Assembly (NCBI GenBank): GCA_021791795.1
Contig: JAJYVX010000008.1
Span: forward strand, 1 to 41,202
DNA length: 41,202 bases
Direction: 5' to 3'
From: Actinomycetes bacterium
GTDB lineage: Bacteria; Actinomycetota; Acidimicrobiia; Acidimicrobiales; Bog-793
In this document: positions 1 through 41,202 of the stretch, piece after piece
Layout: each line of letters begins with the position of its first letter
Numbering within the stretch: the stretch's first letter is position 1
Notes under the pieces: generated by a model
Database searches by the model: none
Told to the model about the DNA's origin: nothing
Seen by the model: the letters and a program-made list of their open reading frames with translations, nothing else
Translations under genes and position numbers: made by a program

Positions 1-267
1 ACAGCTGGGCCGCCACCAGCAGACGCCAGCCCGCTCGAACAGATGGAGCACCGACTGCGGACCCCCGAGGGAGCTGCCTCCTACGCGACCCGCTCGCACA
101 CCGTCGAGCCGGTCTTCGGCGACACCGAGGAGAACCGTGGCTTTCGCCGGTTCATGCGCCGTGGTCTCAGTGCCGCGGAGAGCGAAGCGGCACTCACCAT
201 CTTCGCCGCCCACAACCTCTTGAAGGTCTTCCACCACAACCCGAGCGCGGTCCTCCCCGCCACGTAG
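1..267 (+). pseudogene. Transposase C-terminal fragment, IS1182-like (cut by window edge)
   Basis: The frame is open from the first base to the TAG at 265-267, so the gene begins outside the window. The visible 88 residues carry the segment RSHTVEPVFGDTEENRGF, followed by a helix ending in HNLLKVFHH. This is the typical C-terminal end of IS1182/IS5-group DDE transposases: the conserved glutamate region of the catalytic core, then a terminal helix. Whether the full element is intact cannot be judged here. I saw no convincing terminal inverted repeat between 268 and 538, which otherwise holds no gene I can support. Marked as a fragment because only the tail is visible; it may be the end of a complete gene. 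Confidence 0.75.
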
Positions 268-538
268 CGACCACCGGGACCGCTCAGGTCGCAGGTCGCG
301 CACAGGACGCCCGCCTCGAGCCCCGCCATTTGCGGGAAAGTCGTTGGCGCATCGGACGTCAGCTCTGCGACCTACCCGTCCCAGCCTGCATACTCATGCA
401 TCGGCGACTTTGATTTCGCTACAACCTGCTTCGCTTCCTTTCTCGCTTCACAGAGCCGAATGGCCCAAGATTCGCTCACCGTTTGAGGTTCGAGCTCGAC
501 AGGCCGGCTCGACGCACCGCACGCTCGCCACTGCCAGC

Positions 539-1546
539 TCAGCGCGCTCGGCCGTCGCCGGCGGTGCTTGTCGCGCCAGAGGCAACGTGCTGTCGAGCGA
601 GGAGCGCGATCATGTCGAAGGCCACGGTGGCCGCGGCGAGCGCCGTGATCTCGGCGTGGTCATAGGCGGGGGCGACCTCGACCACGTCGCAACCGACCAG
701 GTCGACCCCCGTCAGCCCTCGCAGCAGGCGGAGCAGCTCACGGCTCGTCAGTCCCCCCACCTCCGGGGTGCCCGTACCAGGGGCGAACGCGGGGTCGAGT
801 ACGTCGATGTCGACCGAGAGGTAGACGGGGAGGTCGTCGACCCGCTCGTGGATGGCGGCGAGGGCCGCCTCGTGCCCGAGCACGTCGAGGTCGCTCGTCC
901 GCATGGTGCGGAACCCCATCTTCTGGTCGTCGGTCACGTCCTTCGCTCCGTAGAGCGGGCCGCGGATGCCGACGTGCATGGAGTGGTCCTCGACGAAGAG
1001 GCCCTCCTCGAAGGCGCGGCGGAACACGGTGCCGTGCGTCATCGGCGCGTCGAAGTAGGTGTCCCACGTGTCGAGGTGGGCGTCGAAGTGGAGAAGGGCG
1101 ACGGGACCCTTTCGCCGCACGGCAGCACGGAGAAGGGGCAAGGCGATCGTGTGGTCCCCACCGATCGCCACGATCGTCCCCCCGCCCGCGACGACTTCGC
1201 GGGCGTGCCCCTCGATCTGGCCGATCGCTGCCTCGATGTCGAAGGGTGTCGCAGCCACGTCTCCGGCATCGACCACCTGGATCGTCTCGAAGGGAGCGAT
1301 GCCGAGCTCGACGTGTTGGGCCGGCCGCAGGTGGCGCGACGCTTGACGTACCGCGGTCGGCCCGAAGCGAGCGCCCGGCCGGAAGGAGGTGCCGCTGTCG
1401 AAAGGCACCCCGAGCACGGCCACGTCATACCGCCCCACCCGGTCGATCTCGGGCATGCGCGCGAAAGTGGCCGCGCCCGCAAAGCGCGGCACGACCGTGG
1501 CGTCGACGGGTCCGATCGGGCGGGAATTGTCGTTGTCCGTGTCCAT
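539..1546 (-). CDS. speB: Agmatinase-family ureohydrolase
   Basis: A 335-residue member of the arginase/agmatinase fold, which hydrolyses guanidino groups to urea plus an amine at a binuclear Mn centre. The metal ligands align with the E. coli agmatinase pattern: H132 in GGDHT, D155/H157/D159 in DAHLDTWD, and D246/D248 in SVDIDVLDP. The motif GTGTPEVGGL follows, as in agmatinases. Length is normal for the family with a modest N-terminal extension. The ATG at 1546 has AAGGAG about 6 nt upstream. It is divergent from the radical SAM gene at 1788. Agmatine is the default substrate, but guanidinobutyrate or another guanidino compound is possible, because this family changes substrate with few residue changes. 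No polyamine genes are adjacent to settle it. Confidence 0.9.
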   Translation of the reverse strand: MDTDNDNSRPIGPVDATVVPRFAGAATFARMPEIDRVGRYDVAVLGVPFDSGTSFRPGARFGPTAVRQASRHLRPAQHVELGIAPFETIQVVDAGDVAATPFDIEAAIGQIEGHAREVVAGGGTIVAIGGDHTIALPLLRAAVRRKGPVALLHFDAHLDTWDTYFDAPMTHGTVFRRAFEEGLFVEDHSMHVGIRGPLYGAKDVTDDQKMGFRTMRTSDLDVLGHEAALAAIHERVDDLPVYLSVDIDVLDPAFAPGTGTPEVGGLTSRELLRLLRGLTGVDLVGCDVVEVAPAYDHAEITALAAATVAFDMIALLARQHVASGATSTAGDGRAR

Positions 1547-1787
1547 GGTGGCTCCTTGGCGATCTGGGATCGGGCGAGCTCAGCCCTCAGTCTGTTGTCC
1601 GTTCGAGCGTACGAGCATCCGAGCAGCGCCGTCAGGTCTCGCCGGTCGGCGGCTGCGTGTCCCCCGTTCCCACGGCTGGCGGCTCGGCCCCGGAGACATG
1701 GTGCCGCCTTCGAGAGCCTGCCGCAGCGATAGGTTGGACCCGGAGCGAGGGCAGACGCCATGCGACCCGGCAGCGAGGAGGCAGCAC

Positions 1788-2972
1788 GTGACCGATCCCT
1801 GGCGGACGCACGGGGCAAGAGCGACCGCCGGTGTGCGCACCCTCCGGCTCGACATCAACTCGAGACCGTTCCTCGTCCTCTTCGAGCTCACCCGGGCCTG
1901 CGATCTCGCCTGTAGGCACTGCCGCGCCGAGGCGAGCGCCGCACGGCATCCCCTCGAGCTCACCACGGGAGAGGTCAGCGCGGTTCTGGCAGACCTGGCC
2001 GCGCTCGGACCGCCTCGTCCCATCGTCGTGCTCACGGGTGGAGATCCCTTCAAGCGCACCGACCTCGTCGAGCTGGTGGCCCGTGGCTCCGAGCTGGGCC
2101 TCGCCATGGCGGTCTCGCCCTCCGGCACCCTCCTCGCCACGCGAGACCGCCTCGAGAGTCTGCGCCGTGCCGGCGCCCGAACCGTCTCGTTCTCGCTCGA
2201 CGGGGCAGACGCCGAAAGCCACGATGCGTTCAGGCGCGTCGAAGGATCGTTCGACTGGACTACCAAAGCGTGTCGTGAAGCTCAAGATGCCGGACTTCGC
2301 CTGCAGGTCAACACCACCGTGAGCGCTGGAACCGTGGCAGAGCTCCCGCGCATCCTGCGCCTGGTGCGCGATCTCGGGGCGAACCTCTGGAGCGTCTTCT
2401 TCCTCGTCGGGACCGGCCGCGGAAAGGCCCTTTCCCCGCTCTCGGACGACGAGACGGAAGACGCCCTCCACTTCCTTTACGACGTATCGGCCTTGCAGCC
2501 TTTGAAGACGACCGAGGCGCCCCAGTACCGGCGCGTGGTCGCAGAGCGGGCAGGCTCACAAGAATTCGGCGACCGTTCGGATCGGGGGGACCTCTACCGG
2601 AGGCTGATCGGCGCTCTGGTCGACGCCGCCGAGCTTCCGGCCGGGTCTGCCACATCGCCCGAGCGCCCACAGCCCCGCCCGCCGCTCGCGGTCGGGGACG
2701 GCCGCGGGGTCGTCTTCGTCTCGCACACGGGCGACGTGAGCCCGAGCGGTTTCCTGCCGCTGGTCGTAGGCAACGTGCGTGAGAGCCCGCTCACGACGAT
2801 CTACAGGGAGAGCAGGCTTTTCAGGGAGTTGCGAGACGCCGATCGACTGAGGGGAAGATGTGGGCGCTGCGAGTACCGCAGCGTGTGTGGCGGGTCGCGC
2901 GCCCGCGCCTACGCCTCGAGCGGCGATCCTCTCGGCGAGGACCCGAGCTGCCCGTACGTCCCGGCGGCCTGA
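1788..2972 (+). CDS. Radical SAM/SPASM domain protein
   Basis: A 394-residue radical SAM enzyme starting at GTG 1788, with GAGGAGG about 6-7 nt upstream. The CX3CX2C motif (C38, C42, C45, within TRACDLACRHC) binds the SAM-cleaving 4Fe-4S cluster. GGDPF and SLDGADAESHDAF follow in the TIM-barrel core. The C-terminus carries a SPASM-type cluster of cysteines (C358, C361, C367, C388) for auxiliary Fe-S clusters. The N-terminal motifs resemble the TIGR04053 group and, more distantly, the NirJ/AhbD heme-modifying enzymes, but the substrate is unknown. Its 3' end overlaps the convergent heme A synthase gene by 64 nt. That neighbour makes a heme-related role thinkable but does not prove it. Confidence 0.85.
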   Translation: MTDPWRTHGARATAGVRTLRLDINSRPFLVLFELTRACDLACRHCRAEASAARHPLELTTGEVSAVLADLAALGPPRPIVVLTGGDPFKRTDLVELVARGSELGLAMAVSPSGTLLATRDRLESLRRAGARTVSFSLDGADAESHDAFRRVEGSFDWTTKACREAQDAGLRLQVNTTVSAGTVAELPRILRLVRDLGANLWSVFFLVGTGRGKALSPLSDDETEDALHFLYDVSALQPLKTTEAPQYRRVVAERAGSQEFGDRSDRGDLYRRLIGALVDAAELPAGSATSPERPQPRPPLAVGDGRGVVFVSHTGDVSPSGFLPLVVGNVRESPLTTIYRESRLFRELRDADRLRGRCGRCEYRSVCGGSRARAYASSGDPLGEDPSCPYVPAA

Positions 2973-3853
2973 CGTCGCGACGATGCCGGCGCGGCTGCAC
3001 GTGCGCCGGAGGCAGCCAGCGTCACGGCGCAGACCCAGATGGTCGCGGCGAGACCGAGATGCACGTCCTGCGCCGCCGGCGGTGCTCTGAGGACGGCGCT
3101 CGTTGCGCCTGCTGCCACCTGAGCCACGAGCAGGCCGAAGAGCGCCCACCCGAGGGTCGGAGGCAACCGATCAGGGCCGCCGCGGCGGACGGCTCGATAT
3201 GCAAGAGCGGCGAGGAACGCCACCGCGAGAGCTGCAAGGCCGCGATGGGCGAGCTGAGCGGCCACCAGCCACCCGTTCCGTCCGGGTGGACATCCGGGCC
3301 AGCTCGGACAGGCCTTGGCGGCGCCGCTGTCGACGACCCCCGTGCCCGAAGCGAAGAGGGCGAGGGTGACGGCGAGAGCCGTCCAGGATAGCCATCCCCA
3401 GCTTCCGGCGACCTGACCCGGCCTCCGGCGATCGAGCATGACCGACGCTGCTGTGACCGTCGTCACACCGAGGAGGAGGAACCCGACGAGCAGGTGCAGT
3501 GCGACGGTGACCGGCGCGTTGTGGGTGAGCACCGTGATCGCGCCAAGGACGATCTGCACGCCCACGATGGCCACGCCGGCAAGTGCGGGTGCTACGACGC
3601 GTCTCGCAGAGCGAGCACGCCGCGCAAGGAGAGCGACGGCGACGACACCGATGCTGACGACGAGTGCGAGGTAGCGGTGGGACTGTTCGAGGAGGGCGTG
3701 GAATTGGTCGATCGGAGCGATCTGGCCGCGGCAGAGGGGCCAGTCCGGGCATCCCATGCCCGACTCAGTGACACGCACCGTGCTTCCGAGCAGGACGAGG
3801 CAGAAGGTCGCAGCTGCGGTGGCGACGGCGGTGAGCAGGAGCGCCCTGCGCAT
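2909..3853 (-). CDS. ctaA: Heme A synthase (CtaA/Cox15)
   Basis: Membrane enzyme that oxidises the C8 methyl of heme O to a formyl group, giving heme A for aa3-type cytochrome oxidases. The 314 residues form about eight transmembrane helices in two pseudo-repeats. Expected residues are present: E56 and H59 (LEQSHRYLA), H120, H203 (LAHRGL) and H265 (VHLGLA). The cysteine pair C35/C41 (GCPDWPLC) and a second pair C182/C188 (ACPSWPGC) match the CtaA disulfide regions. ATG 3853 is used here. An in-frame GTG at 3874 overlaps the upstream stop as GTGA and would add 7 residues, coupling translation to the radical SAM gene. The last ~20 codons overlap the convergent gene ending at 2972. No ctaB is visible next door. 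Confidence 0.92.
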   Translation of the reverse strand: MRRALLLTAVATAAATFCLVLLGSTVRVTESGMGCPDWPLCRGQIAPIDQFHALLEQSHRYLALVVSIGVVAVALLARRARSARRVVAPALAGVAIVGVQIVLGAITVLTHNAPVTVALHLLVGFLLLGVTTVTAASVMLDRRRPGQVAGSWGWLSWTALAVTLALFASGTGVVDSGAAKACPSWPGCPPGRNGWLVAAQLAHRGLAALAVAFLAALAYRAVRRGGPDRLPPTLGWALFGLLVAQVAAGATSAVLRAPPAAQDVHLGLAATIWVCAVTLAASGARAAAPASSRRQAAGTYGQLGSSPRGSPLEA

Positions 3854-3870
3854 CGACTCGCTCGTCGACC

Positions 3871-5424
3871 TCACGAGAGAGAGGCGAGCAGCTCGATGTG
3901 ATCCCGCGAGCGCTGTTGGTCGGACCAGCCCGACAGCTGGCGGCGGGCGTAGAAGCGCAGCGCCGGGAGCCACAACGACCCGGACAGGCGACTGCGGGCA
4001 TGGGCGGGGAGGACCTGCTCGATGAGGACTCTCGCCTCGCCCCAGTCTCGCGCCCAGGCGGTGCGGGCGAGGGCAGGCAGGCGCCGCAGCCGGCTGGGCC
4101 TCGCGGCCGAGGCAAGATCGGGCAGGTGTCGCAGCGCGCCCACGAGCCCCGAGGCGACGATGGCCGGCCAGGAATAGAAGCGTCGCATCGCGTCGAGCAC
4201 TGAGAGCTGGAGCTCGAGCGGAGTCATGTTGGCAGGTCGCATCACCACGTGGTGCCCGTCGAAGAGGGACCACTCCTCTGAGAGGAGCCTCCCCTCCGAG
4301 CTGGCGCGATCCCAGAGCCGCGTGCCCGGCAACGGCGTCTCCACCATGAGCTGGAAGGTGTCGATCCCGAGACGGCGTGCGAAGGCTGCAGTGGCGACGG
4401 CTGACGCGGCGGTGTCCGTGTCGAGCCCGGCGATGAACATGCCGTGCACCGCTATGCCGTGATCGTGGAAGGCGCGCACCGAAGCTTCCACCGTGGAGAC
4501 ACGCTGCCGCTTGCCGACGTGCTGAAGAGCCTCGTCGGTGATCGCCTCGATCCCGAGCATCACCATCCGGCACCCGGATCGGCGCATGAGCGAGAGCAGC
4601 TCGTGGTCGGGCTGGGCCTGTGACCGAAGGGCGGAGCCGGCACGGAGCTGCGCGAACCACTCCGGCACCAGGTCCTGATCGACCATCGAGCGGAGAAGTC
4701 GGGTCGTCCGGGGCTTGCTCACGACGAAGTTGTCGTCGTGGAAGAAGACCCTCTCGGCGGAAAGGTCTCGGAGGTCGGCCAACACCTGCTCGGGTCGGCG
4801 ATACCTCACGGTCCGCGAGAACATGGCAGTCACCGAGCAGAACTCGCAGTCGAAGGGGCAGCCCCACTGCGTGATGAGCGGCTTCATGGTCATGCGTTCG
4901 TGTCCGGCGATGAGGTGTAGGTCGGGAGCCGGAAGCGCTTCGAAGCCGGCCTGGTCGCAGCGGGGCCGAAGCGGGTTGTGCCGGGGCTGGCCTGCGTCGT
5001 CGAGGAACGACAGGCCGAGGACACGGCTCAGAGGCCTGCCCTCCTCGAGCGCCGAGACGAGCTCGCACATCGTCGTCTCGCCCTCTCCCCGCACGACGTA
5101 GGGCGCGTGCGCGAGCGCCTCGTCGGGGCGGAAGGTGACGTGCGGTCCCCCGAGCACGACTGGCACGCCCGCGGCACCGAGGAAGTCGGCCAACCGGTAC
5201 GCGGCGAGACTGGTCGATGTCGTGGACGAGATCCCGACCAGGTCCGCGCCGAGGCAGTCGTCGAGGTCCGGAGTCTCGAGCACCTCGCAGTAGATGCGGA
5301 CGTCGTGGCCGGCCTCCGCGAGGAGCCGCCCCATGAGCGGCAGCCCTAATCGGGGCAACAACGCCATGTCATAGACGTTGTGGTCGGCCGGGCGCGGCTC
5401 CACGAGGCGGATGCGGAGGGTCAT
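3871..5424 (-). CDS. B12-binding-type radical SAM protein
   Basis: A 517-residue protein with an N-terminal Rossmann-like cobalamin-binding domain (about 1-135), including LGGPHVTFRPDEAL and VRGEGE. It is followed by a radical SAM core with CX3CX2C at C189, C193 and C196 (GCPFDCEFC). I see no DxHxxG motif, so any cobalamin would not be bound through the usual lower-ligand histidine; this is common in class B radical SAM methylases. The C-terminal ~130 residues are Arg/Ala-rich and not recognised. ATG 5424 has GGGAG about 6 nt upstream. It is the first gene of a pair with ctaA, with a 17-nt gap or a 4-nt GTGA overlap depending on the ctaA start. Substrate unknown; methylation of a lipid or tetrapyrrole is possible. 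Confidence 0.85.
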   Translation of the reverse strand: MTLRIRLVEPRPADHNVYDMALLPRLGLPLMGRLLAEAGHDVRIYCEVLETPDLDDCLGADLVGISSTTSTSLAAYRLADFLGAAGVPVVLGGPHVTFRPDEALAHAPYVVRGEGETTMCELVSALEEGRPLSRVLGLSFLDDAGQPRHNPLRPRCDQAGFEALPAPDLHLIAGHERMTMKPLITQWGCPFDCEFCSVTAMFSRTVRYRRPEQVLADLRDLSAERVFFHDDNFVVSKPRTTRLLRSMVDQDLVPEWFAQLRAGSALRSQAQPDHELLSLMRRSGCRMVMLGIEAITDEALQHVGKRQRVSTVEASVRAFHDHGIAVHGMFIAGLDTDTAASAVATAAFARRLGIDTFQLMVETPLPGTRLWDRASSEGRLLSEEWSLFDGHHVVMRPANMTPLELQLSVLDAMRRFYSWPAIVASGLVGALRHLPDLASAARPSRLRRLPALARTAWARDWGEARVLIEQVLPAHARSRLSGSLWLPALRFYARRQLSGWSDQQRSRDHIELLASLS

Positions 5425-5485
5425 CGACGTCTCCCGGGTCGTCTAATGTCGAAGGTCGGGCAAGTCTCGGCCCGCCCCACGGATC

Positions 5486-5515
5486 TTGTCAACTTCATTC
5501 ATCTACGTTTAGTAA
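5486..5515 (+). promoter_or_regulatory. Candidate promoter in an AT-rich divergent gap
   Basis: The 5425-5556 gap separates two divergent genes and contains the most AT-rich stretch nearby (about 5486-5540). TTGTCA at 5486-5491 resembles a -35 box. TAGTAA at 5510-5515, after an 18-bp spacer, is a weak -10. It would drive the aminotransferase gene starting at 5557. The call rests on base composition and spacing only. Confidence 0.3.
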
Positions 5516-5556
5516 CTTGGTCAAGAAATCGGCTCCATTGCCCACACACAGCCCGA

Positions 5557-6711
5557 ATGCCAACTGACGCCCGCCTGGACATGCGCAAATTCGTGCGGCC
5601 GGCGCTGCGCAGCGTCCGCAGCTACGACCCGGGGCCGAGCGTCGCCGACCTCGCGGCGCAGTACGGCGTGGACGGCCTCCACAAGCTGAACTGGAACGAG
5701 GACCTGTTCGGCCTTCTCCCCGGCGTTGGCGAAGCGGTGAACCTGGAGCTCAGCCGGGCGGCTCTCTACCCGGAGCAGAGCTACAGCGACTTCCGCCGGC
5801 TGGTGGCCGAGTGGGCGGGTACGGACGCCTCCTCCATCGTGCCGGCCCACGGCATCCAAGCACTCGTGCTCGCAGTAGCCTCGGTGTTCCTCGAGCCCGG
5901 TTCCAAGGTCGTGCTGCCGGCTCCGACATATGGTCTCTACCGGCAGGCCTGCGCCGCCGCTGGAGCAGAAGTCGTGGACGTGCCAACACGCGGGTACCGA
6001 CTCGATCTCGAAGCCATGGCCGAAGCCGCGAGGGGGGCGACGATGGTCTTTGTCTGCGATCCGAACAACCCGACGGGCGACGCGCTCTCCCCTGATTCCT
6101 GGAGCCGCTTCCTCGACGCCCTGCCCGACAGCTGTGTTGCGATCGCCGACGAGGCTTACGCCGACTACATGGCGCCCGAGGACAGGCCCGACCGGATGGC
6201 TGACGTCCGCGCCGGGCGTCCAGTGGTCGTGCTGCGAACCTTCTCCAAGCTGTTCGGACTGGCCGGGCTAAGGCTCGGTTACGCCGTCATGCATCCTGAC
6301 CTCGCTTCATGTTTCGACGCGGTACAAGAGCCGTTCAACGTGAACCGGTTGGCGCTCGCCGCCGGGACCGCATGCCTCGCCGATCCTGGGGCCGTGGAGG
6401 CGCGACGGCGTGAGGTTGCCGCTGCGCGGGATCAGCTGGAGAAGTCTCTTCTAGAGCTGGCCATCCCGAGCTGGCCTTCGCAGGCGAACTTCGTCCTCGC
6501 CGAACCGGGCGGCGACGACGCTGCCTGGTACGAAGGCTTGATCCGTAGGGGGTTCCTCGTCCGCCCGGGATCGGAGTTCGGCCTCCCCGGACACCTCCGG
6601 ATAACGGTCGGGCCGGGCGAGCTCATGACCCGGCTGGCCTCGGCTATGGCAGAGGTGCGCGACGAGCTCGCCGGGAGGAGTCGGCCACAGGAGCCGCCTC
6701 GACCCGGTTAG
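5557..6711 (+). CDS. HisC-like PLP-dependent aminotransferase
   Basis: Fold-type I class I/II aminotransferase of 384 residues, closest by eye to histidinol-phosphate aminotransferases. Visible motifs: LNWNEDLFG (the N-terminal substrate loop, usually NENP in HisC), YPEQSYSDFRRLVAEW, CDPNNPTGD, ADEAYADY, and the PLP-lysine motif RTFSKLFGLAGLRLGY with K231. Two in-frame ATGs (5557, 5581) are possible and neither has a strong ribosome-binding site. It stands alone, not in a his operon, so it may be a paralog acting on another amino acid phosphate or aromatic substrate. It is convergent with the zinc-ribbon gene, with a strong dyad at 6721-6755 between the two coding regions. Confidence 0.8.
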   Translation: MPTDARLDMRKFVRPALRSVRSYDPGPSVADLAAQYGVDGLHKLNWNEDLFGLLPGVGEAVNLELSRAALYPEQSYSDFRRLVAEWAGTDASSIVPAHGIQALVLAVASVFLEPGSKVVLPAPTYGLYRQACAAAGAEVVDVPTRGYRLDLEAMAEAARGATMVFVCDPNNPTGDALSPDSWSRFLDALPDSCVAIADEAYADYMAPEDRPDRMADVRAGRPVVVLRTFSKLFGLAGLRLGYAVMHPDLASCFDAVQEPFNVNRLALAAGTACLADPGAVEARRREVAAARDQLEKSLLELAIPSWPSQANFVLAEPGGDDAAWYEGLIRRGFLVRPGSEFGLPGHLRITVGPGELMTRLASAMAEVRDELAGRSRPQEPPRPG

Positions 6712-6720
6712 GTCCTCTCC

Positions 6721-6755
6721 AGGCGCTCAGCCGGTGGCGGCTCACTTGAGCGCCT
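6721..6755. terminator. Bidirectional terminator-like dyad
   Basis: AGGCGCTCA (6721-6729) and TGAGCGCCT (6747-6755) form a perfect 9-bp inverted repeat. A small inner hairpin, AGCCG-GTGG-CGGCT, lies at 6729-6742. It sits between two convergent genes and runs into the last codons of the minus-strand gene. No T-run follows, as is usual in high-GC actinobacteria. Confidence 0.6.
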
Positions 6756-7413
6756 TCGGCTTGGGGAGCCACGGCGGGCTGATCATGAGCAATCCGGCGT
6801 AAACGATCACGAGTCCGCAGATGATCGCTATCACCACTCCTGCCCCGATGCCGGCCGAGTAGCCGGTCCCGGATCCCGAAGGGGCGACCGCGATGAAGAG
6901 GAGGTCGCCCAGGATCTCGGCGCCGCCGGCCGCTACGAGGAGCCAGAGCGTGCGCCGGTCGTCGACGAGCGTGGCGAGCGAGGTGCCCACGACCCGCTGC
7001 CTTGCGACGAGGCCGACTGTCAACGCGGCGATGACGAGCCACGAGATGAAGCTGAGCCAGCCCCAGCTGTGGAAGCCGTCGAGCGAGAACGTCCCGAGGA
7101 AGACCGCCGTGACCGACCACCAGGGAAGGAGCAGCGCAATGAGCAAGAGCACCGAAGCGCCGACGAGCAGCCACTGGGGCACCGTGAGTCGTAACGCCCG
7201 GGATGGTGCGCCTGCACTTCCCACCCCGCGACTGCCGGCGTCTCGTGCCGCTCCGGTCACTGCTCCGGGCAGTGGCTCACCGCCCCCTGGCATGGTCGGT
7301 GCCGCCGACTCGGTGCCTCCTATCGGCGCGCTGTCGGATACCGGCTGCCCGCAGCGAGGGCAGAAGACGTCCTCGGACGCGAGGCTTGCTCCACATCCCG
7401 TGCACCCAGCCAC
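6742..7413 (-). CDS. Zinc-ribbon membrane protein, function unknown
   Basis: A 223-residue protein beginning at GTG 7413 with a GGGGG tract about 6 nt upstream. The N-terminus is a four-cysteine zinc ribbon (C4, C7, C18, C21; CTGC ... CPRC) of the type found in many bacterial membrane regulators. A Gly/Pro-rich linker to about residue 70 follows, then about four hydrophobic helices (near 78-98, 108-130, 150-170 and 185-210) and a short basic tail. No catalytic motif is visible. Its neighbours are an aminotransferase (convergent) and a secreted coiled-coil protein (same strand, upstream), and neither suggests a role. Confidence 0.75.
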   Translation of the reverse strand: MAGCTGCGASLASEDVFCPRCGQPVSDSAPIGGTESAAPTMPGGGEPLPGAVTGAARDAGSRGVGSAGAPSRALRLTVPQWLLVGASVLLLIALLLPWWSVTAVFLGTFSLDGFHSWGWLSFISWLVIAALTVGLVARQRVVGTSLATLVDDRRTLWLLVAAGGAEILGDLLFIAVAPSGSGTGYSAGIGAGVVIAIICGLVIVYAGLLMISPPWLPKPKALK

Positions 7414-7546
7414 GACAACCCCCTATCTGCCCGTCCCCTCCGGGTCATACCGGTGCCATGGTACGCGTCACGGCATCGAGCGTAAAGGTTCTGCCGTCCG
7501 CCTCCGAGCTCTGAAGAGGGCGGCGGCGCGCTTCGGCCGGACCCTC

Positions 7547-8839
7547 CTACCAGCTGGGCCAGCCGCTCGGCAGCGAGCCTGTCGGAGGGTTGTTCTGCAT
7601 GACGCCGGGCGGCGCGCCGACCGAGGCGAGGAGCTGCGAGAAATTGGCGCCGAATGCGGTCGAATTGCCCCCTGAGAACTGGCCGTCGGCCATCGCCATG
7701 GTCTCACCCGTACCGCCGTCGGCCCAGCCGGTCTCCATCCCGTCCGGACCCGCGTAGAGAGTGCCGAGCACCGTGCCGCGCGAGACCGCCTGACCTATCT
7801 GGACGGAGGGGACGATGTCCTCGGCGTCGTAGACCACCAGTCCCGCACCCGGGCCGGATGTGAGGCGGTAGGTGATGAAAGTGCCTCCCGGCCAGCCCCC
7901 GTTGGAGATGCTGAGCACGACACCGCTCCCGATCGCCATGACCGGGCCGGACCCCGAGAAGTCCACCCCCTGGTCCACCCGTTCGGGGCTGAGGGCGGAG
8001 ACGCTCGCGAGAGGGTTCCCGTAGCCGCTCCCGCCTCCGGGAGGAGGGGGGGGTGGAGGCGGAGGAGGAGGGGGCGGCGGGTTGTTGGTGGGCGGTGGAG
8101 GCGGCGGAGGGGGCGGAGGTGGCTGCTTCTTCGCCAGAGCCTGCTCGCGGGCCTTCTGAGCGGCCGCGGCCTGGGCCGCCGCGAGAGCGAGCAGTTGGCG
8201 CAGGTTGCCCTTCGCAGAAGCGAGGAGCGCCTGGTCTGCCTGCAGTGCCTTGTCGGCTGCGGACTTCTCACGCCCGATCAGCTTCAGGTTCGCCACGGAG
8301 GCTGCCTTCTCGCTCTTGAGGGCCGCTTCCGACGTGGTGAGTTGGTGCTGCACGAGCTCGTAGGCCGTGACCGCGCCCGAGATGTTGCTCGCGGCCGCCG
8401 TCTCGTACACCGACATCTGGCCGAACGACGATGGATTGGCCGACAGGAGCGCCTCGGCCGCGCTCTGGCCGCCGTCGGTCACGTACGACGCCACGGCTGC
8501 CGCCTGCAGCTCTGCATAGGCCTTCGCCAGCCGCTCCATCTCGACAGAAAGGGCGCGGGTCGTCGCCGCCAGGCGGTCCTCGAGCACCAGCTCGTGGGTC
8601 TGTGCCTTGTCGTACGCGATCACCAGGCGCTGGATCGCGTCGCCGTCGGCGATGATCTTCTGCTCGAGCGAGCTGATGTTGCTCCTCGCAGACGTGATGC
8701 TCGGCCCGGACGCACTGGCCGTGCCGCCGCCGTTCAGGAGCGCCGTCGTGAGCATGCCGGACGTGACGAGCGCCGCGAGGAGCGCGCGGCGGACCTTTTT
8801 GCTCGCGCGCGAGAACGCACCCGACGTACGAGTCCCCAC
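7547..8839 (-). CDS. Secreted coiled-coil protein with poly-proline linker and degenerate LytM/M23-like domain
   Basis: A 430-residue exported protein. GTG 8839 places a basic stretch (SKKVRR) before a hydrophobic signal segment ending near TASA, about residues 15-41. A long coiled coil (about 45-235) resembles EnvC/RipC-type N-terminal helices. Residues about 238-267 are two runs of 11 and 14 prolines split by TNN. The C-terminal domain has the outline of an M23 (LytM) fold (VDQGVDFSGSGPVMAIGSG), but the first zinc-ligand histidine is replaced by Gln and no HxH motif is present. It therefore probably binds rather than cuts peptidoglycan, or activates another hydrolase. The start is uncertain because no strong ribosome-binding site is seen. 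It is divergent from the esterase at 8955. Confidence 0.75.
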   Translation of the reverse strand: MGTRTSGAFSRASKKVRRALLAALVTSGMLTTALLNGGGTASASGPSITSARSNISSLEQKIIADGDAIQRLVIAYDKAQTHELVLEDRLAATTRALSVEMERLAKAYAELQAAAVASYVTDGGQSAAEALLSANPSSFGQMSVYETAAASNISGAVTAYELVQHQLTTSEAALKSEKAASVANLKLIGREKSAADKALQADQALLASAKGNLRQLLALAAAQAAAAQKAREQALAKKQPPPPPPPPPPPTNNPPPPPPPPPPPPPPGGGSGYGNPLASVSALSPERVDQGVDFSGSGPVMAIGSGVVLSISNGGWPGGTFITYRLTSGPGAGLVVYDAEDIVPSVQIGQAVSRGTVLGTLYAGPDGMETGWADGGTGETMAMADGQFSGGNSTAFGANFSQLLASVGAPPGVMQNNPPTGSLPSGWPSW

Positions 8840-8954
8840 GGGCCGCGAAAGATACCCGTCCCCGACGGCCCCGTCCAGGAATGAGACGAGCCCGTAACAG
8901 ACCGTAATGAACGCCGCAGCCTCGCGGTCGCCGAGATCCTGGCAGGATCGCCTC

Positions 8955-9854
8955 ATGGTCAGCGAGATCGCGGAGCAGGTGTTGCGTTTCATGAGGTCAC
9001 TGCCGGAAGAGGACGGAGACACGAAGCCGCTCGAAGAACAGCGTGCGCAGTCCGAGATCGTGTGGCCGCTCCTCACCGGAGACGTGCCGGGCTCGGCCTT
9101 CGAGGCCGCAGACGCCGGCGGGGTGCCGGCGGAGATGGTCCGGACACCTGAGAGCGATCCCAGTGCCATGCTGCTCTACCTGCACGGCGGCGGCTACTGG
9201 GCAGGTTCCGTCACGACGCATCGAAAGCTCGTGGCGCAGCTCTGCCGCCGGACCGGGAGGACGGGACTCGTCATCTCCTACCGTCTCGCTCCCGAGCACC
9301 CCTTCCCCGCCGCTCTCGACGACGCACTGGCCTCCTACGACTGGCTCGTGGCCAAGGGCTTCGATCCCGCTCGGATCACCGTTGCAGGGGACTCTGCAGG
9401 AGGCGGCCTTGCCCTCGCGCTGGCTCTCCGGCTACGGGAGGAGCATCGGAGCCTTCCGAAGGCGCTGGTCCTCTTCTCGCCTTGGACCGACCTCGCCATG
9501 AGCGGCGCTTCGATCGTGGCCAACCGTGCGATCGACCCCGTCATCAAGATCGGGGAGGGTGAGAGCCCCGCCGTTCGCGCCTACTTGGGTTCGAGCGGCA
9601 CCGATGTGAAGGACCCCCTCGTCTCCCCCCTCTACGGCGATCTCCGCGGCCTGCCACGCATGCTCGTGCAGGTCGGCTCCGACGAGGTCCTCCTCGACGA
9701 CTCGACCCGCCTCGTCGAAAGGGCGCGGAGCGCCGGCGTCGATGTGACCCTCGAGACGTGGCCCGGCATGTTCCACGTCTTTCAGATGGGGGCGGGGCTC
9801 TTGCCGGAGGCCGACGAGGCCATGGAGCACGTGGCCGGCTGGCTCGGCTCTTAG
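8955..9854 (+). CDS. Alpha/beta hydrolase, HSL-type esterase
   Basis: A 299-residue carboxylesterase of the hormone-sensitive-lipase (GDXG) family. The oxyanion-hole motif HGGGYW starts at H77. The nucleophile elbow is GDSAGG with S147, and the likely acid and base are D243 (GSDE) and H274 (MFHVFQ). LAPEHPFPAALDD and SPWTDL are also typical of the family. Such enzymes hydrolyse short- to medium-chain esters in the cytoplasm; the natural substrate cannot be told. ATG 8955 has an AGGA 8-9 nt upstream. It ends 30 nt before the convergent membrane-protein gene. Confidence 0.88.
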   Translation: MVSEIAEQVLRFMRSLPEEDGDTKPLEEQRAQSEIVWPLLTGDVPGSAFEAADAGGVPAEMVRTPESDPSAMLLYLHGGGYWAGSVTTHRKLVAQLCRRTGRTGLVISYRLAPEHPFPAALDDALASYDWLVAKGFDPARITVAGDSAGGGLALALALRLREEHRSLPKALVLFSPWTDLAMSGASIVANRAIDPVIKIGEGESPAVRAYLGSSGTDVKDPLVSPLYGDLRGLPRMLVQVGSDEVLLDDSTRLVERARSAGVDVTLETWPGMFHVFQMGAGLLPEADEAMEHVAGWLGS

Positions 9855-9897
9855 ACCCGAGGCGGCCGCAGGAGCGCCATCTGTTCAGTGAAGAGCC
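9846..9897. terminator. Possible bidirectional terminator between convergent genes
   Basis: GGCTCTT (9846-9852) pairs with AAGAGCC (9891-9897) around a 38-nt loop. The loop contains the self-complementary GCGGCCGC (9862-9869). The stop codons of both convergent genes lie in or just inside the dyad. The long loop makes this weak. Confidence 0.3.
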
Positions 9898-10703
9898 CGC
9901 GCGAGGGTGAGACCTGCGGCTAGCGCCACGACCCCGAGGGAGAGCAGGCGGAGAGCGCTTTCGAGGGGTGCGACGAGTGAGCTGGCAGAGATCTCCTCGC
10001 GGCGGCCGTCCCGGTACTCGATGGCTCCGGTCACCCCCGGCGCCTGCCGCCTGAGGCGGCGGGCCGGCGTCGACAGCGTCCGCTGGGCGGCTGACAGCAG
10101 GCCAGCTCCGGCCGCTACCACCACGGCGGACCAGCTGAGGGAGCGTGCCTGCGCGAATGCGGAGACGAGGACGGGGAAGGCGCCCCAGGCCAGGGCGAAC
10201 ACGAGGTCGCTGTGGAGCCTCCCATTCGCCAACTCGAGGTTGTAGGCCAGCACGAGAACGACACCCACGGCTACGAAACCTGCCAACCCGGCACCCACGC
10301 GCTCCACCCCCAAGAGACCGATCGCAGCGGCGCCCGAAAGCGAGATCGCCGCGGCTGCGGCGAGCCATGAGGAAGGGACGGCCGTGGAGAGCGGCCGGCC
10401 GTGCAACTCGTCGAGAGCGTGCGCCCCTATCCCGACCGCCAGGAAGAAGGCGAGGACCGTGGCACCGAGGGTCGACCAGCTCACGCTCCGGGCGAGCAGG
10501 CCGCCGATGACGACGTAGGAGAGGTGCCAAGCCGTGTAGGGAGGGTGGAGGAGCGCACGCAAGTCTCGCCAGAGCGACGGTCGTCCACTCGCGTAGTAAG
10601 CCGGTCCGAGGAGCGGTCTCCGTCGTGCCTCCGCCGCTCCGACGGCGTCCCGCGGGTCCCGCACGAGAGGTTCTGTCTCGAGGTGCTCAGGCTGTGCGGT
10701 CAT
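9885..10703 (-). CDS. Polytopic membrane protein, UbiA-like
   Basis: A 272-residue protein with about seven or eight hydrophobic helices after an ~55-residue N-terminal cytoplasmic part. The loop motifs AHALDELHGRPL and AYNLEL occupy the places where UbiA prenyltransferases carry their Asp-rich motifs, but the classic NDxxDxxxD is not intact. I call it UbiA-like, not a UbiA enzyme. Its start overlaps the end of the UbiE-type methyltransferase gene by 17 nt, which argues for a joint pathway, perhaps a prenylated quinone or other isoprenoid lipid. ATG 10703. It could equally be an unrelated conserved membrane family. Confidence 0.6.
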   Translation of the reverse strand: MTAQPEHLETEPLVRDPRDAVGAAEARRRPLLGPAYYASGRPSLWRDLRALLHPPYTAWHLSYVVIGGLLARSVSWSTLGATVLAFFLAVGIGAHALDELHGRPLSTAVPSSWLAAAAAISLSGAAAIGLLGVERVGAGLAGFVAVGVVLVLAYNLELANGRLHSDLVFALAWGAFPVLVSAFAQARSLSWSAVVVAAGAGLLSAAQRTLSTPARRLRRQAPGVTGAIEYRDGRREEISASSLVAPLESALRLLSLGVVALAAGLTLARALH

Positions 10704-11427
10704 CGGCTCTCGTCCCCCACATGACGAGACCGCCCCCGAGCGAGAGGAGCCTGCATCCGACGTCGGCGAAACCAGCCCTCTCCCACGCCCGCAGGTGCCA
10801 CTCGATCGGGAAGCGGCGGTAGTGGCCGCTTATGCTCGGTCCGAGGAAGCGACCGACGAGGAACCACTCCTTTCCCCCGGCGAGGAACCCGAGGACGGGC
10901 AGGAGAGCTCTCGTGTAGAGCCACCAGAAGGCGCGCCAGAGGGCGGATCCGGGCACGCAGAACTCCAGGCTCGCCGCCACGCCACCGGGCTTCACGACCC
11001 GGGCGAGCTCCCGGAGCGTCGCCTCGGGATCTTCGACGTACCGGAGCAGGTAGCTGAACGTGAGCCCGTCGAAGGAAGCGCTCTTGAAGGGAAGCTCCTC
11101 GCCCGTCGCCTGCACGAGACGCACCTCGCCGTCTCCGCGGCGCTCGACGTTCGCGCGAGCCCGGAGCAACATGGCCCGGGTGAGATCGACGGCCACGACG
11201 TCTGCTCCGGTAGCCGCCCTCACGGCGAAGGCGACACCCCCCGGTCCGGTGGCTACGTCGAGCACGTGAGACGGCCGGTTCGCGGCCAGATGGCCGACTG
11301 CGGACCGGCGCCACCGGCGGTCCTGCCCGAAGGAGAGCAGGTAGGCGAGGGCGTCGTAGCGCGCAGGCAGGCCGTCGAAGAGCTCGGCCGCAAGGCGGTT
11401 CCGGGTCGCGTCGGCTACTCGGGGCAT
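10687..11427 (-). CDS. SAM-dependent methyltransferase, UbiE/MenG type
   Basis: A 246-residue class I methyltransferase. The N-terminus has the UbiE-family layout (FDGLPARYDALAYLLSFGQD, then RRWRRSAV). The SAM-binding glycine motif is VLDVATGPGGVA. The later motifs are VVAVDLTRAML, GEELPFKSASFDGLTFSYLLRYV and RVVKPGG. Demethylmenaquinone methylation is the leading candidate because actinobacteria use menaquinone, but no men genes are present here. ATG 11427 has a strong GAGGAGG ribosome-binding site. The 3' end overlaps the UbiA-like membrane gene by 17 nt, implying co-translation. Confidence 0.82.
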   Translation of the reverse strand: MPRVADATRNRLAAELFDGLPARYDALAYLLSFGQDRRWRRSAVGHLAANRPSHVLDVATGPGGVAFAVRAATGADVVAVDLTRAMLLRARANVERRGDGEVRLVQATGEELPFKSASFDGLTFSYLLRYVEDPEATLRELARVVKPGGVAASLEFCVPGSALWRAFWWLYTRALLPVLGFLAGGKEWFLVGRFLGPSISGHYRRFPIEWHLRAWERAGFADVGCRLLSLGGGLVMWGTRADDRTA

Positions 11428-11481
11428 TTGCCTCCTCGAGCTGCGCCTTCTCGCAAGGAGCTGGTCGCAGCGCTCGGTGCG

Positions 11482-11877
11482 CTAGGCGATGTGCATGAAG
11501 TCCTGCACCAAAAGGACGGTGACGAGGACCATCACGGCGACGTAGATGCCCGTGATGGCCCAGCGGTGACGGTGGTCGGCGAGCCAGAAGCGCCGTATCC
11601 CGCGGACGTCGAAGACGAGGGCGAGAATGCCGACCGGGATGCCGATGGCCGGAGCGACGCCGGCGGCGCCGACGACGGGACCTATGAGCGGGAAGACGAC
11701 GTAGCCGAGCAGGCAGCGGACGGCCGAGATGAGGATCGACGTGCTGAACAGGCGATGGGCGTCGTCGTCGGTGACGCGCTTCGCCCGCTCGTCCGGCACT
11801 CGCAAGAGGCGTCGCATGGCGACGTCCGGCGCGGACCTCGGGACGAGCGCCACCTCCTCATGGGCTAGAGCGGACAT
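11482..11877 (-). CDS. Small membrane protein, function unknown
   Basis: A 131-residue protein with a charged N-terminus (to about residue 40) and three hydrophobic segments, roughly 45-68, 72-90 and 105-127. It contains an FDVRGIRRFWLADHRHRW loop between helices two and three. The conserved-looking loop and the coding-like composition suggest a real gene. I recognise no named family. It lies between the methyltransferase and PPOX genes on the same strand, with gaps of about 54 and 89 nt. Confidence 0.65.
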   Translation of the reverse strand: MSALAHEEVALVPRSAPDVAMRRLLRVPDERAKRVTDDDAHRLFSTSILISAVRCLLGYVVFPLIGPVVGAAGVAPAIGIPVGILALVFDVRGIRRFWLADHRHRWAITGIYVAVMVLVTVLLVQDFMHIA

Positions 11878-11966
11878 GGCCCTAGGCTACGGCCAGCGAC
11901 AGGTGCGTCACAACGCGGGGCGACATCAGGACGCCGGCCACCTCCGGCGCGAAGGCGGGAGGGGCC

Positions 11967-12377
11967 TCAGCCCGATCGGTCCGGCCCGGCGCGCTCGATC
12001 CTCACGACGAGGAGCACGCGCCGCTCTCGCTCCATCGCCTCGCGGTACTCGTCCCAGTTCGGGTGCTCTCCGGCAACCCGCCTGTAGTAGTCGACGAGCC
12101 CGTCCATCGCCTCGGGCAACGAGACGACGTCCGCCGTGCCGTCCAGCTGCACCCATTCGCCGAAGAAGCGGTCGTCCATCACGCAGAGCGACACGTGCGG
12201 CTCACGCCTCGTGTTCCGCGTCTTCATGGCGCCTTCCCGCGTCGATATGACGACGTCGCCCTCGGCATTGAGAGCACAGGAGACGGGCGACAGCTGCGGG
12301 GAGCCGTCCTTCCGCCTCGTGGCCAGCACCCCGCGATGATGGGTCTCCAGGTACTCGCGGACGCGGGCTGTCTCCAT
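11967..12377 (-). CDS. PPOX-class pyridoxamine 5'-phosphate oxidase-like / F420-binding protein
   Basis: A 136-residue split-barrel protein. The pattern RGVLATRRKDGSPQLSPV, VVISTREGAMKTRNTRREPHVSLC and a WVQLDGTADVV strand match the actinobacterial PPOX-class F420-dependent family (TIGR03618-like). These are FMN- or F420-binding reductases or biliverdin-reductase-like enzymes, usually of unknown substrate. ATG 12377 is chosen because the homologous region begins right there. An upstream in-frame start at 12449 would add 24 residues unlike the family. It is divergent from ku. Confidence 0.82.
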   Translation of the reverse strand: METARVREYLETHHRGVLATRRKDGSPQLSPVSCALNAEGDVVISTREGAMKTRNTRREPHVSLCVMDDRFFGEWVQLDGTADVVSLPEAMDGLVDYYRRVAGEHPNWDEYREAMERERRVLLVVRIERAGPDRSG

Positions 12378-12394
12378 CTGCCGTACCCTATTGC

Positions 12395-12419
12395 AGGCCG
12401 CAAGCGATGCTCGCGGCCT
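12395..12419. promoter_or_regulatory. Inverted repeat in the PPOX/ku divergent region
   Basis: AGGCCGC (12395-12401) and GCGGCCT (12413-12419) are a perfect 7-bp dyad around 11 nt. An alternative GCGA-TGC-TCGC hairpin lies inside. It lies 18 nt before the PPOX start and about 107 nt before ku, a position suited to an operator or a leader hairpin. The role is inference. Confidence 0.4.
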
Positions 12420-12525
12420 CTGCTCCGGTGCCGTTGCGCCCGCTCTCACAGGCGGGTAGCGGAGAGCCGGAGGTGCTCGGCCATTGCAGCGCGGCGCCCG
12501 TCAGGCGCTCGCCCCAAGGAGCGTC

Positions 12526-13605
12526 ATGGCACGATCCATCTGGACAGGTTCTCTCAGCTTCGGGCTCGTCAACATCCCCGTCGGCCTCTACTCGGCCGTC
12601 GAGGAGAAGACGATCCGCTTCCACCAGCTGGAGCGCGGGACTTCGGACCGGATCCGGTACAAGAGGGTGAACGAGCGAACCGAGCGGGAAGTCGAGTACG
12701 AGAACATCGTGAAGGGCTACGAGATCTCCGACGACCAGTACGTCGTGCTCAGCCCGAAGGAGCTCGAAGCTGTCGAGCCCTCCGGTTCGCGCAACGTCGA
12801 GATCGAGGACTTCGTCGACCAGGCCGAGATCGACCCCATCCACTACGAGCGCACCTACTACCTCGCACCACGCAACGAGGCTGCCATGAAGCCCTACGCC
12901 CTCCTGCGGGAGGCGATGCGGCAGGCAGGAAAGGTCGGGATCGCCAGCTTCGTCATGCGGGGCAAGGAACACCTCGCGGCCATCCGCGTGGACGGCGACG
13001 GCGAGGTCATAGCGCTCGAGACCATGTACTTCGCCGACGAGATCCGTGATCCGCGAAAGGAGCTCGACCTGCTCCCCGACGGGGAGGAGCCCCGCGAGCG
13101 CGAGCTCGCCATGGCAGTCTCGCTCATCGAGTCGATGAGCGCTCCCTTCGAGCCGGAGCGCTACCACGACCGGTACAGGGAGCGCGTGATGGACCTCATC
13201 GAGAAGAAGCGCAAGGGTGAAGAGGTCGTGGTGGGCAGGCAGCCGAAGAGGGACACGAACGTCGTCGACCTGATGGAGGCACTGCGCAAGAGCGTGGAGA
13301 AGGTGCGCGGCGGCGAGGAGGCGGTCGAGGTGGAGGGGGCGGCGCCCGAGGAAACGGCGCGGAGAGCAGCCGGCGGGAAGAAGGCGGGCGGCACCAAGCG
13401 CGATGCCGCGGCCAAGGCAGTCGACAGCCGCGCTGGCTCCGAGCAACTGAGCATGTTGTCGAAAGAGGAGCTCTACCAGCTAGCCCAGAGCCTCGACGTG
13501 CCGGGGCGCTCGAAGATGAGCAGGCAGGAGCTCGAGCTCGCCGTCTCGAAGGCGAGGCCGGACGAGCCGGCCCCGGCGAAGCGGAGCGCTCGCCGCGCCT
13601 CATGA
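12526..13605 (+). CDS. ku: Non-homologous end-joining protein Ku
   Basis: A 359-residue bacterial Ku, a homodimeric ring that binds DNA double-strand ends and recruits LigD. The hallmark N-terminus MARSIWTGSLSFGLVNIPV is followed by the Ku beta-barrel/bridge core (through about residue 255). A Lys/Ala-rich linker then leads to a C-terminal SAP-like helix pair at about 300-335 (LSKEELYQLAQSLDVPGRSK), as in Streptomyces-type Ku proteins. ATG 12526 has AGGAG 4-5 nt upstream. The last bases overlap the ligD start as ATGA, so the end-joining genes are translationally coupled. Confidence 0.96.
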   Translation: MARSIWTGSLSFGLVNIPVGLYSAVEEKTIRFHQLERGTSDRIRYKRVNERTEREVEYENIVKGYEISDDQYVVLSPKELEAVEPSGSRNVEIEDFVDQAEIDPIHYERTYYLAPRNEAAMKPYALLREAMRQAGKVGIASFVMRGKEHLAAIRVDGDGEVIALETMYFADEIRDPRKELDLLPDGEEPRERELAMAVSLIESMSAPFEPERYHDRYRERVMDLIEKKRKGEEVVVGRQPKRDTNVVDLMEALRKSVEKVRGGEEAVEVEGAAPEETARRAAGGKKAGGTKRDAAAKAVDSRAGSEQLSMLSKEELYQLAQSLDVPGRSKMSRQELELAVSKARPDEPAPAKRSARRAS

Positions 13606-15095
13606 CACCGGCCCGGGCTGAGGCCGCGCGGGAAGGCGGCGCTTCGGGCAGGCTCGACACCTACCGCAGGAAGCGGGCGGCTGCCCGGACGCCCGAGCCG
13701 ATGGGCGAGGACGAGCCCGAGGCTTCCAGCCGGCCAGCACAGCCCCGGCCGAAGAAGCCCCGCTTCGTCGTGCAGGAGCACCGTGCCCGCTCCCTTCATT
13801 GGGACTTCCGGTTGGAGCGCGACGGCGTGCTCGTCTCCTGGGCCGTGCCGAAGGGCATCCCGCTCGACCGAAAGACCAACCACCTGGCCGTGCACGTGGA
13901 GGACCATCCGCTCGACTACGCGTCCTTCCGGGGGCGGATCCCGGAGGGCGACTACGGCGCGGGCGAAGTCCATCTCTGGGACAGGGGCACCTACGACGAG
14001 GAGAAGTGGTCAGAGCAGGAGGTGATCGTCCTCCTCCACGGCAAGCGGGCGAAGGGCAGGTACGTCCTCTTCCGGACAGGCGGCAAGAACTGGATGATCC
14101 ACCGCATTGACGACCCGCCCCCCGGCTACGAGCTGCCGCCGAAGGGGCTCCGGCCGATGCTCGCGGCGGCCGGCGAGCTGCCGCGCTCCGACGAGGGATG
14201 GTCCTACGAGTTCAAGTGGGACGGGATGAGGGCGATCACCTACGTGGACGGAGGACGGATCCGCGTGACGAGCAGGAACGGGAACGACCTCTCCCAAGCC
14301 TTCCCCGAGCTCCGGGCGCTCGGGGAGGCGCTCGGCTCGACGGCGGTCGTCCTCGACGGTGAGATCGTCGCCTTCGACGACACGGGCCGTCCGAGCTTCC
14401 AGGTGCTGCAGCCGAGGATCCACGCCTCGGGTGACGCACGGGCGCGCAGGCTCGCAGGAGAGAAGCCGGTCTCCTACGTGATCTTCGACCTTGTGTACAG
14501 AGACGGTGTCTCGTTGCTCGGCGCTCCGTACTTGAAGCGCCGGGAGGCACTCGAGTCGCTCGGCCTGCAAGGGCCGAACTGGACGGTGAGCCCACGCTTC
14601 ACCGGTCCTGGGAGCGACGTGCTCGATGCGAGCCGCGAGCAGGGACTCGAGGGGGTCGTGGCGAAACGGGACGACTCCTCCTACCTACCGGGCAAGCGAT
14701 CTCCCGCCTGGACGAAGGTGAAGAACCTGCTCACCGAGGAGGTGGTCGTCGGCGGTTTCACCTCCGGCGAGGGAAGGCGCAAGGGACGCATCGGCTCGCT
14801 CATCCTCGGCATGCCCGATGCCGGTGGGCTGCGGTACGTCGGGCAGGTGGGGACGGGATTCGACGAAGATGCGCTCGCCGCGCTCGGCAGGTTCCTCGCG
14901 AGCCACGTTCGCAGTGACTCCCCCTTCACGGGCAAGGTCGCCCAGCCCTACGAGAGGAAGGCGACCTGGGTCGAGCCGGTGCTCGTCGGGGAAGTGAGCT
15001 TCAGCGAGTGGACGAGGGACGGCAGGCTGCGCCAGCCCTCGTGGCGCGGGGTGCGCCACGACAAGTCGGCCGGTGAGGTAGCCCGTGAGTCCTGA
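13602..15095 (+). CDS. ligD: LigD: 3'-phosphoesterase plus ATP-dependent DNA ligase
   Basis: A 497-residue protein joining two of the three LigD activities. After a basic ~50-residue leader comes the phosphoesterase domain. Its H60, H66, D68, R70, H102 and Y106 have the same spacing as the catalytic set of Pseudomonas LigD (H42, H48, D50, R52, H84, Y88). The ligase domain follows from about residue 185, with the adenylated lysine K205 in YEFKWDGMRA. Later nucleotidyltransferase motifs (DGEIVAFD, EGVVAKRDDSSY, WTKVKN) and an OB-fold (EEVVVGGFTSGEGRR) complete it. The start overlaps the ku stop (ATGA). The polymerase domain is encoded separately just downstream with an 11-nt overlap. Confidence 0.95.
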   Translation: MTPARAEAAREGGASGRLDTYRRKRAAARTPEPMGEDEPEASSRPAQPRPKKPRFVVQEHRARSLHWDFRLERDGVLVSWAVPKGIPLDRKTNHLAVHVEDHPLDYASFRGRIPEGDYGAGEVHLWDRGTYDEEKWSEQEVIVLLHGKRAKGRYVLFRTGGKNWMIHRIDDPPPGYELPPKGLRPMLAAAGELPRSDEGWSYEFKWDGMRAITYVDGGRIRVTSRNGNDLSQAFPELRALGEALGSTAVVLDGEIVAFDDTGRPSFQVLQPRIHASGDARARRLAGEKPVSYVIFDLVYRDGVSLLGAPYLKRREALESLGLQGPNWTVSPRFTGPGSDVLDASREQGLEGVVAKRDDSSYLPGKRSPAWTKVKNLLTEEVVVGGFTSGEGRRKGRIGSLILGMPDAGGLRYVGQVGTGFDEDALAALGRFLASHVRSDSPFTGKVAQPYERKATWVEPVLVGEVSFSEWTRDGRLRQPSWRGVRHDKSAGEVARES

Positions 15096-15987
15096 GCGCG
15101 TCACCGTGACCGTCGAGGGGCACGAGATCACCCTCTCGAACCTGGAGAAGGTTCTCTACTCGGCAACCGGCTTCACCAAGGGCGAGATGCTCGACTACTA
15201 CGCGAACGTCGCCCCGGTGATGCTTCCCCACCTGAGGGACCGTCCGCTCACGGTGAAGCGCTTCCCCGACGGCGTCGAGACCAAGGGCTTCATCGAGAAG
15301 AACCTGCCGCGGCACGCGCCCGCTTGGATTGGGACGGTCGAGCTGCCGCGAAAGGGCTCGGGGCGGGAGACGACGACCTTTCCTCTCGCGAACGGGGTGG
15401 CCGAGCTGATCTGGTTCGTGAACATGGCCGCCGTGGAATTCCACACTCCCATGTGGCGCGTCGACCTGCGGCGCCGTCCGAAGCATCCCGACATGATCGT
15501 GTTCGACCTCGACCCCGGTGCGCCCGCGACGATCGTCGAGTGCTGCGAGGTCGCAGCACTTCTCCAGGCGAGGCTCGCGAAAGACGGCATCGAGCTGTTG
15601 CCGAAGACGTCGGGGGCGAAGGGCCTGCAGTTGTACGGTCGCGTCGCCGGCCACCGCTTCGGCGGAGACGGGGTGAACGAGTACGCCCATCACGTCGCAC
15701 GCTCCGTCGAGCAGCAGGCCCCCGATCTGGTCGTCTCACTCATGAAGCGGTCGCTTCGCGAGAAGAGGGTCCTCATCGACTGGAGCCAGAACAGTCCGGC
15801 GAAGACGACCGTGACCCCGTATTCCCTTCGCGCCGTGGGCCGGCCGTCGGTCTCGACTCCTGTCTCCTGGCACGAGGTCGAGGCGTGCGCACGGAGCGGG
15901 GAGGGCGAGAGGCTGCGCTTCGCCCCGCAAGAGGTCATCGCCCGGGTGGAGAAGGACGGTGACCTCTTCGCCCCCTTGGCCGGCTAG
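15085..15987 (+). CDS. ligD: LigD polymerase domain (NHEJ primase-polymerase)
   Basis: A 300-residue stand-alone LigD POL domain of the archaeo-eukaryotic primase fold. It adds nucleotides, often ribonucleotides, at broken ends before ligation. The catalytic acidic residues are D141 and D143 (VFDLDPGAP), plus D232 (VLIDWSQNSPAKTTV). The SGAKGLQLYGRV loop and the 5'-phosphate-binding N-terminal region (TLSNLEKVLY) are present. It begins at GTG 15085, eleven bases inside the upstream ligase gene. The order phosphoesterase-ligase-polymerase is that of fused Pseudomonas LigD, so the pair looks like a fission of that layout. Confidence 0.94.
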   Translation: MSPERVTVTVEGHEITLSNLEKVLYSATGFTKGEMLDYYANVAPVMLPHLRDRPLTVKRFPDGVETKGFIEKNLPRHAPAWIGTVELPRKGSGRETTTFPLANGVAELIWFVNMAAVEFHTPMWRVDLRRRPKHPDMIVFDLDPGAPATIVECCEVAALLQARLAKDGIELLPKTSGAKGLQLYGRVAGHRFGGDGVNEYAHHVARSVEQQAPDLVVSLMKRSLREKRVLIDWSQNSPAKTTVTPYSLRAVGRPSVSTPVSWHEVEACARSGEGERLRFAPQEVIARVEKDGDLFAPLAG

Positions 15988-16002
15988 TCACGGCCCCGGG
16001 TG

Positions 16003-16021
16003 GCCCGCTCAGCCGGCGGGC
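16003..16021 (+). terminator. GC-rich hairpin after the NHEJ operon
   Basis: GCCCGC (16003-16008) and GCGGGC (16016-16021) form a 6-bp GC stem with a 7-nt loop, 16 nt after the polymerase stop codon. No T-run follows. Likely the end of the ku-ligD-ligD transcript. Confidence 0.45.
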
Positions 16022-16063
16022 ACGCCTCTGCGTCGGTCGGCGTCAGCGTGATCCCATCCACGT

Positions 16064-16089
16064 GGGTGACACACCCTTTGCGTAGGGTG
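16064..16089 (+). promoter_or_regulatory. Alternating GGGTG/CACCC repeats before the RecB-like gene
   Basis: GGGTG (16064-16068), CACCC (16072-16076) and GGGTG (16085-16089) lie in a row, ending 8 nt before the ATG at 16098. The middle unit can pair with either flank, so two mutually exclusive hairpins can form. The last unit would also act as the Shine-Dalgarno region. An attenuation or operator role is inference. Confidence 0.3.
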
Positions 16090-16097
16090 GCCGGGAG

Positions 16098-16997
16098 ATG
16101 TCCCTACCACTCCCGGCCACCCTCACTCCGTCGAAGATCTCGGCCTTCACGAGCTGTCCGCTCTCGTTCCGTTTCTCCGTGCTCGAGCGGCTCCCGGAGC
16201 CGCCGTCGGTCCATGCCGTGAAAGGCACGCTCGTCCATCGTGCGCTCCAGCTCCTCTTCGAGGACCACCCGAGGGGGAGCCGCGACCGCCCGAGCGCCGA
16301 GGCATGCCTCTCCCGCGCCTTGAAGGAGATGCGTGAGGACGAGGAGATGAGCGCGCTCGGTCTCGACGCGGGCGAGCTCGAGCAGTTCGACCGCGACGCC
16401 TCGACGCTGCTCGACCGCTACTTCGAGCTCGAGGACCCGGACTCGGTCGACGTGGAGGGGACCGAGCTCGACCTCACCGCCGAGGTGGGCGGCCTGCGCC
16501 TGCGCGGGATCATCGACCGGCTGGACCGGGGCGAGAACGGCAGCCTCGCCGTCGTCGACTACAAGACCGGTCGTGCCCCGCGCCCCGAGCAGTCGCGCTC
16601 CCGCCTCTCCGCGTTGCAGCTGTACGCCTTCCTCTGCGAGCGCGTCCTCGGTGTGAGACCGGCCGTCGTGCGGCTCTTGTACCTGCGGGACCGTGTCGTC
16701 ATCTCGGCGGACACGACGGACCAGTCGCTGCGCGGAGTCCACCAGCGGGCGAACGCCGTCTGGGCGGCGATCGAGCGGGCCTGCGAACGGAACGACTTCA
16801 GGCCCAACGCGTCGCCGCTCTGCAAGTGGTGCTCCTTCCAGCAGCTCTGCCCGGTGTTCGGGGGCGACCCGGAAAGTGCTTCGGAGCTGGCCGGGATCCG
16901 TCTCTCCCGCAACCTCGGAGGCATCGGCCGGACCGCCGTCCCCCACGCTGCCCCGGCCGCAGCCCTCGAGGGCGACCCGGTCAAAGTCTCGGCCTGA
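16098..16997 (+). CDS. RecB-like PD-(D/E)XK nuclease with Fe-S cysteines
   Basis: A 299-residue single-domain nuclease of the RecB/Cas4-like PDDEXK superfamily. The QhXXY-type core is seen as HRALQLLFED near the start, GIIDRLDR, then VVDYKTG with D154 and K156, and SALQLYAFLC after it. C20 and the C-terminal cluster C242, C245 and C251 (CKWCSFQQLC) match the four-cysteine Fe-S cage of AddB/Cas4/RecB-family proteins. Actinobacterial genomes often carry such a stand-alone gene; a repair role is assumed, not shown. It follows the NHEJ operon after about 110 nt and a hairpin, so it is probably a separate transcript. It is not accompanied by CRISPR genes. Confidence 0.88.
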   Translation: MSLPLPATLTPSKISAFTSCPLSFRFSVLERLPEPPSVHAVKGTLVHRALQLLFEDHPRGSRDRPSAEACLSRALKEMREDEEMSALGLDAGELEQFDRDASTLLDRYFELEDPDSVDVEGTELDLTAEVGGLRLRGIIDRLDRGENGSLAVVDYKTGRAPRPEQSRSRLSALQLYAFLCERVLGVRPAVVRLLYLRDRVVISADTTDQSLRGVHQRANAVWAAIERACERNDFRPNASPLCKWCSFQQLCPVFGGDPESASELAGIRLSRNLGGIGRTAVPHAAPAAALEGDPVKVSA

Positions 16998-17018
16998 CGC
17001 GGTTACGCTGCCCGCCTG

Positions 17019-17573
17019 ATGCCGGACCTCGTGCAAGGGATGGACGCCAGGGTCGACGGCTACTTCGAGGCTCTCCGGGGCAACGCCGTGGCCGACCGCG
17101 TCTTCTACACGGCGTCCGCCCTCGGTGATTTCGGCCTGCTCTGGGTCATGCTGGCCCTTTTCCGCTCGCTGCGAGGCCGCCCGAACGACGACCGCGCAGC
17201 CGCAAGGACGCTCGTGGCGTGGGTGCTCGAGTCCGTGCTCGTCAACGTCGTCGTGAAGAGCCTCTTCGGAAGGGGCCGGCCGGTGGCTGAGGGTCTGGTG
17301 CACCCGTATCCGTTTCGCCAACCCCTCACCTCCAGCTTCCCGAGCGGTCATGCCACCGCGGCGTTCTGCTCGGCGATGCTCCTCTCCGACGGGGACGACC
17401 TCGCCCCGTTGTACTTCGCGCTGGCCCTCGTCGTCGCCCTCAGCCGGATCCACGTGAAGATCCACCACGCGTCGGACGTCGCGGCCGGAATCGTCGTAGG
17501 CACGGCCCTCGGATTCCTCGGCAGGAGGCTGAGCCCGCTTCCACCCGTGCCCCGCCAGAGCCCGGCCGACTGA
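17019..17573 (+). CDS. PAP2-family membrane phosphatase
   Basis: A 184-residue integral membrane acid phosphatase of the PAP2/type 2 phosphatidic acid phosphatase family. The three signature blocks are complete: K80...R87P88 (KSLFGRGRP), PSGH with H111, and [12 protein letters not shown] with R143, H149 and D153. About four to five helices are predicted by eye. Family members dephosphorylate phosphatidate, undecaprenyl diphosphate or decaprenyl-phosphoribose intermediates; the substrate here is open. It starts 21 nt after the nuclease gene and is followed 29 nt later by purE on the same strand. Confidence 0.88.
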
Positions 17574-17602
17574 GCAGATCACCAGCCGATCAAGGAGGAG
17601 AT

Positions 17603-18109
17603 GTGTCTGTCGCCATCGTGATGGGAAGCGATTCGGACTTCCCTGTCATGTCGGAAGCCGCCAAGGCGCTCGCTTCCCTCGGCGTCGGGTACGAGATGAG
17701 GGTGCTCTCGGCTCACCGGACGCCGGACGACACCCTCGAATTCGCGAGGACCGCCGAGGCGCGCGGCATTAAGGTGCTCATAGCCGGCGCCGGCGGCGCG
17801 GCCCACCTTCCCGGAGTCATCGCAGCCGTGACGCGGCTTCCCGTCATCGGCGTCCCGATAGCCCTCGGCAAACTCGACGGGCTCGACTCGCTGCTCTCGA
17901 TCGTCCAGATGCCGAAAGGCATCCCGGTCGCGACCGTTGCCATCGACGGTGCCCGCAACGCCGGGCTGCTCGCCGGGCGCATCCTCGCCCTCTCCGACGC
18001 CTCGGTGGCGGCCGCGCTCGACCGGTTCACCGACGGGATGGTGGCCGAGGTGCGCGAGCGGGACGCCAGGCTCCAGATGAAGGCGGAGGAGCTGCGTGGC
18101 GCCGGCTGA
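17603..18109 (+). CDS. purE: N5-carboxyaminoimidazole ribonucleotide mutase PurE
   Basis: A 168-residue class I PurE, which converts N5-CAIR to CAIR in purine synthesis. Hallmarks are [11 protein letters not shown] at the N-terminus, [14 protein letters not shown] with the active-site histidine, [16 protein letters not shown] and [21 protein letters not shown]. It starts at GTG 17603 behind AAGGAGGAG; an ATG two bases upstream is out of frame. purK, its usual partner, is not adjacent. The final codons and the TGA lie inside a perfect 13-bp inverted repeat shared with the convergent LLM gene. Confidence 0.95.
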
Positions 18110-18138
18110 GCGCCTCGGCTCCCCTTCAGCCGGCGCCA
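18097..18138. terminator. Perfect 13-bp inverted repeat containing both stop codons
   Basis: TGGCGCCGGCTGA (18097-18109) is exactly complementary to TCAGCCGGCGCCA (18126-18138), with a 16-nt loop. The TGA of purE ends the left arm, and the TCA (TGA on the minus strand) of the LLM gene begins the right arm. As a result both proteins end in Gly-Ala-Gly. Its strength and place make a bidirectional intrinsic terminator likely. Confidence 0.7.
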
Positions 18139-19097
18139 GGCGCCAGCAGGCGGACCGTCTCGCGTGGGTCCGTCCCGAACGGAAGAGGCATGAGGACGGG
18201 AACGGTGACGCCGCTCTCGACGTAGCGCCCTATGTGAGCACGGCACTCCGCTGCCGTGCCGTGCACGACGAGTTCGTCCACGACCTCATCGGGGATCTGG
18301 GCGAGCGCCCCCTTGCGGTCGCCTGACCGCCAGGCGCTCCACATACCTTCGAGCTTCGGGCCGCGGCCGAGCCATTCCTGGAACTTCGCGTAGACGCCGA
18401 CGTTCATGTACGAGGCGATGAGCATCTTGGACCAGTCCCGCACAGGGCCCGGATCGTCCGTCACGCACACGTAGATACGGCAGACGACCTCCTTGTTCTC
18501 GCCCATCTCGGGCAGGATCTTGCGCACGTCGTCCGCCGAGAGCCAGTTGGTGACGGTGCCGTCGGCCTCCCGTCCTGCGAGGCGGAGCATGGCGGGCCGG
18601 AGGGCGGCGATGAGGATGCGGGGGACGACGGCAGGCGGCCGCTCGAGCTTGAAGCCTTTCACGGCGAAACTCTCGTACTCCGCCGACACCTTCTCCCCCG
18701 CGAGCGCCGCCTTCAAGAAGCGGACCGTGTCGCGGTTGCGCTTGTACGGCTCGACGAACGACATGGCGTTCCAGCGTTCGACGATCACGTCCGACGAGCT
18801 CCCGACGCCGAGCGTGAAGCGTCCGGGGGCCGCCTCCGCCATCGTCGCGGCGCACATGGCGAGCGTGGCGGGCCCACGCGTGAAAGTCGGCACGATGGCG
18901 GTGCCGAGGTGCAGCCCCGGTGCCCAAGCGGCTGCCAACGCGAGAGGGGTGAACGCGTCGGTGCCGCTCGCCTCGGCACTCCAGAGGTCCGTGTAGCCGA
19001 GGTCGCGGGCCTCTTCCACGAAGGACCGGTAATCGGCGAGCGGCGTCTTGTCGTATGGGATCGTCAACCCGTAGCGCGGCGGTTCGGCTGTCGGCAC
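18126..19097 (-). CDS. LLM-class (luciferase-like) F420-dependent oxidoreductase
   Basis: A 323-residue TIM-barrel protein of the bacterial luciferase-like superfamily, which in actinobacteria mostly uses coenzyme F420. Typical segments are [20 protein letters not shown] at the N-terminus, [39 protein letters not shown] and [23 protein letters not shown]. The C-terminal part has [18 protein letters not shown]. The substrate is unknown. The start is GTG 19097; the divergent deacetylase starts 47 nt away. It shares a stop-codon dyad with purE. Confidence 0.85.
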
Positions 19098-19143
19098 CCG
19101 GCGGATCCTATGGCCGTCGCCTGCCCCGGCTACCCTCCGCAGC

Positions 19144-19980
19144 GTGACGACTCTCGCCGAGCGGCTCGGTCACGGGCCCGACGACAGGCTGCTCATAGTC
19201 AACTGCGACGACCTCGGCAGCTCCCACTCCGCCAACACGGCCGTCTACGACGCACTGCGACGCGGCGCGGGGACCTCGGCGTCGCTCATGGTCCCCTGCC
19301 CGTGGTCACGCGGGGCGGCAGCCGATTACCGGGGGGAGGACATCGGCGTCCACCTCACGCTCAACGCCGAATGGGACCTGTACCGGTGGGGGCCGATCAC
19401 GCAGGCGCCTTCGCTGCTCGACGGCGACGGCGGTTTCCCCCGCACGGTGGCAGACGTGTTCGAGCACGCCGACCTCGACGAGGTGAGGCGTGAGCTGAGG
19501 GCCCAGGTGGAGCGGGCGATCTTCTGGGGCTTCGACGTGTCCCACCTCGACTCGCACATGGGCACGCTGCAACTGCGTCCGGAGTTCTACGACGTCTACC
19601 TGGACCTTGCCGCCGAGTTCTCGTTGCCGCTACGTCTGTCGGGGGCGTCGACCGAGAGGAGGATAGGGTTCCCGTTTCGCTCTCTCGCGGCCGAGCGCGG
19701 CGTGGTGTTCCCTGACCACTTCGTGCACGTCCGCTCCGCCGGGTGCCGCGCCGACGTGAGCGCGGCTCTCGCGGACCTCGGGCGCGGGGTGACCGAGGTC
19801 TACCTGCACCCGGCGATGGACACGCCCGAGCTGCGTGCGATGTCCCCGGACTGGCAGGGCAGGGTCGACGACCACGCCTTCCTCGTCGACGAGGGGCCCG
19901 GCGGGCTGTCGGCCCTCGCCTCGGCGGCGGGTGCCGCCCTCATCGGCTACAGGGCGCTGCGCGAGGCCATGCGGGCCTGA
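19144..19980 (+). CDS. ChbG/HpnK-family (YdjC) deacetylase
   Basis: A 278-residue carbohydrate-deacetylase-like protein. The metal-binding NCDDLGSSHSAN (D22, D23, H28) near the N-terminus, then DIGVHLTLNAEWD, SHLDSHMGTL and YLHPAMDTPEL, match the YdjC/ChbG/HpnK family. That family removes acetyl groups from chito-oligosaccharides or hopanoid-linked sugars. GTG 19144. Neighbours give no substrate: an LLM oxidoreductase is divergent and an SCP2 protein convergent. The residue pattern appears complete, so an active enzyme is likely. Confidence 0.85.
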   Translation: MTTLAERLGHGPDDRLLIVNCDDLGSSHSANTAVYDALRRGAGTSASLMVPCPWSRGAAADYRGEDIGVHLTLNAEWDLYRWGPITQAPSLLDGDGGFPRTVADVFEHADLDEVRRELRAQVERAIFWGFDVSHLDSHMGTLQLRPEFYDVYLDLAAEFSLPLRLSGASTERRIGFPFRSLAAERGVVFPDHFVHVRSAGCRADVSAALADLGRGVTEVYLHPAMDTPELRAMSPDWQGRVDDHAFLVDEGPGGLSALASAAGAALIGYRALREAMRA

Positions 19981-19982
19981 CC

Positions 19983-20001
19983 CGGGCAGCAGCCCGCTGC
20001 C
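19983..20001. terminator. Hairpin between convergent deacetylase and SCP2 genes
   Basis: GGCAGC (19985-19990) pairs with GCTGCC (19996-20001) over a 5-nt loop. An alternative CGGGC-AGCA-GCCCG hairpin lies at 19983-19996. The 22-nt gap between two convergent stops is nearly filled by it. Plausible bidirectional terminator. Confidence 0.4.
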
Positions 20002-20002
20002 G

Positions 20003-20389
20003 TCAGAACTCGGTGATCGCGAGTATCTCTCCCTGGAGAGCCTTGTACTCGGGCGAGTTCGTTATGGGCAGGAGCGCCATCAGCTTCGCCATGTTCCCGG
20101 TCACCTTGACGCGGCCCTGCATGAACGCCGCGTTCGGGTCGAGCTCGCCCTTCTGGATCCTCATGGCGTCGTCGTAGCTCTCGGTGAGCGTGACCTCCGC
20201 ATCGGTCAGCTCACCGAGGTTGCTCTCGAGCAGCTTCCCGTTCTCGAGCACCCAGTAGTACTTGACGTCGCCGTCCGGGCCGCCGGTGACGACGTACTGC
20301 ATCCGCGCCGTCGCGCCGGCGCGCTCGGGCTGGGACTCAGCGAGGCTCCTGCCCTCGTCGAGCCACTCCTGGCTCAGCCACTTCGCCAT
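20003..20389 (-). CDS. SCP2 sterol-transfer-like domain protein
   Basis: A 128-residue protein consisting of one SCP-2-like lipid-binding domain. The closing motif QGRVKVTGNMAKLMALLP and the beta-rich VKYYWVLENGKL/AEVTLTESYDDAMRI core are typical. Such domains bind fatty acyl or sterol-like ligands in the cytoplasm. ATG 20389 has a near-perfect AGGAGGA ribosome-binding site. It lies downstream of mca on the same strand, separated by a 209-nt gap that holds short GGTCGC repeats. Confidence 0.85.
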   Translation of the reverse strand: MAKWLSQEWLDEGRSLAESQPERAGATARMQYVVTGGPDGDVKYYWVLENGKLLESNLGELTDAEVTLTESYDDAMRIQKGELDPNAAFMQGRVKVTGNMAKLMALLPITNSPEYKALQGEILAITEF

Positions 20390-20520
20390 CGATTCCTCCT
20401 CGGGGAGCGGGTCGCGAGCGGCGGCCCTCGTCGACGTGTCCGAACGCGGGATGTTACAACCCGGCGGGCCCGCTCACCCCGTTGGACGCGCCGACCGGAG
20501 AGGTCTGACCGCGACGAGCC

Positions 20521-20576
20521 GGTCGCTTTCCGCCAGGTCGCTCCCCCGACCGGTCGCTCTCGGCTGCCCCGGTCGC
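20521..20576. repeat. Four short GGTCGC direct repeats in the mca/SCP2 gap
   Basis: GGTCGC occurs at 20521, 20536, 20552 and 20571, each followed by a pyrimidine-rich tail, with spacings of 15, 16 and 19 bp. A 10-bp palindrome CGACCGGTCG (20547-20556) covers the third copy. The array lies after the mca stop and upstream of the SCP2 gene. It may be an operator or degenerate tandem repeat; function is inferred. Confidence 0.45.
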
Positions 20577-20598
20577 CTTCTGCCGACCGGGACCGGCC

Positions 20599-21471
20599 TC
20601 AGCGCGAGGCCGTGGCCCGGACCCCGGCGAACAGGTCGCTCTCGGGCAGGTCGGTGTCGACGAGGCTGCGTGCGAGCACGTAGTCGTCGAAGGGGTGGAT
20701 CGTCTTCGCGACCTCCGGCGGCAGGCCGAACCACCACTTCGAATTCGGGTCCACCTGCGTCGCGTGCGCCAGCAGCGACTCGCGCCGGACATCCTCGTAA
20801 CCGGCGAGGTCGATCGACGTCGTGATCCTGTCCTCCTCGTCGGGGCGCCGCGTGAACCACTCCTCGTCGTAGGGCGACTCGAGGCCGAGCTCGAGGAACT
20901 TCTGGTGGGTGAGCCACGTCCGCTTGTAGGACCACACCGTGTAGTAGAGCTTGAGCGGCTGGAACGGCTCGCCGACCTCCGGGAACAGATCGGGGTCCCC
21001 GGCCGCCTCGAACGCTCCGAGGGCCGTCTCGTGCGCCCGTATGTGGTCGGGGTGGGGGTAGCCGGTGTGGTCGTCGCCGTAGCCGACCATCACCTGGGGT
21101 CGCGCCCGGCGCACCTCGGCGACGAGCCTGGCAACCGCCGCGTCCAGCGGAGCCGCGGCGAAGCTCGCCGGGTTCCTGTTCGCCTCGCTCTCGGGCATGC
21201 CGGAGTCGCGGTAGCCGAGCATGACCACCTCGTCGTAGCCGATGACCCGGGCGGACGCGCTGAGCTCCCGGGCTCGCACGGCGGCGATGTCGGCTTTCAC
21301 CTCGGGCGTGTCCATCGCCGGGTTCAAGATGTCGCCCTCCTCGCCGCCCGTGCAGGTGACGAGGACCGTGTGGACGCCCGCCGCGTGGTACTTGGCGACC
21401 GTGCCCGGCCCCTTCGACGCCTCGTCGTCGGGATGGGCGTGCACCGTCATCAGGCACATCCGCTCCGTCAT
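20599..21471 (-). CDS. mca: Mycothiol S-conjugate amidase
   Basis: A 290-residue LmbE/PIG-L zinc amidase. Mca cleaves mycothiol S-conjugates to a mercapturic acid, which is exported, and GlcN-inositol, which is recycled. Near-diagnostic features are MTVHAHPDDEASKGPG (H13, D15, D16), VTCTGGEEGDILNPAMD and GYPHPDH with the third zinc ligand. Also present are the long Mca-specific C-terminal segment KLYYTVWSYKRTW and WWFGLPPEVAKTIHPFDDYV. Length matches Mca. The related MshB lacks the SKG following HPDDE. ATG 21471 gives the family N-terminus. It implies that the organism makes mycothiol. Confidence 0.94.
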   Translation of the reverse strand: MTERMCLMTVHAHPDDEASKGPGTVAKYHAAGVHTVLVTCTGGEEGDILNPAMDTPEVKADIAAVRARELSASARVIGYDEVVMLGYRDSGMPESEANRNPASFAAAPLDAAVARLVAEVRRARPQVMVGYGDDHTGYPHPDHIRAHETALGAFEAAGDPDLFPEVGEPFQPLKLYYTVWSYKRTWLTHQKFLELGLESPYDEEWFTRRPDEEDRITTSIDLAGYEDVRRESLLAHATQVDPNSKWWFGLPPEVAKTIHPFDDYVLARSLVDTDLPESDLFAGVRATASR

Positions 21472-21547
21472 CGGGCGAGAGGGTATCGGTGGCCCGTCGC
21501 CAGTCGGTCGGGTCCGGCCCGCCGCCCTGTCGCACACCCCGTCGCCG

Positions 21548-21553
21548 TACACT
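21548..21553 (+). promoter_or_regulatory. Candidate -10 box for the psp operon
   Basis: TACACT (21548-21553) fits the actinobacterial TANNNT -10 pattern, 62 nt before the pspA ATG. The divergent mca gene starts at 21471. No good -35 box is seen. An AGGAAGG ribosome-binding site precedes pspA. Confidence 0.3.
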
Positions 21554-21614
21554 CTCAGCAGGGACGGGGGACGTCCGAGGCCCCGGCACGCGGGGAGAGG
21601 AAGGAAGACGCTCA

Positions 21615-22529
21615 ATGGGTGTCATGAAGCGCCTGACAGGCATCGTCCAGGCCAAGGCGAACAAGGTCATGGACCGGGTGGAGGATCCACGCGACACGCT
21701 CGACCTGTCCTACGAGAAGCAGCTCGAGCAGCTCCAGCAGGTCCGCAAGGGCGTCGCCGACGTGGCCACAGCCCGCAAGCGCATCGAGCTCCAGGCCCAG
21801 CAGCTGCAGCAGTCCGCCCAGAAGCTGCAGGACCAGGCACGCCAGGCGATCTCCCAGAACCGGGAAGACCTCGCCCGGGAGGCGCTCGGCCGCAGGGCCG
21901 CCCTCGCCACCCAGCTCGAGGGCCTCAAGGCTCAGCACGACCAGCTGGTCTCCCAGCAGGACCGCCTCACCGCGACCCTCCAGACGCTCGAGTCGAGGGT
22001 GCAGGCGTTCCGCACCCAGAAGGAGACCCTCAAGGCCTCTTACACGGCCGCCCAGGCGCAGACGAACATAGGAGAGGCGATCTCCGGCATCTCCGAGTCG
22101 ATGAGCGACACCGGCCTTGCCATGCAGCGTGCACAGGACAAGATCTCCCAGATGCAGGCGCGCGCCGGCGCCATCGACGAGCTCATGGCCTCCGGCGCCC
22201 TCACCGATCTCTCCGGCAGCACCGACCCCCTCCAGGCCGAGCTCGACAAGACGACCCAGACAAACCAGGTCGAGCTTGAGCTCGCCCAGCTGAAGGGCCA
22301 GCTCGGTGCCGGCGCTCCCAGTGAGTCCCTCCCGGCCGGCGCCGCTGCCGGGGAGGCGGACAAAGGGCCCGACGGCGAGGCGGCCCAGGCCGAGCTGGTC
22401 GAGGAGACCCCCGGGACCGAGACGGCGGCGCAGCAGGCGCAGCCGGCCGCGCCGGACCGGGCCGCCAGCGGGGACGGCGAGGGCTCGGACGACCTCTTCA
22501 GCCTCGACGGCGAATCGACACAGCAATGA
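21615..22529 (+). CDS. pspA: PspA/IM30 (Vipp1) family membrane-stress protein
   Basis: A 304-residue ESCRT-III-like protein that coats stressed inner membranes. The N-terminal helix MGVMKRLTGIVQAKANKVMD is followed by EDPRDTLDLSYEKQLEQLQQ and a long coiled coil to about residue 190. A shorter helix region with AELDKTTQTNQVELELAQLK comes next. The last ~70 residues are an acidic Ala/Glu/Pro-rich disordered tail ending DDLFSLDGESTQQ, as in actinobacterial members. It is the first gene of a four-gene operon and overlaps pspAA by 4 nt (ATGA). Confidence 0.93.
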   Translation: MGVMKRLTGIVQAKANKVMDRVEDPRDTLDLSYEKQLEQLQQVRKGVADVATARKRIELQAQQLQQSAQKLQDQARQAISQNREDLAREALGRRAALATQLEGLKAQHDQLVSQQDRLTATLQTLESRVQAFRTQKETLKASYTAAQAQTNIGEAISGISESMSDTGLAMQRAQDKISQMQARAGAIDELMASGALTDLSGSTDPLQAELDKTTQTNQVELELAQLKGQLGAGAPSESLPAGAAAGEADKGPDGEAAQAELVEETPGTETAAQQAQPAAPDRAASGDGEGSDDLFSLDGESTQQ

Positions 22530-22804
22530 TCGTGCGCATCCTCGGCGAGGGGCAGTACGAGCTCGACGGCGCCATGACGAACGATCTCGACCACCTCGAC
22601 GCCCAGTTGAACGCGGCGCTCGAGGGTGGCGACCAGGCCGGTTTCGACCGGGTTCTCACAGAGCTCGTCGAGAAGATCCGCTCGGGCGGCAAAGAGCTCG
22701 AGCCTGACCGCATAGTGCCGTCGGACCTCACGGTGCCGGCCGTCGGCTCCACCATCGAGGAAGTCCGGCAGCTCCTCACATCAGAAGACCTCGGGGAGGC
22801 CTGA
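22526..22804 (+). CDS. pspAA: PspA-associated protein PspAA
   Basis: A 92-residue single-domain protein beginning MIVRILGEGQYELDG, with a hydrophilic helix (NDLDHLDAQLNAALEGGDQAGF) and a C-terminal VGSTIEEVRQLL. This matches the PspAA domain described as a PspA operon partner in actinobacteria and archaea. Its molecular role is not settled. The ATG lies in the last codons of pspA (ATGA). The htpX start follows its stop after 5 nt. Confidence 0.88.
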   Translation: MIVRILGEGQYELDGAMTNDLDHLDAQLNAALEGGDQAGFDRVLTELVEKIRSGGKELEPDRIVPSDLTVPAVGSTIEEVRQLLTSEDLGEA

Positions 22805-22809
22805 GCATC

Positions 22810-23769
22810 TTGTCCACCCGTACCCGCTATCCCGCAGACCGAGGGCTGACTGCCCGCATGATGACGACCGTCTTCCTCCTCGGCCTGCTCTACGCCATCT
22901 TCGTCACGGCGCTCTTCCTGGCCCACGTGCCGCTCCCGCTCATCATCGTCATCCCGCTCGTCGTGCTCGCGTGCCAGTACTACTTCTCGGACAAGATCGC
23001 CCTCTGGTCGATGCACGCGAAGCTCGTCACCGCCGAGGAGGCGCCGCAGCTGCACGGCGTCGTCGATCGCCTCTGCAACCTGGCGAACATGCCGAAGCCA
23101 AAGGTGGCGGTCGCGAACACCGACATCCCGAACGCCTTCGCCACCGGGCGCAACCAGAAGAGCGCCGTCGTGTGCGTCACGACCGGCATCCTGCGCCGGC
23201 TGGACGAGCCCGAGCTCGAGGCGGTCCTCTCCCACGAGCTCTCCCACGTCGCCCACCGCGACGTCGCCGTCATGACCGTGGCGAGCTTCCTCGGGATAAT
23301 CGCCGGCTTCCTCACGAGGATGCTCTACTGGAGCGACCTCTTCGGAGGACTCGGCGGCGGCATGGGCGGGCGTGGCCGAGGTGGCAACAACAACGCCGGC
23401 GGCGGCGGGCAGCTCGTCCTGTTCGAGCTCGGCGCGCTCGCCTTCTCGGCGCTCATCTACATGATCAGCTTCCTCCTCATCCGCGCGCTCAGCCGCTACC
23501 GGGAGCTCGCAGCCGACCGTGCGGGCGCGATCCTCATCGGCCAGCCCCGCCTGCTCGCGAACGCCCTCGTCAAGGTGAGCGGCGAGATGAGCAGGATCCC
23601 CACGAGGGACCTGCGGGCCGCCGAGCACTTCAACGCCTTCTTCTTCGCTCCCGCCTTCGCCAAGGGCGCTTCGCTCTCGTCCCTCTTCTCGACGCACCCC
23701 TCGCTCGAGAAGAGGCTCGAGCAGCTTGCCAAGCTCGAGGCGCAGATGGGACGGGGCGTCAGCGCCTGA
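22810..23769 (+). CDS. htpX: HtpX membrane zinc metalloprotease
   Basis: A 319-residue M48 protease that degrades damaged membrane proteins. Two N-terminal membrane segments (about 18-38 and 40-57) precede the zinc site SHELSH (H142, E143, H146), with the third ligand in YRELAADR. A Gly/Asn-rich loop (about 180-200) separates it from two further membrane helices. The TTG start at 22810 gives the short polar N-terminus seen in actinobacterial HtpX and has GGGGAGG upstream. ATG 22858 is the alternative. STHPSLEKRLEQL near the end is typical of the family. It lies inside the psp operon. Confidence 0.93.
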   Translation: MSTRTRYPADRGLTARMMTTVFLLGLLYAIFVTALFLAHVPLPLIIVIPLVVLACQYYFSDKIALWSMHAKLVTAEEAPQLHGVVDRLCNLANMPKPKVAVANTDIPNAFATGRNQKSAVVCVTTGILRRLDEPELEAVLSHELSHVAHRDVAVMTVASFLGIIAGFLTRMLYWSDLFGGLGGGMGGRGRGGNNNAGGGGQLVLFELGALAFSALIYMISFLLIRALSRYRELAADRAGAILIGQPRLLANALVKVSGEMSRIPTRDLRAAEHFNAFFFAPAFAKGASLSSLFSTHPSLEKRLEQLAKLEAQMGRGVSA

Positions 23770-23788
23770 GCGCCCGAGGCTTTCCACG

Positions 23789-24394
23789 GTGCGCTTCTTC
23801 GACGTCCTTCTAGGAAGGACCAAACCGGCAGACGCCAACCTCGATGCTCTATTCGGGCTGCCCGGCGCCATCATCACGCTCGAAGCCGCCGAAGCGATGG
23901 AGCCGACCGGAGAGGCCGGCGTCTGCTACAAGCCCTCGGCCGGCCAGCCCTTCGTGAAGACGACCGAGGAGTTCGAGCAGCTCCTCGTTCTCTCGCCCGG
24001 GGCGAAGGTCTCCGAGAGCTCCGACCGGTACGGGTACAACTGGGTCGTCATCGCCGATCCGGACTTCCAGGCGCTCGTGAACGAGGTGCACGTCGTCAAC
24101 TCCACGCTCGAGGAACAGGGCTACGGCCCGCAGTTGCTCTGCTCGGTGTTCGGCTTCCGGACGACCAGCCCGGGAGGTGCCGGCGCGGCTCGGCCAGCGT
24201 CGGGTGGCGCCGCCACGACCTACCTCGTCTACCTCTACAAGCGAGGCGCCTTCTACCCCTTCGTACCCCTCCCGGGCAAGGAGCGCAGGGACCTCGAGAG
24301 CGAGATGCGGTTGCAGAACGTGCTCGGCTCCGAGCTCAAGGTCGAAAAGGACAAGGAGCGCTGGATGCCTCTCTGGGGCGTGCCCGTCCACTGA
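23789..24394 (+). CDS. pspAB: PspA-associated protein PspAB
   Basis: A 201-residue soluble protein beginning at GTG 23789 (VRFFDVLLGRTKPADANLD). It includes the conserved-looking segments CYKPSAGQPFVKTTEEFEQL, DRYGYNWVVIADPDFQALV and LYKRGAFYPFVPL, and ends RDLESEMRLQNVLGSEL ... RWMPLWGVPVH. This is the PspAB family found next to htpX in actinobacterial psp operons. No enzyme motif is visible. A GAGG lies 8-10 nt upstream and the gap to htpX is 19 nt. It is convergent with the conserved unknown gene ending at 24410. Confidence 0.88.
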   Translation: MRFFDVLLGRTKPADANLDALFGLPGAIITLEAAEAMEPTGEAGVCYKPSAGQPFVKTTEEFEQLLVLSPGAKVSESSDRYGYNWVVIADPDFQALVNEVHVVNSTLEEQGYGPQLLCSVFGFRTTSPGGAGAARPASGGAATTYLVYLYKRGAFYPFVPLPGKERRDLESEMRLQNVLGSELKVEKDKERWMPLWGVPVH

Positions 24395-24413
24395 GCAAGG
24401 GTGCAGGGCTCAG
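24391..24413. terminator. Short dyad with both stop codons at the psp operon end
   Basis: CTGAGC (24391-24396) pairs with GCTCAG (24408-24413) across 11 nt. The TGA of pspAB and the TCA of the convergent gene sit in the two arms. A weak bidirectional terminator candidate. Confidence 0.4.
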
Positions 24414-25498
24414 CGCCGGCGGCGGTAGCTCGCCCTCTCGCTCTCGGGGATGTACCCCCCGTCCACCCTGAACGGGTCCCAGGCAGGCGGTGAGCTGGCC
24501 AGGTAGCCGACGACCACTTCGTTCACCTTCTCCGGCGCTATCTCGGTGCGCCCCTCCCCGGACGGTTGCAGCCGCCCGACGATCGCCCCGACCGGGTTCG
24601 CCTCCCAGAAGACGTCCCCGGGCTCGAGCGAGCTGAGCTCCGCCGCGAGCGGCGCGAGGTCGGGCCTGAGGGGTACCTCGCGGCTCAGATAGCGAACCCA
24701 TCCCTCGTAGCGGAAGTAGCACTCGCAGAAGTCGCCGTCGAACGCGAGCACGCGGCTGGCCGTCGTCGCCGAGTGGACGGCCACCGGATGGATGGGAAGC
24801 CCGCCCGCCGCACCGGGCAGGCGACCGTTCAGCTCGGCGAGGCGCGGCCGGGACGGCCTGCTCACCACTGCCAGGTCGACGGCCCCGTCGGTCTCGAGCA
24901 TGACCGTCTCCTCGGCGATCGCATCCTTGCCCAGCTCGTAGGCGGCGAACTCGTCGGCCCAGTAACGGCGGTACCTGGCCGGATGTCCCAACAGCTCGGC
25001 GACCCGCCCGAGCATCGCGAGGTAGCGCTCTCCCGTCCCCGCCCCGGGCCCGGCCACTTCCTCGGCGAGCGGGCCGACGGCGAAGCTCACCTGCGCCGCC
25101 TCGTCGCTCGACACCACCCCGAAGTCGCCACACGACGCCACGTCCACCACGAGATCGGCGACCCGAAGAGCGCTGTCGGGCACCATGGCCGACCAGACGG
25201 ACATGAGCCCGTCTTCGTCGAAATGGTCGTTCGTCACCGCCTCGGCCATCTCGGCCGCCTCGACCGCGCGGGCAACCTCGGGCTTGGCGTCGGCCGGCAC
25301 GTCGAGCCGGCCTCTCGCGGCGGCGAGGAAGGCGAGCACGGATTGCGCCGACAGGTCGCGCCAGAACGCCTTCGGCGTCGGCGAGGCCGGCCAGTGCGAC
25401 AGCGTGAGCACGGACGAGCGTCGCTGTGCCCCGTCGACCATCACGTGAGGACGCTCGCCGAGGCGCTCGTAGGGTACGTAGCCGAGCCCAGTCTCCAT
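24410..25498 (-). CDS. Conserved-looking protein of unknown function
   Basis: A 362-residue soluble protein. ATG 25498 is chosen because GGGAGG lies about 6 nt upstream; an in-frame start at 25525 is possible. It begins METGLGYVPYERLG, then PHVMVDGAQR, LTLSHWPASPTP, DLSAQSVLAF and VTNDHFDEDGLMSVWS. The histidine/aspartate-rich blocks look like conserved functional motifs. Later segments are DLVVDVASCGDFGV, ERYLAMLGRVAELL, LPIHPVAVHSATTASRVL and FRYEGWVRYLSREVPLRPDL. I do not recognise a named enzyme family with confidence; metal-dependent chemistry is suggested only by the HFDED motif. It is convergent with the psp operon and divergent from the riboflavin synthase gene. Confidence 0.72.
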   Translation of the reverse strand: METGLGYVPYERLGERPHVMVDGAQRRSSVLTLSHWPASPTPKAFWRDLSAQSVLAFLAAARGRLDVPADAKPEVARAVEAAEMAEAVTNDHFDEDGLMSVWSAMVPDSALRVADLVVDVASCGDFGVVSSDEAAQVSFAVGPLAEEVAGPGAGTGERYLAMLGRVAELLGHPARYRRYWADEFAAYELGKDAIAEETVMLETDGAVDLAVVSRPSRPRLAELNGRLPGAAGGLPIHPVAVHSATTASRVLAFDGDFCECYFRYEGWVRYLSREVPLRPDLAPLAAELSSLEPGDVFWEANPVGAIVGRLQPSGEGRTEIAPEKVNEVVVGYLASSPPAWDPFRVDGGYIPESERASYRRRR

Positions 25499-25569
25499 GC
25501 GTCGCCTCCCCGAGGATCCAGTCATGCTAGGCGGCCTGCCGCCGCGGGGATTCCTGGCAGGATTGCCGC

Positions 25570-26046
25570 ATGGACCGGATCGGGATCGTGGACACGATGT
25601 TCGCTCGTGTGGACATGGGCAGTGCCGCTCTTGAGGAGCTCGAGGCCTGTCCCGGCCACGGGGAGCGCTTCGAGGTCCTGCGACGTACCGTGCCCGGCTT
25701 CAAGGACTTGGCGGTCGAGTGCAAGAGGCTCATAGAGCGAGAAGGCTGCAGGGTCGTCGTCGCCCTCGGCATGCCCGGGCGCGCCGCCATAGACCAGGTC
25801 TGCGCCCACGAGGCCTCGCAGGGCATCATGATGGCCCAGCTCCTCACGTCGACCCACATCCTCGAGGTCTTCGTGCACGAGAACGAGGAGGACGATCCTT
25901 CCCGGCTCCTGGCGGTCTGCCAGGACCGCGCCCGCAAGCACGCCCGCAACGCCTACTGGATGCTCTACGAGCCGGAACAGCTGATTCGGCGGGCGGGCCA
26001 GGGCGTGCGCCAGGGCTACGCCGACGCAGGGCCGCTCCCCGCCTGA
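25570..26046 (+). CDS. ribC: Riboflavin synthase, archaeal type
   Basis: A 158-residue protein that makes riboflavin from two 6,7-dimethyl-8-ribityllumazines. It matches, almost motif for motif, the archaeal riboflavin synthase of Methanothermobacter/Methanocaldococcus, which is a lumazine-synthase paralog unrelated to bacterial RibE. Diagnostic stretches are RIGIVDTMFARVDMGSAA, RRTVPGFKDLAVECKRL, VVALGMPGRAAIDQVCAHEA, THILEVFVHENE and the C-terminal RAGQGVRQGYADAGPLP. Length is as in archaea. ATG 25570 has AGGA about 8 nt upstream. No other rib gene or FMN riboswitch is visible here. Identification from memory of the family is strong; donor and date of transfer are unknown. Confidence 0.9.
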   Translation: MDRIGIVDTMFARVDMGSAALEELEACPGHGERFEVLRRTVPGFKDLAVECKRLIEREGCRVVVALGMPGRAAIDQVCAHEASQGIMMAQLLTSTHILEVFVHENEEDDPSRLLAVCQDRARKHARNAYWMLYEPEQLIRRAGQGVRQGYADAGPLPA

Positions 26047-26059
26047 CGGCTACGGTCAG
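26043..26059 (+). terminator. Short hairpin at the riboflavin synthase stop
   Basis: CTGAC (26043-26047) pairs with GTCAG (26055-26059) over a 7-nt loop; the TGA stop is in the left arm. It is only 5 bp long and may be a terminator or chance. Confidence 0.3.
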
Positions 26060-26072
26060 CAGGTGGACGTAG

Positions 26073-26100
26073 AGAGTGAAGTAGCATCACTCTAGGTGAT
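26073..26100. promoter_or_regulatory. Two overlapping dyads upstream of the pilin operon
   Basis: AGAGTGA (26073-26079) pairs with TCACTCT (26087-26093). ATCAC (26086-26090) pairs with GTGAT (26096-26100). The two share bases, so only one hairpin can form at a time; as DNA they could be overlapping operator half-sites. They lie 68-95 nt before the first pilin start. GGGAGG at 26153-26158 is that gene's ribosome-binding site. Confidence 0.4.
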
Positions 26101-26167
26101 AGTCCCACTACTCCGCGTGTGATTTCGGCTAAGCTTGCCCCATCATCCACGAGGGAGGTTCTTGCCC

Positions 26168-27472
26168 ATGCCAAGGCCTCAACTACCACCCGGCACCTGC
26201 CGATACAGGCACAAGAGCTCTATGAGGCGAAGCACGCACCAGGGCGGGTCGAGATCCGCCAGAAGACTTCTCGGCCGTGCACTCGCGCGGACGCCGCTCG
26301 CCGTCGAGGGAAGCGGGTGGGAGGAGGACGCCGGATTCGGCCTCGTGGAGGTGATCGTCGCTCTCGTCGTCCTCGCCGTCGCGGTCACCTTCCTCTCCGG
26401 TGGACTCACGTCCTCGCTCCTGTCGACGGCCCAGTCGCAGTACCGGACGACGGCAGCCGAGGTGGCCTCGCAGACGATCCAGGAGGCGGAGAACCTCGGT
26501 TACGCCACCGTCTCCGAAGGCATCGCCTGCCCGGTGCCGACCGGCTCCCAGTACTGCAGCGCTCTCGCCGAACCGGACCCCAACCACATGATCACGTTCG
26601 ACAGCACGAACAACTGCTTCTACTACGGGGCGCCGACCAGCGGGCTCCTCGTCCCGACGCTGGACGGGAGCTCCTCGGGCGGCTCGGCCGCCGCGCCTGT
26701 CATCCCGTACGCGACAGGACCGAACACGAACTACTCGACGCCTGCCGTGAACGGCATGAATTTCACGGTCGCCACGTATCCCGTCGTCAACCTGAACCAG
26801 TACTCGAACGACTCCTGTGCCAAACAGTTGAGCGGCACGAGCCCGAGCGTCCCCGTCAGTGTCATCGTCGAGGTCTCGTGGGGAGCCGGGAGCACACAAC
26901 GGCTCTCGATGCAGACGGTGCTCTACGCACCGCCCGACCCCATCGTCCAACCGGCTTCCCCGGCCCAGTGCCCGACACAGACGTTCCAGCAGTCGGGCGC
27001 GCATCTGGAGTCGCTCCTCGCGAGCCCCGGATCGTCGGCCACGATCGCGCCGGGCGGCACGGCCTGGATCTTCTTCCTCGACGAGGCGCCCACTCCCTAC
27101 ATCCCGACCTTCTGCGTCACCGACTCGGAGGGCATAACCGAGCAGCTCTCGATCACCCCCACCTACTACTTCTACGGCACCGGCGGGAGCAATCCCTATC
27201 TCGAGACGAGCTGCATAGTGGCCGTACACCCAAGCTACGGAGCTTCAGGACCGAACGCCGACGATCCGAACGCCGGCACCGGTGCCTGCTACTCGGGCGG
27301 CACTCCTCTGAACGCCACCACGACGGCGCCGAGCGGGAGCGCCAACGTGGAGGAGCTCATCTCGTTCCAAGTCCCGAGCGTCGCGCCGAGCGGTCTCACC
27401 TTCGCGTCCCTCACGATCACGGCCTGGGGCCACGAGGGCGACATGGACATGTACACATGGAACATCAGCTAG
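26168..27472 (+). CDS. Prepilin-type protein, PilV-like minor pilin
   Basis: A 434-residue exported protein with a type IV prepilin signal. After a long basic leader (about 1-53) comes EEDAG followed by FGLVEVIVALVVLAVAV, giving cleavage after Gly, Phe at +1 and Glu at +5. The following helix would build the pilus core. The rest is Ser/Thr/Asn-rich with scattered cysteines (for example CPVPTGSQYC) suited to an extracellular disulfide-bonded domain. ATG 26168 is 9 nt after GGGAGG. The leader is longer than usual, so a later in-frame start (for example 26222) is possible. First of three pilin-like genes; overlaps the next by 16 nt. Confidence 0.82.
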   Translation: MPRPQLPPGTCRYRHKSSMRRSTHQGGSRSARRLLGRALARTPLAVEGSGWEEDAGFGLVEVIVALVVLAVAVTFLSGGLTSSLLSTAQSQYRTTAAEVASQTIQEAENLGYATVSEGIACPVPTGSQYCSALAEPDPNHMITFDSTNNCFYYGAPTSGLLVPTLDGSSSGGSAAAPVIPYATGPNTNYSTPAVNGMNFTVATYPVVNLNQYSNDSCAKQLSGTSPSVPVSVIVEVSWGAGSTQRLSMQTVLYAPPDPIVQPASPAQCPTQTFQQSGAHLESLLASPGSSATIAPGGTAWIFFLDEAPTPYIPTFCVTDSEGITEQLSITPTYYFYGTGGSNPYLETSCIVAVHPSYGASGPNADDPNAGTGACYSGGTPLNATTTAPSGSANVEELISFQVPSVAPSGLTFASLTITAWGHEGDMDMYTWNIS

Positions 27473-28104
27473 CCGTCCCCGGCGAGAGGGACTCGGGCTT
27501 CACGCTGCTCGAGATGGTCATCTCGATGATGATCGTCGCCGTTGCCCTGGCACTTCTCGCCCCCGTCTACATCGTGGTGAGCACGAGCTCGGCAAGGTCA
27601 CAGGAGATCTCGGCCGCGAACGGGGCGATCAGGCCGGCCCTGATACTGCTGAACAACCAGGTCGCCTCGACTGGAACCCTCTACTCCCCCTGCGCGAGCG
27701 GGACGAACGCCGGAAGCATTCCTGCATGCAGCAGTGGCGGCGGCAACGCGCCGAGCGGCTGGGCCGTCCTTCTCTATTTCGAGGCGACGTCCGGCACCGC
27801 GGCCGAGTGCAGCCAGTGGCGCGTCTACAACGGCCTCCTGCAAGACCGCACCTGGAACCCGGCGAGCCCGCCGTCCTCGTTGTCCTTCACGACACTGGCG
27901 CCGACCGTCACGATCACGAACACGTCCGGCAACCAGCCGTTCGCCCTCGGTTCGTCGACCGGGAGCGGGACGGATCTGCTCGTGGTGGATTTCTACGTCA
28001 GCACCGGCGCCAAGGGGGCGCCGAGCATCGAGACGAAGACGGCGGTCGCAGCCCAGGGACAACCGTCGGGGACGTGCTCGCCGCCGCCGACGAGCGGAGA
28101 TTGA
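27457..28104 (+). CDS. Prepilin-type protein, PilW-like minor pilin
   Basis: A 215-residue prepilin with a short leader (MEHQLAVPGERDSG) and the classic motif G/FTLLEMVISMMIVAVALAL: Phe +1, Glu +5. The globular part is Ser/Thr/Gly-rich with cysteine pairs (CASGTNAGSIPAC, and one CSP near the end). A WRVYNGLLQDRTWNP stretch resembles the beta-sheet region of PilW/pseudopilin J proteins. The ATG lies 16 nt inside the upstream gene and the stop is one base before the next ATG, so the three genes are one operon. Assembly genes (PilB, PilC, PilD) are not in the window. Confidence 0.85.
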   Translation: MEHQLAVPGERDSGFTLLEMVISMMIVAVALALLAPVYIVVSTSSARSQEISAANGAIRPALILLNNQVASTGTLYSPCASGTNAGSIPACSSGGGNAPSGWAVLLYFEATSGTAAECSQWRVYNGLLQDRTWNPASPPSSLSFTTLAPTVTITNTSGNQPFALGSSTGSGTDLLVVDFYVSTGAKGAPSIETKTAVAAQGQPSGTCSPPPTSGD

Positions 28105-28105
28105 G

Positions 28106-29842
28106 ATGAGATCCGGACACCACCGCATCACGTCGTTTCGGTCGCCTACCTCGCGCCGGCTGCGATCTCGGGTCGGTCGGGTGGTGCGGCTCGACCGCGG
28201 TGAGCGTGAGAGCGGCCAGGCGCTCGTGGCCGTCGTCGTCATGACGGCGCTGCTCCTCATCCTCGGCACGATCGCGTTCTGGTCGGCGCAGACGAACTCG
28301 TCCACGTCGAGCGGCGTCAACGCCGACTCGCAGGCCGACGCCAGCGCCAACGCCGGCATCGCCGCGGCCGTCTACTCGATCGAGAACAGCACGTTCGCCT
28401 GCTCCCTTTCGAGCACGAACTCGAACGGCCCGAACCTTCTCACTCCCTCGGCCGGCGGTCCACCCAACGCAGGTGTGGCTTCCTACAGCGTGACGGTGGA
28501 CTACTACACGACTTATCCCCCGGCTGGCAGCCCGATGACCTGCAGCGACGGGAATGCCAGCTCGGCACCCGGCGCGGCCGTCGTCACGTCGCAGGGCGCG
28601 GAGCAACTCGGCCCGATCACGTCCAAGCAGACGATCTCAGAGACGCTCGACCTCACCCTCGTGCCCAGCGACTTCGTCGTGTACGTCGGCGGCGGCGGTG
28701 TCAATTTCACGAACCTCCAGGTGAAGCAGCCGGCGCCTCCACCGGGCACTACGGCAACCTTCGGCCAGGTGTACGCGGCAGGCGACGTGACCGGACCGAC
28801 AGGCGGCGGGTGCACCATCCAGGCGAGCATCGTCGCCCAGGGTTCGCTCAACCTCGGCGACAAGTGCGTCGTGAGCGGGTCCGTGAGCCTCGGCCACGAC
28901 GGGTCCGGCAACGGCTGGGCCGTGCTCAACCAGGCGACCATCGACGGGAGTCTGTCCACCTCGGCAGGCAACATCACCATGTCCAACTCGACGGTCGGAC
29001 AAGACGTGACAGCTGGAGGCAACGTCGTCCTGTGCCCGAACCCGCTCGGGCCCACGCCGCCCTCGCCCTGCAGCGGCCTCCTCGCCGGCAACAGCACCGT
29101 CGACGGCTCCGTGGTCGCTACCGGCACGGTCACGCTCGGCAACCAGGCTGAGTCGACGAGCCCGAGCGCTCCCAACTGCACGACGGCCACCACCTCCAAC
29201 GGTGCCACCGTAGACGGCTGCATCACGGTCGGCTGGAACCAGTCGGTGTCCGGTCCGAGCAAGGTGCCGATGCCGACCTTCACCGCCCCCACCTCGAGCA
29301 ACACCTGGTCGAGCGCCGGCTACACCGCCTACTACCCCAATGCCAGCTGCTCGGGGACAAGCGCCGGATCGGTCGCCTACGACGCGAACAACGAGACCGC
29401 GCCGACCGTCATCGTCGCCAACTGCGCGCTCACGATCTCCTCGACGCTCAACATGTTGTACAACACGGCGATCATCGCGACCGGCGGCATCACGATCGGC
29501 AACGGCTCCGGCTTCAAGTTGCCCGCCCCCCCGCCCGGCAGCACCACTCTCCCCCAGCTTTCGCTCATCGTGCCCACTCCGTCGACTTCCTACACCTGCA
29601 GCTCCGGCGACTACAACATCACCGACTCGAACGGTCCGGCGATCCCCAACAACATCTCGACCTTCATCTTCACCCCGTGCCAGTTCTCCACCACGGCGCC
29701 GGTCAACATGCTGGGCGAGGTCATGACGGACACCCTCGCCTCCACGGCGCCCTTGACGATCGGGTTCTCGTACTTTGCTCCGCCGGGCCTGAGCTTCGGC
29801 TTCCAGGTCGTGCCCGAGCAGCGTGTGGTGACGAAGGGCTGA
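28106..29842 (+). CDS. PilX-like pilus protein with beta-solenoid-like domain
   Basis: A 578-residue exported protein. A basic leader ends in ERESG, then QALVAVVVMTALLLILGTIAF. There is no Glu at +5, as is common in PilX-type proteins. From about residue 215 the chain repeats short G-x-V/T units (YAAGDVTGP, IVAQGSLNLGDKCVVSGSVSLG, TVDGSVVATGTVTLG). That pattern resembles the right-handed beta-helix regions of PilX-like or polymer-forming proteins. Asn/Ser/Thr content is high, with several cysteines. ATG 28106 is one base after the upstream stop. A hairpin follows at 29841. Likely the tip or adhesive subunit of the minor-pilin set; this role is inferred. Confidence 0.75.
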   Translation: MRSGHHRITSFRSPTSRRLRSRVGRVVRLDRGERESGQALVAVVVMTALLLILGTIAFWSAQTNSSTSSGVNADSQADASANAGIAAAVYSIENSTFACSLSSTNSNGPNLLTPSAGGPPNAGVASYSVTVDYYTTYPPAGSPMTCSDGNASSAPGAAVVTSQGAEQLGPITSKQTISETLDLTLVPSDFVVYVGGGGVNFTNLQVKQPAPPPGTTATFGQVYAAGDVTGPTGGGCTIQASIVAQGSLNLGDKCVVSGSVSLGHDGSGNGWAVLNQATIDGSLSTSAGNITMSNSTVGQDVTAGGNVVLCPNPLGPTPPSPCSGLLAGNSTVDGSVVATGTVTLGNQAESTSPSAPNCTTATTSNGATVDGCITVGWNQSVSGPSKVPMPTFTAPTSSNTWSSAGYTAYYPNASCSGTSAGSVAYDANNETAPTVIVANCALTISSTLNMLYNTAIIATGGITIGNGSGFKLPAPPPGSTTLPQLSLIVPTPSTSYTCSSGDYNITDSNGPAIPNNISTFIFTPCQFSTTAPVNMLGEVMTDTLASTAPLTIGFSYFAPPGLSFGFQVVPEQRVVTKG

Positions 29843-29860
29843 GCCCGCCTCACCGGGCTT
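29841..29860 (+). terminator. Terminator-like hairpin after the pilin operon
   Basis: AGCCCG (29842-29847) and CGGGCT (29854-29859) form a 6-bp GC stem with a 6-nt loop, starting at the last base of the stop codon. A flanking G-T wobble extends it. A second small dyad, CTCAC-cttgt-GTGAG, follows at 29879-29893. Confidence 0.5.
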
Positions 29861-29946
29861 GCGTCCGCTCGCACCCCGCTCACCTTGTGTGAGACCGGTG
29901 GAAGCAGCCTCTGATTCCGCCCCTCTCGGCGTGACACGCTTGGTGC

Positions 29947-30765
29947 ATGCGCATCGCCACCTGGAACGTCAACTCGTTGAAGGCTCGCCTGCCGAAGGTG
30001 GAGGAGTGGCTCTCGTACGCGGAGCCTGACGTGCTCTGCATGCAGGAGACGAAGCTCGCCGATGGCGCCTTCCCGGCGATGGCGTTCGCCGCGCTCGGCT
30101 ACGAGGCGGCCCACCACGGCAACGGCCGCTGGAACGGCGTGGCCATCCTGTCGAGGGTCGGGCTCAAGGACGTCCGCTCCGGGTTCATAGGCGAGGAGCC
30201 GTCGGGCCTCGAAGAGTGCCGCCTCATCACGGCCGTGTGCAACGGGGTCCGCGTCGCGAGCGTCTACGTGCCGAACGGGCGGTCGGTCGGCTCCGAGCAC
30301 TACGAGGCCAAGCTCGAGTGGCTCGAGCGGCTGAGGGCGGACATAGCCTCGAGCTGCCGGCCGGACGAGCCGCTCGCCGTCTGCGGCGACTTCAACGTCG
30401 CGCCGGAGGACCGCGACGTCTACGACGCCGCCAGGTTCGACGGGGCCACCCATGTGAGCGAACCGGAACGGTCGGCCGTGAGGGCCCTCGAGGCCTGGGG
30501 GCTCGAGGACGCCTTCCGGCTCGTCTACCCGGGCGAGGAGAAGCTCTTCAGCTGGTGGGACTACCGTGCGGGCGACTTCCACAACCATCGGGGGATGCGG
30601 ATCGACCTCCTTCTCCTCTCGCGCCCGCTCGCACGGGCCGTGACGTGGGCGCTGGTGGACCGGGAGGCCCGCAAGGGACTGGGGAGCGACAAGCCGCCGT
30701 CCGACCATGCGCCCGTCGTCGTCGACGTCGACGACGATGCGGCCGGCATCGCTGCCCGCCCCTGA
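29947..30765 (+). CDS. xthA: Exodeoxyribonuclease III / AP endonuclease
   Basis: A 272-residue Mg-dependent enzyme of base-excision repair that cuts at abasic sites and removes 3' blocking groups. Family blocks are complete: MRIATWNVNSLKARL with the catalytic Asn, CMQETKLAD with the metal-binding Glu, NGVAILSR, VASVYVPNGR, GDFNVAPEDRDVYD, FSWWDYRAGDFHNHRGMRID and the terminal SDHAPVVVD with the catalytic Asp-His. ATG 29947. It ends 3 nt before the convergent FabZ-like gene, and both stops lie in the tiny dyad CTGAGCCTCAG (30762-30772). Confidence 0.95.
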   Translation: MRIATWNVNSLKARLPKVEEWLSYAEPDVLCMQETKLADGAFPAMAFAALGYEAAHHGNGRWNGVAILSRVGLKDVRSGFIGEEPSGLEECRLITAVCNGVRVASVYVPNGRSVGSEHYEAKLEWLERLRADIASSCRPDEPLAVCGDFNVAPEDRDVYDAARFDGATHVSEPERSAVRALEAWGLEDAFRLVYPGEEKLFSWWDYRAGDFHNHRGMRIDLLLLSRPLARAVTWALVDREARKGLGSDKPPSDHAPVVVDVDDDAAGIAARP

Positions 30766-30768
30766 GCC

Positions 30769-31203
30769 TCAGCCCGGATCCGGAGCGAACACGAAGAGCA
30801 GGTCGGTCTCGCAGGCGACGCTCCCTTCGACGCTGGCGACCCCGTGGCCCGTCCCCGCCCTCGCCGAGAGCCGCCCGAGGGTCACCTGGAGCTGAAGGGT
30901 GTCGCCGGGGACCACCTGCCGGCGGAACCGCGCTCGGTCGATCCCGCCGAACAACGGCAGCTTCTTCTTGAACCGCTCGTCGGAGAGCACGGCCGCAGCT
31001 CCGAGCTGGGCGAGCGACTCGACCATGAGGACGCCGGGCAGCGTCGGCCGGGAGGGGAAGTGGCCGGCGAAGAACTCCTCGTCGCCCTCGAGCCGCCACA
31101 GACCGGACGCGCCGACCCCCGGTTCGAGCGCGGTGAGCTCGGACAAGAGGAGAAACGGCGCCCTGTGCGGGATCAACTCCTCCGGCCTCGGCAGGCCGTT
31201 CAC
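30769..31203 (-). CDS. FabZ-like 3-hydroxyacyl-ACP dehydratase
   Basis: A 144-residue hot-dog-fold dehydratase. The opening IPHRAPFLLLSELTALEPG, the catalytic His in EFFAGHFPSRPTLPG and the catalytic acid in VLMVESLAQLGAA match FabZ. FGGIDRARFRRQVVPGDTL is the usual later block. It would dehydrate 3-hydroxyacyl-ACP in fatty acid elongation, or in a special lipid pathway, since no other fab genes are adjacent. Its ATG overlaps the stop of the upstream NYN-S1 gene (ATGA), so it is translated with that gene, an unexpected pairing. It is convergent with xthA. Confidence 0.87.
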   Translation of the reverse strand: MNGLPRPEELIPHRAPFLLLSELTALEPGVGASGLWRLEGDEEFFAGHFPSRPTLPGVLMVESLAQLGAAAVLSDERFKKKLPLFGGIDRARFRRQVVPGDTLQLQVTLGRLSARAGTGHGVASVEGSVACETDLLFVFAPDPG

Positions 31204-32705
31204 GGCTGGGCTTTCTTCTTGCGTGTCCGTGGGGCTCGCACCGGAGCCGGAGCGTTCTCGCTCTTGTTCGATGCAGCCGCGCGCTGCGGCGCGGTCTTCT
31301 TGGTCCTGCCCGTCGGCGTGCCTTCGGGCTTCGCGGGTGCCGTGGCCGCCTTGCCTGCCGACATCGCCGGCGCGGCGGCCTCTTGTGCGCTCTTCCCAGC
31401 CGCCCTGCCGGATCGCCTGGCCGGCCCCGTCGCAGCTTTCTCGCCCTGCTCCCGAGCTGCACCCTTCGCCTGCTTCGAAAGCGGCGGCTCTGCCCCGAGC
31501 TTCGCCTGCGTCTTCACGGCCTTTCCGTTCCCGGGCCCACCGCTCGGCCGAGCCGGCGGCATCTCGGGGACCTGTTTCCTCGCGGCCCTCTTGCGAGGAG
31601 CTCTCGCCTCTCTCGCGCCGGGCGCAGTCTCCGGGTCGACAGCCGGGGCTGCGGCGGCCACCGGTGCCTCGCCTGCCTTCCTTCCGGACCTCCTTGTGCC
31701 AGCCTTCGCCGGCGCCCTGGTCGCGGCCTTCGCCGGGGCGGCGGAGCTCCCCGCAGCAGCCGCCTTCTTCGCCCGGGCCGACTTCTTCACGATCCGGAGC
31801 TCTGCGGCGATAGTCTCGTCGCTCGGGCGACCGGACACCACGCCGACCCCGGGCAGCGACAGCTCGACGCCCCGCCGCTGCGGGTCGAGCGCCGTCACGA
31901 CGAAACGGCGATGCTCCCCCTTCTTCAACACCTCCCTCGCGGCCCGGGGCGGTGGGTCCGCGAGGTTGGCGAGAGGGATGTAGCCCTGCGCCGTGCCGAC
32001 CATGACGACTGCCCCGTGCGACGTGTAGCTCTCGACCTGGCCCTCCACCTCGGTGCCGAGCGGGTGGTCGGCGATGAAGGAGATGAACGTGAGCGGGTCG
32101 TTGACGGCCGCGGCAGCGATGTTCGGGGCCATTTTCGCCTGCGCCCCGCCGCGCCTCGACGAGGCACCGTCCCCTCGCCGCTCCGACGCGGTCTCGGGCG
32201 CGACCGCCTCTTTCGTCGCGGCCTCGATGGCCTTCGACACCTGCTTCTTCGCCTTGTCGCTGTCGCGCAGCGCGCGGCGGCTCTTCGGTCCACGTACCGG
32301 GGTGCGCGGCGTGAAGATCCAGCCGACCGAAGGCACCGGGGTGGCGCCGAGGAGACGGCCGCGCTCGAAGAGCCAGGGGTGCTCGCCGTGGAACTCCTGG
32401 AAGGAGTCGTTGGAGAGGACGGTGGCGTCGACCTTCTCCGCCACACGGAGGAGGAACGCGTCGCCGCGGCCGATCGCGCCCGCGGGCGGGTGCACGTACT
32501 CGCCTTCGAGCGCCGCCTTCTCGAATCTCTCGAGCTCGGAGGGGTCGATGCGGTGGGAGAAGGTCGCGTCGACGATCACGGTCACCTCTGCGTCGGGGTG
32601 CTCGCGGCGGACCTCGGCCACCGCCTCCTCGAGTTGCGCGAGCGAAGGCTCCGACCTGCCTTCAGTTGCGATGTTCGAGCCGTCGACGACGATGTGCGAG
32701 ATCAT
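31200..32705 (-). CDS. NYN/Zc3h12a-type RNase fused to S1 RNA-binding domain
   Basis: A 501-residue three-part protein. Residues 1-125 look like a PIN/NYN endoribonuclease of the Zc3h12a type: SHIVVDGSNIATEG with D8, VTVIVDATFSHRI with D46, IGRGDAFLL with D82 and VLSNDSFQEF with D100, a full acidic metal site. Residues about 214-286 form an S1-like OB fold (GTEVEGQVESYTSHGAVVMV, then YIPLANLADPPP). The last ~200 residues are an Ala/Lys/Pro/Arg-rich, histone-H1-like basic tail, likely disordered and nucleic-acid binding. ATG 32705 is preferred; TTG 32720 would add five residues, and neither has a good ribosome-binding site. Coupled to the FabZ-like gene by ATGA. An RNA decay or processing role is inferred. 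Confidence 0.78.
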   Translation of the reverse strand: MISHIVVDGSNIATEGRSEPSLAQLEEAVAEVRREHPDAEVTVIVDATFSHRIDPSELERFEKAALEGEYVHPPAGAIGRGDAFLLRVAEKVDATVLSNDSFQEFHGEHPWLFERGRLLGATPVPSVGWIFTPRTPVRGPKSRRALRDSDKAKKQVSKAIEAATKEAVAPETASERRGDGASSRRGGAQAKMAPNIAAAAVNDPLTFISFIADHPLGTEVEGQVESYTSHGAVVMVGTAQGYIPLANLADPPPRAAREVLKKGEHRRFVVTALDPQRRGVELSLPGVGVVSGRPSDETIAAELRIVKKSARAKKAAAAGSSAAPAKAATRAPAKAGTRRSGRKAGEAPVAAAAPAVDPETAPGAREARAPRKRAARKQVPEMPPARPSGGPGNGKAVKTQAKLGAEPPLSKQAKGAAREQGEKAATGPARRSGRAAGKSAQEAAAPAMSAGKAATAPAKPEGTPTGRTKKTAPQRAAASNKSENAPAPVRAPRTRKKKAQP

Positions 32706-32847
32706 CCGCTGCGTAGTCAATCATCTGAAGCCGTCGAGCCGGTGGACTGACACGAGCCTGATCTGCCCTCTACCGTCGGCGTCTCGCGTTCACTGACCAG
32801 ACTTGTCGTGGTCCGTGGTCGCCGGATCGGCATAGGACGAGAGAGCA

Positions 32848-33225
32848 GTGCGAAGACACTTGATCTATCTCCTGGGAGTGCCCGCCGCGCTGGCGACGGT
32901 CATCGCGGTGTCTCTGGCCGTGACCGCGACACCGTCCGGTGCAGCCGACGCCTCGCTGACCCAGATACTCGGTGCCGCCGGCCCTTCCGGTGCCGGCGCC
33001 CCTTGGGCCATGATCTCTCTCGGCAACTTCCCGGCCAACGGTCCCGGAGCGGACGGGGAGATAGTCGGAGCCTCGATCACCGACACGAGCGGGTTCACCG
33101 TCAACCCGTTCCCAGCCGTCCCGGTGCCTGTCCCGGCGTACGGGGGGATAGGGCTCGCCGTCATCGTCGGACCCGGCCTTGCCTGGCGGCTGAACCGGCG
33201 CCGGGCTGCGCCTGCAGCCGCCTAG
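32848..33225 (+). CDS. Small exported protein with C-terminal membrane anchor
   Basis: A 125-residue protein starting at GTG 32848 after GAGAG. The N-terminus is a signal-peptide-like helix (basic MRRH, hydrophobic to about residue 27, then TATPSGAADA). A short Gly/Ala/Pro-rich region follows. The C-terminus has VPVPAYGGIGLAVIVGPGLA, a hydrophobic segment, then WRLNRRR and an Ala tail. Signal, small extracellular part, hydrophobic segment and basic end is the layout of sortase or CTERM-sorted proteins, but no LPXTG or PEP motif is present. It may simply be a small bitopic protein. It is divergent from the NYN-S1 gene and convergent with kgd. Confidence 0.6.
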   Translation: MRRHLIYLLGVPAALATVIAVSLAVTATPSGAADASLTQILGAAGPSGAGAPWAMISLGNFPANGPGADGEIVGASITDTSGFTVNPFPAVPVPVPAYGGIGLAVIVGPGLAWRLNRRRAAPAAA

Positions 33226-33238
33226 ACCGATCGGCCGC

Positions 33239-36200
33239 TCAGCCGCCTGCCGGCGCTCCGACTGAGCGCCCCAGGAGGTCCTCGAGCTCGAGGTGGTGCA
33301 CGGTCGCGGAGCCCGTGGCGGGGCTCCCGGCCACCCCTCGGCTCACGTGCGTGAGCTCCACCTTCTCACGGAGCAGGCGGTGCAACCTGCCGTGCACGTA
33401 GGTCCATGCGCCCATGTTCTCCGGCTCCTCCTGCAAGAAGGAGACCGACGCGAGCCTCTCGTAGCGGTCGAGCACGGAGAACAGCTCCTTTTCCGGCCAG
33501 GGATGGATCTGCTCGATCCGCACGACCGGAAGCGGCAGGCCGCGTTCGTCGCGCCGCGCCATGGCGTCGTAGGCGACCTTGCCGGTGGCGAGGACGAGGC
33601 GATCGACCGCCTGCCTGTCGATCCTCCCGGCCTCACACACCGGGTCGTCGAGCACGGGCGAGAAGCCGCCCGCCGAGAGATCGCCTATAGGTGACCGGGC
33701 GTAACGCGCCCGGAGCAACGACTTCGGCGTGAGCACCACGAGCGGTCGGCGGATCGGCCGCTGCGCCTGCGCGCGCAGGAGGTGGAAGTACTGCGCAGGG
33801 CTGGTCGGCTGCGCGACGGTGATGTTGTCCTCGGCGCACAGCTCGAGGAACCGCTCGAGCCGGGCGGACGAGTGCTCCGGGCCCTGGCCCTCGTAACCGT
33901 GAGGGAGGAGCAAGACGAGCGAAGAGCTCTGGCCCCACTTCTCGCCTGCCGCGGCGATGAAATTGTCGATGACGATCTGGGCGCCGTTCACGAAGTCCCC
34001 GAACTGCGCCTCCCAGGCCACGAGCGAGCGAGGGGCCTCGACCGAGTAGCCGTACTCGAAGCCGAGGGCGGCGTACTCGGACAAGAGCGAGTCGTACATC
34101 CGGAAGGCACCGCAGGTCGCGAGCTCGAGTCCGGGAGCGTGCGGGAGCTCGGCGAGCGGCACGATCTCACCGCCCGTCTCGTAGTCGACGAGCACGGCGT
34201 GCCGCTGGCTGAAAGTCCCTCGGCGGCTGTCCTGCCCGGCGAGGCGCACGTCGACGCCGTCGGCGAGGAGGCTCCCGAACGAGAGAGCCTCGCCGAGTGC
34301 CCAGTCGACCTCGCCGGAGCGGTACATCTCGTCCCGCTGGTGGAGCTGGCGCAGCAGCTTCGGGTGGATGGTGAAGCCATCGGGAACCGCGTGAAGCGCA
34401 CCGGCCACGGCGTCGAGGCGCTCGGCCGGCACGGCCGTCTTCATGGCCGAGAGGGGCGGCACGTGAGGCGTGGCGTGGCGCGTGAGCTTCTCCACCTTCG
34501 GCGGCGCCGTCGCTCTCGTCTCGTCGAGCGCCTGCTGCAGCCGCTTCGAGAAGTCGTCGAGTGCCGCCTCGGCCTCCTCGATGGTGATGTCCCCGCGCTT
34601 CACGAGCGACTCGGTGTACAGCTTTCGCACGGAGCGGTGCCGCTCGATCTCCCTGTACATGAGCGGTTGCGTGTAGCTCGGGTCGTCGCCCTCGTTGTGG
34701 CCGTGGAGCCGGTAGCAGACGAGGTCGATGACGACGTCCTTGTGGAACTCCTGCCGGAAGGTGACAGCCAGCCGGGCGACGCGGACGCAGGCTTCGGGAT
34801 CGTCGCCGTTGACGTGGAAGATCGGCGCCTGCACCGTCTTCGCCACGTCGGTCGGGTAGAGCGACGAGCGAGCCGATTCGACGGGGGTGGTGAAGCCGAG
34901 CTGGTTGTTGATCACAAGGTGGATCGTCCCGCCGGTCCTGTAGCCGCGGAGCTGGGACAGCTCGAGTGTCTCTGCCACGACGCCCTGCCCGGCGAAGGCC
35001 GCGTCCCCGTGGACGAGGAGGGGCAGGACGGGGAAGCTGCCGAAATTGGCGTGCTGGTCCTGGCGCGCCCGCGCCATGCCTTCTACGACCGGGTCGACCG
35101 CTTCGAGGTGCGACGGGTTCGAGGCGAGGGTGACGGGGAGCTCGAGACCGTCACGAGTTGCGAACTTCCCGGCGGCGCCCTTGTGGTACTTGACGTCGCC
35201 CGAGCCCTGGACGCTCTCGGGATCGAGGTTGCCCTCGAACTCGGCGAAGATCTCGCCGTAGGATTTGCCGACGATGTTCGCGAGGACGTTCAGCCGGCCG
35301 CGGTGAGCCATCCCGAGCACGGCCTCGTCCACTCCCGAATGGACGGCTTCGTCCAGCACGGCGTCGAGGAGCGGTATGGCCGCCTCGGCGCCCTCGAGCC
35401 CGAAGCGCTTCTGCCCCACGTAGCGGGTGTGGAGGAAACGCTCGAACGCCTCCGCAGCGTTCAGCCGCTCGAGCACGTGCCGCTGCTCGGCCCTGTCGAG
35501 GTTGCCGGTGACGCCCTCGACGTGCTCCTGGATCCAGCGCTTCTGCTCGGGATCCTGGATGTGCATGTACTCGATGCCCGTCGTGCGGCAGTAGGCATCG
35601 CGGAGGATGCCGAGGATCCGGCCGAGCGGCAACTCGACCATGCCGGCCAGCCCGTCGGTGACGAATTGGCGCTCGAGGTCGAAGACGGTGAGTCCGTAGG
35701 TGAGCGGGTCCAGCTCCTTGTGCAGCTTCGGCGCGTGCTGACCGAGCGGGTCGAGGTGAGCCATGAGGTGGCCGCGCACCCTGTACATGTTGACCATCTG
35801 CTGGACGGCCGCCTGCTTCACGAGGCGGCCGCGCTCGCCGTCGGCCCGGTTGAACGGGTTCACGTCCCTGTGCCAGCGCGCCGGCAGGTAGGGCACGTGC
35901 AGATCGTCGAAGATCTCGTCGTAGAAGGCGTGCTCTCCGAGCAGCAGCTCGTGCACCCGGGTGAGGAAGAGCCCCGACTCGGCCCCCTGGATGATCCGGT
36001 GGTCGTAGGTCGAGGTGAGCGTCACGACCTTCGAGAGACCCAGCTCTGCGAGAGCCTCCGGATCGGCCGCGGCGTACTCGGGCGGGTAGGCGAGCGAGCC
36101 GACGCCGATTATGGCGCCTTGGCCGGGCATGAGACGCGGAACGGACTGGGTCGTGCCGAGCGTCCCCGGGTTGGTGAGCGACACGGTGACGCCGGCGAAG

Positions 36201-37093
36201 TCGTCGACCGAGAGCTTGTTCGTCCTCACCTTGCGGACGAGGTCTTCGTAGGCGTGGAGGAAGCTCTCGAAGTTGAGCTCGTCGGCGCTCTTGATGCAGG
36301 GCACGACGAGGGAACGGGACCCGTCGGCACGCTCGACGTCGACGGCTATGCCGAGGCCGACGTGGTCGTGGCGGACCACGCCCGGCGTCCCCTTCCCGTC
36401 GGCGTCGGGCACGAAGCTCGAGTTGAGGGCGGGCAGCGAGCCGAGCGCCCGCACGACGGCCCAGCCGATGATGTGGGTGAAGCTGACCTTGCCGCCGGTC
36501 GTGCGGCCGAGCTGGTTGTTGATGATCTGGCGGTTGACCTCGAGCAGCTTGGCCGGCACCGGGTGGACGCTCGTCGCCGTCGGCACGTCGAGCGACTCGC
36601 GCATGTTCTCGGCGATCCGCGCGGCGGCGCCCCGGAGCGGGACCGGCGCCTTCACAGCTGTCGCAGCCGTCGCAGCCGCACCTGCACCGGCCGAAGCGCC
36701 CTGCTCGGGCGAAGCGCGCCCCCGTGCCGGCACAGCCACAGCCGGCACCTCCACCGCGGCGCCGCTCGGGGCCGCACCAGCTCCGGGCCGCGCGTGCCCT
36801 TCCACCGCCGCGCCGCTCGGGGCGGCGGCTCCCAGCCCTGCGGGACGCTCGGGGCCGGCGACGGCCTCAGCCGCGCGATGGGAAGCCTCGCCCGCTCGTG
36901 CGGGGGCGCCGTTGGCCGTAGGTGCTGCCTGTGACGGGCTCCTGTAGTCGGCGAAGAACTCCCGCCAGCTGTCGCTCACCGAGGCCGGGTCGTCCCGGTA
37001 CGCCTCGTACATCTCCTCGATGAGCCATGCGTTCGGACCGTACGCGCCGCTCGTCCCGGACGCTCCTCGATCCTTCGTCCCCTCGGCTGGCAC
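33239..37093 (-). CDS. kgd: Multifunctional 2-oxoglutarate decarboxylase/dehydrogenase (E1 with fused E2 core)
   Basis: A 1284-residue TCA-cycle enzyme of the actinobacterial Kgd/OdhA type. It starts at GTG 37093 with AGGA upstream. The N-terminal E1 tag (NAWLIEEMYEAYRDDPASVS) is followed by an Ala/Pro-rich linker. The E2 succinyltransferase core comes next (ARIAENMRESLDVPTATSVH through the active-site DHRIIQGAESG near residue 363). The thiamine-diphosphate E1 then runs from about residue 440 to the end (FLHTRYVGQKRFGLEGAE, VLGMAHRGRLNVLANI, GDAAFAGQGVV, LPHGYEGQGPEHSSARLERF). It lacks a lipoyl domain, as expected. FHA-protein regulation is known for the family, but no FHA gene is seen here. 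Confidence 0.95.
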   Translation of the reverse strand: MPAEGTKDRGASGTSGAYGPNAWLIEEMYEAYRDDPASVSDSWREFFADYRSPSQAAPTANGAPARAGEASHRAAEAVAGPERPAGLGAAAPSGAAVEGHARPGAGAAPSGAAVEVPAVAVPARGRASPEQGASAGAGAAATAATAVKAPVPLRGAAARIAENMRESLDVPTATSVHPVPAKLLEVNRQIINNQLGRTTGGKVSFTHIIGWAVVRALGSLPALNSSFVPDADGKGTPGVVRHDHVGLGIAVDVERADGSRSLVVPCIKSADELNFESFLHAYEDLVRKVRTNKLSVDDFAGVTVSLTNPGTLGTTQSVPRLMPGQGAIIGVGSLAYPPEYAAADPEALAELGLSKVVTLTSTYDHRIIQGAESGLFLTRVHELLLGEHAFYDEIFDDLHVPYLPARWHRDVNPFNRADGERGRLVKQAAVQQMVNMYRVRGHLMAHLDPLGQHAPKLHKELDPLTYGLTVFDLERQFVTDGLAGMVELPLGRILGILRDAYCRTTGIEYMHIQDPEQKRWIQEHVEGVTGNLDRAEQRHVLERLNAAEAFERFLHTRYVGQKRFGLEGAEAAIPLLDAVLDEAVHSGVDEAVLGMAHRGRLNVLANIVGKSYGEIFAEFEGNLDPESVQGSGDVKYHKGAAGKFATRDGLELPVTLASNPSHLEAVDPVVEGMARARQDQHANFGSFPVLPLLVHGDAAFAGQGVVAETLELSQLRGYRTGGTIHLVINNQLGFTTPVESARSSLYPTDVAKTVQAPIFHVNGDDPEACVRVARLAVTFRQEFHKDVVIDLVCYRLHGHNEGDDPSYTQPLMYREIERHRSVRKLYTESLVKRGDITIEEAEAALDDFSKRLQQALDETRATAPPKVEKLTRHATPHVPPLSAMKTAVPAERLDAVAGALHAVPDGFTIHPKLLRQLHQRDEMYRSGEVDWALGEALSFGSLLADGVDVRLAGQDSRRGTFSQRHAVLVDYETGGEIVPLAELPHAPGLELATCGAFRMYDSLLSEYAALGFEYGYSVEAPRSLVAWEAQFGDFVNGAQIVIDNFIAAAGEKWGQSSSLVLLLPHGYEGQGPEHSSARLERFLELCAEDNITVAQPTSPAQYFHLLRAQAQRPIRRPLVVLTPKSLLRARYARSPIGDLSAGGFSPVLDDPVCEAGRIDRQAVDRLVLATGKVAYDAMARRDERGLPLPVVRIEQIHPWPEKELFSVLDRYERLASVSFLQEEPENMGAWTYVHGRLHRLLREKVELTHVSRGVAGSPATGSATVHHLELEDLLGRSVGAPAGG
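36750..36826. repeat. 51-bp-period duplication in the kgd linker
   Basis: A 26-nt unit at 36750-36775 recurs at 36801-36826 with two mismatches, 51 bp (17 codons) apart. It encodes a repeated AAPSGAAVE in the linker between the E1 tag and the E2 core. In frame and probably neutral. Confidence 0.6.
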
Positions 37094-37249
37094 GGCACCT
37101 GATCCTACCGTCGGGCGCTCCACCGCTCGACTTCGAGAGAGGCCGGTTCGCGCCGCGCGGCACCTGCCCGTGCCCCGCGGCGCGACCTCGATAGCCTCTC
37201 TCGCATAGAGATCCCGTCGAACGCAGTCACGCGGGCTGCCGCCCGCCAC

Positions 37250-37498
37250 GTGGACCCGGGCAACGACGCGGTCTGCGTCGCGTGCCAGGAGCAGATCCGC
37301 TTCGCCGCCCGCTCCCACCAGCGCCAGGTGATAGTCAACGTCTACGAGGACGGCGTCTGGAAGCGTGTCGACCACTACCACGAGGACTGCTACCGCAACA
37401 TGGGCGAGCCGTTCGGGCCGCCGAGCGAACCGATCTCGCGCGCGGAGCGGGCGGCGGAGCGGGCGAGGGCGGCAGAACGGCGATCAGGCGCCCCGTGA
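37250..37498 (+). CDS. Small putative zinc-finger protein
   Basis: An 82-residue protein with CVACQEQIRF, then H and C ligands in VDHYHEDCYRNMGEPFG, suggesting a CxxC...H...C zinc site; the tail is Arg/Ala/Glu-rich. GTG 37250 is the first normal start. However, the frame stays open upstream to a TAG at 37193, and the added residues (IEIPSNAVTRAAARH) look protein-like, so a non-standard start such as ATA 37205 cannot be excluded. Its stop overlaps the GTG of the epimerase gene (GTGA), so it opens a three-gene coupled operon. Function unknown. Confidence 0.65.
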   Translation: MDPGNDAVCVACQEQIRFAARSHQRQVIVNVYEDGVWKRVDHYHEDCYRNMGEPFGPPSEPISRAERAAERARAAERRSGAP

Positions 37499-38400
37499 GG
37501 ATCCTCCTCACAGGAGCTTCCGGCTTCGTGGGCAAGGCTCTCACCGGCGCACTGCAGGCTCGCGGGGACGACGTCGTGCGCGTGAGCCACCGTGAACCGC
37601 AGCCTGGCGAGGTGGGGGCCGACATCTCCTCGGGTCGACTCGACGCGAGGAGGCTGCCCGGCGCCGAGCTCGGCGAGGTCGACGCTGTCGTCCACCTCGC
37701 CGGCGCCTCGATCTTCACCCGCTGGACGGCGCTGAGGCGCGAGCAGATTCGCGCGAGCCGCATCGCCTTCGCCGACCTCATCGTGCGCGACATCGCACGG
37801 TGGCCGAGACCACCTGCCGTCTTCGTCACGGGGAGCGCGGTCGGCTACTACGGGGAACGGGGAGAGGAGGAGCTCGACGAGTCGTCATCTCCCGGCGAGG
37901 GCTTCCTCGCAGACGTCTGCCGCTCGTGGGAGCACGCCGCGGCCGGCGCCCTGCGCTACGGCACCCGAGTGGTGGCCGTCCGCAGCGGGATAGTGCTCGG
38001 GAAGGGCGGAGGCAGCCTCGGCCTGGAGCGACCGATCTTCAGGCTCGGGCTCGGCGGCAGGCTCGGCTCCGGGCGCCAGTGGATGAGCTGGGTGTCGCTC
38101 GAGGACGAGGTACGAGCCATCCTCTTCGCCCTCGACGAGGATGGCCTCGCCGGCCCGGTGAACGCCGTGAGCCCGAACCCGGTCCGCAACGCGGACTACA
38201 CCTCCGCGCTCGCCCGAGTCCTCCGTCGGCCCGCCCCCTTCACGGTCCCTGCGCTCGCCCTGCGAGCCGCCCTCGGAGCCACGGCCGACGAGATGCTCCT
38301 CGTGAGCGAGAGAGTCATCCCGGCCGCGCTCCGCCGTGCCGGCTTCACCTTCGCCCACGAGCACCTCGACGAGGCGCTCACGGCCGCCCTCGTCCGATGA
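37495..38400 (+). CDS. TIGR01777-type NAD(P)-dependent epimerase (SulA/YfcH-like)
   Basis: A 301-residue extended SDR protein. The nucleotide-binding motif ILLTGASGFVGKAL is at the very N-terminus. VDAVVHLAGASI, WTALRREQIRASRI, FVTGSAVGYYGERGEEELDE and FLADVCRSWEHAA are the family blocks; the tyrosine of GYYG stands in for the SDR catalytic site. The C-terminal DUF1731-like part (RPAPFTVPALALRAALG) closes it. The substrate of this family is not known. The GTG start overlaps the stop upstream (GTGA) and its own stop overlaps the acyl-CoA synthetase start (ATGA). Confidence 0.88.
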   Translation: MRILLTGASGFVGKALTGALQARGDDVVRVSHREPQPGEVGADISSGRLDARRLPGAELGEVDAVVHLAGASIFTRWTALRREQIRASRIAFADLIVRDIARWPRPPAVFVTGSAVGYYGERGEEELDESSSPGEGFLADVCRSWEHAAAGALRYGTRVVAVRSGIVLGKGGGSLGLERPIFRLGLGGRLGSGRQWMSWVSLEDEVRAILFALDEDGLAGPVNAVSPNPVRNADYTSALARVLRRPAPFTVPALALRAALGATADEMLLVSERVIPAALRRAGFTFAHEHLDEALTAALVR

Positions 38401-40064
38401 CGGACTGGAACTTCGCGGACGTGCTCGAGACGTGCGCCGCCGTGCGGGGCGGGTCGCACCCGGCGCTCGTGAACGGCGGGCGGCGGACGAGCTGGCAGGG
38501 CTTCGACGCGAGGGCCGCATCGCTCGCGACGACGTTCCTCCAGGCGGGGCTCGGCCACCAGGCCAAGGTGGCGCAGTACCTCTACAACTCGAACGAGTAC
38601 CTCGAGTCCGTGTTCGCCGCCTTCAAGGCAGGGATGGTCCCGGTCAACACGAACTACCGGTACGGCGACGGCGAGCTCGCCTACCTCTGGGACAACGCCG
38701 ACGTGGAGGCCGTCGTGTTCCACGGCGCATTCTCCGAGAGGGTCGAGCGCCTGCGCCGGCGGCTTCCCGGGGTGAGGCTGTGGCTCCACGTCGATGACGG
38801 CACGGGCGAGCGCCCGTCCTTCGCAGAGCCCTACGAGAGCGCTGCGTGCCTCCGCCTGGAAGGGGGCCGATCGCCGGTACGCGGGCCGTGGGGGACGAGC
38901 GGCGACGACCTCTACCTCCTCTACACCGGAGGCACGACCGGTCGGCCGAAAGGCGTGATGTGGCGGCAGGACGACCTCTTCGCCATCTTGAACGAGGGCA
39001 ACATCGTGAAGGTCGACGAGTCGAAGGGACTCCGCGGCGTGAGGGAGCTCGCCGAGTCCTTCTCGTCGTCCCCGCCGGTGCTGCTCCCGGCCTGCCCCCT
39101 CATGCACGGCACGGGCTCGTTCACCGCCTTCTCGTGCCTCGTGCTCGGGGGGACGGTCGTGACGATGGGCGGGCCAAGTTTCGATGCTGCGGGAGTCCTC
39201 CGCGCCGTCGAGAGCGAGCGGGTGAACGTGCTCTCGATCGTCGGAGACGCCTTCGCCAGGCCTCTGCTGGGCGCGCTCGAGGTGGGACGGTACGACCTCT
39301 CGAGCCTCGTGTCGGTCATCTCCTCCGGGGCGATGTGGAGCGAGGAGGCGAAGCGCGGCCTCCTCAGCCATGCACCGCATCTCGCCTTGGTCGACGTGTT
39401 CTCCTCCTCCGAGGCGCTCGGCATGGGCTCCTCCATCTCCGGGTCGGGGACCGAGGCACGAACCGGGCGCTTCCGGCGCGGCGAGCTCGCGACGGTGGTC
39501 GACGAGAAGGGGAACGAGCTGCCGCCCGGTTCGCCGATGCCGGGCCGCTTGGCGGTGAGCGGCCGGATACCGCTCGGCTACCACAAGGACGAGGAGTTGA
39601 CGCGGCGGACGTTCCCCGTCGTCGGCGGACAGCGCCTGTCGGTCCCGGGCGACTACGCCATGATCGACCCGGACGGCTCGATCCGGCTCCTCGGCCGCGG
39701 CTCGGTGGTGATCAACACCGGTGGCGAGAAGGTCTTTCCCGAAGAGGTCGAGGAAGTATTGAAGACCCACCCCGCCGTCGCTGACGCAGCCTGCGTGGGC
39801 GTGCCCGACGAGCGGATGGGAGAGGCGGTCGCCGCCGTGGTCGAGGCGAGAAGGGGACTGCCGGTCTTCGAGGAGGAGCTGGTCGCGCACGTGAGGGCTC
39901 ACCTTGCCGGCTACAAGGCGCCGAGATTCGTGCTCCTCGTCGACTCGATCGGGCGCTCCCCGACGGGAAAGCTCGACTACACCGGACTCAGGCAACGCGC
40001 GGCGGAGGCCGCGGCCGAGGTCGTCAGAGGCGATTCGCCCCGTTCCGCCGGACGTAGTCGTTGA
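38397..40064 (+). CDS. Acyl-CoA synthetase (AMP-forming, FadD-type)
   Basis: A 555-residue adenylate-forming enzyme that activates a carboxylic acid to its CoA thioester. The P-loop-like motif YTGGTTGRPKGVMW, PACPLMHGTGSF, the hinge and signature region GDYAMIDPDGSIRLLGRGS, the GEKVFPEEVEEVLKTHP block and the catalytic lysine in SPTGKLDY are all present. VMWRQDDLF after the first motif is typical of actinobacterial FadD proteins for branched or steroid-side-chain acids, but the substrate cannot be read from sequence. ATG 38397 overlaps the epimerase stop (ATGA). Its 3' end overlaps the convergent nucleotidyltransferase by 41 nt. Confidence 0.92.
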   Translation: MTDWNFADVLETCAAVRGGSHPALVNGGRRTSWQGFDARAASLATTFLQAGLGHQAKVAQYLYNSNEYLESVFAAFKAGMVPVNTNYRYGDGELAYLWDNADVEAVVFHGAFSERVERLRRRLPGVRLWLHVDDGTGERPSFAEPYESAACLRLEGGRSPVRGPWGTSGDDLYLLYTGGTTGRPKGVMWRQDDLFAILNEGNIVKVDESKGLRGVRELAESFSSSPPVLLPACPLMHGTGSFTAFSCLVLGGTVVTMGGPSFDAAGVLRAVESERVNVLSIVGDAFARPLLGALEVGRYDLSSLVSVISSGAMWSEEAKRGLLSHAPHLALVDVFSSSEALGMGSSISGSGTEARTGRFRRGELATVVDEKGNELPPGSPMPGRLAVSGRIPLGYHKDEELTRRTFPVVGGQRLSVPGDYAMIDPDGSIRLLGRGSVVINTGGEKVFPEEVEEVLKTHPAVADAACVGVPDERMGEAVAAVVEARRGLPVFEEELVAHVRAHLAGYKAPRFVLLVDSIGRSPTGKLDYTGLRQRAAEAAAEVVRGDSPRSAGRSR

Positions 40065-40767
40065 CCGCGTAGTAGGCGTCGATCGACTCGCCCGCGTCGC
40101 CCCAGAAACCCTCGATCACGTCGTAGAGAGCCGCCCCCGTCTCGACGTAGTGGTTGTTCACGTCCGTTATCTCGAGCTCCCCCCGACCGGAAGGCTTGAG
40201 CGTCGAGATCACCTCGAAGACGGTGGGGTCGTACAGGTAGACGCCGGTCACGCAGTAGCGGGAGGGTGGCACGTCGGGCTTCTCCACGATGCGGACGAGT
40301 CGCCCGCCGCCGTCCAGCTCCGGCACTCCCACGTGCCGAAGGTGCTCAGGGTCCTCCGCCTCGGCCAGGAGCAGGCGAGCACCCTTGCCCTCGTCGGCGA
40401 AGCTGTCGACAGAGCTGCGGAAGGTGCGCTCGAGGATGTTGTCCGCCAGCATCACGACGATCGCCTCGTCGGCGGCGAAACGCTCCGCCAGCCCCAAGGC
40501 CTGGGCGATCCCGCCGGGGCGGTCCTGGTAGGCGTAGAGGAGCCTGTCGACGCCGAACTCGTCACCGTTCGAGAGCAGGCGGAGGAACTCCCCTGCGTGC
40601 GTCCCGCCCGTGACCACCATTATCTCGGTCACGCCGGCCGTCACGAGGGCTTCGATGCCGTAGCTCACCATCGGCCGGTCGCCGATGGGAAGCAGGTGCT
40701 TGTTCGTGATCCGCGTGAGCGGATACAGGCGGCTGCCGGTACCACCGGCGAGCAGGACCCCCTTCAC
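40024..40767 (-). CDS. Sugar-phosphate nucleotidyltransferase (RmlA-like)
   Basis: A 247-residue NTP-transferase that would make an NDP-sugar, most likely dTDP-glucose from glucose-1-phosphate. KGVLLAGGTGSRLYPLTRIT binds the nucleotide, NKHLLPIGDRPMVSYGIE the sugar phosphate. AYQDRPGGIAQALGLAERF, VVMLADNILE, RIVEKPDVPPSRYCVTGVYLYD and GELEITDVNNHYVE follow. It is shorter than standard RmlA (about 290 residues) and lacks its C-terminal allosteric extension, as in the short RmlA forms of some actinobacteria and archaea. No rmlBCD are adjacent. The last 13 codons overlap the convergent acyl-CoA synthetase gene. Confidence 0.87.
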   Translation of the reverse strand: MKGVLLAGGTGSRLYPLTRITNKHLLPIGDRPMVSYGIEALVTAGVTEIMVVTGGTHAGEFLRLLSNGDEFGVDRLLYAYQDRPGGIAQALGLAERFAADEAIVVMLADNILERTFRSSVDSFADEGKGARLLLAEAEDPEHLRHVGVPELDGGGRLVRIVEKPDVPPSRYCVTGVYLYDPTVFEVISTLKPSGRGELEITDVNNHYVETGAALYDVIEGFWGDAGESIDAYYAVNDYVRRNGANRL

Positions 40768-40845
40768 CGGCCACAGCGTAGGTCGTGGGAAACCGGCAGG
40801 ACGTCTCGCCGCAACGGGGAGGGACTTCCCGTCGAGGCCGAAACC

Positions 40846-41202
40846 TCAGACGTCGAGGAAGCGCCGGACGGCGACGGCCGAGCCGGCCGCTCCGACGATC
40901 AGGCCGACGATCACGACGAGTATCTCGGTGACGATCACGTCGTGGCCGGGAACCACCGCGTGGCGGAAGAGCGGGAAGTGGTTGATGAGCGCCTGGATGC
41001 CGATGTCGCCGAGCAGGACGATGCCGACGGCGAGCGCCGAGCCGATGAGTCCCTGCACGACCCCCTCGGCCATGAAGGGCAGCCTGATGAACCAGGCTGT
41101 CGCCCCGACGAGTCGCATCACGCCGACCTCTCGCCGCCGCGAGAAGATCGCCATCCGGATGGCGTTCAACATCAGCACGACCGCTGATACGAGAAGCACG
41201 AG
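40846..41202 (-). CDS. ftsX: Cell-division protein FtsX, C-terminal part (cut by window edge)
   Basis: The frame is open to the right edge; 118 residues are visible. It shows the end of an FtsX/MacB-type permease: MLNAIRMAIFSRRREVGVMR, LVGATAWFIRLPFMAEGVVQ, GLIGSALAVGIVLLGDIGI and a final helix EILVVIVGLIVGAAGSAVAV ending RRFLDV. FtsX with FtsE spans the membrane and activates septal peptidoglycan hydrolases. The N-terminal part and ftsE, which would be upstream on the minus strand, lie outside. The stop is 78 nt from the nucleotidyltransferase start. Confidence 0.88.
   Translation of the reverse strand, partial: LVLLVSAVVLMLNAIRMAIFSRRREVGVMRLVGATAWFIRLPFMAEGVVQGLIGSALAVGIVLLGDIGIQALINHFPLFRHAVVPGHDVIVTEILVVIVGLIVGAAGSAVAVRRFLDV

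Follow-up and report, generated by a model that had tools for sequence, protein, structure and literature searches.

A clade of the actinobacterial order Acidimicrobiales has swapped one riboflavin synthase for a structurally unrelated one. Few reactions show as clearly as that of riboflavin synthase how two enzymes without common descent can do the same job, with largely one enzyme per domain of life. We came upon the swap in a window of 41,202 nucleotides, meaning the whole stretch of DNA analysed, which is an entire contig (C8) of a 3.45-Mb MAG (351 contigs, 91.9% complete, 2.3% contaminated). With a probability of about 0.93, a gene in this window, ribC, encodes the cell's riboflavin synthase, an archaeal-type enzyme that replaced the bacterial trimeric RibE after being acquired outside the rib operon, ribE then being lost.

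The ribC open reading frame (25570–26046, + strand) has an ATG start and 158 codons, with boundaries exactly as first annotated, and its third-position G+C of 0.89 is coding-like and on par with that of neighbouring genes. The initial annotation had recognized an archaeal riboflavin synthase from motif order, length and C-terminus, an identification that holds. The 158-amino-acid protein scored 193.3 bits (E = 2.1e-57) against the NCBIfam equivalog TIGR01506 (ribC_arch; cut-off 100.55), the match spanning the full length of the model (positions 2–151 of 151). Its best match among solved structures was 2b98/2b99, the riboflavin synthase of M. jannaschii (E = 5.9e-54), running from residue 3 to residue 156 with the C-terminus included; the two proteins are 56% identical in an alignment. 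An AlphaFold monomer model (mean pLDDT 91.2, pTM 0.86) retrieved 2b99_A first in Foldseek, with a TM score of 0.93 normalized by target (0.92–0.94 across 2b99/2b98). More than 50 alignment columns, CAHEA included, are invariant among the M. jannaschii, Streptomyces RibE2 and Acidimicrobiales proteins. The window protein is a plain member of a known enzyme family, the archaeal-type riboflavin synthases. Family membership and mutual exclusion with ribE suggest that it acts as a riboflavin synthase, and it would be expected to form pentamers. Trimeric bacterial and pentameric archaeal riboflavin synthases have been reviewed (PMC10366380).

Pfam places the protein in PF00885 (DMRL_synthase) alone, at 52.5 bits, and the two lumazine-binding domains of bacterial RibE are absent from it. 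A place in the lumazine-synthase superfamily is expected for an archaeal riboflavin synthase. The Pfam name, and a fold that puts several lumazine synthases next in the Foldseek ranking (TM ~0.7–0.78), would also suit a divergent or second lumazine synthase, a reading that we regard as very improbable. Against the lumazine-synthase equivalog TIGR00114 the protein reached 24.5 bits, under the cut-off of 84.6, as against 193 bits for ribC_arch; moreover, the rib operon of the host already holds an ordinary ribH, and across genomes ribC takes the place of ribE, not of ribH. Among both family models and structures, the best matches were archaeal-type riboflavin synthases and none was a lumazine synthase.

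The initial annotation had left it to the rest of the genome to show whether a classical ribE is present and where lumazine synthase lies. Bacterial ribE (TIGR00187) gave no match at E ≤ 0.1 anywhere in the host genome, in a search that was positive in 11 of 14 control genomes. The one ordinary lumazine synthase gene, ribH (151 bits), sits apart from the window in a rib operon on contig C90, in the order ribD (7628–8761), ribBA (8743–10071) and ribH. Because ribD and ribBA overlap, this operon has no space for ribE, and the overlap falls at the exact position that ribE occupies in sister families. Most ribE-bearing genomes of those families have ribE between ribD and ribBA (nine genomes, G233 among them), and two carry it outside the operon (G199 and G071). 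The slot is empty in every ribC genome with a readable ribD–ribBA junction except G852; in G059 the stretch is cut at a contig end and is not readable. The cultured Aciditerrimonas ferrireducens MV1 (operon at L151) likewise has ribD–ribBA–ribH, with the slot empty and no ribE. An FMN riboswitch, or any other Rfam RNA, was found neither in the window (at gathering score) nor in the rib-operon region or the Aciditerrimonas locus. Separately, a genome of family f5 (G102, 97% complete) has ribD–ribBA–ribH without ribE and no ribC was found in it, through either an assembly gap or a true loss.

A search of 84,980 species genomes returned 184 relatives of the window protein. The best 80, which were examined, show 70–87% identity and come from Acidimicrobiales or 'Actinomycetes' MAGs and from cultured A. 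ferrireducens MV1 (L019). A MAG labelled Acidobacteriota REEB240 (L024), whose RibC lies inside the Acidimicrobiales clade in the tree, is probably mislabelled. Across a sample of the class (247 genomes), ribC was over the cut-off in 17 genomes, ribE in 194 and both in none (Fisher p = 4e-13), and across a sample of the order (397 genomes) ribE was absent from 54 of 56 genomes with ribC versus 91 of 341 without it (p = 1e-24), both p-values treating related genomes as independent. Consistent with these samples, 48 of the 50 named genomes behind the ribC loci are without ribE, MV1 among them. This near-perfect exclusion, together with the empty operon slot, therefore indicates a clade-wide displacement, so that the non-homologous replacement of RibE first suggested for a single chromosome extends to a whole clade.

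Two observations made during these surveys concern other lineages. Haloferax volcanii, a control genome, was positive for bacterial ribE and negative for ribC_arch, which is the reverse displacement and is at odds with a description of haloarchaeal riboflavin synthases as M. jannaschii-like (PMC3403918). In addition, four genomes of family f2 in the same order (G002, G157, G019 and G051), two of which are single-contig assemblies, 99% complete, of 4.8 and 5.0 Mb, show no ribE, ribC or ribBA; they may be riboflavin auxotrophs or rely on a different route.

The surroundings of ribC had been described as actinobacterial, and they prove to be conserved Acidimicrobiales genes found around ribC in relatives. 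A 44-bp gap (25526–25569, from the open reading frame coordinates and sequence), presumed to contain the ribC start signals, separates the gene from a divergent DUF6687 gene (24410–25525, − strand; PF20392, E = 1e-63), which also adjoins ribC in five other loci. Further upstream, a Pfam-defined cluster of PspA, a small open reading frame, an HtpX-like M48 peptidase and PspAB (21612–24394, + strand), kept in 8 related loci, shows the contig to be Acidimicrobiales in origin. On the other side, an Exo_endo_phos (XthA-like) gene (29947–30765, + strand; PF03372, E = 1.3e-32) is separated from ribC by a pilin-like block; in relatives such as L005 and L006 it directly follows ribC, on the opposite strand. 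That block (26135–29842), made up of open reading frames with a prepilin-type N-methylation motif, is missing there in both of these close relatives. The PspA, M48 peptidase, PspAB, DUF6687, Exo_endo_phos and FabA-like genes recur near ribC in close relatives, seven loci being examples. In the loci viewed, whose neighbours were clustered and in part annotated, no gene conserved beside ribC was seen to be a flavin gene.

The conserved neighbours on the same contig refute contamination, in which archaeal DNA, be it a gene or a contig, would have been wrongly assembled into the bin of an actinobacterium; the fragmentation of the source MAG into 351 contigs would speak for such an error. A protein 70–87% identical at 80 loci (the best 80 of 184) in other genomes, including that of a cultured strain, also argues against contamination, as does the match in G+C between ribC (68.3%) and the window (69.3%); we consider this explanation extremely improbable, more so even than a lumazine synthase. 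The closeness in G+C instead indicates that ribC is long settled in its host.

A few genomes break the pattern. Both genes occur in two genomes of the order sample, G920 and G852. To judge by its identical contig numbers and positions, the first is G605 of another survey under a second label. Among the 50 named genomes the exceptions are G605, with ribE on a 9.4-kb contig, and G623, with ribE on a 6.4-kb contig; the two contigs share 99.3% identity and carry another complete ribD–ribE–ribBA–ribH set. Because the G605/G920 contig so closely matches one in the bin of another species, it points to mis-binning, and both contigs most simply represent the same foreign organism in two bins. G852 has ribE within its operon and a divergent ribC (120 bits, CAGDA replacing CAHEA) that forms a two-gene unit with a PRK12419-type second lumazine synthase (L189:5995–6962). 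G842 has ribD–ribBA–ribH with an empty ribE slot and no ribC; its ribE lies outside the operon on another contig (L193, ~7094–7657) and is nearest to the ribE of other families (62%) versus 46–52% to that of f1, as expected for a gene that was regained.

In a tree of concatenated RibD, RibBA and RibH, all ribC genomes but G852 fell in one clade (SH-aLRT 100). Inside it lie a few ribE genomes without ribC: G233 of family f22, G842, and one subclade within f1, the family of the window. A single displacement was consistent with a first tree of ribD–ribBA–ribH (AU p = 0.418), a result that weakened with broader sampling: the best concatenated tree requires four ribC/ribE state changes, two of them forced by well-supported branches. 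Given these ribE genomes inside the ribC clade, either the tree has faults or the displacement was something other than one irreversible event. Most simply, ribC was gained once, early in the clade, and ribE lost, with reversals or incomplete sorting afterwards. Under such a history, a foreign ribC would have entered the genome of an ancestral member of these Acidimicrobiales, at a site outside the rib operon. The archaeal pentameric enzyme would convert two molecules of 6,7-dimethyl-8-ribityllumazine to riboflavin and 5-amino-6-ribitylamino-uracil. RibE would then have become dispensable and its gene been removed from ribD–ribE–ribBA–ribH to leave ribD–ribBA–ribH. We infer this order, gain of ribC before loss of ribE.

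As to where the gene came from, an archaeal source is presumed, the M. jannaschii sequence alone serving as the archaeal comparison; that sequence is 50–60% identical to the Acidimicrobiales RibC clade. Horizontal transfer has been named as the origin of the RibE2 of roseoflavin-producing Streptomyces, which is described as an additional riboflavin synthase (PMC11039241). The S. camelliae protein given as a RibE2 in that work (WP_270086807.1), encoded on a plasmid within the rosB cluster, shows 66% identity to the window protein and 58–68% to the clade. Because its identity to M. jannaschii is only 50%, RibE2 may stem from the Acidimicrobiales bacterial lineage. In a RibC tree rooted on M. jannaschii alone, the joining point of RibE2 is not settled, because both sequences are on long branches. 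A bacterial source common to Acidimicrobiales RibC and RibE2 is plausible, and unsampled archaea would explain the similarities equally well.

The same figures bear on whether the gene is archaeal in origin at all. Descent of both Acidimicrobiales RibC and RibE2 from an ancient branch of the family, bacterial or unsampled, would account for the identities of RibE2, for a three-residue insertion that the two share and M. jannaschii lacks, and for the internal diversity of the clade (67–87% identity to the window protein), and it is compatible with riboflavin-synthase function. Against it, ribC is confined to the Acidimicrobiales in a sample of 396 Actinomycetota genomes, and among the 14 control genomes ribC_arch was over the cut-off in three archaea only and in none of ten bacteria; we think such an origin unlikely, though worth keeping in view. 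Scans of viral contigs, phages and plasmids yielded no archaeal ribC. Returning to an archaeal enzyme, a wider scenario is that a large part of the Acidimicrobiales exchanged RibE for it, that reverse exchanges followed later (G842) and that the RibE2 of roseoflavin-producing Streptomyces was taken directly from this lineage and not from an archaeon. Taken as a whole, this scenario is tentative, with the balance somewhat against it.

The users of the archaeal-type enzyme include both uncultured and cultured Acidimicrobiales bacteria. A clade with the archaeal enzyme, an empty operon slot and ribE-bearing sister genera amounts to a natural experiment on swapping an essential enzyme. It also carries a practical warning, as a search for ribE only would wrongly mark its members as auxotrophic for riboflavin. 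For the 'archaeal' enzyme found in the roseoflavin cluster, the clade provides an alternative candidate source. The link to F420 metabolism in the initial annotation is a loose one: F420 and riboflavin synthesis do share an intermediate, but riboflavin synthase acts downstream of it. Encapsulation of the RibE type in a lumazine synthase cage (PMC13376624) is not expected in these hosts, because the C-terminal peptide of RibE is missing from an archaeal-type pentamer.

That an archaeal-type riboflavin synthase should serve as the sole copy in a bacterial clade, with the place left by ribE still visible in the operon, appears to be new. We found no earlier report of it in Acidimicrobiales, or as a non-orthologous replacement, in the open-access literature; the precedent there is Streptomyces RibE2 only. 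Compared with archaeal RibC of M. jannaschii (2b98/2b99), the window protein has the same DTxFAR, TVPGxKDL, CAHEA and C-terminal RQGxxDAGP motifs but carries three extra residues after the first helix, and its host is a bacterium whose pathway is otherwise bacterial (RibD, bifunctional RibBA and a ribH operon). Bacterial trimeric RibE (TIGR00187, Lum_binding) catalyses the same reaction and is unrelated in sequence; it is the enzyme of sister families in the same order, whereas the window's genome gave no match to it and has nothing in the ribE slot of the operon. RibE2 of S. davaonensis, S. berlinensis and S. camelliae (PMC11039241) is, like the window protein, an archaeal-type riboflavin synthase in an actinobacterium. 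In the described producers, however, a normal ribE1 operon is present and RibE2 is an extra copy within the roseoflavin (rosB) cluster, whereas ribC of the window is the only riboflavin synthase found in its genome and lies outside any flavin cluster.
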